A stretch of DNA of 64,000 nucleotides, taken from positions 1 to 64,000 of the forward strand of contig JAULBX010020632.1 in the NCBI GenBank assembly GCA_032358255.1, written 5' to 3'. The first letter of the stretch is position 1; each line of letters starts with the position of its first letter. Made by a program: the position numbers and the translations under genes. Below are positions 1-64,000 of the stretch, one piece after another. The notes below the pieces were generated by a model. That model was not told the DNA's origin and ran no database searches. It saw only the letters and a list, made by a program, of their open reading frames with translations. Source of the stretch: Heterotrichella gracilis (taxonomy: Eukaryota; Sar; Xanthophyceae; Tribonematales; Xanthonemataceae).

Positions 1-534
1 GACCCCTTGCTTAGTTGAACTCAAGACTCAACTCAAACTCAGGTGCTGAGCCAACGGCTGGGTCAACCGTTGGAGGGGTTGATTCAAAGGTTGAGTTGCT
101 TTAAATCGTGTAGTGGTTTTAATATCAGAAGAAAAATACAGGGGCACAACATCCCCTGATGGCGATGGCGATAGTGTTAGCGGGGCACAACATCCCACGG
201 CAGCGATAGTGTTATTAATAGGGGAGGCACACAACAATAAAAAATGAATTGGCATCACCGCGCCACGCCACAAATCTCTATTTTAATCATGATGGCATCA
301 TGATGGTAAAGGCGATGTGTCGCCCTCCGTCGCCCTCCATGCTGTAGCGGTGCCGTAGGTGCATGCATGCACGCGGAATGGGTTCCACAAACCCTGTGTC
401 ATGATGTCATGCATGGCCTTCAATTCTCCTGTATCCAGTGTTCACAGCCAACGCCACGCCAGCTCACCCATGGGCACCACCAGGTACCAACCTGGAAATA
501 ACTAACGGCAAAAAAATTATATTAAAAATGATTA

Positions 535-720
535 TTACAAGATTACTAGACTTACAAGATTTATTTGACAGTCACATTCAGGGAGGCAACCCAGGCTCAC
601 AAGATTGTTGGGGGCGCTTGTCACCCTGCTCGCTAAATAATATTTGAATTGTGGAGCCACATTGGCCCCACATTTACTACCAGAAAAGCGAAACAAGTTT
701 CTGGAAATTGTTATATTTAA
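535..720 (-). mobile_element. LINE 3'-end remnant
   Basis: This stretch matches, in the same order, the 3' end of the longer LINE copy at 58.7-59.3 kb. It has the AGATTTATTTGACAGTCACA tail, the block around GTGGAGCCACATTG, and the block with ACAAGTTTCTGGAAAT. Only the last 180 bases or so of the element are present, which suits 5' truncation during target-primed integration. The coding direction is minus, judged from the zinc-knuckle protein encoded by the longer copy. Confidence 0.7.
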
Positions 721-1387
721 AATATCACAATAAATTGGATGTATCCACGGCAGTGGGAAAGTATCGATCTTGCAAACTTTAACTTACAGATTGCACGATC
801 GATATGTAAGGCTTACATATTTATTCGTTATTTTTTATCTGTATATTTTATCTATGGATGTTTTTCAAGCAGTGCATTGGGACAAAATGTAAATAACTTA
901 AGCTATATATCATGCGTAAGCATAATAATCAAGCATTGTCAAAAATGGCTGCGTGACACCGTGTCTTGGAGAAAACAACGCCCTATATAAGAATAAGAAA
1001 ACAAGAATGTACCTGTCGCGCCTCAGAGAAACATGCAGTAGTATCCAGTGTGCTGTAGCTGTTGGCGTTGTTGGCCCACCAAACTTGAGGCCTACAAACC
1101 ATAGTCGAAATGGATAGCATCAGACATTTAGACCTTGCAGGCTTACCCCTGATACTAGTACTTACCTCTGGGCTTACCTCAAGCAGCCTACCTGCACCTG
1201 GGATACGATGCCTGTGAGCCCACATGCACTTCCGCCATCTACTCCACCAGTTGGGGAGTCACTCATCAGTAAAGTGGCAGTGAAAGAGGAGTGCACATCC
1301 TTTGCCAAGGCCAGTGTGCCTAGAGTGGACTCTACTTTAAAATTATCAAAAAGATAGTCAGTCAATTATTAGCTATGGCCAAAGGCC

Positions 1388-1448
1388 TAGTTTGTGAGCC
1401 CGGGTTGGCTCCCTAAATGTGACTGTCCAAATAACCTTGTAAATTGTT
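1388..1448 (+). mobile_element. Short LINE 3'-tail remnant
   Basis: About 55 bases match the reverse complement of the LINE tail seen at 535-720 and 58.86 kb (GAGCCCGGGTTGGCTCCCT followed by AATGTGACTGTCCAAATAA). It is too short to carry coding sequence. It looks like a heavily truncated copy in the opposite orientation to its neighbour. Confidence 0.55.
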
Positions 1449-3569
1449 TGTGTTAATTGTAGCTAGCTGCTTGACAAGAAAGTCGATGCTGACGCCTTCC
1501 GTTGAGACACCTATCTGTCTAACTGGTACATCTTTGTTGTGCTTTAAGATGTACCTGTATTAACAAGGTTTACAAGATCTGATTTATGTATTAAAAAACC
1601 AGCCTTAATACTCACTGCGGCCCGATAGCAGAACAATTCGATCAGGGTTGTCTGCCATGTGGAAGCCAGGTCTGCATAAACACGCATTCTTACTTATGCG
1701 TTGTGCAACTGGCGCGTTTAGATGCTTTTCCTTTGAATTACTGGCGTGTGCCGGAGCTGGCGTGCCAACAGTGGATCGCATATGCATGTACATGTGCCGT
1801 ATTCGCACCTACCCTGCCGGCACCGGTCGCGGACTGATATACGCGGTTTCAATTTGAATGATAAGAGAGGCATATTAGCATAGATCTGCTTCTCTAGCAA
1901 AGGCGCCGCCACCCTAACCCCACATGCCCATGACATTGCAACGGGAGCCAATTGGAATATCATAAAGGAATCCATGCGCAACACAGGAGCACGACGCCAG
2001 CATATATGGAGGTCCACCGTGTGTAGTCCCGGATGCTGCGGCAAACGCCTTGGCCAGTCAAACTGCTGAGCATACTGGCGTGCTACTTGACGGTGAGCAA
2101 TGTGCCCTTAAGCAGTGGGCACTGTTACCCATTGTACCCACTATGGACCACCACCCACAGTCCTTGTTTCCGTGTTGATCTTGCTGGTTCTGAGACCAGC
2201 AGCACCTTCAGCCTTTTACCCTGGCCCAATTTCAACCAGTGAGCACTGGCAGTTTGATCGTTTAAATTGGTTCATAAAGAAATCCTACGCATGGTTTTCA
2301 GCACAAACCGCTTGAATGGTGTACAGCTTGAGCTTGACGAGGGTGGTGCAACTTAGAAGACCTTTTACTCCACGTCATTCACAGCGATTATGCACTGGGT
2401 GCAACTACGCCCTGGCATGTTGTTGCACTGCCCAATAGCCCAGGCTTGGAAAGTGGGGTGTGGGAGGATGTGGAGCCAAGTGTGTAAAGCACGTAGGTCG
2501 AGCAGTAAAATTTCTAGGGTTTGGTCTACAGGTGCTGCGCCCCACTGCGGATTCTAGTAGTTTGCGCTTCCGCGCATTGAGACATATTGCAACCATTTTT
2601 TGCTTTGCGGCTGGCGCATCTAAAATGAAAGCCTGCAAGCTATTTTATTGGTGGCCAGAAACCATTAGATGTGCACGCTCAGGTTGGACAGGACAACAGT
2701 GCAGGAGGGCAATAGCTGCATATGTCACCGCATTTTGCAAGGGGGCCCTCGGGTGTAGGGGGTGTAGTGGTTTGCATCCTTGGTGGTTTGTATGGAGTGT
2801 GAGGACATGCTTGCAATCCCATCTTGTACCCTGCCTATAATTTTTTTGGTAAGGATGTAAAGGAACGGCCACTGCTTTAGCTGCTTGGCACAAAATTCAG
2901 GCCTAACAGCTGCCAAGTTCCCTTTTTCTCTAATAAATTAAAAAAATTTTGTTTGTTTATGTACAATTTCTACCTACCAGGAGGTTACATGTGAATATTC
3001 TTTTACCCTATTCCAATGGGCAGGCTTGTAGTGCAGAGATGGGATGGGCTTGCCCCTAGGGACCTCCGTATCAAGATATGAAAACTTGTCGCCTTCTACT
3101 CAGTGGGCGAGGGTGGGGATATCTTTGGGCCCATGGAAAAAAATCAAGTCAGGGAATACAAAAAGCCCTTGACTTTTTGTAGGAGGTCGTTTAACAACGC
3201 CATAAACAAATGCAGGTATATAGACCTTGTTTAGCACCTATTGGAATGATTGTACTTGCCCTGCCCAGCAATTTGCATGTATGGGTATCTATGTATTACA
3301 TTTTTGCTTATCCTATAAAATCTGATTAAAAAACAAATAAAAAATAGTCAATTATATATTGAGCTGGCCTTTTACGCCAGCTACACTACCCAATCAGCAT
3401 ATTAACACCAGTGTTCAGTAGCACCAGGGCTAAACTTAGTTTATCAGCACGCATGCCCATCAGCACTGGGATATAGCTAGTATTGCATTGCCTCTGTTCT
3501 CTTTACGGCACATGCAGAGCAACACATACAGTTGGCCGGCCTGATTCTCACGGCAAGAATCCACCGCAG

Positions 3570-6500
3570 GTGTCTGCAGGCGCATCTCAGCTGAAGGACA
3601 ATAACCAGGGCCAATATTTGTTCCCCATACTTCAATATGGCCCCAACAACCAGTTTGCGGCGCTGATCTCACATGTGTTCCTGGCGAAGCGACTCAACCG
3701 CACGCTTGTGCTGCCAATGTTCCGCAATCATTACAGTGTAGGGTAAGTACTTAGTTGATTTTATGGGGAGCCTGGTCAGGTGCAAAAAGGTCTCCTTGGC
3801 ACCAAACTTGCTGTACTTACTCCTGTGGCACAATACATAGAACATTGAGGCCCCAGGTGACAGACTCAGGTAGTACCCTGAGCCATGCTAGATGTTACTG
3901 GTTGGTTGCGTTGCTGAATGCATGTCGTTTGGTATGGTACGTGGGGCACAATATTAGTAGGCAATATGGGAAGTATTTGGTAACCTCTCAAAAAAAAAAA
4001 AAAAAAAAAAGGCATACAGGGCAACATGCTATGGGTTGACTTGATCTAGGAGACCCAGCGGGGCTTCAGGTTGCGCAAGATGAACAGATGTACAAGCAGT
4101 GCCAGGATGAACTGCTTGGCGCCACAATGTACAATTCTAACTATAATTTAGCTGTTCACAGTGGCTGGAATGGGTGTGTACATGTATAGTTGGGACCGAC
4201 TAAGTCTGAACTGCAGCCATTGCAGAGTGGGCACCTTGCAAGCGGCACATGGCAGTGATGTTCTGGCAATGCACTACTTATTGGTTGCTGCAAATCTTTC
4301 CTCCTTTTTGAGCCCAGTTGCAATTAGATGTTCCACTTATGTTACTTTTCTGGTCAAGAAGGTTTACCAAAGCAACAACTTATGCTGACTGATGTGCCAT
4401 TGTATGTAGCACTTCTGCTAGCCAGGCTTGTGGTGGCATTAGCAAAGGGTGCTGACTGTGGGTTCCCGTTGCAGGCATGCTGATAACCGCTGGGGTTTTG
4501 CATTTGAAGACACTTTTGACAGGCAGGTGTTACTGCAGTACGTACCCACAATCACAGTAGCGGAGCTTGAGGAAAATGGTGTGGCAAGAAAGCAAAATAC
4601 CGCAAAAGCATAAGCATAAGCACAAGGAGCATACAATGTGTTTCCTCTGCATCATCTGCATAGGATGGTCCCTGCAGGCCCTGTGTGGTGCTGGTGCTGG
4701 TACTCTGAATGCCTGTGAGTGTGAGTTGGGAAGTTGACAAAGTTAACATGACAAAATTAATATCAATGTCAGAGTTTGCGTACACAACTTTGTTTACTCA
4801 TATGGTGGCGCTTATTGTAGGCAGGAATGGAGTATCTTAAATATCTCCCATTGCCCGTCTTGCCATTGCAGCACACATGACCACTGCATCTGCCGCATTG
4901 CAAACACATTGATGTTGAACTGGTTGTAGGTTGGGATGCTACGTTTGAATTGGTTATTACCACAGATAAATTCCAGAAGGTGTATGAAGATTTCTATCAC
5001 GAGTACCTTGGTGTCAGCCTTAGCAATGCAACACACTCGGTGCGTACGTAACTGCATGCCATCAGGGTTCAGTGACTCATTCAGGGTATGTGTGTTGCCT
5101 GATCCGGGGCGCCTGCCTCGCCCACACTGGTAGCAGCCTCCATCTGGCGCAACAACGCTAGGGTAGCTATGGTTTTGCTTGCGTGCATCAATGGGGGAAG
5201 TAATCACTATGTGTTGTCGTGGCACACACGGTAGCTACCCAGAAGGCCTAGACCTGCCATCAATGATATTAATCTGGATGCGACGCACGTACATCTTGGA
5301 ACACATGTTACTTATATAACTATTCATGTGCAGCTTGTCTTTGTTGTCATTCAAAGCCGGAGTAGCCGGAGTAGGTTTAATGGCTTTATTTGAGTTAAAT
5401 GATGGTGTATCCTATGCAGTTGCTGCGTACCGACGAGCTTGAATGCTCAGCAGCCGTGTTACATTCATTGTTCAACCTGACTGTGGGCCATCGCTACGTG
5501 GCCTTGGAGGAGCAAGGCGCAATCACAAAGCACATCTACTCGCTGGTCTCGGTATGTGGCACGAGTTATATAGTTGCTATGTAAAGTAAGTCATTAACCT
5601 GGCATGTGCAGCGTATAATGAGCAGGGATTATCATGCAATGTGATTGATGATATGTGGGCAAATATATATGGTGCTGGGTATAGGTGCATGCATGCCTTG
5701 GTTCAATTCGGTACAATGGGCAGAAATGATATACCAGTGGATGCATGTTGAAGGAGTCATGATACATTGTTGGATGCAGCCTGGCTGTGTACCTGTACCC
5801 AGTCACAAACATGAACTACATAAACTCATGGATGAAAATGCACCTAGCTGCAGCCATTAATTCCAACAGCCCTTGTGACTGGACTATCCTTTCTTTGCCA
5901 TGAAGTGGAGATTGGTACAGCTTTAGCGCCTACAAATTACCAAATGTATTGTACAGAGAGTGAATCTATACCAGCGTTCACCCTATCAATGCATATGGCA
6001 AAATCTTGGAACACATGTGAATTTATCTGGAAGGCATGTACCTCTAACTACTCTAGCTAGTTATTTCAATGTAAGGAGAATTTAATTTTGTGTAAGCCCT
6101 TAAATTGGTGGTATTCTGGTATAAGCCATTGATAGAAGCCATTGATACTTGTTTTTTTTACATGAGGCGTGTGCTTAGTATAACTCTCCCAATCATCTGA
6201 CCAAACTTACCAAACTTGATCAAGCCATTGCGCAATCCAAGCGCACCGTTCTGAACCCCATAAACTTGAGCTAGCGTGCTGCTAAACCCTCAGACCGCAA
6301 CATACATGATAAATCCATCATAGAACCATGAAGCCCTTGCTTGCTGATCTGGTTTGTGCTGGTTGCAGTTGAAAGGTATAGATAAGCCAACCGATTGCCA
6401 GCGAGGGTTCCTTGAAGCCGCAAAGTACGTCCAAAAGGCACCAGCCGTAAGGGACCACGCACAAAAATTCATCCAATCAATGGCTTCATCCCCTTGCTCA

Positions 6501-9291
6501 ATACGATCCGGTCGGGCTCCTCTCAAGTGCAATGAGAGCGCAGCAGCAGTTACATTGCCTTCCACGTCCGCCCATTTGACCGTGATGACAGCTGCTTGCA
6601 AGAATGGGAGGCTGCCGCAGGTTGGTTGGAGTCAGGTTGGTTTGTAAAAAAACATGTACCGAGCAACACAGCCTACACCAGAGTAGCAGGCTAGATGAGC
6701 AGTTCTGCGAATGCGCCGCGCTGAGACCTGCCCAGGCAGTTTATCATAGGCCTTGGCACTGTTTGTTTATCTTGCGCAATGAAAAATGGTTATGATGGAA
6801 CATGGTGGGGAATAAAGCATGAATGTTATCGATAACAACATTCTCACATGATTGACATTTTTTAGCGAATTCGTATTTTTTAGCGGATTCGTAAATAAAT
6901 AAATAAATTCCAGCAATATACCAGATTAGCAGTCACTCTTGCTCATGCGGCGCCAACCTTCTATCCTGGTCCTGTGCGTACCACCTATTGATCCTACACG
7001 AGTGGAGGTCGGCATGGATAAGGGCAGCAAATGTGGCCATTTGCTTGCCTACCCCTTTTGCCCCCTCTACCTTACCACAACCATTCATTAGAGAGTCCGG
7101 TAGACGTCCTAGATGTCCCAAACAGCTGAGCATATTGTCCCTGAGTTTTGTCACATCTGCACTGTTGCCCACGCTTGCTAAGAAGATCATAAATCGGCTG
7201 ACATTTGCATTGCTGACTATGCCTCGCCCCACATCAAGAGCTAAGGCGTGTGGGGCCCATGCGGCAGATGATGGCAACCAGCCGTGCCACTTACTACACA
7301 TTTGTGCTACGACAGGCAAAGACTTGAAATTCAACGCAACACGCCTCCAGAATTGCGAGCCACCCAACTTGCACGACACACTGGCAGCTACTGTGCAGCA
7401 GGCCATGGACTTGCACAACGTGTGCCACGCCTTCTTAGTTGCACCGTCAGCAGGTACGGGCATACGCACAGCCGGGAGGCACACCGTCTGCAAACACCCA
7501 TAAATACAAGAATACCCCAAAATCTGCTTTGTGAATAGTGTTAAAAAATTGTAAAACTTAAAAAAAGTTAAAATAAACAATTAAAAGTGGTAAGCCTTGG
7601 CTTTGTCTTTGTTTTTGTTGAGTGTTAGGCAGCAATGCATTGTTGCATTGCCCTACGTATATGGAAAAGCCCATGAAACCCTACTTAATAAAACCTCTCC
7701 CTGATCAATGAAAGCAATTGATATGTTTTTTTTTTTAGAGATTCACAATACCTCGAATTATCAAAAGAGAACACGGAAATCTGATGGAATACGTACGTAT
7801 CATACGTAATGATTATTAGTGTCAAATTTAGATATATTCAGATAAATATCAGAAGCATTTTTTAGCGATGAAGGAAGTAGGTTTGCCAAATGAGGTATGG
7901 TGTGGACTTTCTTCACATGGTTTGGTGTGGCTATTGCCTTTTTGTGGCAGTCATCATTTGTATATAGTGGCACATCATCACATGTTGCAAAACGTTTAGA
8001 CATCGTCACTTCAGTCTTGTTTTTGACAATACTTTTCGAATGGGTAAAAACACTCGCCTGTGGTATAGTAGACATTAAGAAATGAAATGGTGTTCATTTC
8101 AACATGATGGTGTCAAAATGTAGCGCAGTGCTGGCACACAGGGGCTATGCTCGTTCTCTACATGTCTCCATCTACTGTCATCCATCTACATTCTACCTCA
8201 AGGTTTGATCAACTTCAAAAAATATGTAAAAAAAAAAACAGGAAACGTTGTTGCAATTTTTCCAACGTCCTCGAGAAAACAAAGACGGACTTTTACGTAT
8301 TTACCTATTGCATAGCATGTAGCACGTATTTTGAAGCCCATTTTTGATTATGAACCCCTTTTAATAATTACATTCAAATATAGGGAAGCTGGTCCTTGAC
8401 GTACCTGACCAGGCGCTATGTCAATGGTTTTTAGGACAGACAAGGATGGGATGGATACAGTCTTGTCTTGCGTATTTTTGCTGAGTACTTGTCTCACACT
8501 ATGCATTGTATGCACTGTATGCAGTCTGACGTGCAGGCTGACTGTCCTGCTGTTCCTGTATTTCCCACACATACTGCAAGGCGGACACCACCTGCAATTA
8601 CCCCAGAACCTGCTTTTCGCCTCCTGTGACAACAACATTGAGAATGTTATTGCCCATGCATTTAATATTGAATAATGTTATTGCTCATGCAGCTGCAATT
8701 TATGTCAACTAATGCCGAGAGGTTGATACCTTGGCTTTATGTGCAGGCATCCGACCAACAGCCCTGATGCTTCTTGAGAGGCATGCGGGCATACGCAATG
8801 TACACTGGCTCGACACACTCCACGGGCGCTGGGGGGAACAGGCAGACCAGGTGGGTTAGGTGGGTTAAGCGTCGGTGCTGGCCGTGGTGCACTACGTGCA
8901 GTCAAATTTGGAGCATGCTAGGTGGGAATAGTGGGAACGATGTGTGCTTCTCAGATGGGATACTATGCGAGGAATTGTAGTCACGCGTTGGTTCCATCCT
9001 TGCGGTACAGGTTTGTTTCAAAGTCTTAAAAAACAGGTTGTACTTTTCTCACCTTAAATCTCTTGCCACCATTTGTTCTTCATACAGGCGGGCCATGCGG
9101 GTCCTGGTCCCCAGCGCGGCACCATCTACCTGGATGCCCTGGTGGAGCAGGAGATTGCGCTCCATGCCACTGTGTTCATAGCCTCCCCCCCGTCATCCTT
9201 CACCGCCTCTATCCTTCGAGAGCGAAACTCCCGCTACCCCAGCCATCCAAATCTGCTGTACCCGGGAGCAGAGCCAGCACTGGGCAGATGA
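3570..9291 (+). CDS. GDP-fucose protein O-fucosyltransferase-like gene
   Basis: The gene is split into several exons. The clearest are: ~3570-3742, encoding GQYLFPILQYGPNNQFAALI and then AKRLNRTLVLP; ~4472-4560, WGFAFEDTFDRQVLLQY; ~4905-5045; 5420-5551, LLRTDELECSAAVLHSLFNL; 8747-8850; and 9088-9291, with DALVEQEIALHATVFIASPP, SSF and a TGA stop. The last two exons join in phase. The NNQ...L..RTLVLP start and the late EIALHATVFI..P.SSF motif are the two hallmark blocks of the O-fucosyltransferase fold, which moves fucose from GDP-fucose to Ser/Thr of proteins or to wall glycans, normally in the ER or Golgi. The 5' end and at least one exon between 5551 and 8747 are not resolved. That 3.2-kb intron carries a LINE remnant and an antisense ORF. 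The family call is fairly safe; substrate is unknown. Confidence 0.8.
3991..4012. repeat. Poly(A) tract in intron
   Basis: An uninterrupted run of about 20 A lies in the first intron of the O-fucosyltransferase-like gene. It could be the tail of an old retroposed sequence or simple slippage. I found no flanking target duplication. Confidence 0.7.
6936..7580 (-). CDS. Antisense ORF in O-FucT intron, unassigned
   Basis: A 215-codon open frame runs on the minus strand inside the long intron of the O-fucosyltransferase-like gene. It is rich in Cys, Trp and Ala and ends in APHEQE. I recognise no domain. The plus strand also has a 171-codon open frame over the same stretch, so one of the two may be a shadow. 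The AT-rich first 50 bases look non-coding, so the true exon, if real, is shorter. It may be a fragment of a transposon gene lodged in the intron. Low confidence. Confidence 0.25.
8055..8215 (-). mobile_element. LINE 3' zinc-knuckle region remnant
   Basis: This stretch aligns by eye with 59.06-59.21 kb. It shares GTGGTATAGT, a block on GGTGTTCAT..TTCAACAT, GTAG.GCAGT.CTGGCACA and CTCCATCTAC. This is the part of the LINE that encodes the C-terminal Cys/His knuckle. It is strongly diverged and has no open frame, so it is old. It lies in the long intron of the O-fucosyltransferase-like gene. Confidence 0.6.
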
Positions 9292-9940
9292 CAATTACGG
9301 CAACACTGTTGACCCGAGGAAGGCATGCGGTTGGACTGGAGGATTGTCAATTGTGACATGGCCAATGTGCACCGCAACCAAGGTGGCGTATACAATAAAA
9401 AAATATCAATATGGGCGTAATGGAAGACACCACCCTCCTATGCGTATCAATTTATCTCCTACCATTCCACACATTGCATTGACCATATCTGATTGATGAT
9501 GGCCCTGGACAGCCCACCACCCATACCCTGCAGATATTCCATGAAAATATATATTTGCCAGCCCGCCACACATCTGTCAACAATGTAAATGGGAACAATT
9601 GGCGGTGTCAGCAGCACTTCTTTTTGCGGTGTATAAAGATTTTTTTCTATCAAGTTCCAATCTGGATCAAAATTAAAATATTGCAGCAGCTGATGTACTG
9701 CTATGTCTGTGCATAATCTTCCTACATTTCCTTTCACACGGCAGCCCACTTGGTTTACTGTTTTACTGCAGTTTCAAAATTGTGTTTGCACACGCTGCGG
9801 CGGCGCTGGCATGAACTTGTCAGCAGGATAATTCAGTGTGGGTAACCGTCGGCAACAAGCTGATATGTCTGTAGAAACAGTTTCCCTGCATGCGCCGCAA
9901 TCATTGCTACAATAAATTTAAATTATTATACATCATCTTG
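9292..9940. other. Intergenic, nothing identified
   Basis: This covers the 3' flank of the O-fucosyltransferase-like gene. A 96-codon minus-strand ORF at 9459-9749 has no recognisable feature. I see no repeat or structural RNA. Confidence 0.4.
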
Positions 9941-9944
9941 AGGT

Positions 9945-10300
9945 TGAACAGGTAGATGGAGTACGAGCATAGAGTGCGAGCATAGGTTGTGCCAGTACTC
10001 CACTGCAATTGGATAGCATCATGTTGAAGATGAAGGTTCAATTGTACACCACTTTACGTTGAATGTTCACTATACCACGACATCAGAGAAACATTTCATA
10101 GTTGTTATGATGCTATTCCCAGAAACTTGTTTAGCTTTTTTGGTAGTAATTGTGGGGCCAATGTGGCTCCATTAATTCACAGATTTTTGGTAAGCGGGGT
10201 GACTTTATTAAGCACCTCCAACAGTCTTGCAAGCCCGGGTTGGCTCCCTGAATGACATTGTGACTGTAAAAAACAATCCAAGATCTTCATATCTAAGACT
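9945..10300 (+). mobile_element. LINE 3'-end remnant, plus orientation
   Basis: The region carries in order the reverse complements of blocks seen at 58.85-59.2 kb: GGTAGATGGAGTACGAGCAT, a GTGCCAGTACTCCACTGCAATTGG-like block, CATGTTGAAGATGAAGG, ACCACGACATCAGAGAAACA, GAAACTTGTTTAGC, and the AGCCCGGGTTGGCTCCCTGA tail. A translated shadow of the CQYC...H..DE knuckle is visible but interrupted. It is the same LINE family as the other remnants and covers about 350 bases of the 3' end. Confidence 0.7.
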
Positions 10301-10581
10301 GTTATGGCACATGCCATGCCATTTGGCAATGATTGATTCAAGATGATATCATTAATTAATTTTTTTAAATACTGTACAGTTTAAAGTATCGGTTGAAGAC
10401 GATAGTTTATAGGTTGACTGAGTTGCTCTGCCGTCGGGCCATCTGACGGCATCTCCTTGCGCCTGTGCGTACTTCCTTCGCCCTCACCACGGCTCTCCGC
10501 CCGTTTCCCTTGGTCGTTCCTCTTATTGTCATCTATCGCCAACCAAGTACTATCACCTGGTGAGCTCCGTGAGTCTACACC

Positions 10582-11193
10582 ATGGACACTTCAGCCATGA
10601 CTGTCGAACCGGTACTAACGGTTCAGTCCGACCTCCTCGCGAGTCCCTCCCTCCAGCAGTTGCTAGCCAACGCTCTCCAGTTGTGCACAGACCTGCACGC
10701 ACAAGCCCAAGCTTTGGCAAAAGCTTGGGAGGCCGTCCAAACTGCTGTCAACGGGAAGACACCCGCCGTCGAGCTGGCATCGAACCACCAGTCCACTGTC
10801 CCCCAGCCTGAGTCCGAGCTCCTCTCTGGCCAAGAGAACCTCTCACCACGCCGGGGGACAACGTTGCACAAGCTCATCCAGCTATTTTGCTCAAGCTTCG
10901 AGGCCCCTATTGTCCAGAGTCTTGCCATGGCCAGCACCATCACCCCACTCATCATGCCAGTGCCGCTTCAGGCTGTGACTGTGCCTGCACCCAGTCAGCA
11001 CCCAGCTGCTGCTTCCCACAGACAGTTTGACCCTGGGAGGGCTCGTAGTGACCCTTCTATGCTCCCATCCTGCTTCCACACAGACACTGCTGCTGCTGCT
11101 GTTGGTTTTTCCACCATATTTTCTCATGTCTCTACCATGAGACTTATTCACCCACTTCTGTCTTTGATGGACTCTATGTTTGTTGATTTCTGA
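10582..11193 (+). CDS. Unassigned 203-aa ORF, possibly mobile-element derived
   Basis: An ATG in a good context (ACACCATGG) opens a 203-codon frame. The N-terminal third is rich in Leu, Gln and Ala and could form helices (LASPSLQQLLANALQLCTDL); the rest is rich in Ser, Thr and Pro. No domain is recognised. The 150 bases upstream are pyrimidine-rich with CATCGCCAACCAAG-type sequence. A short helical N-terminus followed by a low-complexity tail would suit a gag-like fragment as well as a host protein. I cannot choose. If it is retroelement-derived it looks partial. Confidence 0.35.
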   Translation: MDTSAMTVEPVLTVQSDLLASPSLQQLLANALQLCTDLHAQAQALAKAWEAVQTAVNGKTPAVELASNHQSTVPQPESELLSGQENLSPRRGTTLHKLIQLFCSSFEAPIVQSLAMASTITPLIMPVPLQAVTVPAPSQHPAAASHRQFDPGRARSDPSMLPSCFHTDTAAAAVGFSTIFSHVSTMRLIHPLLSLMDSMFVDF

Positions 11194-12227
11194 TGTCTCC
11201 AGTATGCGAGACTTATCTACTCACTCTACTCTTCATGACATTGTGGACCTAGTGTCCCTCATGTGTGCCCTTCAGGGGCACACAGGGCAATACGCCGATG
11301 ACGGCTTGGAACGCCTTTTGTTTGTTTGTTTGTTTGTATTTAAAAATCTACATAAACATAATTTACAAGATCTGGACAGTGTGTAGGGTTGGCAACGGCT
11401 GCCGCGGCACCTGTGGTGGCACCGTGGGCCACAGACGTCAGGGTACCCTGATCATCATGCATAAGCATGATCATGCACTGCATGATGCAGGGCCTGATCA
11501 GCTGCTGACCCATTGACAATGAGAGGGTTTCCCGGGGTGGAACTCTTCTTGTCGTCATGGTGACAAACTCAGTCAACCTGCAGACATGGCATTTCATTTC
11601 CCCATCCAACTCGGCAGAAAAGTGAAATGCTGATATCTTTACAGACACATTGATTCACTACGCGGTCTTGCATTCAATCGATTACTTTACGCTCTCTCCA
11701 GAGGGCTGAGACCCACTGAAAGGATTAACCGAGACGTTGGTTTTGGGGGATGCCAGGATGGAAATGAAAGGTGAAAGATTGGATTGACTGGACGGGATCT
11801 TGGGGATGATAGGATAAGCGGAGCCTGGGATGGGGGATGAGGTTGATAGGGTGCAGTGGGGATGAGAGGTGTTAAGACCAGAGACAGCTGAGCCCAACTG
11901 AGCATGGGCAGCTGCAACTCCAATGCCAGCACAGCAGCTTTATATGTCAGGTAATACAAAACACCAAAAGTCTTTCTGAAAGCACCCATCACACACCAGC
12001 TGACGTGGTATTTACCTTTATTTGTACTTATGGGAGCTATGAGAGGTTGAAAGCAGGATGCCTTTTCTACAGAACACGATGCATGCATGCATATGCATAC
12101 GCATGACCCATGGTGAACAAAGGTCCCCGTCGAACGTGCACTATGGGTTGCGGATATTTGAGGTACTTTTTTAAGCGAACAAGCGAAATACGTCTGCTGG
12201 TATCTTGGCGGCAGGAAAAGGCTCGTC

Positions 12228-12258
12228 ATGAGTGACTCATGACTCATGACTCATGATG
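12228..12258. repeat. Tandem TGACTCA motifs
   Basis: TGACTCA occurs three times in direct tandem (TGACTCATGACTCATGACTC), followed by a nearby inverted TGAGTC. TGACTCA is the classical bZIP (AP-1/GCN4) recognition core, but no gene start lies close by, so this may be a chance microsatellite. Confidence 0.4.
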
Positions 12259-12824
12259 AGTCGTAAGGGCCCTCGGACAAAAGCGAACCGTGGTACACCT
12301 TTGTCCGTAGCCGTCACCGGACCTCAGCTGTGGCTACATAGCCACCACGTACGAAGTGATGCAACCATTGGGTTTTACATCTTCTCTACACTGGTATTGT
12401 TGTGGACATTGTGGGGAGGCTGGCCACTGGGTACCTTCAAGCATACCAGTGGCAAACCTTTGGCTGCAAAGCTTTGCAACACTTGGTAAAGTAGAGTATT
12501 GGCCTGGGTTTGGGGCAGACACCTGAGTGGGATAAGATAAAATCTCAAGTAGCATCCGCCTAGCCGTGTCAACCCCAAGAAGTGCTGACAGGAATGCGTG
12601 AATGAGGTTGGCAGGCTGATGGAAACGCTCAGGATTGGATTGCCAGGTAAGGGGATGATGGAGGACTGAACACTGCTCAGGAATGACACTATCAAAGGAT
12701 TACCCAGGATGAGCAGGATGCAGAAGTTGAGGATGTAACCACAGGATTAAAACACCCCGTTTCCTAAACGTCATGGGATTAAAACCCCTGAATAAGGGCC
12801 TGGTCGCATCTCTGGCCAGAAGTG

Positions 12825-12920
12825 GCCGGAGCCTGATCCTGGGGTTGATCCTGGGGAATCCTGCGTAATCCTGGAGTGAATCCTGGGGAATCCTGCGCTC
12901 ATCCTTGGGTTGATCCTGGA
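12825..12920. repeat. Degenerate minisatellite, ATCCTGGGG core
   Basis: At least seven copies of ATCCTGG or ATCCTGCG recur at spacings of roughly 9-16 bases (GATCCTGGGGTTGATCCTGG and variants). The unit is imperfect. The array sits in otherwise featureless intergenic DNA. Confidence 0.65.
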
Positions 12921-13729
12921 ATAGGGTGACGATAATACGCTGACACCTCAGGGGTTTAGTAAAACACACACAGGCCGGACAGCAATAAGAGGAACATGGC
13001 CTGCCAGGGGGTAACAAGGGCACAGCACCTAAACAGAGCCCTGCATAGTCACACAGTCCGTCAGTGTATTACAAGCATCGCTGGGTCTGGGCAAAATGGG
13101 ACAAACTGGGTGGCCGAATCAGTCTGGTCAGACCTTGAAATTACTTGCAATTGCAATTGAATCATGGGCATTCTCCTGGATCCAACTGTTACAGTACAGC
13201 ACAGCTCACGGTCATGGCAAAGTTCAGGAGGTAAATTATTGTCAACATCATATTCATCCTGTTCATTACCTTTATCCATTCAAGAAATATAAATATATCT
13301 TAGACTAATCGTTCAAACCAAAGTATACTGCAATGCGCGCACTACTAATAGCCATAAGAAAAACAAAGAAAAGAAAAGAAAACAGACGCCAAAGGCGTAA
13401 ATAAGGCGGCATAGCAACTACGCATAGCCCCCAAGTCAAGTCAGTCAGGGAACCCGTCCCTTGGGGGGAAAAAGGAGGTGGTGGAGGGAGTGGTGGCATG
13501 GGGGGGGTTAGTGGAGGGTCTGAGAGGGAATAAAGAAGAACCACGTGGGGTGGCGAACACAGGGCGTATATGGGCAGGCGTGGGCGGCAAAAGGACTGTG
13601 GTGGGAGCACTAGAGAAAACTGTGGGAAGGAATGGGGATGGGTAAGCACTAGCGGTAGAGCGGTGGAGAAAAGGGGCTGGGTGGGGATATACCATACCTA
13701 GGTCGCAAATGCCATCATGACGACAGTCA

Positions 13730-14788
13730 CTAGGGCCCACGCGGAAACCTGGTCCGTAACAACCCTCCAACTTGCGCCGTGAATTTTGCAAACATGGCCT
13801 GGATGTTGTCGTACGCACTATCCAGAAAAATTGGCTGGTTGAGGAATGCAGTTTTGTTTGCAAGAATGTCGTCGAATTTTTCGTCAAAACTTGAAGTGTT
13901 CCTAGGATCAAAGAACAAAATGCTACCGGGATCTAATATGCCTGGCTCCGGGTCGGGGTTTCCCCAATAAATGGGTATCGCGCCTCCATGAAACGCCTGG
14001 AAAAGCTTTTCTGTGACATATCCATGGTGGTTTGAGTTTTCGGTGCAAATATTGAATTGGTATTTGCTCACAAATTCCAACTTGGCTGTACGGTTGTTCT
14101 TTCCCTCTCCATGCCGTGATGCGCTGCCAGGGAGTCCCGGCACATTATGCTTGAACTTGGAAGGACAGTGTACTTGTGTCCCACGAGAAGTCAAGTGGTT
14201 GTAGATCACGCCTCGGATGTTTTCGTGCCCTCCATGCCGTGCGATCAGTGATGCCCCGTTGTCTGAAATCAACTTGAACCCAAAGACGCTGTCGAGTATG
14301 TTGGTGTGTACCAAATCGGGATAATAGTACAGCCATAGAGGAAAGCGCACGTGCTTGGGGTGGTTCGTCCACTCAAAACCCATGTAAAGGTCGTAATTCT
14401 CAGTCAGGCTGTCCATCTCATCCTCGATCCATTCACCGCTGAACAAAATCCTGATCACATCGTCTCCAAAACTTGGCAACGGTTCCAGGGCGAGAACATT
14501 GCCTCTATAAACACCACCATTTGTAAAAACGATGTCGACCGTCGACGCGTTGACAACATCCGGGGTCTCGTTAACCAATGTAAACGAGTACTCGTCACTG
14601 AAAAGGTGGTTCAGCCACTGCATGAACGGCTTTGAGCCACCTCCCCAGAACCCCACAAAGTGAACCCTTAGAGGTTCCCCCAAGGGTGCGGCTGCAACCA
14701 TGGCAAATGCAACAACGCATGACGCCACAAGCCAGCGCAACGCAGCACAGCGGAAAAGTGGTGGCGCCTTGCTAGCAAAATACGGCAT
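13730..14788 (-). CDS. GT10-family alpha-fucosyltransferase-like protein, intronless
   Basis: A single open frame of 352 residues starts at the ATG at 14786-14788 and ends with TAG. Residues ~12-33 form a hydrophobic signal anchor (ALRWLVASCVVAFAMVAAAP), as expected for a type II Golgi enzyme. The donor-binding block near residues 235-275 reads YQFNICTENSNHHGYVTEKL followed by FHGGAIPIYWG. This is the GT10 signature Y.F...ENS....Y.TEK......A.PI.WG found in alpha-1,3/1,4-fucosyltransferases, which move fucose from GDP-fucose to GlcNAc or glucose. The 352-residue length fits a compact GT10 enzyme with little stem. It is the only clear gene in the window without introns, so retroposition or transfer from a bacterium or virus is possible. 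It lies near O-FucT, GT34, GH10-like and GT92 genes. The acceptor cannot be told from sequence. Confidence 0.93.
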   Translation of the reverse strand: MPYFASKAPPLFRCAALRWLVASCVVAFAMVAAAPLGEPLRVHFVGFWGGGSKPFMQWLNHLFSDEYSFTLVNETPDVVNASTVDIVFTNGGVYRGNVLALEPLPSFGDDVIRILFSGEWIEDEMDSLTENYDLYMGFEWTNHPKHVRFPLWLYYYPDLVHTNILDSVFGFKLISDNGASLIARHGGHENIRGVIYNHLTSRGTQVHCPSKFKHNVPGLPGSASRHGEGKNNRTAKLEFVSKYQFNICTENSNHHGYVTEKLFQAFHGGAIPIYWGNPDPEPGILDPGSILFFDPRNTSSFDEKFDDILANKTAFLNQPIFLDSAYDNIQAMFAKFTAQVGGLLRTRFPRGP

Positions 14789-14789
14789 A

Positions 14790-15780
14790 CTGGGCCACTA
14801 GCTATGTCCCCTACCACAGTATACCCAATCTGTCGCCCCTGCAGGTTGTAGGAGTTACCACTATAGCGATTGGGCCGGCGGGGCTTGGGCTACGAGGTAC
14901 CGCCGTGCGCTGTGGTAGGTCTGGAGCCTGCCCACCTGCCTGCTGCACGCCTGCACAACACAAGTGCCTCAGCAACTGGCACACCGCACTTGCCAGGTGG
15001 CCCATCTTGTGGACACTTAGCCAAGCGACCCGAGCGAGCAACACCTGCAGTCTGCCTTCACACATCAAAGCCAGGAGGAAGCAATGCCAACACAGCAGAA
15101 CCACACAGACAAGTATAGGCAACTGCCGCGTTGACCATGGTGTCTCTATCAGAGGGTGAGCCTGAGCTGGTGCAGAGGCAATGTTCAGGTTCAAGTCCAT
15201 AATGCCCTGACTTAGAAACGGAAGCAAGCGCAAAATAAATTGCACCCTACCACTGGTCATGGAAACAGACAGGACTGTGGTTGAGACTGCTGTGGTGGGT
15301 GTGGTGGGATCCTTTTTCAGGTTAGGAGGGCGTGAGGAGCCACATGCACAGGGCAAAAATACCCTAACAATACCCGTGAGAAAGTGCTACGCACACAAGG
15401 TTTGTCGCACAGCAGCAACTAAGACTGTAGGAGAAATGCAATGGTTGCGACTGAGAGGTTGGTGCGGCACCGCAATGGTGCCCCACGGTTCCAAACATGC
15501 ATGACCAAGTGTCTGGAAGAAACGGAAAACGAAGCAAATGATCTGTATCCGTGATATGCAGCGCGCTGCATCACATATAAAGCTAGGCAAATAGCGTGCT
15601 ACTGCCATGGAGGCCGGGCTAGTTCAAATTGGGTTCCACTGTGGATGGCATGCATGCAAGAATGGTGTGCATTGTTGTACCCACCAGCGCCCACCAGCAC
15701 CCACCAATACACCCAGTTTGTACTGGTACTAGGACGGCAGATCCTTATGATGTATTTGGATCGCAGCCGTGTGATGCGGC
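14790..15780. other. Upstream flank of the GT10 gene
   Basis: The stretch lies 5' of the GT10 gene. A 181-codon minus-strand frame at 14811-15356 and plus-strand frames over the same bases have no recognisable domain. Promoter elements for the GT10 gene are presumably within it, but I see no clear TATA box. Confidence 0.35.
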
Positions 15781-16141
15781 GGAGGTCGACCAGAATCAGA
15801 ATAATAAGGTCCCGGCCGCATCTCAAAGAGACATAGGCTACACGCTGAGACAGGGGCAGGCATTCCCTGCAGCGGAGGGGTGCAGAGCAATGCGCGCTCT
15901 AAATTTACAAGGCAATACAGGATGTGGGGTAATCATCCCCAGTTGAGGAGCAAGGATCCCCAAGCTGAGTCAGGAGTGATGGAGGGGCCGCTGCGGAATC
16001 ACCCGCGGATTTCGCCAAATGTGGTCGAAATACGGACACCCGACTTACCTTTTTTGCTAGCGGGGAAAAAGGGACAGGCATGGTATTAACGTTTTCGGCC
16101 CCTGCCAGAGGGCCTTATCAGATACCTTTGTCTCTCAGCTC

Positions 16142-16217
16142 TGGGATTTGAACCCGCGACCTGCCGGCAGTCAGGAATCACCCCGTGTGCTCGACCGATA
16201 GCGAGTGTACCCTCCCA
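16142..16217 (-). repeat. tRNA-derived block (A and B boxes), copy 1
   Basis: On the minus strand this reads as a decayed tRNA. It has a D-arm-like CTCGCTATCGGTCGAG matching box A spacing, and a perfect box B GGTTCAAATCC within GCGGGTTCAAATCCCAG. The outer base pairs of the T stem and the acceptor stem are poor, so it is not a working tRNA. It could be a pol III internal promoter of a SINE absorbed into the repeat. Confidence 0.6.
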
Positions 16218-16989
16218 GGGCGTCACCGAGACATTTTCCCCGACTTTTAATCAGCGGTGGGAGCTAGCTTCCGTCGGCGCTGCCCGAGCCGCTGCGTCCT
16301 TGATCCATGCCAATCGACGGCCGGAGGAAGTAATCGCACAATCATTTGCCTCGCGAGCGGCTCCTGATTGATAGAGTACCTTCCCCGACTGTCCCAATCA
16401 ATGGTCGATCACACAAACGATGACCATCGTATGGCGTACGATGGACATGCGATTGTGCTTGATAATCTCCCAGATCAGTCCCTCCCAGCGGGATTGCAGA
16501 TGGGCACCGGCCCCATCCAGGAATGATCGATTGGCCCGTCACAATTCCACGTGGCACCGTTGATCAGACGGTGCCTCACGGGGCCGCCGCGGTTTGCGGC
16601 CCCGAATTTGGTGCAGTGTGGGGTGCAGGTCATATTCAGAAAATCAGAATAATAAGGTCCCGGCCGCATCTCAAAGAGACATAGGCTACACGCTGAGACA
16701 GGGGCAGGCATTCCCTGCAGCGGAGGGGTGCAGAGCAATGCGCGCTCTAAATTTACAAGGCAATACAGGATGTGGGGTAATCATCCCCAGTTGAGGAGCA
16801 AGGATCCCCAAGCTGAGTCAGGAGTGATGGAGGGGCCGCTGCGGAATCACCCGCGGATTTCGCCAAATGTGGTCGAAATACGGACACCCGACTTACCTTT
16901 TTTGCTAGCGGGGAAAAAGGGACAGGCATGGTATTAACGTTTTCGGCCCCTGCCAGAGGGCCTTATCAGATACCTTTGTCTCTCAGCTC

Positions 16990-17065
16990 TGGGATTTGAA
17001 CCCGCGACCTGCCGGCAGTCAGGAATCACCCCGTGTGCTCGACCGATAGCGAGTGTACCCTCCCA
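16990..17065 (-). repeat. tRNA-derived block, copy 2
   Basis: This is the same tRNA-like block as at 16142-16217, displaced by 848 bases in the second 705-base terminal repeat and apparently identical. Confidence 0.6.
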
Positions 17066-17359
17066 GGGCGTCACCGAGACATTTTCCCCGACTTTTAATC
17101 AGCGGTGGGAGCTAGCTTCCGTCGGCGCTGCCCGAGCCGCTGCGTCCTTGATCCATGCCAATCGACGGCCGGAGGAAGTAATCGCACAATCATTTGCCTC
17201 GCGAGCGGCTCCTGATTGATAGAGTACCTTCCCCGACTGTCCCAATCAATGGTCGATCACACAAACGATGACCATCGTATGGCGTACGATGGACATGCGA
17301 TTGTGCTTGATAATCTCCCAGATCAGTCCCTCCCAGCGGGATTGCAGGTCGACCAGCTT

Positions 17360-19765
17360 GGTGGTTGTAACAGCGAGTTGCAATCTGAACACGACGGTGG
17401 ATAGCTTTGAGCACGCAAGCATGCAGGTGCTGTGACGGTTACCGACCGAGTTCCCACCTTATCCATCGTTTCCTGTATGGTTCTCATACGAGCTGTTAGG
17501 ACAACGTCTTGGAGTGGATGGAATGCCGTATTATTTAATATATTTCTTTTATTTAATATATAAATGTATTAAAAAATATATTTTTTATTTCGGGTGGGTT
17601 TCGGTTTAAATTAGACAATTATGTGTGAAGGCGTGATACCACCATGTGTAGTAAAGCATGGTACTGTGTCCCGCTTAAATGTTAGCACCCTGTAGACAAG
17701 CAGTTTATTTGTGGACCCAGCTACAGACAGGTTGTCCATCTTGGATTTATGAAGTGCAAGATGCATGCATGCATATGTCTCTGATTGTCCCAAGTGCACT
17801 TCCCAGCTGACAACCGCATAACAACTGTGATCCAATCGTTCTTCTCTCAACCGTCCCAAACCTGCTCGTGATCGGCACCACTGGAAATAAAGGGCAAGGA
17901 ACGTTACGATGGCGCCAAAAGTTGTGCTGGTGCGTTTGTCAGGGCAACCCCTGGCACACCTCGGTGCCTATACCGTCAACTGTTGCCTTGGAATAATAGT
18001 ATTATTAATACCAGGACTTGGCAGCCGATCTCTGAAAACACTCGCGCAACGCAAGTGTCACAACATGGCCGTGCCTCCCCCCAGTCCCCCGACTTTCCTC
18101 AGTCCCCTCAGGGGTTGGCCTGTGGTTGGTCCTCAAGCGTGCCTGGTAGCGTTGCCCTCTCAGAATTCAGTTTGATGCAATGCCCAGTTGTTGCTCTTGG
18201 TGCTGTCTGGTGTCTCCTTAGTCTGTGAGGGCGTTCTATACCCGTTCAGTATCGTCTTCTTAATTGCACAGTCAGAGTATCCGGAGGTAACAGGAGGTAC
18301 CCAACTTTGCGCCAACCAGATTCGCCTTGGCAGGCCTTCAAATGCAAAGCCTGTACATGTGTAGGCTTAACACAGCATAGGTCATGCACGCCAGCTCCAC
18401 TCTTGCGCCAGCCCGACACCCAAACCCTAAACCCTAGTCCATCGACCAGCTCCACTCTTTGCGCCCTCCCGTCACCCTCCCATTTTGTGCTGCAGTTTTC
18501 TGCAGAGTGTACAGTGTACCAACGTTGGGATGGTGATGCCATTGAGCCTTTTCATGCTGGTATTTGAGATATAGGCCATAGTAAAATGCCATGCATAGAC
18601 GGTTGTGTCCAATACCAGCGTGGACGTGCTCATTGATGATGACATCACTGACTGGTGACCGTCCCGACTTCAGACGCTCAGCCCAAGGCTTGAGGGCAGT
18701 ATCGCCGAGGGCAATCACGCACACACGTGATTAAATCAAATTTCACGCTACTGAAAAATTCATCAACCCATGCAGTATCGAGTGTTCAGTACTATTCGCA
18801 TCGTGGCCTCGGCATGCATCTGTACTCTGAGGCGGCACCAATGGGCAGCTAGGAGGATGCTACTTGAGATTTTATCTTCTCTCGATGTGCTTGCCAAACC
18901 TTAATTAGTACAACGCATGTCTTGGGCATGTTTTGGGCAAAAAGTGCCACGTCACTGCTGACGTGGCACCCATTTACCGGGCCTCAGAGGGGTGGGGAAA
19001 TGAAATGGCATGTCATGATGGTGCCCAATTCCACGTTGAACAAACTGCCACTGGCCACAGTGTGTTAGTCTGCCAGGCCTTGGCTACCCGCTGCGGCACC
19101 AGTGGTGAACAGTTGTTACAATCCGTGCCACTCATTGACACTGTCAGCGACACTCGAAGGCTTTTTCATAATGAATCATATCAGATAAGGATTCCAGGAA
19201 GAACTCGGATTGGGCCGCATACTGGCAGAAATGAAATTCATAAAAGACTTCCGCATGGCAATGCCATGCCATGCCTTTGGACATCACTGTTAACATTGTA
19301 CCGTTGCCGCAAATTTGCCCAATTGGTTAAGCGGCATGTCTAACGGAGGCCCCACTCTGTAGCAGGGCCTGTTTGTGACTCACGTGAGCCTACCATGTCG
19401 TACTCCAGTGCATCAGATTTTTACAGTGCGCACGCGCGTAGCGGGGCATAGCGCCACATATACCCCTTTAAAAAGCAATTGCACGACATGGTCTGGGTTG
19501 CAGTGCGCCGTAGCCTATTATGAAGGAGTATCAACTGCCTCTTGGCATTGCGGTCTGTTCCATCGTCCCAATGCATGCTGGCCTTGCCAGCTACTAGTGC
19601 CAATGTGACACCCCCCCATAGCGGTGTGTGTATGACTGCATCTTCCCAGCAGTCGCTGCCTTCCATATCCTGCTCCTGGCCATGCTCGCTGTAAACCCCT
19701 TGCTGCAGATTCACATCGGCAACAGCACCCCCAACTTCCACTGGACCCCACATCCACCATCCCCA
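17360..19765. other. Gene-free stretch
   Basis: I could not support any exon. The stretch contains an AT-rich patch (17530-17590) and the telomere-like motif near 18420. ORFs of up to 136 codons (18933-19343) have no domain or splice context. Confidence 0.4.
18420..18438. repeat. Interstitial plant-type telomere-like repeat
   Basis: CCAAACCCTAAACCCTAG holds two to three CCCTAAA units, the complement of the plant-type TTTAGGG telomere repeat. A weaker match (AACCCTAAACCTTAAACCCT) lies at 30247-30267. These are too short to be chromosome ends. Such motifs also occur by chance or as promoter telo-boxes. Confidence 0.45.
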
Positions 19766-19770
19766 AAAAA

Positions 19771-22700
19771 TCATTGTAGCTTCAGCTGTGCAAGTGTTGC
19801 CTCCCACTCAAAGGGCTGCGTGTGCTGGCCCAGGCCTTGCAGCTGCGTCGACAGCTGGTAGGCCGCGGCAAAGGACTTGAGGTAATCATGCGCACACTCG
19901 TGGATGTCTTGGCTGGCCTGCAAAAGGGAATTTGTGAGCGGTTATTCCATCCACTTTATCCATTGCATCTCAAACCTCCTTGAACCTTAGCAAAATCATA
20001 AACTTCATTGCGTACAGGCTTCGCGATGCATTTGCTGCCTGGTGTGCATTTCACGCCATGAACTGCAATTATGAAACAGCCAAGCTGAGCGGCACAGCAT
20101 GTGCAACTATGGTCATTTGGATGTACTGCTGGAAATGATGTAACCGCGTGCATTTCAGCAGTACAGCAAGGCTGGCATGGCTGGGTACCATATGCATCAC
20201 CATAGTGCAAATGCCAAGGCTTGTTGACCAACTTTTTTAAAAGTGTGATTGACAAGATCTCTTGTTTGATGCCCCCAACCTGCAGGGATGGCATAAACCT
20301 ACCCACCCTACCTGCAAGGGGCGGCTGCATCGTACAAACCCTACCCACCCTACCAGCAAAATGGAAACAAAACCCTGCTAGCCCTACGCACCCTGCAAGG
20401 AAAGTCCTGCATTCTGTATGGCCCAGGCAAGTCAAAGCACTACCTCCACGCGTGGCATGCATAGATCTGACCACATCACCCGTATGGTCCCTACACCCTC
20501 CTTACGGGGCATCGCCTACCCATACCCATCCTACCTGCGAGGGCCGGCAGAACTGGCAGCCCGCAAAGTGTATGATGAGCGCCGTCACGGGGGAGTTGAA
20601 CGGGAAGTCGTGTATGGCGCCGGAGATGTTGAGTCCCATGGAGGGCGCGATGGGCACGTTGCGCCACCAGGCGTGCATCACCCAGCTGCTCCACGTGTGA
20701 ATGAGCATCTTCTCCCGCCACTCGGGGTGCTTGGAGGCAAGGTACACCAGGCCCAGCTGCTCCTCCATGACTATGTCAAAGGGGGGGGCATCGGGGCCAA
20801 GCTCCTGGTGCATGTCCTGGGGAGGGAGGGTACAGGAGATCAAAAAGGAAGGGTGCAAGCAGTTCAAGGGGGAGGAGGAATGAGGACAAGGGTAAATGGG
20901 TGAAGTATGTACCCTACATGGTCATTTGCCTGCTGGAAATTTCCAGGCTACATTCCAAGTTCAATGATAAGATCCATACATTCCAGCAAGTGCATGTCAT
21001 ATTTCAAGGGCAGGGGAGATGGGTGCTGTGCACACAGTTGTGGTTATAAGCTGCACTTTCCCTTGCCATTGCAGGCTTGATGCCAACTTGACACTTGGCA
21101 GTTTGCATTTTCCCTTCGTAAAATGGTTTTAACCCGCACCCGAACCCTGTACACACCTTGTGTAGCTCATGCCTGTCCTTCCAGTTGGTGCCCAGGTCCG
21201 CCAGCTCAGCAAGCATCATGCGCGTCCAGTCGGTGTTGCGCAGGATGATCACACCTCCGTTCCACCCTGGACCACAACACCCACAGGGTTGACATGGAGC
21301 CACATGAGTGGGAAAAGTGCACCTAGCTCGTCATGGACCATGGTTTGTGGCGGCAGTGGCTGGTGCCTGTGGCTCTATTGGCGGTGGTGCCTACAATGTG
21401 GTGACCATGGCCAAAGGTGTAGAATTCACCCTATATCCTAGCACGGGGGATGCATGGTGCAGCCCCAAATCTGAGCTGATCTAAATGTCCAAGTGAGGGT
21501 ATATAGGCGCTAAAGTTTGGGGTCCAGGGTCATGAGGGCCGGCTAGTGTGTCCAGGTGCCCAGGTGCAGGTAGTGTGGGGAGTTAGCACGCACCCTGTAT
21601 GCAGTCCTTGGTCTTGTAGAACTTCTCCTCGTCCCCCCAGATGATCAAGTCCTTGCCCGCGAACGACTCGAAGGGTATCTGCTGCTGCATGTTGAGGAAG
21701 AACGCGTCCGCGTCCACCCACATGATCCACGGGTACTGCTGGTTGTCTGCAAACATCTTGAGCAGCGCCACCTTGTTCCAGGACCCAACCACTGACCCGT
21801 TCACTGTGGCCACGGTGTACCAGAAGCGGTACCCGTGGAGCCTGGGCAAGGAGGGTGGTCACAATGGTGCAGGGTGGTTGTGAAGAGGGTTTGTAGTGGT
21901 TGAGATGGACGATGTGTTGCCACTGCATTTACAGCGGTCATTACACGACATGCCATAGGAGATGAGTGCACCATCCACACGTTGCAATATCTTTCGCATT
22001 CGATATGCTTGCGCACATCCCTGCATGCATATGCAACCTTTGTGGAAATGCCTATGCACCTTGGGAGGCAATTGCTCGCTAATGCCATGGGTGGATAACA
22101 TGGCGGGCACGAGCTTGGCAGCACAAAATGTCATGTCTCAGGTATCGACTGCTAGTCAACGAGGCATTGGTGAGGTGTGCACATATGCCAGGGCGTGGTC
22201 CTGGTCACAGATGGCCCTCGTGACTGGTAGTTGCCACTGCACTGATGGTACATGGCGCAAACACGGGCTCAAGGCAGGTCGCCACACAAACCTATGCCCA
22301 ACTACGCTGCCAGAGGCACAGCTGCCAGTGGCAATTCTCCCGCACCAGCGGCGGTAAACGTGCAGGGTATGCTGAGGTCAGGGAAGAAGGTTTAGACCGC
22401 AAGGTGCGTGCTTTGTTGGTGGGCGCACTGAGGGCATAGGGCCAAGGGTACCTGGCCACACTGTGCTAGAAATATACTGTTGCCTGATTGTTGCAGCATT
22501 TTTCAGCTATTTGCTTCCTGGCCCTTGCTGGCAAACCAGTGCCCCCACTCCTGGCTGTCATGGGCACCTACCTGGCATAGTCCAGCTTGTTTTGCACCGC
22601 CAGGTTGAACATGTAGCTGCCCATATTGGACTCACACAGCGCGGAAGGCAGCGCTGTGAGGATGAGCAACCTGTGCTCGTGATGAGGCCGCGTTGAGTAC

Positions 22701-22888
22701 GCGGAGTCGCCTGTGTGCCTAGTCCGGTTGCCATGCTTGCTCTGTTGGATAACCGATTGATCCGAGCGAGGCGCACTAGCCGCCGCCCAGTGAAGTGCTG
22801 TTGCCAGGAAAATATACGCGTAGGGACCTGCAATCAGCACAATACTGAAAACCCATTGCAAAACAGCACAGGGTGAGCTAGGCTGCAT
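19771..22888 (-). CDS. GT34-family glycosyltransferase (GMA12/MNN10 type)
   Basis: Five exons (22888-22572, 21841-21594, 21266-21157, 20816-20535, 19917-19771) all have GT-AG borders and join in phase to a 367-residue protein. I start at the ATG at 22886-22888, the first ATG of the frame. Residues ~8-35 are a membrane anchor (VLQWVFSIVLIAGPYAYIFL). A hypervariable stem follows, then RLLILTALPSALCESN, the metal-binding D149-A-D151 in WIMWVDADAFF, WNGGVIILRNTDWTRMMLAE, EEQLGLVYL, and the late HFAGCQFC motif. This matches GT34, whose plant members are Golgi xyloglucan 6-xylosyltransferases or galactomannan galactosyltransferases and whose fungal members are galactosyl- or mannosyltransferases. 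The protein is shorter than typical plant members (~450). It lies next to the GH10-like gene in the same orientation. The sugar donor cannot be decided from sequence. Confidence 0.93.
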
Positions 22889-22909
22889 GCCGGGCAGCAG
22901 TCTGTGCAA

Positions 22910-24700
22910 GTTCTCTACAGCTGCTGTTGCAGACAGAGCTGGCTTTCCAACCAGCTGGAAGCGACACTACTGGCTGGTTGCTAGTTTTTGAAGTAGAAAA
23001 CTCTGTGAGTGTAACCAAGGTTTCTAAATTGTCAGAGGGACAAACAATGTTGCACACTAGCCAACGTATGCACCACCAGCTTTGCCCCGGTTATCCACAT
23101 TCCCACGGTATGCAAAGCAGATCCACTCCAATTCAGGCGCGTGCTTGCAACATACCCTGCCAACATGCACAGCAGTGCAGGCAGCGTGGCCACTTACGTG
23201 TCAAGGCTGCCCCTCCCCTCCCCATGGCACTTACTACCGCCAGATTCTGAGAGCCACGCCACGCTCTCTAGGCCACGCGATCACGTACTATGCAGACCCC
23301 GTTGCACAGATAACGACAGGCTCTGTAAAAGGGTGGCCGTGTCCGAACCAACACTGGGGTGTGCGTACTCGTATTAGTATTGGTCGTGACCGTGTATATT
23401 TGCAGCTGTGATGGGCAAAACCAATTGAGGATCAACCATCCTCGGCGTGACGCAAGCTGCCAGTTCAGACCCATGTCACACTGGCGAGTCGGTCTACATT
23501 CAGTGCAACTCAGGACCTAGTGCACCTCACCACCGGTAGCAGTAAAGTTTAAAGTCTGAGATGTTGACCAGCACTTGTGGGTCGGAGGGCAGGCGAGTAC
23601 GGCACGAAAAAAAGGGTTCCCTTCGTGGACTACAAAATAGGCCTTTCTTCTTGTTAGCTACGGATTTGGGTTATAACTTTTGATGCGTGGCGTCAGCAGT
23701 TCGTGAGTGCGTGAGTGCTTGCAGCATATGCATGCATTGGCATGTGGGTGACGGGCCGCAGTCAAAGCATGTTCAACCATGGCGGCTTTGTGGCACAAAA
23801 CTTGAGCAAGCTCAGCCATTTTGTCATGTATCCCAAATAAGCTTTGGATTCTTGCCTGCGTGGCTTGTGTGGTACACCACCTGCTGCTGGGGTACCCGGT
23901 CCCTGGGCAACATGGCGTTCACGTTGGCGCAAGGAGAACCACCAAGTGGTAGCTAGGTCAAGAGGTGTGGTAGGTTGAGTGATACCGTTTTCCGGTTGAA
24001 CCCACATCACGTGGTTACTGCCAGGGGACTCAGTTTTGCGGTGACAACAAGCTTATTGTGAGGATATCTCTCCAGGGTTGCACAGGAAATAAAATCTTCA
24101 CAGAACTGTGGCGAGCTTTGTTGCCAAGAAGTGACACACCCAAACTGTGGTTTGAAACTCAGTGTAGGTTGTAGCTATTACATATCATACCCGATGCAGT
24201 ATGGAGCTCAACGTAGTCTGATATAGACACGCAGTGGCACACAGGGCTAGCAAGTTTGCAATGCACAGGTACAAGTGGACATGGTTAAATAACGAACACA
24301 ATCACGCAAAAAAAACAAAAAAAAGACGTGGTACACAAGGTCTTTCAACCGTGGGGTCACCAATAGTAATATCTGGAAACAATGGAAAATACATTCCGGA
24401 CTGTTTTCCCATAATTAACGTTCGAAAATGTAAGGCAGTTGCTGGTAAAACCCAACAGCCTTGGTTGAGCATTAGGTTGGTTCAAGGCTCGGTTTCCACT
24501 GAAACATGTTGAAATTCAACACAGTGTGGGCACTGACAACGGTTGCGATACCTGGTGAAAACTCCCAAAGACGCCCTATAATAAGGGATACTGTTCTGCA
24601 AAAGTTCACAGTGCATCACTTATAAACAGTGCTGTGTATTTTTCCTTCCTATTGAGGACCCAAAATTTGCAGCACCTGCAATCCAGCCGAAAAATGCACA
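22910..24700. other. Intergenic between GT34 and GH10-like genes
   Basis: This covers the 5' flank of the GT34 gene and the 3' flank of the GH10-like gene. I recognised no coding exon, RNA or repeat. The short ORFs over 22927-23411 overlap one another in several frames and look like chance. Confidence 0.45.
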
Positions 24701-24702
24701 AA

Positions 24703-27700
24703 CTACTTGAGGGTTGCTTTTGCACTCAGGTTGGGCTTGCCGCCGGGTGGTGCAGTGAACGCCACAGTGCCCTTGTAGGTTTTGCCCCCAACCTTTGCTG
24801 TGTACGAGTAGGTGCCGTAGTACCCCTTGAATGAAAACACCCCCTTTGCCAGGTTCACCCTTGATTTGCGTGAAATGGCTGTGGTGAAGGTCTGGGTGGT
24901 CAGCTTCTTCCACACCTTGGCAGCGGGCTTCTCCCTCCAGTCCTCTGCAAACATCCCGCACTTCTTGCACGCAGCGTCCTTGTCCCAGAAACCGTTGTGG
25001 AACACGCCCTTGACAGCCGGGGTTGAAAACAGCCAGGTGAGGTACTTCTCGTAGAAGGCAGCCACCACATCCTCGCAGTCGCCCCTGCCGTTTTTGTTAC
25101 ACAGGCCCTCAGCCGAGACACCTGCCCCCCCTGAGATGGGGTCTGCAACTGCAAAGGACGACATGTACAGGTCTGCCCCGGTGGACGCCAGCTGGCCAAT
25201 GCGGTAGCCAAAGGCCTTGGCTGTCAGGTTGTAGCCGATGGATATCAGCTTGACGGGGTAGTACTCGGGGCCAATGCTGTAGGGGGGGTCATTCCAGCCC
25301 ACCAGCTTGGCCACGCGGAAGAACTCGTCCATGGCGATGCACTTGACGGGCGCCCCCTTCTTCTTCATTGCGTTGGCCAGGTCCCGCACCTGCTCGTACT
25401 CCCCTGGGAAGGGAAGCCCTAAGGGCCTGCTGGTTGTAAGGAGGTGTGAACCCTGCACAGGAAAGGAACACGGCGGGTCAGGTATGGGTGCATGCCAATG
25501 AGAAGTCCATGGGCTGGGATAGTGTGCTGCTGGGAGCCCTAAGCGGCAATGGGCGGGTCATATTAACAGTGCACCAGCCAGACATATGAAACAGCCAGCC
25601 AGTATTATATTGCTTCTCAATACTAACAGGACCAAAAAAATATTTTGCATTTTCTTTTATATTTTTATGAATAAATGATATGGCCAGTTTTGTTTTACAA
25701 GCGGGGCATGCTCAGCAACATGGGCCAGCCCTTTGCCTCTGTAATCACGCATGTTGTGCTTGCTCACCAAGACTGCATGGATGACGCATAAACACGAATC
25801 CGCCCGCAGAGCCGACGCATATACAACCCCTACACCCTGCCACTCTGGTGAGGCTGGCGCACCTGGATGCAGTACTGCCCAGCAGCAAAGTCCGCCTGGG
25901 CCCACTTGAACGCGTCCACCGCAGTGGTCAGCTCCGCATGGCACTTCTTAACGGGCCCGTCGCGAGATGTCACCCCGTCAAAGATGGTCCACAGTGGGAT
26001 CTTGCTCTTGAACCACCCAATCTCCATGTTCAGCACGTTCTTCAGGGCAGTGGCATAGGCTTTGCATGACAGGGACCGGGTGTAGTGCTTGGCAAAGTTC
26101 CCCCCGTTCCCAAAGCTCTCAATTGAGCCCCGCAGCACCTTGGAGCCGTACTTGGCAAAGAAGGGGGTGTAGGCCTTGTCCAGCAATTTGGATACCTACA
26201 GCGTCACACAGCAGTATCATTAGCTGTTCACACCCCAATACCCAGTAAGGATGGAGTAAGCAAGTGAAAGCGTGCTCCTGTGAAACGCTTATAAGCCAAG
26301 GCTGAAACAGGCACGTTCGGCGATCGCCGCATGTGAAATCCCAATTGCTTACCCAGTTAGGCATGTTGAAATTGCCTTTCTTCTCAAAGGATGACCACTG
26401 CAGGTAGTTCTTGATGTAGATGGCGTTGAACTGCTTGCCCAAGATGTTCTCGTATTTCGGAACATCAGGCGTTGTTTTGAAAGCCATGTCGTGGTATGAA
26501 CTCTGAGTACCTGTGGAAATGTGAATGGGATTTAGGTTTAGTACAACGCCATTTCAGAATATATATTTATTCCCGTACTTTTTGGGGCGCTTCAGCATTG
26601 GAGTCAAACCAGGACTATTTACTAATACTTTGCTGCACCAGCTCTGCCCATTTTGTAACGTTGATGGCATTACCAAAGCAAAGGGAACCACTTGCAGACA
26701 AGTCTCCGCAATGCGCATGGGGTCGCAGGCAAGCCCAGTACTACAGGCCGCACGCAAAACTCCGCCGTAATCCAGCTCAGGCAAAGAATGCAATGTCACT
26801 ACCCTACAGGGTCCACAGATGCCACACAAGAACACACCACTGGTTTCCAGCTCGGCACCAAGCCCTAGGAAGGGTTGGCAGGTTCGGGGAGGCAGGGCAC
26901 CTACCCCAGAGGAACATGTGCTTCGTTAGCTTGAGGTCCAGGCTCTCCAGAGCACCCAGCGCCTTGCCATTCTTGTCCACAAACCCCAGCTTGAGGTTGC
27001 CCATGCGGTTCTGCTCAATGCGGGTTTTGATGCTCTGAGGGGTGCCCCAGTTGACATCGAGCTTCTTCTCCACCAGCTGAAAGTCGTCGTAGTACATGCG
27101 GGTGACCGCAAAGGAGATCTCCAGTGCAAAGTAGTAGTGCACCTCCTCCTCCGCCACCTCCTCGGGGATGTCCCAGTCCAGCAGCTCGTACTGTGCCCAC
27201 TTGGTGGTGAGCACGTAGGTGTTGGCACCGTACATCCAGGGCTCCTCTGTGTGGCGGGCAAGGGGGGGTTAGCAGGCAGGCTCAAGGGGAATGGTTTGGT
27301 TTTGTAAGCACACTAGGGGAGGAGGGCTGGCCAACTCATCCCCACACCCGGACGCGGCATCAGAGGAGGAACAGGTGGGTCAGGGGGACGGGTAAGGGGT
27401 GCGGAGGGAAGCAGGTGTGTGCCCGAACGGCACCTTTGCACAGACAGCAATTGATGGTGGAAAGGGAAGCCGTTGTTTGGTAGGCTTGGAGGTGGTGGTG
27501 TACCCAGGACACAGGTGCAACCGGTAGATTCCAGCACAACCAGTTTACAATTACCGGAAACGCGCAGGGCACCAGACAAGCATAGGACACCAGATACGCA
27601 GTAGGGCACAGCCTTCAGCACCCCAAACTCAACAATGCACTGCCACAAAATCCCAGCCTTTCAACCTACTTTTCAGCCCCTTGTATGATGTTACCCTGTA

Positions 27701-28987
27701 GATGTGCACACCAATCACTCCAGCATTTTCGTCGTCGGCACGCGCCCAAAACCTGAGGCCATACATCTTGGCCCTGCTCCATGTCATGACCGGAGACTTG
27801 ATTTGCAAGTACCAGTTCTGCCCCTTTGGAGGGATCCCGTAGACCACGGTTTCAATGCCGTAGCTTCCGCTATGAGCAGCACGGCGGGAGCGCGGGTAGT
27901 AGTCAAAGAACTCGTGGCGCTGCACAGGCCACAAAGACTGGTGAGATGGGGCTGGGCTGGCAACTGCTTGGGCCCGTGCGTGATCAAGATATCAGACAAG
28001 ACCCTGGCAGGGTTGACAGGGAGGCATATGCAGAAACCACACTTGAGAACAGGATCCCCAGCCAACCAAGTTGTCAGAAGGGTTTAGGGTTCACACCCAT
28101 AAGCGGGTGGCTGGCAAGGAGGGGCCACGTCACCCTGCCCAAATTGGGGTACTCTGGTCTAGTTAGAGGGGGTTTACATTTCCATACACCCCTTTGGGTC
28201 GATTATGTACAGTAACGTGCACGCAGGGGAATGCATTGGCCATGCCATGATAAAGACTAAATGCAACTCTGTGCAAGCCCTCCACACAGCAAACACCCCT
28301 CAGGCCTGGCATCGTGTCTAGGGTCTCCAGCTTTACCTCGTTCAAGATCTGGACGAAGAAGGGGTTGTACCCCGGCAAGTTCAAGCCCTTATCATCTTCG
28401 CAGGTGGGGCACGTCTCGATGATGGCAATATCATCAATATCCAAGATGGAGCCCGCCTTGTTGGACATGAAGCTGAAGCTGAGGGTACGCTCAGCCGTAG
28501 CGTTTATGTAAAAACTTCTCTCATAGAACCGCCAGTCCTTGACCAACAGAAAAGCATACGATTTGGTTTGATCATTGAAGCCGCTGTTGCTGATGAGAAA
28601 GTTGAGGCGGAAGGCAGCTGGCGCTGACAAGGGCGCGCGGGCATAGAACTGCAGGGTGTAGTAGTAGCCTGGCTTGGCCTCAAATTTCTGTGTGCACAAA
28701 AACCTTGCGCGGCTCTGCGCACCGCCCACGTCAGTTTGAAGAACCGTGATCCGGGCCCCAGAGTTGCCATAGTGGGCAGCATCTGCGGATGCCAGGTCCA
28801 GGCTAGCCGCCCCCTTGAAGCTGCTGAACTTCCTCCAGATGAAGGGTCTGGTTGCCTCCGACTCAAAGGTGACGTTCAGCTTGACGAGCTGTGCCAGGGG
28901 TTTGGAGTGGGCTGCTGGGAGGGTGATGGCCAGGAGGAGGAAGAGGACAGACAGGGTGGGGGCGCACAGGCACCACCGGCCTGCCAT
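24703..28987 (-). CDS. Plant-type CBM-CBM-GH10 xylanase homologue, probably catalytically dead
   Basis: Six exons (28987-28337, 27919-27670, 27246-26905, 26510-26353, 26195-25863, 25452-24703) keep frame throughout and give 827 residues. The ATG at 28985-28987 is the first of the frame. Residues 1-28 are a signal peptide (LSVLFLLLAITLPAAHS). Two CBM4_9/CBM22-like beta-sandwich modules follow (~34-200 and ~218-400), then a GH10-like barrel (~405-735), and a short tail (~740-827) like the beta-rich C-terminus of plant GH10 enzymes. The alignment of FKSKIPLWTIFDGV and IGQLASTGADLYMSSFAV with canonical WDVxNE and LGLPIWLTEVDV puts Gly541 and Ser677 where the acid/base and nucleophile glutamates should be. 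RGH is RGS and ENEMKW is KNYLQW. It is secreted and probably binds wall xylan or a related glycan without cutting it. The acceptor of the last exon could also be at 25412. Confidence 0.92.
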
Positions 28988-29064
28988 GGTGGGCAGGTGG
29001 GGGCCACGCTTGGAGGTGGGGGGCAGCAGGTGAAGGCGAGCCAGAGGCACCTGGGGAGACAAGG

Positions 29065-31240
29065 TGGGGTTGTCAGAGTAAAACCTTTATAAAGGCTTGC
29101 ATGCAGAGGTGGGTGACTTGCCACTAGTACTGACAACCAACCAGTGAAAAGGTCGGGTTGGTGCTTTTGTAGAGCATGCACCTTCAGGCCCATGCTGGAA
29201 GTGCCCAGTGCAATGTCTGGGCCAGTGGGCTTGGCATACAAACCAGCACAACCTGCAAACCTGTGTCTGTGTAGTTTGCAGATGAAGAGTTGGCTGGCTG
29301 GATACAAAGTACCGGACTTGCTAGGGAGAATATTTGAGGCAGAAACTGGCCATGACCGTGATGCACTTTGTGTGTAATGCATGGGCATTGTCAGTGCCGA
29401 AAAAGGCGCACTCGGCGGCCGTATTTGCAAGAGCTTTGAAGGAAAACGGCAGCAGGTTCCACCTGCTCGAGGCTGACGGGATGCAGCGGCGTCGTTACGC
29501 CTGGCGTTCCTGACTGGGTGCCTTGCCAGTGCCCACCTGGCATGCAACACCTGGCATGCAACACCTGGCAGATAGTCCTCCCCGAGATGCAACGTACTAG
29601 CTACTCACGCATGGATAGCAACCTGGTGTCACTGAGAGTGGACAGGCCACAACCCGTGAGGCCAGGCCAAAACACGTTGGTTTCGTTCAGCATGCAACGT
29701 GGCATACCCGATCTTTCCGTGCCACACGCAACTGTGCGCTTCAATGAGACTATCGTACCAAGGTGCACCTACGATGCAACCTAACAGCTCCACTATGCGT
29801 CGTCAATCGCCGCGCGATGGCAAAAGGAACCCGAGCCAGGTGGGGATTGTGGGGACATGGAGAACGAAACGAAAGGCAACCACCTCATGCGTAGGTGCTT
29901 GAAAGAGCACTAGGACAAACAAAACCAGGCAGTATCGACCTATCGTTGTTGGCAGCGCACCCACCTCACCACAACCGGTGCGCCCACGACGAAGTGCCCA
30001 CAACGTGCTATAGGGTGGGCAGAAGAAGGACGCAGAACGCCAGCCTCGAACAGCGCTCTTCCTGTACACCTGTGGCGGCTCTCAAGTAGTACTCTGCTCG
30101 ATGGTGTTTCAGTAATCCCAGTGTGCTACTCAGTCTGTTGTACACCTGTTTAAAGCTGTGTTGATGGGCAGCGGGGTGTTTAAAGCTATCTTGATTGCCA
30201 ACCTGGCCAGCGAGCCACTTGAAGTGGTGCCGCGCACGTGCACAGAAACCCTAAACCTTAAACCCTCGCTGCGTCTGGAAACCGTTTGTGGACTTTCGCC
30301 TGACTGAAAAGACCGCAAATTAGGCACTTTGGCGGTGCTTTTATATTACCCATCAGCCCTGATTACCCATTCAGAGGGACACATGCTAATGACACATACG
30401 CTAGAAGCCAGCACCCCAAACGGGCAGCTGGGAGGTCTAAGACAAGTGCGCCCCCCTGAATCTGTGGAGCCTCCACAGAATGCGCTTCATGCATTGCACA
30501 TGCCACAATTGTCATGCCTTGGTTTAGTCCTCAAAAGTATACCACTACCTGGCGCATTGGCCCGGACCGTCAGTCAAGCAAAGAATTTAATTCAGTTGGC
30601 TGTTGAAGTGAACTTCAGTGCAAGTCAAACAACGAAAATTCTTTATGGAATCATCAAGGCAAAAACGCAGCTGGCAGTGTAGTTGCATCCCTTATTGCAA
30701 GTTGGGGTGGTGAAGGCAAATCGTTTCCTTCACAGCTCTAGCAACATCAAGCACTCCGTCACACTAAGGACGTACGCAAGGCAGTGCGCCAGCTCAACAA
30801 TTGGTGACCCTCTCCACCATGCAACCCTGACCATGATGGCCACATGCTATTTTGAGTTGAAGGCAGGTAATACCCTAAACATATACTATACGAAACTGCT
30901 GGTAATGTCCTAAATACTGCTGACAGCAGAGAGACAATAGACAATCAGTGTACATATTCCAGGAAATAAAAAAGGGGACTTGAAACAACTTCGGATGACA
31001 AAAACATTAAGGTAGCTGAGGCAGGTGTGAAGTAAAAAAAGTGAAAAGGTAGGTCACGCTTGGCAAAAACACTGCTATTTGTTCTCCATAGCACACAGTA
31101 CCCGCATGGCATGCAATACTTGAGTCTGAGGGACTCAACCTGATGGGAATCAGGGAATCGCCCAATGCCACCCAGTCTGCGCTGCATCCCCTAAGTGTAA
31201 TGCCCCCGTATCATTGCTCTTGGCCCCATGCCCAAGCAGC
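29065..31240. other. Intergenic between GH10-like and GT92-like genes
   Basis: I saw no supported exon. A short direct repeat of CACCTGGCATGCAA lies near 29535-29570, and a weak CCCTAAA-like block lies at 30247-30267. The 117-codon ORF at 30329-30682 has no recognisable domain. Confidence 0.4.
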
Positions 31241-31242
31241 TT

Positions 31243-33280
31243 TTAAAAGTGAACAATGTACCCACAGCTTGTTGCATTTCTGGCAACGTGGGTTGTGAAA
31301 TGAAGGGGAGTGTCGTTCCTCAGCCAAGCATGGTGCACCGATACCACCCCCGCGATATGCTCAGGGCGTATCAGCGGTTTGGGCCTTTTGAGTGTGAAGC
31401 CATCGGTGATGTTGAACATGCGGTAAAACTCCAACTCATGATACGACACTGAGCTGACCACAGCAGCAGCGTGACGTGCACAGGTCTTCCAAACGCGCTG
31501 CAAACAAGTTGTGCTTTCGCATACAGTTGCATGGCTGCTCAAGCATGGTGATTGCGATTTCTTGTCTGATTGTGCTTCTGTTGGCTGTGCCATGCCCTCA
31601 AGGGGAAACTTCATGTCATAGAACAACCTCATATCCATGTAGGGATTGGCGTACTCTGGAGTGAAGGCGTTGATCCGAGGTAGATCAGACGCTCCTGTGT
31701 TGTGGAAGCATCCACCTTGCGCAAACAAATCTACCACGCTGTTGAAGTGTAACATATCGGTACATATGTTACGAGAATTCAATCCAAGACGCCCTTTTGC
31801 TGAATGTTACATTGGTTTCAGACACGGTTGCGACCCAGGAGGTCTCAGGTTCGAATCCCGCCGGGATCGAAATCGGGTTTTCCCGCCGTTTTTTCTGCTT
31901 CCGCTCGAAACTTTCACCCCATTAGTTCAGTTTCAGCAAACAGGTGGGCTACTCGTACAGAATTACGGGGGAGGTTGCGCAGCTCTGTTGGGAGGGGGGA
32001 GGAGATTCCCAATCCAACACGCCCTTTTGCTGAATGTTACATGAAGGGCACATTGGTGGCGAAAATCTCGTCAATATCCTGAGCAATGATGATGGCATTT
32101 GCGCCATACATTGCGAGCGTGTGATATGTGTTTTGCACCTCTTGGTCGTCAAATCCTGAAAACCAAGTTGCACAATGCGTTTCAGTTAATGAGTAAGGAT
32201 TTTTGTGAAATTTTATCATGCTTCAGCAAAGGATCAACAAGGGTGACTCAATGGCCTGACTTGTTGCGGTAGCTTACCGGCGCCCGTGAGCCTGATGCGC
32301 GAGGGGTCCACGATTGGCACATCATCCTGCAATAACAACAGCTGCAACCATCCTGACTTGACCAGGCGCTTTGAAATAGGGTGCGCCGCAACTGTGTCCA
32401 CCTGCCCAGGGCGGAGCGTCATCAATGCGCCCGAAAAGCCCAAGCGCATGTGGTACATCAAGTTCAACTCCAGCGCCTGCAGGCTCACTGTGTTGAGATG
32501 AGCATTTGCCAAGTCTTTGAATGTGACTGCTTTGTAGCTGAGGTATACTGATGACGGAGGCTTGCCGTGCACTGCCACAAGGAGGTTGTCTGCTTTGTGG
32601 TGGCTGCAATAGTCCATACCCACTGACATGAGGCCCTGATAGAGCCACAGGGGTGCCACTCTCGTCCATGACTTGCAGCAGCCAGTGGTGTGATGTGCTG
32701 TTTTCTGGATCAATATCTAGCGACAGGAAAGTGGGTGTGACGCGCTGATGTACAAGGGCCCAGGTGTCGCGGGACATTTGATGGAATGGATATGAGAGGC
32801 GTTTGACGGGATCCACAATCCGGATGTCAGGCTTCCAGGAGGTGAGTTCTGAGCTGACCCAGTGGTTGGGCTTGCCAAGAATTGGCTGGTTTTGACGAAT
32901 GTAGTAGTAGCCCCTTAGCCACGTGTTTCTGGAGGCACCGCACGAACGAACATGGAAGCACCGTAAGCAAACATGAAGCAGTACAGTGTGGTTGACAGTC
33001 ACATCTTCTCGGTGCACCACCGCTGATCCTAGGAGTTTGAACTCCTGAATGGCCAGGTCCTGTTGGAGGGGTTTGCCAAGTTTAGTAAGTGACGAGGAAA
33101 ATTGTGAGCACTAAGTGTGTTGCAATCTAATAGTGAGTGTGCCCACCTGTGGGGTCTTGTAAAAGGGCCGTTCAGTGAAGCGGCAGAGGTGTGTGTGATG
33201 GCGGGCAACATCAGGATGGTAAGAAGTAGCATCGCTAGGGATGGCGAGATCGGAGGAGATTGGGGGGGCATGGTTGGCAA
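31243..33280 (-). CDS. GT92-family glycosyltransferase-like (galactan-synthase type)
   Basis: Secure 3' exons are ~32650-32278, 32155-32041 and 31738-31243, which join in phase and end in TAA. They carry LELNLMYHMRLGF, the metal-binding DxD in IIIAQDIDEIF, and later LIRPEHIAGVVSVHHAWL with a C-terminal HF. Together these resemble the GT92 (formerly DUF23) family, whose plant members are Golgi beta-1,4-galactan synthases. Upstream, an exon from 33059 (DLAIQEFKLLGSAVVHREDV onward) is open for over 130 codons. A candidate first exon near 33280-33160 has a hydrophobic start (SLAMLLLTILMLPAITHTSA). The reading frame changes near 32650, so either an unplaced intron or a frameshift lies there. The 302-base last intron holds a SINE-like insertion. 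I am fairly sure of the family and unsure of the 5' half. Confidence 0.7.
31780..32042 (+). mobile_element. SINE-like tRNA-derived insertion with 33-bp target duplication
   Basis: A 197-base insert (31813-32009) lies between direct repeats at 31780-31812 and 32010-32042 that differ at one of 33 positions. The insert begins with a box A-like TGGTTTCAGACACGG. About 30 bases on comes a perfect box B, GGTTCGAATCC (near 31849-31859), inside a T-arm-like AGGTTCGAATCCCGCC. This is the layout of a tRNA-derived SINE head. The 3' part is not A-rich. The insert lies in an intron of the GT92-like gene, opposite to its transcription. Without the insert and one repeat copy the intron would be about 72 bases. 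Confidence 0.75.
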
Positions 33281-33299
33281 CTGCTTGGTGGTGTCGGAG

Positions 33300-33942
33300 A
33301 CCTGGAACCAGTGCAAAGGGGGGTGTTGTGATCTAAGCTTGCCTGCACTATTGGGTACTACCTTATGCACTATTGGGTATTACCATAGCTGACCAATTGC
33401 CTTTATATCGTCTTCATATGCACATGGTTCAGCGCGACTAATATCCCTGGTATATGCTGGGCTGCTTCATGCAGCACCACATGCTCCGGTACATATGCAT
33501 ATGGGCATGCCCAGGCAGGCCCAAGGGTACCCGTCACGGTGTGTTGTGTGCTGGAGTGGGATAGTCCTTCGCGCTGTGCAACATTGAAGAACCCAACCGC
33601 ACAGTTTTCGTGTTACCTCACATACTCCAACCAAGTTACCGTCCAGAGGCGATGTCCCAAAACATAGTTGTCACCGGTAAGTGTCAGGAACCTGTCCTCG
33701 CCCTTCGATACAACGGCTGGCCATGCCACTCGCCGGGCTTCCACCGGCAAAGGGTGGAAGAACATCACAGCATCTGACACGATAATTGCAAGAAATTCGA
33801 GCGTGTACAGCGTCAGTCGGTCGAACGAAGCCGAACACTGACAGTCACGCACGCACCCAATAGGTAAGCTGGTATTTGTCTACGCCAGGAGTACGTCTGT
33901 ATTCCTGCAACGGATGTGAAGATCATCTGCGGTCAACTCAGC
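33300..33942. other. Flank between GT92-like gene and transposon
   Basis: A 79-codon minus-strand frame at 33613-33852 could be a further 5' exon of the GT92-like gene or chance. I recognise no motif. The stretch ends at the outer edge of the large inverted-repeat element. Confidence 0.35.
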
Positions 33943-34029
33943 ATCCACGGCGGACAGGTTTTGGTCCCTGGCGGACGGCGGACCCAATTTGGCGTACTGG
34001 GCGAACTCAGGCGGACTGGCGGACTCGTA

Positions 34030-34090
34030 ATTTACAGAGTTAATATAATAATAAATAATAATAATAAATAATAATAAATATTAAATATCA
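34030..34090. repeat. AT-rich (AATAATA)n microsatellite
   Basis: A run of TAA/ATA units lies just inside the outer left end of the transposon. It marks the start of a stretch (to about 34540) without counterpart at the right end. Confidence 0.7.
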
Positions 34091-34634
34091 AATCATTTCA
34101 AAACAGCAAAACAAATGAGTTTTCAACAGCCCAGTGCAGGGCAACAGAGTAATTGGTCCCCAACAATCAACAGTAGCCAACAAAATTCAAGGCGAGCACA
34201 CACGCTGACACCCAACACCACACCACTCCCGTAAGGAAGGAGTGCAGTGAGGGGACCATCGTGTGCATTGCACTTGCCAGGTCGCGGCTTGCCCAGTGCG
34301 ATAAAGGAGCTATTACAGGCTAGACGATGCAGCCTGCAGTGTTCACCATGCCGGGCAAAAGCAAAGCCAAGGGCTGCATACCAAGTCACCGTGCTGAGGG
34401 AAATAGCTCAACTCTATAGAGTTATAAGCTGTCGAGCTCAACTCTTAGCTGTCTTTTGTACAAGTTTACTCCTATGCATGCATGCAAGAGGCGGCCAGAG
34501 CCCTGAGGGCCCCCCCGTTCGCACCAATGTAGTACTCCCCCTGCTGGGCGGACTAGTCCGCCCGGCTCGAACGATATGGGTTCTAGTCGCGTTTCAGGTG
34601 ATGCTCAACCTTGAACATCACCGTCGGACGATTG

Positions 34635-34800
34635 AAATACGTCCGACGATCGTTCGGATCTTTGGTGCTGACGTGGAATAATCGACCGACGATCCGACCG
34701 GTGATTGTCAAGATTGATTGCCAATCAGTTGGTAATCAAACTGGCAATCAACTGGCAATCAACTGGCAATCAGCTTGGAAATCAATCTTGGCAATCAACT
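34635..34800. repeat. Left subterminal repeat arrays of the transposon
   Basis: There are two arrays. At 34620-34705 CCGACGAT or its relatives recur (CGTCGGACGATT, GTCCGACGATCG, ACCGACGATCCG). At 34712-34800 about seven units of the type TGGCAATCAAC lie head to tail. The second array recurs in inverted orientation at the right end. Subterminal arrays like this are usual transposase-binding sites. Confidence 0.7.
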
Positions 34801-34964
34801 TTAAACCCTATTAGGTTAAAACCCTGGCGGCTATGCATGCAATTGTTAATTAACGACTGCCCTTTTGCGCAAAAGCAACTTGTTGGGACCCTCAAACCCT
34901 TTATACAGCAGAGTCGTAAACGTAGCTCGTTCGTATACGCTCTTGCCGCACGAGGGACTGGCCC

Positions 34965-37900
34965 ATGTCGGTTGCAGACAGATGCATGCATATTGCTCAC
35001 CACCCTGACTGCTGCGACTGTCCTATCTGCCTCCAAACACTGAACAGGATGGATAAACGACGACTAGAGCACGATGACAGTGTGCTTCGGAAGGCCAAGA
35101 AGTTTCTCAGGGAGAAGGGGGAGTCGATAGTAGGGCTTACGACTGCTGGAATTGTGACCAGAGCTGTGGACATGGAGTTTGAACCTGAAGCGTTTGGTAC
35201 GTCTCCAGCTGTTACAGTCTTGGCTTGGCAGCAAGACAGCTTTACAACTGACGCTTACTGAAGCTTTGTCCTGCAGATCCCATAGTGTGCCTGAAGGACC
35301 GCCGAGGTAAACTTTTGGTTGACATGCCCATCTGCATGCATGCTTGTAAGTGACTCCCCCAAACAATCACTTATATGTTATCACGCAGGGACTGGCAAGA
35401 TGCTTAGGGACTACCTGAAAAGCAAAGACCTTCCGGTGGGTGACTACCACGCGGTGCTAGTGGTCCAGGGAAGGAGGCCGAGACTGCACGTTCATGATCT
35501 GCTGAAGGCAATCGACCCAACTGCCCTACCGGTGCGTTGTTGGTTGTCACAATAGCAGCTTAGTCAAGGCTTTGTCAGCATGGCATTTGGCAACTGCTCA
35601 TTCTTCTTCTTCTTTGCAGGCGATCGACTGGTCTCAAGTGGCACAAACCTGTTTGAGCCGGAGCGATGGTGAAGCTGCAAGTGCTGTACAGAAGGCCTTT
35701 TACTCTACCGATCACTGCCTGTCCACTTTTGTGAGCGCCCAATTAGGTATGTTAAGCTGATTTTGTGTACTGAGTGATACTCGGTAAAGCTTTGGAGTGG
35801 ATACCCCCTTGACTGCTATGCACCTCTGCTCACAGGATGGCCCGAGACGAGCCCTCCAATTGATGGAGCAGCTCAGCAGGAGCCCACGCCTCACCAACAG
35901 CCAGAAACAGAGGATCAGCTCCTTTCTGCAGTGTTGATTCCCGGGGATGCACTGCCGCCCACAACAGCAGCGCAGCCCACAACAACAGCGCAGCCCACGA
36001 CAGCAGCGCAACCCACAACAACAACAGCACCCCTGGCGCAAACAGTGGCAGCATCCCACCCACCAGCAACAGCAACAGCTATGGGCGCACCACCAGCAAC
36101 AGCGGCACAATGCGCACCGCACATGGCAGCAGATACCAATGATGCGCATGCCTATCCACCGGTACCAATGCCCGCAGCACAAGCATTTGCAGCCCAACCG
36201 TCTACGCAGAACATGGCACTGTCTGGGCCTCAGCTGCCTTCTGCTGCATCTGGTTTCAGCCTTGAGGGTGGGCACATGCCCTTGCTTGCCAGCAGCGCAT
36301 TCCCTTCACACTATGGCATGGGGGAGGGCACCGCCACATTGGCGGATGCAAGGGGTTACAGACCGCCAGGCAACGCAGGGGGTGCAGCTGATGGCATGGG
36401 CAATTCTGATATGCAGCGGCCAGCAGGGCGCTTTGCAATGCTGCCACCAGGGCACCTGGCAATGCTGAGTCAGCTGGGCGGTGCATCTTCTCTCCCACCA
36501 CCCCTTCTCAGTGTGCATCAAGCGCCAGCTTCTAGTGCATTCCAAGCAGCTGCCAGCATAGGTCAAGATGTGGCTGTCGCGCACCCAGTGAGAGTCTCAG
36601 CCCTGACACATCACATGGTGCGTTCACTGCAATGAGTTTGGCGGTGTCATGTTTCAGGTGGATTAGCTCACGTTCCTTGCTGCAATTTACAAGTTCATGG
36701 TGATGCATCTGTTTGCCAATGAGTCTTGCAGTGCAAATGATGTACGTGGCATGACAACGGGTGTTTGCATGCTTATGCAGGGTAGCAACCTTGACGGTGA
36801 TGTGGGCGATGAGATGGGCATCTACAGCGGTATGGCACATGATGATGATGTACTTGAAGAAGCAGCTGGCCCAATGAGTGGTAATGCACAACCTGAAAGT
36901 ATGCCAACATTGCAGCCGCGGGGGGAGCATGCTGGTGGTGCAACAATCGTCTCCAATGCTGCAGCAGCTGCGCTGGCCTCCTCTTGGCTGCAACGCACTG
37001 TCCCTGGATTGCAGCTGGTCAACAACAACCTCGTTGACATTGCAGGCAGAACGTTGTTGGATGTTTGCCCCCCATCTGATCTGCAGCGTGTGCTGGACAG
37101 TCCATGCACCGAGGGGGAGATGGTGTGGAAGGCGCTAGCTGTCAAACTGCTTCACTTGGGGTATGTGGCCCTCTCCAACCCCGCCTCAGGAAAAGCAGAG
37201 CTGGCACAAAGTGCTGTGGCATTGATCAGCATGGGCAATCAGCTGGACTCCTCCGTGGTGCAACTGCAAGATGTGGCGCGCCAGTTGATGTTGCAGCATG
37301 CCAGAATGGTGACTCCGGGGGCAATGAGGCAAATGGAGCCAGCATTGTGGATGGGCATGGGCCTTCATGCACTGAGCCAGGGGTTGTGCCGGGAGAGCCA
37401 CGGGTGTGCGCTGGGCCAGTCTTGCTTGTGCAGCTCATCCAAGGCCCCAATCTGAGGTCGGATGCTCCAATGCCTACCGATGCTCCCCTGGTGTGCATGT
37501 GGCGGTTCACTTTGGGAAATGAAGTTGACAGCCAAGGGTTGCCAGCCTACATGTTTCTGCCGGACGACGTGTTTGCTGTGCGCAACGCGTCCAACCCTCC
37601 CAGTAGAAATGATGTCAGCAAGGTGAGGTGTGGGGCTTTTGGTGTTGCGTGGGATGTGGGTATGCCTACCCTGCAATTCCCTACTGAGTGTGCACTTCAT
37701 CTTGCCAGTTACAGTGCACTTCATGACCCATCTCAGCTCAAAGGCTGTTGGTGCCAATTATGCATTGTAACCCACCATCAGATACCCAGCATGAAAAGTC
37801 CTAATGGTTTCTATGTTGCATGTGCAGAAGGACAACTTCATGCAACGGAAGGGGGGTTCATTCATGGCGCCCAAGGCTGTATGGGACCGTGCTGTTGAGT

Positions 37901-38118
37901 CATATCGCTTGCGCAGCTTTGGCATGTCATTGGTGAAAGGGAAGTCACCATGTAAGCCATTGTTGTACGGCGATGGTTTTCTGGAGCTCATGCAAGTGAC
38001 TACCGACATGGCGAGTGACAGAATCGCTGCTGGATTGTCGTGGATCAAGTCAAGTACAGCTACCATAGTTGACCAGGCGAGCTGGGGTACCTGGAAGGGG
38101 AAGCAGCAAGGCAAGTGA
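34965..38118 (+). CDS. Unknown 786-aa protein carried by the transposon
   Basis: Eight exons (34965-35196, 35277-35345, 35389-35531, 35620-35746, 35836-36617, 36781-37308, 37434-37622, 37828-38118) have GT-AG borders and join in frame from ATG to TGA, so the gene appears intact. The N-terminus has a Cys/His knot (HHPDCCDCPIC) and a basic stretch (MDKRRLEH, RKAKKFLREK). A region near residues 95-190 looks globular (GKMLRDYLKSKDLPVGDYHA). It is followed by a low-complexity segment of QPTTAA repeats and a Met/Gly/Pro-rich stretch. The C-terminal ~250 residues look globular again (LVCMWRFTLGNEVDSQGLPA, MAPKAVWDRAVESYRLRSFG). I recognise no family. Its place between the inverted ends, convergent with the transposase, suggests a DNA-binding or accessory transposition protein, but that is inference. 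Confidence 0.75.
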
Positions 38119-39420
38119 CTGTTGTTCCATGGGGGCACACCCGCAGCGCAAATGGGTTGTCTAAGTGCTGGGTGAGCACACATTATGCTGAGGTGCACAA
38201 GGTTCATATAGCCGCTAGATTTTTTGCCGACAGTAGTGGTCAGATTTTAAAATTATGCAAACATGCTCTGCAACCCTGTCCTCGTGATGGCGGCCAGTGC
38301 AACCCACTGTGTATGGCGCTTAAGGCGGCGCTGCTGCAATCACTGTGACGCATTTTCTAGTTGTCCTAGATGCAGCGCTGCATGCTACATGTGCAAGAAG
38401 TTTAAGCACTGATGCGATTGTTGTGCAGCTACAAGTGACATTGTGATTGTAATATTAATCAATGCACTCATGGTGTGCGACCCATGGCGCATGCAATAAT
38501 ATGTTGCCGGCAGGAGTACATACGTATGTACTGCCGGTGTGTACCATATTAAATGGCATGCAGGGTAGCACCATAGGTCCACCATGGCAGCGCAATGCAC
38601 GAGGCAGTCACTGCTAGTCATTGCCGCAGCGGCATCAATGTTGCGCATGCATGAGTGGCTAGCCATCATGATGAGCGCTGCGCACGTGTCCCTTCACATG
38701 TTAAGGCCATATTAGCAACACCGCGCACATATTCACCTCACAATGCGACACTGTGACAGACTCTCGGAGAGTCATAATGCTGCCTGGTATACATGCTGCC
38801 ACACAGCTACTGATGGTGGGCCAGGCTGCGTACGGGTAGCATTTTGGATTTTATCTATGTACTTATGCAGCCATTGAATGTGCCAGACACAGAATTGTTG
38901 GCACAATGATAGTACATGCACCCGCCATGGCGCAGCTGGCTGTGCAGCCAGTTTTATGACTAGTACTTTGATTAAATGATAGTTGACTTGGGGGCTATGT
39001 GTAGCTGCAGCCTCACTTACTACGTATGATACGCCTACTAGCTATAACTTCTGACTCAGCCAATGCCAAAAGGCTTTTAGATTTAATTAGCCACAGTGTT
39101 GTAGTTGAGCTGGCCAAGCTGGGCGGTGTATAATTAAACATTGCAACAAATGTAACAACAGTTGTCGCGCTCAGTTAAATCAATTTAACTGAGCTGGCTG
39201 GCAATGCTCTTCTGAATCAACAGTTTAGTAAATAATGTAATACATTCAAGGTCAGAAGGCAATGCCACTGACAACAACCTTCAAGAGCTATCACCCTTCA
39301 AGGGCTATCATTCAGCATGCTGCAAATAAATTACAAACCTTTGCAAAGCTTTCACCATGGTGGAAGCAATTCAAGACAGACCAATGGCATGCACTGCCCA
39401 GTGTTGTGCCCAAGTGCGCA
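38119..39420. other. Spacer between the two convergent transposon genes
   Basis: This 1.3-kb stretch holds the 3' ends of both transposon genes. I saw no coding exon, tandem repeat or hairpin of note. It is rich in TGCATGC-type words. Confidence 0.5.
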
Positions 39421-39422
39421 AA

Positions 39423-42400
39423 CTATTGCTGATATGCACTATGTGCCCTAAGCCGCGCCACTTTCTTCCTGTTCCAATCGTCCAGAAACAAGCGCACATT
39501 AAACATGAATGCCTCTTGCCCCATCTGTGTTATGCTAGCTTTGATGCGCCTCAATGCGCTATTGCACTGCTCAGCTATTTGCGAGTTCAACCTCGCCAAC
39601 TCTGGTGCCTCATACAAAACCAAATTGTAGCTGCGGGCGCATGCATGGTGATTCCGCCAATGAAACCGGTCAACCAAAAATCGTGTATTCCCGAAAAAAT
39701 TGGGCTCCCGATTGAGACAGTAATCTTGCAGAGAACATGCAAAATCATAGACCACCACACGCGGGGCCCTTGCAAACCTGGTCAGCAATAATGTGAATGC
39801 CTCATCACGCCCTTCAGCAACAGGCAACATGTAAAAGCCGTAGCACACACCGTGCTTGCAAAACCAAGTGAAAACCCCCCCGGTGCGACGCCCATGCATG
39901 GAAAATGCATGGGTGCACTCAGAGGTGTTGTCCCTTTCAGAATCCATGGCATAATGACCACGTGGTCTGACCTGTGGCACCTCTGTGCATATGCCACTGT
40001 GAAGGCATGCATCTGTGTTGCACGATGGGGGTGCTTGGGGGGAAACAACAGGGGCAACGGGTGGACCTGACATGCATTCCTCTGTTTTGTGAACCAAATG
40101 CGAGAAAACAGTGGCAAGGATATCAGGAAACTGCGCACCACCCGCATTCACCACGCCCCCCCCCGTCTGCTGAATAGCGTCAATCAAATGGGCAATGATG
40201 GGTGAATCACCCCTCAAATGGACAGCATCACCAAAAGAAATCATGCCTGGAGCATGCTGAAGAAGCCGGTGGAAAAAACCCGCTGTCCAGGGTGGAAAAT
40301 ATGATACAACGGGGCTGTCAGAGGCCAAGACTTCAACAAAATGGGAGATTTTAATGCGCTGCTCAACGGTAAGGCGCATGCCTGCAATCTGGTTATGTAT
40401 CCATAGGAAAACCTCTGCACACTGGATAGTGTCCGCCATATCCAACAACACCTCCATGTCACCAACAGGATTGAAGGGTCATGCTGATGGTGGCTGGCCC
40501 CGCATGGCATGGTTCCCGCCGTTGACATAGTGCGCAAACCGCAGAATGGCTTGCTGCGCAGCCGGTCTGCGCGCCGCCAACCCACGCACCCCACATGCGC
40601 ACCGATCTGCACGTGAGTGGCACCGCTCCACCTGAGGCTGATTGGTGTCATGACCGGTGATGTCAGTGCCGTGGTAGAAACGCTGCTGTATGGTAGCGTG
40701 CGTTGCATCCCCAACCAAAATGTCTGGGGAGTCACCGCACAGTGGGCACTGAAACGTGTACTGCCGCTGCAAGTTGTATGCAAACCGGTAGTAGCAACGC
40801 CGGAACGTGGAGATGGAACAAAATGACTGCACTGGAGGAGGCTGCCCCCCCAATGCCTCCTCCTCCTCCAATTTTAGCTGCCGCACATACCCCCCTAGGC
40901 TGCAACCTTCGGCGATGAACTGCCTTATGTAGTTGTAAATCAGTTGCAGGCTCATGTAGGTTTGCTCGCTGTACTTGAACAAACCCCACTGCTCGGCTTG
41001 ATGGTGGTCAAACACGGATGTGCAGCAGCCATGTGGGCACTTGAGGTCACAAACGATGACCGAGCTGCTCCTCAATGGCCAGGGCTGATGCAACGCAGCA
41101 CTGGGCTCGCGCACCACCAAGCGGCTTCTCCAATGTCCAGCAGTGAATGGCGCCCCGCAATTAGCCAGGGCCCCACATGAGCAGCTTGCCTGGCAGCCCT
41201 CAATGCCTGGGCAGCTCGCCGGGTGGAGAGGATGGATGTAGGTGTATGCTCCATGCTGGCCGCATTGTACCATGTGATGGAAATCCATCTGCTGGCGGAT
41301 GGTGGCTGTGGGTGGATACACGGTACCAGGTCCTACCCGCTGAAAAATGGTGGATGGGTCATCCTGCCGCGGATCGTCACCCCCCTCCTGCTGCAGCTGG
41401 GCCTCCTCCTCGAGGTCGAGGTTGCTGTCATCCTCAGGCCCCACGCCATTGACTTGCAGGTGGCTGCGGACAGCTTGTACACATGGGCAGCGGTTGCCAT
41501 GGACCCCCCCACGTGTCCTGCAGCTGTATGCTGGGCCTTGCGGCGTGGCGGTCACTGCAACAAAGCTTCCCCTCGCCCAGTAGCACGTAGGCGCAGCCCC
41601 ACGCACAAAATTGTTTCTGCTTTGGATTGGCACAACATCCCCATCCTGAGGCGCAGCCTGCTGTAGAAGAGCACTGGCATGCACCCGCACAAAATCCACA
41701 TGCACGCATCGAGGCGACAGCATGGCCATTTGCACCCCCGTTGCATAGGTGTCGCAGGTGCACCGGGCTGGGCGCTGCCCATCCACAGGCACATTCACCT
41801 AGGCAAACAATAGCGTGGCTGTGAGTATTGCTGGCAAACATGGTGGGCAATGGCTACACAGGTATCACTATGATATGATCAGTCAAGGTTGCTACACTGC
41901 CCTGCCCACAAGTGAATGTACATCAGAGAGGGATTGCACACTGAACATGGACACTAAACATTGCACTCTACACGTTGCACACTTGCACATCAAAGTAGGA
42001 GACTCATCAACTTGTGGCACTGTCATGAAAAGAAGTGTAGTTGGTGGCGGTTCACTTTGTGCCAACACCCTGTATCCCTCACCCTGTCCAGACATGCCCT
42101 ACCTTCTCAGGTGTTCTGCCCACAATCCCAGTGACAGCCTCCATGGTGGGTAATGCCCAGCACCGCTCCACACCACCATGCCCATCGTGGTGGTGCATGT
42201 CAATGCACACATCCTGAAGGCGAATAGGCCAGTAGAGAGAATGGTCGATCTCCAGTCTTGCGGCATACCACTCTGAGGTGCCCTGTGCTGCGTCCAGGCC
42301 CCTGAGGACAGCATCAGCAGCAGCTCGCCGAGTTGGCCCAATGTGGGGTTGTGCGTGGGTGCTAGCGCTGCGTCCAGCAGCAGCAGCTGCTGGGCCTGTC

Positions 42401-42537
42401 CGTCCACTGGCAGAGGCTGTTGCTGTTTGGTCCCGGTGATTTGCTTGCGCATGGACTGCGCCACTGATATGCTGCTGCCAGAAGGGGTCTGAGAATACAC
42501 TTGAGAGGTTGGGGCTGGAGAGGGTGTGCACACTCAA
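39423..42537 (-). CDS. KDZ-like (CxC-associated) transposase
   Basis: Two exons are clear: ~42537-42103 and 41798-39423, joined in phase (TPEK|VNVPVDG). The 5' end is uncertain; the frame is open beyond 42537 without an ATG, and a further exon may lie at 42600-42720. In order the protein has a SWIM-like Cys cluster (YSC..RGGVHGNRCPC), a second Cys cluster near 41200 (CSCGALANCG), FQCPLCGDSPDILVGDATHA with a first candidate catalytic Asp, VVVYDFACSLQDYCLNREPN then VDRFHWRNHHACA with a second Asp, and NSQIAEQCNSALRRIKASIT with a candidate Glu. This D-D-E layout with CP.C...D, YD.AC and FH..NH resembles Kyakuja-Dileera-Zisupton transposases and their CxC-associated relatives. A single in-frame TGA at 40479-40481 splits the long exon, so this copy is probably inactive unless the codon is removed from the transcript. 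Confidence 0.72.
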
Positions 42538-42599
42538 GTCGCCACTTGGTCTGACTGAATAAAGCCAAGCTACTGCTCCCCTTGTTGCACAAACTGCGG

Positions 42600-43380
42600 A
42601 GTCCCGGCTGTGTTCTTGATCGTGTTGACCAAGCTGTCGTACTCCCTCAGCGGCCGTAGCGGGAGGGTTTGAGCTGTTGCTTCAGGGACCGTTACAAGCT
42701 GTACACTGCTGAAGCCACCGTCAAGACCCGTCTGGCGACGCAACCAAAGCTGTGTCTCAGGCCGTACAGCCACAGAATGGAGTGTTGGCGAAGCAACGAC
42801 TTTGATGGTAGTGCCTTGAACTACAAAGCCGAAGATAACGCAGCCAGTCTTGGTGTGGAGAGAGGCCAGGCTATTCAAGAATATCCCAGAAGTAACTAGC
42901 CATGTTGCAGCAAGTCTGGAAGGCATCCTATGCAACAAGTCATGCGAGAAGTCAGAATAAGGACAAGGAATGTAACGGATAGCATACACGGTTTGCAGAC
43001 AGGGAGGCTTGCAAGGTACAGCGAAAACAAGCTCTACCATGCTACCCACAGGCGGCAACTCATGAAGACCCAATCCTACAGCAGGAACACACGTTATGTG
43101 CTCATACCTTTAAAGTCGTTGACCCACTATAGAAAGCTACTCTTGTGGAGCATGGTATGCACCTGGAAAGCTCTCAGATCACTCTCATCCCTGCACCGAA
43201 AAGCATTGCATCATTTCGCCCATATACGCGTTACATCAACAACGCACAAAGACAGCGTTCACCCACTGCGTACCTGACAACCCTAGCTCGTCGTAGCGGT
43301 CAAGTCTGCACACTTCGAGCTGTGTTATGGTGCCTGTATATGTGTTTTGCTCCTGCTTTTTCCCTCCTGCTGCACTCTTC
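42600..43380. other. Right inner flank of the transposon, possible first transposase exon
   Basis: The minus-strand frame at ~42720-42590 (LDGGFSSVQLVTVPEATAQT onward) is plausible coding sequence just upstream of the transposase and could be an extra exon. Beyond it to 43380 nothing is recognised. Confidence 0.35.
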
Positions 43381-43384
43381 CACA

Positions 43385-43580
43385 CTGCCTGCCAAGTTGA
43401 TTGCCAAGTGATTTCCAGCTGATTATCAAGCTGATTGTCAAGCTGATTGCCAAGCTGATTGCCAAGTTGATTGTCATCTAAAACGCGACACTGTCGACAC
43501 TGGCTCGAACCTGCCGGGCGGACCCGTGCGGACTAGTCCGCCGGTCCGCCCAGTCCGCCGTCCGCCCGTCCGCCGTGGAT
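43385..43580. repeat. Right terminal and subterminal repeats of the transposon
   Basis: Seven or so units of GCTGATTGCCAA type run from 43390 to 43475, inverted with respect to the left array. They are followed by AAAACGCGACACTG, the GGCTCGAACC block, the GCGGACTAGTCCGC palindrome, and repeated GTCCGCC words up to GCCGTGGAT at 43580. Confidence 0.75.
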
Positions 43581-43931
43581 ACTGCCATAAGGGATCTCAA
43601 GATGAACATATTGTCGGTTGTCCGGAAGCCTTTCCTAAACCCCGCTTGACCTCTAGCCCGGACGCCGTTCGTTTTTGCCCAATTGCTTAGTCGTTGATCA
43701 AGGATAGTGGCATAAATCTTGCCTAATGCGTCTCCAACAGTGATGCCTCTGTAATTCATTGGGTCTGCAGGGGTCCCTACTTTTGAAGATGGGGTGAATA
43801 ACTCCGGTGGCACATTGCTCGGGATAACCTTGTTTGAAAACCTTGTGATAAATCGTGTACAAAACAAGGTTTTCAAACAAGTTAATATTGCATTGATATG
43901 AACTCATTGCTTTTTGGTGTTCTGAGGGCAT
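43581..43931 (-). mobile_element. LINE reverse-transcriptase fragment
   Basis: Translated on minus, 43876-43590 gives NYRGITVGDALGKIYATILD, then QAGFRKGFRTTDNMFILRSL. This is the finger and palm part of a non-LTR retrotransposon reverse transcriptase. The preceding part (ENLVLYTIYHKVFKQGYPEQ then CATGVIHPIFKS) is in another frame, so a frameshift lies near 43790. The fragment is cut off at its downstream side exactly where the transposon begins, and the catalytic YADD box is not present. It may belong to the LINE family whose 3' ends occur elsewhere in the window. Confidence 0.85.
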
Positions 43932-44278
43932 AGAGGGCCCAAGTTCTCCTTAAATGTGCATGCAAATGTGTCAAGTAGCGGATACTCCCACCACGGGTCA
44001 TGTCTTAACGTTTATGCAATAGTTATCTAACTGGTAACCCAGTAGGTAACTGTAGTTTTCGGTGGACCGTTGCTGACGTTGTTGGAGGTCCCCCGAGTCG
44101 CCTAGGCACATGAGCTTGGCTTGTCGAGCAAATAGTAAGCAAGTGGGCGATTGTTTCCGTGCTGTTGCTTCTCAAGTTTGACTGGGCTGAAACTCACTAC
44201 TGACTGGTCGGGAAGCATTTGTGACCTGGATTTACCAGGCTGTGTATCCTACAATTGGTGAGGAGGATATCCAACTCG

Positions 44279-47200
44279 ATGGAGGACCCATGTAGATCTG
44301 CCAGACGTCTCCAGGCCTTGAGCCAGCAACTACAAGATGCCAAGATGTCCTCTAGTGGCAAGCTGGGGGATTTCTGCCCAACGGAACTGTACCTCTTTCT
44401 TGTCAGGGACAACTTGGACATGCGGTCCAAGATATTCGACTTCCTTCAGGTGGCGCTGAAACTGGGTTTGGTTAACAACCACACACGCGACCCAGCTTGC
44501 TTCTTAGCTATTGCAGTGGGTGCATGGATGTGGGCAGACTGCCGTTTGCGCATAGTGCAATTCTCAAGGGTAACTTTCGAAGTGAACAACCTCTGCTACT
44601 GTGTAGGACCCACTGTACAGACCAAACCACTACCTGTCCTTAATGGACTTCAGAGAGCTTACCCTGCAACGCTTCAAGAAGTTCGCGGACCGCCAGTTCT
44701 TCTCAGTCCGGGACTACACGCGAGGTATTTTCGTGTTAGTTTGGCAATATTTCACGAAGGTTGCTGCAGAGTTTGTTGCACTCTAGCTTACACAGACTAC
44801 TTCAGCCCCAACCCTTCTACGCAGATCCTCTCAAGTTCATTGCTGCACTTGAGTGCCTGTGCTACTCCGATTACTCTCTGTACATCAAGGCAGGAGTGCA
44901 CTTCACACTGTGTGGTGGCACCATTGCCAAGTGCGGGACACAGAAGCACCATGATGCGTTTTTACCAAAGATCGATGATCTGTCCCTTCCTGGCTGCTTT
45001 GCCATGACAGAAACTGCCCATGGCTCCAACGTCATGGGCATTGAGACTCAGGTACTGTACAACAAATAATGCGCATAAACCTTCCTCCCACAGTGAATCT
45101 GCCTCCACCCTTCAATTTTACCCAGTAACGCATGTGCAGGCTTGGTACGACAAACACGCTGGCGCTTTTGTCATCCATACTCCCAACGACCTGGCTTCCA
45201 AATTCTGGATAGGTGGTGCAGCACAGCATGGCAAGGTAAACGCCTCTCTAGGCAGCTGGCATACAATAATGGCCTGACCCTAGGGACCATTCGGTGGTTC
45301 CTACCCTAAGAACCCAGTGTTTCAAGCAATTACATACTGTTGAAGCATATCTGTGTCATGGCTTTGTGTTTTGTGGGGGCTTGAGCAAGGAAATTGGAAG
45401 CCATTAGCGCCAGTATGTCACCTCACTTGCCATATTGGACTATCCTGTGCAAAACAAACCCATGCCAATTTTGCGACCATAAATTGTTTGCAGTTGGATT
45501 CAGAACGGTGCAGGTCAACCTGTTTGTCCCACTCTATGCCATACCGGGTTGGAGATAACATGGGGTGGGGTGTCTCCATGTATAGCTAAGTTTCAAGGAA
45601 TTGCTTGCATGGGTCTGGAAAACAGAATTATTTCACTGCCTTCTGCCCCTAGGTACCTAATATATGGCACCAGGGGTGGTAGTTTGTAAACCTTCCTGAT
45701 TTATGTATCAACACCCGTGGCCTTACTGAATATGTATACCCACACCATGTGCGGTCGCTGTAGTGTAACACTCAGGCAAATGCCTGCCCTGTGTAGGTGT
45801 GCGCCGTGTTTGCCCAGCTGACCGTGAATGGCAAGTGGGAGGGCCCTCATGTTTTTGTGGTGCGCATCCGCGACGACGATGCAAATCTTATGCCTGGCGT
45901 GCGCATCACCGACCATGGTCCCAAAATGGGCCTCAATGGTGTGGACAATGGGCGCATCTGGTTCAATCATGTGCGCGTGCCTCGCGATGCACTGCTGGAT
46001 TCTATCTCGCAGGTGGATGCGGAGGGCAACTACCACAGCTCTATAGCATCTGTGTCACAGCGCTTTGGCGTGGTGGTGGGTGGGTTGACGACAGGTACGC
46101 TGCAGCTGTATGGCATGTGAGAATGGCACAATCACTAATTTATACTTACGTACATGCATTACATCTTAACTTACTCACAAACACTAATGAAATAAACAAA
46201 ACCCTAAAAGATGCATTTATTGCCTAATTTTTAATATGTAAAGTACATATCCATATTTTTGTAAGCAGACCTATCAAAAACCCAGTGCTGTTTGTACTGT
46301 CTATACTGTCCATGCTGCCAGGGTCCACCATCACTTGTGGATGGTAATGCCTGGGTCATGCTTGCCAATATCACGTGGGCTGATGAAGGCACGGTAATGG
46401 CACCAAGCTGGTGCCATGGTAATGGCACCAGCTTGGCTTGAGCAGAAGATCATTGCTGCAAAACTGCTCTTGCCAACCTATCTTGCGTGGCTGTAGGCCG
46501 CATCCTGATCGCTTCTGGTGCAATTGACGCCTCCAAGATCGGCCTGACCATTGCCATCAGGTACAGCTGCCAGCGGCCCCAGTTTGGCAACAAAATGATC
46601 ATGGAGTACATCACGCACCAGCGCAGGCTGCTTCCGGGCCTGGCCACGGTGTATGCCTACCACTGCTCCATGCTCAAGCTCAAGGTGAGGGTACTTACAT
46701 GTGGCAGCGATCCATGTACCGGCTGATAGTACCACACTTGAACCAACGAGGTCGGCATTCCATATACCCCACACACTGGATGGTGAACACGCATGTCATC
46801 AGCGTGCCATTAAAAGGAATGATATTTACAATAGAAAGCAGAACCCTAGCTTGGGTTCTACCAATAGCATCTGGAATCCTCCATTAGGAGGTTTGATGGC
46901 AGAGTCTAGAACCTACAGACCCACTAAGGGATGGCCATCAAGCCTGCGGAACAGGTATTAGGAGTATGTGCAGCTATTTCGCAATCCCTTTGGGCTGCAG
47001 CACCTACGCTGTGAGCTGAGGGCTACATGATCATGAAGAGCATAGCAGCTCATTTGCCCAAGATCTCCAAGGCTACTCCATTCATGTCCACTGTGTATGC
47101 ATGTCTGTTACAATGCGCTTGGTTAGCCAGGTTCTTTGAGGTGGGCCAATTTACAGGATTTAGGGCAATGTCAGGCATGACTGTGGCGGTCCTGCAGTAA

Positions 47201-49515
47201 AGAGCTGCTCTATTCATATTGCCAAATAGCTGTGGATGCACCACACAATGCCAAGAGCATTGGCTAAGCTAGTAGCATGTTCTTCTTGCCGGTCACCCAC
47301 ACCCATCTAACCCATCACTGCAGGTGGCAGCCAAGCACTGCCATGCTGGCCATGCTTTGCATACATGGTATCCATCCAGCAGAACTTTTAGCATCCGATG
47401 GACTATTAAGCGAATAGCTACTAATTGAGGGAATTTCATAAGCCTTGACTAGGGTATGCCTGACATGGAATGTGACCTTTGTACTGTACATTGCCTGCCC
47501 TTCAAGGATCTGCCGCATCATGGTTCACGTGTTACGCGTATCTATAACCTCTTGGCCAGCCATGCGCATGATTTTCCTCCCCAGCCTCCGTGATCCTGCG
47601 CCCAGGGCCTGGTAGCTTTAAAGGACCCCTCTCTGGGCAAAACCATCCACACCTTCAGCAGCGGCCTCAAGGCTGCCGCCACCTGGACCAAGACAGACAT
47701 CCTGCAGCAATGCCGCGAGTGCTGTGGCGGGATGGGCTTTCTGGCGGCAAACAAGATCGGGCCCATGCGCACTGATATGGACGTGGACATGACCTTTGAG
47801 GGGGACAACACGGTCATGATGCAGCAGGTGTGCAAGCTAGATGCAAGGATTAAACTTCTTGTTGGCTGCAACTCGCCTATTAGTTGTTCTCTGGTTTACA
47901 AACATAACCTGGTTGCCCTGCCTGTCATGTGGTTGTGTTGAATTGCCCTTGCCATTCCTGTTTCTCTCGTAAATATAATATGTGCATCCAGATTGAAAAC
48001 TAGTTTATTAAATTAGCATGCCTGGGTATGCCTCACTGAGCCTAAAAAGCCAAGGTTTGTATGCTGACAATTTAATCTGTATTTGTAATATAATAATGTA
48101 GGGGTGAATATGTAATTGATGCGTAGGTATTGGCAGAAACTGAATATGCTGATGCGGTGCCTTTTAAAACAAATACTTGCTCCTCAGGTGTCCAAGGCAC
48201 TGCTGGAGACAGCCTCGCGTGCGCCCAGCATACCGCGCCCCCCCAGCGTGTCGCTACAGGGTGTGATGAAGGCCAGGGAAATTGCGGCTTTGCTGCACTA
48301 TCATGAGGCTGCATTGACAGGGGAAATTGGTGTTGCCATGGCGCAGGCGATGAAGGAGGCGGTCAGCCAAGGGAAAAGTGCGATATGTGCATCTTGATTA
48401 CCTGTCAAGCAAGTTGCCCCCTCATTACCTTATTTAAAGCTGTGTTTTAACCTGGTTGCGAGGCGATAGGATACTGTAGAAGGTCAGATATATTAGATAT
48501 TTAACAGATATACATGTCAGATGTGCTTAGTTGGGAGTATTGTGCATGCAGGCACGCGTATGATAGCGCCATTGTCCGCCTGCTTTCCTCTTTGCATGCT
48601 TTGCAAAACAAGTGAAGTGAAGGGCTTGCCCAATGCTGGCATATTACCAGTATTTTGTATAAGCGTCTGTGTGGCAGCAGCAAATTTGTTACTATACATG
48701 ATCTGGCATTCTTGTAGGTGTTACAGCAGACACAGCCCTCGTGCACTCTCCATGTTTGGCCGCAAGCGCCCTAAGTACCCAAACCCGTGCGCTGCAGATA
48801 AATCGGGAGTAGCTAGAGCTGGCACCCAGGCCTTTGAAGATCAGCTGGACCACGTGGTGTGCCTCGGGTGGGCCAACGTAGATCGCATGGCATTTGAAAA
48901 TTTTGTGGCAGAGATTGTTAGTGCCCCTGCTGCAGCTCAGGGCGCCCTGGAGCTACTGTGCACATTGTTTGGCCTGGCTATCATCGAGAAGAATGCGGCA
49001 TTCTACCTTGCCCATGAAGCACTGACAGGTGCTTGGAAGGAAAATGGGATTGGTTTTTGCTGTGGTTACAGTGTTTGGTGCCATTGCCGCTAGGTGCATA
49101 TCCAGTAATGCCAGCAGAGGGAAATATGCATTCCGGATATGCCCCTGGGGTGGTAGTATTGTGTGTCTGGCATTTCATTTGCATGGCGCCATGGCTGGCA
49201 TGCTCAAGCAGTGATATTGTATGTCTTGCTAGTTGCTGCCACTGCCATGCCATTATGCCGCGTGTGCGTACTCAATAAGTACTCATCCTGTGCATTGTCA
49301 TTACCAACTCCCTTGTATTATCTAGGTTGCAACTAAACCTGCATTGTGCAATCTGTGCAGGGCGGGATGTGGCAGCGCTGCACGACTCCATTAATGCGCT
49401 GTGTGGCCAACTAGTGGCTAACCGGGGGGCACTAGCGCTGAAGCTGCTGAAAGCCTTCAACATTCCTGATCATCTAATTGCTGCCCCCATCGCCTTTGAC
49501 TGGACCAAGATATGA
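44279..49515 (+). CDS. Peroxisomal acyl-CoA oxidase
   Basis: Ten exons (44279-44449, 44607-44724, 44825-45051, 45140-45235, 45797-46094, 46497-46684, 47606-47827, 48188-48377, 48798-49028, 49361-49515) join in phase to 631 residues. The enzyme oxidises acyl-CoA to trans-2-enoyl-CoA with FAD and passes electrons to oxygen, the first step of peroxisomal beta-oxidation. Visible family features are GCFAMTETAHGSNV at ~153-166 (FAD contact), FWIGGAAQHGKVCAVFAQL, VFVVRIRDDDANLMPGV, ITDHGPKMGLNGVDNGRI, RPQFGNK, and FEGDNTVMMQQV, where Glu431 aligns with the catalytic base. The C-terminus is TKI, not a PTS1. Residues 10-18 read RLQALSQQL, a fit to the PTS2 pattern (R/K)(L/V/I)x5(H/Q)(L/A), as in some plant ACX isoforms. 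Length and order are normal, so the gene looks functional. Chain-length preference cannot be told. Confidence 0.97.
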
Positions 49516-51246
49516 AGCGCCCGGATCTTGTTTGCTGAAAAGGCCAGTGCACACCAAAACCAATATGTGCATTGGTAAAAAGACTAGGATGTCTCTTGGC
49601 AAGCACGAACCCTTTGCAGTGTTTCACAGTGTTGTTCTGCCAGGACTGTTAGACTAGGCTGTGCCGATTTGTACAAGTGCAAGCCACACTGTGCAGGAGC
49701 CCAGCTGGTGAGACCATTGCCGCAATGGCTGTCACATTGTAGTATTGTGGTGTATACACAAGGGTTTCATACTATATTTATGCGCATGGCGGCATCTTAG
49801 TAAGTGTCTGGTGTCACATTAGCCATCATGATAGCTGAGGCAGTAACATGTGCCCTAGACCTGGCAAGCCCGTCACGTGATCTATTGTGGCCTCGTTTTT
49901 ATCTGGATCTTCATGGCATGGCATTGCTTGCCGAGGGTCTCAGCCTAAAACAGCCTCTTTGCAAGCCCTGGAAAGCTCATTTTCCAATTCTGCATATTAT
50001 GCGGCCGGCGGCCCAATAGTATTCAATACCTGAGGTCAGCGGCGGGACATTTTAAGGGTGGCGCAGGACACCGGTCATCATAAGTAACATAACTGTTATG
50101 GCACACTGTGGTCAGGTGGTGTTTGCCAAACCGGTTACCGCAGTGTGTCACTGAGGGTCACACCGTGTCAAACGACATTGACAGACTCGTTTTATATGTG
50201 ACGTCAGCCTGCTTGGCAATGCCCCAGGCCATGAATTATTACTGTTTCTTTCTTTGTAGTCATCAAACGGCCGTGTTGTCATTGCACACCATGTGCACGG
50301 TGCACGCTTGGGGCCATTGACAATGCGAGGCTTGGTTCGAAATTCGTTTATAAATATATGGCAGCACGACTAGCCACTGTACACGTAGTATGCGTAGTGC
50401 ACACCGGTGCATGCCACCTGGAGGGCGTGCAGGGCGTGCCGCCGGCATCCGTCCATGGCCGATCTCCAATAAAATCAGACTCTTCTAGCGACGGTCACTA
50501 GCCTCTTCTAGGCTTTATCAATTGTATTTGACAGCCTTAAAGTTTAATGAGCCTTGGAGAACACACATTGTCAAAGAACTTTTTTTCTGGCAGAGTAAAG
50601 GCCCTTGGTCCGGGCCACTTGCGGCGCACCAAAATCACACTGCAGCTTTCATTCATTGAGTTTTTGACAAAGAGTTTATAGTATTAACTCTGTGACTGAG
50701 TGCAGATACCAAAGACAGTGCCGTGTTTACAAGAAATCAAGAACGATTTTTGAAAGGGGATGCGCCAAGGTGGAGTTTAGGGCACGAGCCATAGACAGCA
50801 TGCATGGAATGGCATGCATTGCAAAAGGCCCACGGGTAGGCCTAGGCAAAGAGACGGAAACACCCTAGTTCAACTTGTGCACAGAGGGGCAAATATAATA
50901 TATATATAACGTAGTCATGAATTGCAAAAATATATGGGTCGACGGCAACAATACATCAATGACATCGATGTATGCATGCCAGATCCAGATAGCTATCAAC
51001 GAAGAACAATGTACCACACTGTGAGGAGGATCGCCGTGGCCTGGGAAAACCGTGGGGCTACCGATCGGAGATGTCATGCTCATATAAATGTTATTGCCCA
51101 TATCATATCGGTCCGATCCGGGATCTGCATACTCGGACCACAGACTTGTCCCGAGCCCGGGGCCTGCCGCAAGGATCACCACATTCATCTCCTAAAGGTC
51201 AAGTGCCCCAATAAATCTGGAATCCACCGCAATGTGGTTGCAGCAC

Positions 51247-51302
51247 TGGGAAACCAGCACACAGGAAACCAGCACACGGGAAACTAGCACACAGGACAGG
51301 AC
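51247..51302. repeat. Minisatellite, GGAAACCAGCACACA unit
   Basis: Three to four head-to-tail copies of GGGAAACCAGCACAC are present with small variations, followed by ACAGGACAGGAC. It is a simple tandem repeat. Confidence 0.75.
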
Positions 51303-51871
51303 ACCCAACTCAAACACGTTGATATGGCTACCCTCCACAGAAACGCTGGTTGGAGAGTAACCTGCCAGTTTTTTTGGCTGTGTTTCCTGCGGGGCATACG
51401 TTGTATGCCTGCCCCGGGTTGTGTCAAAAAGCAGAACGCCGTTTTGTACGAGTCGTCGGCGTCGGACGCCGAACAAGGTGTCCACAATCTGGATCGACAC
51501 AGAACTCTGGAAAGTTGGTTTTGCTATCACAATGACACTCACATTGCCTCGGCGAGTTGCCGCTATATGTTACTGGAAGCCTACAAAATATTTACAGTCG
51601 ACCATGACATGCCATATGCATGCATGTCGCCACAACGTTGTTAAAACGCTCGTTTGGACAGCATCAACCTGCACTCACATACCCGGCTATTGCGAAACAC
51701 CCACAATAATGCGTGTCTTTATTGTTTGCCGCCATTCTGCATTACTTTCTTTCGTCCCGCCAGAATCATTCTTACATTCTTTTCCGCCATTTGTCTGTAC
51801 TGGAATTTTGTTTCTTTCATTTTTTCCCGCCAATTCTTAATTCTGCGCCAGTTTCGACCCACGTTTGGTAG

Positions 51872-51895
51872 AAGAAAGAAAGAAAGAAAGAAAGG
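51872..51895. repeat. (GAAA)n microsatellite
   Basis: Five to six AAAG units run in tandem in non-coding DNA. Confidence 0.85.
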
Positions 51896-53209
51896 GAACG
51901 CACAGAGGCGTAGTTAGGGGGCCACTGGCTCGCACCAGGACACCACACCAGCCAGATAATCGCTGATCACTGTGCTACAGTGATCAGTGGTTACAAAGTA
52001 CTTCCAAACTCACATCGGACCATGATGCCGACGGCTGCCGCCTTGTAAGCTGCCGCCTCAGGGCCATGCATTGCAGCAATCGGATTAATAACATTATCCT
52101 TAAGAATTCATGCTAGCATACATGCATTGCAATTATAAATACATATACTATACAGTTTAATAAGGAAAATGTGAGTCTGGAGGAGGTGGATTTTGAAAGC
52201 ACATGCAGGAAACATAAAACAAATTCTACCAGCCCCTGGCCCAGCCATTAGTAAGCATACATCCATGAATGGATCCTGCAAGGGCACCACCACCCAGACT
52301 GGCTAGACTGGCCGGCCTGCAGTGTGCATGGCAGGCCCTGGGGCATGAACCAATTCCAGCATGCTATTAATTATAGGACTGCAATACGTTAAGGGTTTCA
52401 TGTCAAACTTTGGTATGCCCAACATGGGCAAACACAACTTGAATTTTAAGGCAATGAAAGTGAAAAAATAACACATAAGAACAGCACTGCTACCGCATGC
52501 AGGGATTACCATGGCACACACCAAACAATATTTTATAATAATGATCAAATCATGTCTTGAAGGTAGTAACATTCTGTTGTGGAGGCAGGCAGCACAGTCG
52601 ATTGAGGCAGTCTTGTAAACTTATTCCCAGGCTGTAAAAGACAAGCAGGACACCGACGCAAAAGCAAAACAAATGGCATGTGGTTTGGCCACTAGTGCAG
52701 CATCGTGCAGGGGCAATCCCTGTTTGCATCGCTTTGACAGTTGGCCTACATTGGAAACTGCATGGCTGTGGTTGCACTGAGAGTTTGCCTGTAGAACTCT
52801 CCTACAGCTTTGCCATTACAAAACTGCTGTTGCGTGGCTTGAAAACAATGGCGTACCCTTGCAGACCATCAGTGCCAAAATCCACCTTGAAGTTCATCAC
52901 AGGTCCCAGCCCTGCACAGCCCAACCAATATCTTCAATGCTCACACTTTGCGTTATACAGTTTTGAATATGTGAATTCTCACAATTAAACGTCCTTTCCC
53001 ATGAGTGAATTTGCACTGCCATGATCAAGTTGCCGTGCAAGAAGTAAAGCACTTTGCCTGTGTAGCCTGTGCAGGTATGTGGCACCTTTTAAGCCAGCTG
53101 GCCTCTAAAGAAATGACACATAATTTATATCCCCAGGCCAAACTATATAAGCAGTATTAAGGATTTGCAAACAAAGTGTGGCTACCAGCAATGGAAATAC
53201 TGTGAGCAT

Positions 53210-56200
53210 TTAAGGCGACATGTGTAACCAAATCGCACCTGCTCTGGCAAACTTGGTTTTGGCAAAGAGGTTTTGCAGGTGCTCAGGCGTACGGAACGTC
53301 AGTGGCCAGTCCCACACATGTGTCATGACGAACCGTGCCACTGTAGGATATAACAATTTATTTATCCACTGCTTTATCATGTTGCAAACATCACTACATA
53401 ATTTAATATCAAACAATGCTGGGTGCAATTGCAATGTTCATGTCATGCGGCATACTTAGTATGTTCTATACAAAGTCTGCATGTCAAGGTTAATTCTTGC
53501 AAGCCATGCCCCACATTATATATGGACACACATTCAACATTGCTGTATATACTGTATATGTTAAGCATATCACGGTCAACCCTAATCCCTGAGCCTTTTG
53601 GCATGCGGTGTATGGTGAGTGCAAGAGGCAGAGCATGAGTTGGCATAAATGGCGTCAAGATCTCATCGTCAGAAGCTACAGAAGCTTGATGCCATCAGTT
53701 TTGGCAAAACTTGCAAGCACTCATGCGCCGCCAAATAGTGCTTAGCAAGCACTAAATGAATGCAAACAGAGCACCACTTACTCTCAGCTACTCTGTTCTT
53801 GGTGTCATACAGAAAGTTCCCGACAATAAACACCCCGCCTGGCTTGAGATAATCATGTGCCCAGTCCACAACCTGGGCAAGTGTACTTGTGAGTTTAGTG
53901 AGTTGGTATATGCCATATTTTGTTAAACAATATAACAGTGTCATCATGATGGTAAGGTACAACACAAATAAACCTGACAGGTCTCACAGACTTGGTGCGC
54001 TACCTTGATGAAGTGCTTGTCGTCAAGGTAATCCATCAGGCCCACAGAGTACACAATGTCCTGGGGCGGCAAGGGCGGTGTTTTGTCTCTGCCTTTGGCT
54101 GCCAAAACCACATTCACCTGTGCATCCCAGATAGGTCAGCTACAGTTTACTATTTGACTAAGTAGACCATCTCTACCATGTTGTGTTGTGCAATTTTCAT
54201 TCAACGTGTGGAAAACGCAAAGACTGCTGTGGGTGAAATAACTAAAAAATCAAGCAACATGCAGGGTAAGGCCATTTATGACGGGATGACCAGCAAAGAG
54301 CAACAAAGCAAACAATTGTCTGGTTTTAGGTTCTGGATCCAAACCTTGTGTACCATCACTGATAGCCTGGAGCCTTCTGAGGAGTTGGTGCCTGGCAGAA
54401 AGTGCAAATTATGAGCAAAATGGAGTGGTACGAGGATGGCCACTCGGCGCTGATTGTTTTATTGCTGAGCCGTCTAGGCCACAAGTGACAATGGATGGCA
54501 ATTTTTTCTGCGTATTGAATGTAGCCAGGTGTGGATTGCGGAATTGCAGTGCAGTGCGTAGTCAGCAATGACAAGTGGTTCAGGCCTGGTTGGAGAAGAG
54601 TGCCTACATTGGAGGACATTTTGTACAGGATGTGGGCGTGCATTTGCAGGTGGGTGTGACTGTTTATCTGAACACGGCATTGGCTTGGTGCAGAGGCAAT
54701 TAGGGCTAGAGTTGCCCAAATCCCCTTGAACCCACTGGCCACTGGGCCACTGCTAGTTACTCCTAGCCTAGGCGCAGTCACACGGCCCTGGGGGAGTGGT
54801 ACAGCAAGCGGACACATGACAGCGGGGTTAATCATCTCATCATTATTGGGGAAAGCGACAGCAAGATGTGTTGGGGCCCTGCGGTGGCAATAACGAGCGA
54901 GAGCAAGGGTAATATGATAATATTAGTATCTTATTACCCTTGGCGAGAGTTCATAAAATTAGGCATGTGTTAAACGCATTTGAAGGATATGCATGTGCGT
55001 AGAATGTACACATACAGCCTCTGTGAGCACGCAAACCACCACGCTGCCACTGAGTTGCGAAGGGTCAAGACTGCCTGGCATCTTTCCATATGCCATAAAA
55101 TAAGGCATTGCACATACACTTGTAATTTGGCATGTGCCACAATTCTGCATCACAGCTCCAGAGATTTCCGTTTTGTGGGGAGAATGTAAATGACGACAAC
55201 ATTGCAGCGGCATGGGCACTGTTACACTAGCTAGCTCATTGGGATGGATGAAATGTGACACCTAGTGGAGGAGTATGTAGGGAAATGGAATGAACTTATT
55301 TAAAACCACAACTATACATGTAGGGCCCTATTCAACGGGGTTGCAGGAATATGTGGAGTTAGGTAAAAAGCTCGCCTAACTTGCCACAAATTTGCCAGGA
55401 AGCACCCCTCTGAATGTGACTGTGCATGACTGGTCTGCATGGAATGTGTGGTTTAAGGCCTACGATGGGCCACGCTGGCATCAAGGATGGTTTGTAAACT
55501 ATCTTCCTCAACGTCGTTATGGAGGATACAATCATTAACATTTTTTAATAGGACCCTTCATGTGCAATTTATAGCTTTTTCATCATATCGGTTCAATATT
55601 ACTGGAAGCATGTGCACTGTTCTCACCAGTCAAGACGTCTTTTGCATGGCGCAGCGCAAAATCGTCGTTGTCCAGCCCACAAAACTTCACAAGCGCGCCA
55701 TGCTTGTTTGTCTCCTGCACAAGCAAAATAAACCATTCCATCATATCCGCTCCAGGTACTCCAGGATTTGAAATTTTCGAGTGATTGGGCTGTCAGGGTA
55801 GATAATATCACTTGTCCCGGCTAACACCCCGGGTATGCAGGATACATACAAGTACTCTCAAGTATTCTGATATGACAAGTGCATGCAGTGGATTACAGTA
55901 CTGTAATCCGCTAGTGGATGCATGCACTGATGCAAATTGTGCCCACTGTATCCAAAAAATGAAACTGCTGATCAATTAGATTAATTATATCGATGGCTAC
56001 ATGTATGCTTACACAGTACACTGTTGATTTGGAACTATTTTGTGCCCTCCTTGCAAGCAGGAGTATTGCCTGTCGACGAGCCACTGTAGCCTATGTAGCC
56101 ATTGAGCGCCACATGCATGTGCTGATGTTTCTTAAAGGGTCTAAAGGGTCTTATGGTCCTCACCTGGTTGCTCAGCAGATCATGAACGGCCACAACCTCA

Positions 56201-57790
56201 TTGAAGGGTCCACATGCAATGCTTGTGACGTTGAGCTCTGCTGCAAGGTTCTTTTCCAGCTCTGTCGTAGTTATTCATGTGCAGTATTATCGTTTTTAGT
56301 ATGCAGTGATGACGGCAGAAATCATGCATAGCAGCGTTAGTTGCTATAGGCGCTTATTCCAGTTTTCATGCAGACTGTAAAATTCTTGGTTGCTAGGGAA
56401 TATTGGGTGTTTAGCTGATCTAGCTGATCATGAATGCCTAAAACTACTGGAAATGCTCATACTTGCTATATTTACAAGTCTCCACTGCATACATGTATTG
56501 CGAATTGCATCACCTGTCACGATGAATTTGGCGAGGTATTCCGTTCTCTCTTTGGCATCCCTTGCGTAGCCCAGTGACCATGTATCGTATGCCCAGCCCC
56601 CGATGCTTGTATACCCTTGAATTGGGCACTCAGGCAGGAAGTTGTACATGTAGTCCATCATGCCATAGTCCCCTGTGTGGACCATGGTTGGCCAAGCCCA
56701 TCAAATGCAAACGTGTGCAAGCAACCAACACCATTTACACCATTTTGTCAGGATTATAAGAATTTGTCCCTTGAGTTTCTTTATTGCTATGTCTAATAAG
56801 TATAATATGTCGGGCCATGTAAGGCTAGCTAGGCTAGCCACATGTACCGCATGTCTTCCGTGTGCACAATGTGCACACTGGATGAAGGTAATCTAGGTCT
56901 ACACATTGTGTACGTTGCTAATCATCGCGTGTTACAGATCCACTAGCTGCACGTGATCTGCATGGACCATTTGATGCAGCCAATGCAGCTATGGATGGAG
57001 CATCCAATACAGATGTGAATGAGGGAGCATCGGATGCAGAGGGAGCATATATGGAGCTCCATATATATGGAGCATCGATGCAATAAATCGCAATATGCCG
57101 CCATCCGAGGAGACAGCTATATAGCTACATCCACTGGGCATACTGGACAGCTTTGTTATGACATGTGTCCCATGCGCAACTAACGGTGTATATTAGCTTA
57201 GAATTAATCACCTGCGTAACCCAGTGGCTTTACCGTGCTCCTCAGACACCAGATGGACTCCACACACTGCCTTTTGAACCACTGAAGTGCCTGCGCAGCA
57301 TATAGAAAATGCTATAGAAACACCACCAACTACGTCTGTAACACGTACATGTAGTGTAAGAGACAAGCGCCGCAGATTTAGCAGGTGTAGCAGGTCCCTC
57401 AGGTGTAGCAGGTGCGCATACTGTAAACAAAACTAACAAAACATTTGTCCACATAACGACAGTCCATTTCCTAGCAACCTTCAAATAAGTAGGGGAGCTA
57501 AATGACAGCCTCTAGTTGTTGATAGCCAAGATCCTCGCGTTTGTTTGCAAGCTTGCCAATCGGAAGCGAAGTGGAAAAATACCTATGTACACCTGCGTAG
57601 GAGGCTTACCTCATCAAAGGCGTCAGGGGTAACATTGGTTGCCACCAGATGGGCGTATGGACCTTCGAAGCGGCTGGTGCCGGCCGACTGGTTTTGGAAA
57701 GCGAGCAGCACGTCCAGTGCTGCCTCAAATGTAGGTTCGTAGAAGCTTTGGAAAGCCTGTTCACTGTGAACGAGTGTGACCAGTTCAACC
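53210..57790 (-). CDS. SAM-dependent methyltransferase of a bacterial-looking family
   Basis: Recognised exons are ~57790-57610, 57266-57212, 56672-56514, 56240-56164, 55714-55627, 54117-54004, 53872-53782 and 53340-53210 (TAA stop). All joins are in phase except that one exon seems missing between 55627 and 54117, and the first exon is open-ended. The protein reads TVKPLGYAGDYGMMDYMYNF, then VTSIACGPFNEVVAVHDLL (SAM motif I, GxGxxxE-like), VKFCGLDNDDFALRHAKDVL (motif II acidic loop), QDIVYSVGLMDYLDDKHFIK, DYLKPGGVFIVGNF and DWPLTFRTPEHL. The YAGDYxMM, YSxGLxDYL and PGGxxxxGNF set is what I know from bacterial class I methyltransferases annotated as extracellular-factor 3-hydroxypalmitate methyl-ester biosynthesis (PhcB-like). 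Substrate here is unknown. Introns show it is a resident eukaryotic gene; transfer from bacteria is a possibility. Confidence 0.8.
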
Positions 57791-57837
57791 CGGGTTGATA
57801 TACTTCATACAAGCTAACTATGACTGGCCCTGGCTGC

Positions 57838-57940
57838 CCGTCTAGCCCGTCTAGACCTACGTAGGTATGTACAGGTTACGCTCCCATCCGACGGGGCTTG
57901 GTACCTGCATCTCCTACGTAGGTCTAGGCGGGCTAGGCGG
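57838..57940. repeat. 28-bp near-perfect inverted repeat
   Basis: The arms are 57838-57865 and 57913-57940, each built on CTAGACCTACGTAGG or its complement, with two mismatches in 28 pairs and a 47-base spacer. The outer part contains GGCGGGCTAGGCGG. It would form a strong hairpin. It could be a small foldback element or a recombination remnant just upstream of the methyltransferase gene. Confidence 0.75.
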
Positions 57941-58300
57941 ACAATAAGTAGCCCGCGGACCGAGCGGCACATCTAGCACATCTTGATATCCTTGCTCAGC
58001 ATACCGCAGTATACGCAGATGGCATACATTTGTGTGCATACTCATGAAACGCCGAGGCCTGGGCCAGGCCGAGAGCAGGCTATCAGGGAAAACATCATGA
58101 TCAAGCTGAATTGAGAGGCACAGAGATCATGTAGATCAAGTAGATCATGCACGCGCGTGCACCTTACGTACACGCGGTGCAGGTTTAGCAAGTTACATAG
58201 GTACCGTAAGCCTGGGTTTGTGCGTGCAGGACGCTAGCAGTAGGTCATTAACTGTGTGTCTTGCAATTCGGACTAAGCCTACATGCTAGTTAGGTTAAAG
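57941..58300. other. Intergenic, nothing identified
   Basis: No exon or repeat is recognised between the inverted repeat and the small minus-strand ORF. Short words such as ATCATGTAGATCAAGTAGAT recur locally near 58130-58150. Confidence 0.4.
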
Positions 58301-58301
58301 C

Positions 58302-58565
58302 TTACGCGAGGCGCCGCAGCTCTGCTTGGCCCTCCAACCGGTCTGCTTCCGTTGCAAACTCCCGCAGTCTCAGCCTAGCAAACTTCAGCTCCCACTCCAG
58401 TGCAGCCTGTTCCCGTTCGGCTGAGTTCAATTTCAGGTTCACTGTGAGCGCAGGCTGGGGCTGCGTCTGACCGGTACTGCGATCGGGCATATCGCTTTCA
58501 GAAGTCGCCATTTCGTGCCACGCCCCAAGCAACGGGATCAGCTCGTCTTGCAAGAACTCATCCAT
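58302..58565 (-). CDS. Small acidic coiled-coil-like protein, unassigned
   Basis: An ATG-to-stop frame of 87 residues is rich in Glu, Leu and Arg. Its second half (LNSAEREQAALEWELKFARL then RLREFATEADRLEGQAELRR) has the heptad character of a coiled coil. No family is recognised. It could be a complete small gene or the first exon or remnant of a mobile-element protein. It lies 200 bases from a LINE 3' end but on its far side. No expression evidence is available. Confidence 0.4.
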   Translation of the reverse strand: MDEFLQDELIPLLGAWHEMATSESDMPDRSTGQTQPQPALTVNLKLNSAEREQAALEWELKFARLRLREFATEADRLEGQAELRRLA

Positions 58566-58734
58566 TGTGCTTTTTGGTCAATTCCGCTGTATCGTTGTCA
58601 TGAATATGCTTGGATAGGCTTTCACGAGTGCAGAAGGCGAATTGAAGATCTTCTATGATCTTGGGGGGAATAATAGTAAAACCAGCAATACTCCGAGGAG
58701 GAAAGGTAAACCATATAGCCGACTGATCAGCACG

Positions 58735-59300
58735 TCAAAATGGCTGGATCAGCACACTGCCATAATTGACATTAGCACATGACATCATCCAAGTCATCCA
58801 TGTCATCACATGAGTAGTCAGCCGCACAACTAATTTATCTATAGAAGATTTATTTATTTGACAGTCACATTCAGGGAGCCAACCCGGGCTCGCGAGACTC
58901 TGAAAAAAGTGCAGGATGCGAGACTGTTGGATGCGCTTAAAGAAGTCACCCCGCTCACTAAAAAGTATGTGAATTAATGGAGCCACATTGACCCCACATT
59001 TACTACCGAAAAAGCTAAACAAGTTTCTGGAAATATCATCATAACAATTATGAAATGTTTCTCTGATGTCGTGGTATAGTGGACATTTCAAAAATAAAAT
59101 GGTGTTCATCTTCAACATTATGCTGTCCAATTGTAGTGCAGTACTGGCACAATCTATGTTCATAATCAACGCGTCTCCATCTACCAGTTTCGACCTCAAG
59201 ATCATGGGCACCCATTCTAAACCTAATTAATTCAACCATATGGCTTTTGCACACTGTGTCTGAGACCAAAAGTCAAATATTCTGCCATCGATCCCCAGTC
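58735..59300 (-). mobile_element. LINE 3' end with C-terminal zinc knuckle
   Basis: On minus, 59269-58735 encodes VELIRFRMGAHDLEVETGRW, RLCQYCTTIGQHNVEDEHHF and, in a neighbouring frame, FLKCPLYHDIRETFHNCYDD. The C..C...(H)VEDE.HF...C pattern is the C-terminal knuckle found after reverse transcriptase in many LINEs. At least one frameshift separates the two parts, so the copy is dead. It is the longest of five 3' fragments of this family in the window, and the reference for the others. The tail at 58.84-58.88 kb is AGATTTATTTATTTGACAGT on plus, with no long poly(A). Confidence 0.85.
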
Positions 59301-59960
59301 ACCACCGTGTATGCTAACATATTGCATAGTTTTCCTTCTCGCATTGACCGTGTTTGATGTCAAGTATGCCAACCTCTTGTGAGAGTTGGCATACCAAGTA
59401 TGCCAACTATACTTATACCAAGTATGCCAACTATACCGAAACAAGTGTTTCCATTAGCTCCTCGATATCTAGCGCTTCCGGGCTGGGTGTCAGGACAGGT
59501 ACGCCACAAGGCTGGCTTGCTACCGCGCTGGCATCAACCATCTCCCCCGCGAGGGGTGTGTGGGCATGTGCCCAGGGATGCGCGTGCTCGAATTGAGGTT
59601 CGGTTGCCCAAGCCGAGGAGCCGCAGCCGCCCTGCCTGTGGTTCCCTGCCTGAGTCACTTTAACCCCTGGCGCCTGATCTTTAGCTCCGTTCGTAGTAAT
59701 CCACTGTTGTAGCTGCGCTGTCCATGAGTGCTTCACTGTGCGCTGACCGCACACCCATTGATATGCTGACATTAATAACCTAGTACTGCCTGTTTCCCCA
59801 AACTCCATCATGCGGTTGTAAAATCTCAAAACATGTTTCTGCCACACAAACTGTAAGGGTACCTACCCACCTCACTGTACGTCATAAACTTTGCGGTTGA
59901 ATTTCTGACCCATAAAAATTTGCGCAAAAATAGCTTGTGCACCTTTTCAAGTACCTCACA
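59300..59960. other. Intergenic with short AGTATGCCAACT repeats
   Basis: AAGTATGCCAAC recurs four times between 59360 and 59435, partly as an inverted pair with GTTGGCATACC. ORFs over 59354-59847 overlap on both strands and show no domain. Confidence 0.45.
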
Positions 59961-60240
59961 CCCTGAAACGATGTGGCTTCAAGTCGCGTTTCAGGTGCCA
60001 ATGATTGTGGATTCGGCTATCAGAACGACAATTTGCCTACCGCACCAACCAGGCTGATTACCCTATACGCGCCGTCATCAGTAAGCGAGCATTGCTAATT
60101 AGTAATTAAATCAACTAAGCTCCTTTCCTCCTCGAATTGCTGCTGATTTTACCATTATTCCCTCCCTGTCTACCCAGTCCAAGATCTTCAGGTCTCCGCC
60201 GCGGAGACCTTCTGGACGCGCAAAACAAAGGGTAATAAGA
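59960..60240. mobile_element. Possible left end of a second, related transposon
   Basis: The stretch GAAACGATGTGGCTTCAAG followed by AGTCGCGTTTCAGGTG at ~59966-59998 matches the left end of the 34-43 kb transposon (GAACGATATGGGTTCTAG followed by the same 16-mer at ~34569-34600). No GGCGGA end or CAATCAACT array is seen here, so homology is limited to about 32 bases. The Ulp1-type gene begins about 1.3 kb to the right. Confidence 0.45.
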
Positions 60241-60261
60241 TATAATAGGACAGGGTCGGGC

Positions 60262-60325
60262 ACGCAGGTGCCCGCAGGGGGACTAAAATAGTCCTATTCT
60301 AGTCCCCCTGGTGCCCGCCGCTGCA
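60262..60325. repeat. GC-rich hairpin
   Basis: CAGGGGGACTA and its complement TAGTCCCCCTG face each other across a short AT-rich loop (AAATAGTCCTATTC), with GTGCCCGC on both outer sides. It is a strong potential stem-loop of unknown role. Confidence 0.6.
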
Positions 60326-61504
60326 GCGCGCTGCCCGCCACTTCACTCGGGCAGTGAAGGGCAGGGAATAGCGTTTCTGTGCTGATTGTCGGTGAAACAA
60401 CGCAAACCAACCCGTTCCAAAGCCCATTTCCGTTAGCATGTGACCTTAACCGAAGATGGGAAGGGCTGGGTCGGTTGCCTCAGGCTTGTAGTCGTCGTTG
60501 CGGCATGAAACGGGCTGCATAGGCATCATTGGGGAAATACAAAAAAAACGGCGTTTCTGGGCGTTTATGAGCACCAACCTGCCTCTGTAAGGCTTCATAT
60601 AGCATCTGGAGGCACTCTGGGTCATATGGAAGGGTTTGGTGACGACCCCTGCTCGCCTTTTGAGCTAAGGAGTACTGTTAGGCAGTGTTTTGGGAGCACG
60701 TAGCTAGGTTTCCTGTGGCAGGGGCTGCCAGCCCATATTCCACGGATTGGTGCTGGAGGACCACGCACATGCTGTTCTGGAAGTCTTTGAAGGTATAAAC
60801 TTCAAAGCGACGCCTACTGCCAGCGAGTTCCGTACGAACTTGCCCGCATACATAGCATTGGGCACCCACACCATGCATCGGTAGAAGTGCACGATCAGGG
60901 CTGCTAAGCAGCGTGTGGTCAGTAATGACGACGCATATGACCTATGTGAACATATTGAACGAGCGAAAGGCTCTAGTTTGTTCTAAAACAGCGTAGAAAC
61001 GCGTATAACACCGTTCATTGGGGAAATACATTTGCAGCCCAGGCCTGAAAACCCACTTTGCCGACCAGATGCGTAACTACCCATGCAACCAACACTTGCA
61101 GAAGGGCATCCTAGGGTAGTATTCGAGTTTCCAACGCGCAGCCACTGCTCAAAGAGTGTTCGTATCAAGTTTGAGGTGCTTAACGTTTTCGCATGTCGTC
61201 GCACTGCAGTATGGGACCGCCGGCCGTTCCGAGTGAACACGGCGAAGTTACTCTCGTGCGAGCAGGGTCTGACGTGTCGCGACGACAGTTACTTACCTCG
61301 ACGACGGCCGCCGGCTGCGGCGGCTCGAGAGTTCACGAGAGTTACTATTCAGCACGTGCCAAGTAAAAAGTAATTCTCTTCACGACAAGTCATCGTGTCG
61401 GATAGCAGTGCAAAGGCTTGACGCAGTGCAAAGGCAAAGATCAACATTGTATGCCCACTTTCCAACGGCAGACAGTGAGCCATGAAAGGCTGCCTTTTAT
61501 GCAG

Positions 61505-64000
61505 GCACCAGAGACCGCCAGGCATTGTCTCCAGCAACAACTCCCGACCAATTCAAGGTGAAAAAGCACCGAGGGCGATCCACGCCTAGAAGGAAAGCCA
61601 CGCCTTCCGAACATGCAAAAGCGGTACAGACAACTGCAGAGCAGAACCTTGTCCTGAAGCTGTGGTATAAGCATGGCCAGCCCCTACAATGTACCTCTGT
61701 CATGTGTGCTGAGTACATGGTCGAGTACCAAAAATTCTTCTTGGAAAATAAGCACTTGTATGAAAAGGAGTTGCAGCCAGCGCATGTTGATTCACTTCTG
61801 TACCCTAAAACTCCTAAGCGCATCACTGATTACATCCATAATCTAGGAGCAGCTAGTGCACTGGCAGAATCGCAACTGCAGACTGGCATTCTACTCCAAT
61901 CGCAGAGGCAGCAATTGCAGCCACCACTTCCACCTACACTGGCCCCGCAATCATCAGCGAATGTACCCATCCTTGGGCATGCTGCTACACCTGCAGCAAA
62001 CAGAGTGCAGCGCAAATTGAAGTTGGAAGATAAGCGGCTGGAGTCTCTGACATCTCAAACCCAATCAACTCGCGGTGGCAAGGGGACACCAAAAATCTGC
62101 GCAGCATGTGGCAAACCCATGGCGGGTAACGCTGCGCACCACAAAAAAAGATTGTGCATGACGGACAGTGGGCAAGTGGGGGTTGACCAACTTGGCACAG
62201 GTGAGAGCATGCATTGCAGTAAAATACGAAATAATACATATATACTGAATTGCACGTGAACATGTCTATTATATGACAGTATATGTACGAGCTTGCCACA
62301 ATTGCTCAAATGTTATCATTTTTACTTTATGACTTGGGTGTTCTGGTTCGCAGATATCATTAGCACCTCAACACTACATGGAAGCGCACCTCCATCTTCA
62401 AAGCATCAAGCGGGGCAGGTGAGAAGCACCATATGTGTTGATTCCAATGGAGATGGTGCATGCATGCACGTGTGATTATCCCGCATGCCATTGGTATGTA
62501 TCTATGTTTTATTCATGCAGTTGCGCATACAAATATTCAGTGAATACAGTGGCCGTCACTTATAATGACAAAAACTGTAAATGTCTATGTATATCATCTA
62601 TATCATCAATGTGCTGGCTCTCTGCAGGCCACAATGACCATGCCGGCTATTCCAAAAAAGGTCAGCGGCATCACAAACAACAGCTGGCTGAGCACCACTG
62701 ACGTTGACCAGATCGTCATTGCCTTGAGGGAGAAACACTCTTGCAGTCGAGATGATGCCAACCGGATCTCAACATCCTGGACCCCGGAAATCCTCAATCC
62801 AGTGCTGCATATTGCCAACGGTCGTGCACCCCAAGCGCCTTCACACAAGTCTTCAATAAAATTGGGCAACCAGTTGTTGCGACTGCTCAATGGCCAGCAT
62901 GAACTAAAATCAAGCATGAAGTTGAACAGCCTAATTTATCCTTGGTGCGGATATGGTCACTGGCAGTTGTACATTGCACACGGCCCCTCAAAGTGCTTTT
63001 GGGTGTTTGACAGTTTTGGAGAACAGTATCAGGGGCGCAAGAAGGAGTATGCATTGCTGTGTCAATTGGCCCAACGGCACGGTTGGAAGGTGGTGCACCT
63101 CCAACCCCAACGCATACAACATGACGGCTACCAGTGCGGAGTGTGGGTTCTGTTGATTGTGGAAATGTGGCTCTTGCACATGACGGATCTCAGCAATTAT
63201 AAGGTATGATTTGTGACCCATGATGGACAACATCCATTGCTCCCGTGCTGGCATATTTGAATAAAAAAATGTACATTTCTTTTATTCAGGGATTTCATAT
63301 GCCTTGAAAAGTGTGCCAATGAGCGTGCAAGGGGTACAGACATGGGACAACTTGCACTGTTTTCTGTCTTCTATATCACAACAATTGTGTTATGAGAATC
63401 ATTCCCCATGAATGCAGGGTACATTCCAGCCTGGATGTTCATTTCCTGTATGGGTCCAACAAGAGCTGGCACGCTGGACCAGCAATACACAGCCCACGCT
63501 AGGCTATGCGTCATGCAAATGCTCAACCTGCAGCTACATTGCAGCAAAGAGGCAAGAGTACAAACTCGACCACGAGTACATGCTTGAGCAAGATTGGCTG
63601 GGAAAGGCAAACCGAACATTTGACCCCTCTGACTTCATGGATGTCAAGGAGTATGTTCAACATTTCCACGCTGACGAGTGCAACACTTGTGTGCGCTTGG
63701 CCTTAGGGACTGCAAGCAGCGTGGAGTTTGCCCCCAATGGTTCAGCATTGAGTGCTGAAGCCATAATTGAGGTGCGTAAACCATTTGAATTGTTGCGATT
63801 GAGGTCACTTGTTTACCACTAAATTCACACTTGTTTACCGCTGTACAGTCACACTTGTTTACCACTCACGTCACATAGCTGCACGTGTTGCAACAACTAC
63901 ATATCAATACCATTGCCTCGAATGGTCCTTTTAAATATGTAATTGTATTTTTTTCATATGCAGATGTTGTCAAAAGATCTGCAAGTCGCTCCCGACATTT
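61505..64000 (+). CDS. Ulp1-type cysteine protease gene (C48-like), runs off the window
   Basis: Exons 61505-62200, 62354-62418, 62628-63203, 63418-63771 and 63964-64000+ join in phase. The first starts at an acceptor (TTTTATGCAG), so an upstream exon exists. The N-terminal part is basic (KKHRGRSTPRRKATPSEHAK), Gln/Pro-rich in the middle, and has a zinc-knuckle-like ICAACGKPMAGNAAHHKKRL then C. The third exon is the protease: SWLSTTDVDQIVIALRE, then GHWQLYI (His, 62958-62960), VFDSFG (Asp, 63009-63011), and IQHDGYQCGVWV (Gln 63118-63120; Cys 63134-63136). This is the complete His-Asp-Gln-Cys set of SUMO/ubiquitin-like proteases. After it comes a Cys cluster (YASCKCSTC). Host Ulp1 enzymes rarely have such flanks, and many large DNA transposons carry Ulp1 domains, so I favour a transposon gene. 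Confidence 0.85.

Follow-up and report, generated by a model that had tools for sequence, protein, structure and literature searches.

It is established that in plants some glycosidase relatives, of families GH18 and GH19, have turned into binding or inhibitor proteins. Narbonin, XIP-I and the chi-lectin TCLL are described in excerpts of PMC3091745 and PMC3662789 as GH18 TIM-barrel glycosidases in which catalysis was lost and binding or inhibition was gained, and excerpts of PMC10960159 report that the GH19 chitinase-like protein CTL1 of Arabidopsis and rice has no activity motif, binds glucan and has a role in the wall. The protein studied here, encoded in a window of 64,000 nucleotides from Heterotrichella gracilis (the whole stretch of DNA analysed), resembles CTL1, as far as those excerpts describe it, in being a secreted-type relative of a plant glycosidase without activity motif, its own secretion being predicted by eye. 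It differs in that CTL1 belongs to GH19 and has a helical fold, whereas the window protein is related to GH10. CTL1 is not known to carry linked CBM4/9-type modules. The GH18 pseudo-chitinases are of other ancestry than the GH10-related window barrel. Land plants have CBM22-GH10 proteins, in which CBM-type modules precede the barrel as they do here (excerpts of PMC4440533). Among the matches listed in a limited search of the open-licence literature, no GH10 pseudoenzyme was described.

The gene occupies positions 24703..28987 of the window on the minus strand. Its six exons (28337-28987, 27695-27919, 26905-27244, 26353-26510, 25863-26195 and 24703-25452, all minus) join to 2457 nt, that is 818 codons (818 aa), are separated by five GT-AG introns and translate with no internal stop; a second copy, on contig C332, likewise has six exons. 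The coordinates, strand and exon count proposed in an earlier note on this DNA are borne out by the introns and the stop-free joined frame. The translation, read by eye, starts with a signal-peptide-like segment (aa 1-28; 28904..28987, minus), and the protein is probably secreted. This segment is followed by two CBM4/9-type modules, the N-terminal one at about aa 29-197 (28397..28903, minus) and the second at about aa 218-355 (27056..27919, minus), which spans exon 2, intron 2 and the start of exon 3. The GH10-related barrel, taken together with its lead-in (about aa 356-755; 24895..27055, minus), runs from the end of exon 3 through exon 6, and the C-terminal module (aa 756-818; 24706..24894, minus) aligns with the same module of intact GH10 genes. 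When the whole window protein was compared with Pfam, CBM_4_9 was the sole family reported (two stretches, 25.6 bits; cut-off 25.9). Scanned singly against PF02018, the N-terminal and second modules gave 17.2 and 18.4 bits, both below the cut-off of 25.9; the former matched weakly a xylanase chain (3jxs, E 0.05) and the latter, also weakly, the laminarinase CBM 1gui (5.1e-4). The CBM matches are weak.

Several other features were seen in the window. Exon-like frames of another gene lie at about 31246-33110 (minus), and the hand-joined pieces of this gene matched no Pfam family. A match to a KDZ transposase at 39426-41798 (minus) scored 34.7 bits against a cut-off of 26.6; beside it lies a weak CxC4 match, below its own cut-off, and the stretch reads as a KDZ-type mobile element. 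Two stretches, 15794-16499 and 16642-17347, form a direct repeat of 706 bases with 100% identity, which arose either by recent tandem duplication or as an artefact of assembly.

Homology of the barrel to GH10 was established with sequences and profiles. In a phmmer search of the PDB with the C-terminal 459 residues, the GH10 xylanase 7d88 was the best match (E 7e-5); a profile made from the two copies matched the PDB GH10 chains more weakly than the single sequence did (best E 6.9e-4, again 7d88). Against the Pfam GH10 model the barrel alone scored 11.5 bits, below the cut-off of 22.1, and the model, run across the whole genome (assembly of 68.5 Mb, 903 contigs), gave seven matches, read as five genes, from which the window gene and its C332 twin were absent. 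Searching the same genome with the window protein returned 19 matches: six from the gene itself, six from the twin, which is 83% identical to it, and seven on contigs C30, C334, C451 and C454. These four contigs carry plant-type GH10 paralogues with DVWNE and I[TS]EFD[LV] motifs, that is with both catalytic glutamates present; the one on C454 scored 147.5 bits with the Pfam model, and identity of the window protein to the intact paralogues is 23-30%. Profile-profile alignment by hhalign of the two window-type copies with the four intact genes gave a probability of 100 and an E-value of 1.9e-40 over 398 columns at 30% identity, the barrel and the C-terminal module being shared. The differences from the paralogues are the loss of both glutamates, insertions after strands 5 and 6 of the barrel, and the Pfam GH10 score below cut-off. 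In a tree of six rows the two window-type copies formed one group with full support and a long stem. Among viral and prokaryotic contig collections the two-copy profile found no relatives, although 123 (viral_contigs) and 40 (genome_contigs) pattern matches were obtained.

The rows of the four intact genes were joined by hand from exon pieces whose borders were guessed; each motif segment, however, lies within a single open frame. Some exon-like stretches of the C334 and C451 genes occur in two similar copies, of which one each was used. This doubling concerns similar, overlapping or adjacent stretches around the catalytic motifs (L031 3713-4119, plus strand; L028 3900-4286, reverse-strand numbering) in the C451 and C334 GH10 genes, and may represent exon duplication or an assembly artefact. 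A further GH10 gene, on the 894 kb contig C1 (L001, G000:C1:797921-798841), is intronless, has both glutamates and was excluded from the alignments and the tree. Because this gene looks bacterial, the assembly probably holds a contaminant, contig C1. The assembly, taken in this analysis as that of a green alga, gave 43 matches to light-harvesting proteins, and for one of these, a CP26-like protein, the best PDB matches were chains of green-algal photosystems (6kac, 7pi0 and 8bd3); rbcL was looked for in the assembly and not found.

Both catalytic glutamates of GH10 are lost from the window protein. The acid/base position is occupied by G532 (25974..25976, minus) and the nucleophile position by S668 (25156..25158, minus), and the C332 copy has the same two residues. 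The earlier note had claimed this double loss, and profile alignment with the intact GH10 genes, used in place of the structural superposition that the note had proposed, agrees with it; its residue numbers (541 and 677) are nine too high, since WTIFDG starts at 527 and LYMSSFAV at 664. In the phmmer alignment WDVVNE of the xylanase 2g3i falls without gap on WTIFDG, the alignment stopping short of the nucleophile. With hhalign, E179 stands opposite G532 and E281 opposite S668 (numbers of the C454 row), and the multiple alignment has the same catalytic columns. The intact-gene profile matches 7d88 with 3e-54. In the part of the alignment displayed, 7d89 carries alanine in place of precisely the two glutamates of 7d88, which marks the catalytic pair; where 7d88 has both glutamates, the window protein has G and S.

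Misalignment, with the catalytic glutamates present and placed in the wrong columns, could be argued from the C332 copy, which carries E immediately ahead of the acid/base column (WTIFEG), and from the low confidence of the three-dimensional model of exon 6 folded alone with no alignment (pLDDT 36.4, pTM 0.22). The acid/base block is nevertheless gap-free by three methods (phmmer, multiple alignment and hhalign), the window copy has D at 531, and the nucleophile strand contains no acid that could be shifted in, so that we consider this explanation very improbable.

The substrate-binding site is altered as well, as the earlier note had also proposed. Ten positions at which the four intact genes all agree were picked as presumed substrate-site positions on the basis of GH10 structures; nine of them differ in both copies and one is kept. 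The site lysine, the histidine and both tryptophans are gone, the histidine (H128) having been scored as gapped in this count, although hhalign puts S482 opposite it. The four intact rows agree at 94 positions altogether; both copies retain the shared residue at 37 of these, and at 55 both have another residue or a gap. Preferential loss at the substrate site was not significant (1/10 kept, as against 36/84 of the other invariant positions; Fisher p 0.08).

Conserved acids persist near the old site: D531, which is E in the C332 copy, and D611/E612. The latter two belong to the segment CIAMDEFF (aa 607-614; 25318..25341, minus), which in the multiple alignment replaces C[IV]G[VI][QE]AH[LI]. The main rival to a binding function is that the protein is still an enzyme whose catalytic acids have migrated to these places, 531 being located in strand 4, one residue before the old acid/base, and D611/E612 in strand 6, where they replace the substrate-binding Q/E and H. 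Both copies have an acid at 531 and an identical D611-E612, and migration has a precedent among some pseudoenzymes, such as the kinase POMK (excerpts of PMC10211241). Strand 7 (LYMSSFA), however, is free of acids, and the site has lost its lysine, its histidine and both tryptophans; these points speak against this rival, which we regard as unlikely. Between the copies, the 70 codons for aa 601-670 (exon 6; compared with L027) show no amino-acid change. We did not accept this identical block as proving a new active site, nor did we use it as functional evidence, because synonymous change is also low there (over aa 602-673, 52 sites show just 4 synonymous changes), a pattern that gene conversion would leave; the invariance around D611/E612 may have that origin. 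In the form of a re-wired enzyme, in which D/E531 of strand 4 and D611 or E612 of strand 6 would make a new acid pair for another reaction, the barrel would constitute a glycosidase family of its own. If this were true, the reaction might be, for example, transglycosylation or cleavage of a non-xylan polymer of the algal wall, and the barrel would found a family invisible to GH10 models; we hold this to be quite unlikely.

The C332 twin makes it possible to judge whether the altered gene is maintained. The duplicated unit, 24088..29556 of the window, matches C332 125734-131529 (blastn, E 1e-10), and no further similarity was found beyond it at the same threshold in the approximately 69.8 kb of C332 compared. 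Five of the six exons of the twin are equal in length to those of the window gene, all five introns are unequal, and the aligned introns are 61-77% identical. As read from the two loci, the unit is a dispersed single-gene duplication and not an allele. A simple pairwise estimate of dN/dS (NG86, own script) for the 818 codon pairs gave dS 0.318, dN 0.113 and dN/dS 0.357 (bootstrap 0.281-0.468). By part, the ratio was 0.81 for the signal segment (limits 0.1-2.6), 0.55 for the N-terminal CBM-type module, which is the least constrained large part, 0.15 for the second CBM-type module, 0.12 for the lead-in (aa 359-405), 0.38 for the barrel (aa 406-755) and 0.08 for the C-terminal module. Both copies contain 13 cysteines each, and these match in position. 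In 1000 runs of a neutral simulation with 0.159 changes per site, a mean of 11.8 stops per copy arose (minimum 3) and none of the runs was stop-free; neither copy contains a stop.

A dN/dS of 0.36, which is not very low, and the looser N-terminal module would be compatible with a pseudogene in decay or with a haplotype of the assembly. Taking into account the two intact, stop-free frames, the dS, the upper bootstrap limit of 0.47, the location on separate contigs without common flanks outside the unit, and the diverged introns, we rejected both as most improbable. The catalytic residues are lost while the frame stays under selection. Because the loss is common to both copies, which have no stops at a dS of 0.32 and a dN/dS of 0.36 where neutrality predicts about 12, the loss, on this reasoning, preceded the duplication, after which both copies were maintained. 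The second intact copy with the same loss, in a pair under purifying selection, supports the earlier proposal of catalytic loss in a maintained gene.

The simplest and most likely reading of these sequences is non-cutting binding of a wall or matrix glycan. We think it probable that the product is a secreted pseudo-glycosidase, whose CBM-type modules would dock on an extracellular glycan while the barrel binds or scaffolds it without cutting. In an old GH10-derived barrel both catalytic glutamates disappeared, together with most of the residues that surround the cleavage site, and the CBM-type modules, the C-terminal module, the cysteines and the reading frame were retained; the gene was then duplicated and both copies were maintained. 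The CBM-type modules would anchor the protein on an extracellular glycan, which the remodelled barrel would bind or scaffold, for example in wall assembly. Glycan binding without hydrolysis, as the earlier note had proposed, is suggested because CBM-type modules are present; their scores below the cut-off, the loose constraint on the N-terminal one (0.55), the conserved acids near the old site and the non-significant excess of losses at substrate-site positions are points against the model. Alternatively, the protein might be a secreted inhibitor or decoy directed against foreign glycosidases or other proteins, for which GH18 offers a precedent in the inactive XIP-I, reported to inhibit GH10 and GH11 xylanases (excerpts of PMC3091745 and PMC3662789). 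The sequence, however, gives no hint of a protein target and the CBM-type modules point to glycans, which leaves this alternative rather improbable. Elsewhere in the window there are matches to a GT10 fucosyltransferase (13733-14797, minus; 40.9 bits, cut-off 23.9) and to GT34 (21583-21855, minus; 26.7 bits, cut-off 23). Both neighbours share the strand of the gene; they would fit a glycan context and do not prove it.

As a pseudo-glycosidase, the protein would add GH10 to those glycosidase families from which, in plants or algae, an enzyme has become a protein that no longer cuts. The genome contains four intact barrels beside two altered ones, which makes direct comparison possible. Because the Pfam GH10 model does not report the window gene, the number of such proteins in algae may be underestimated.
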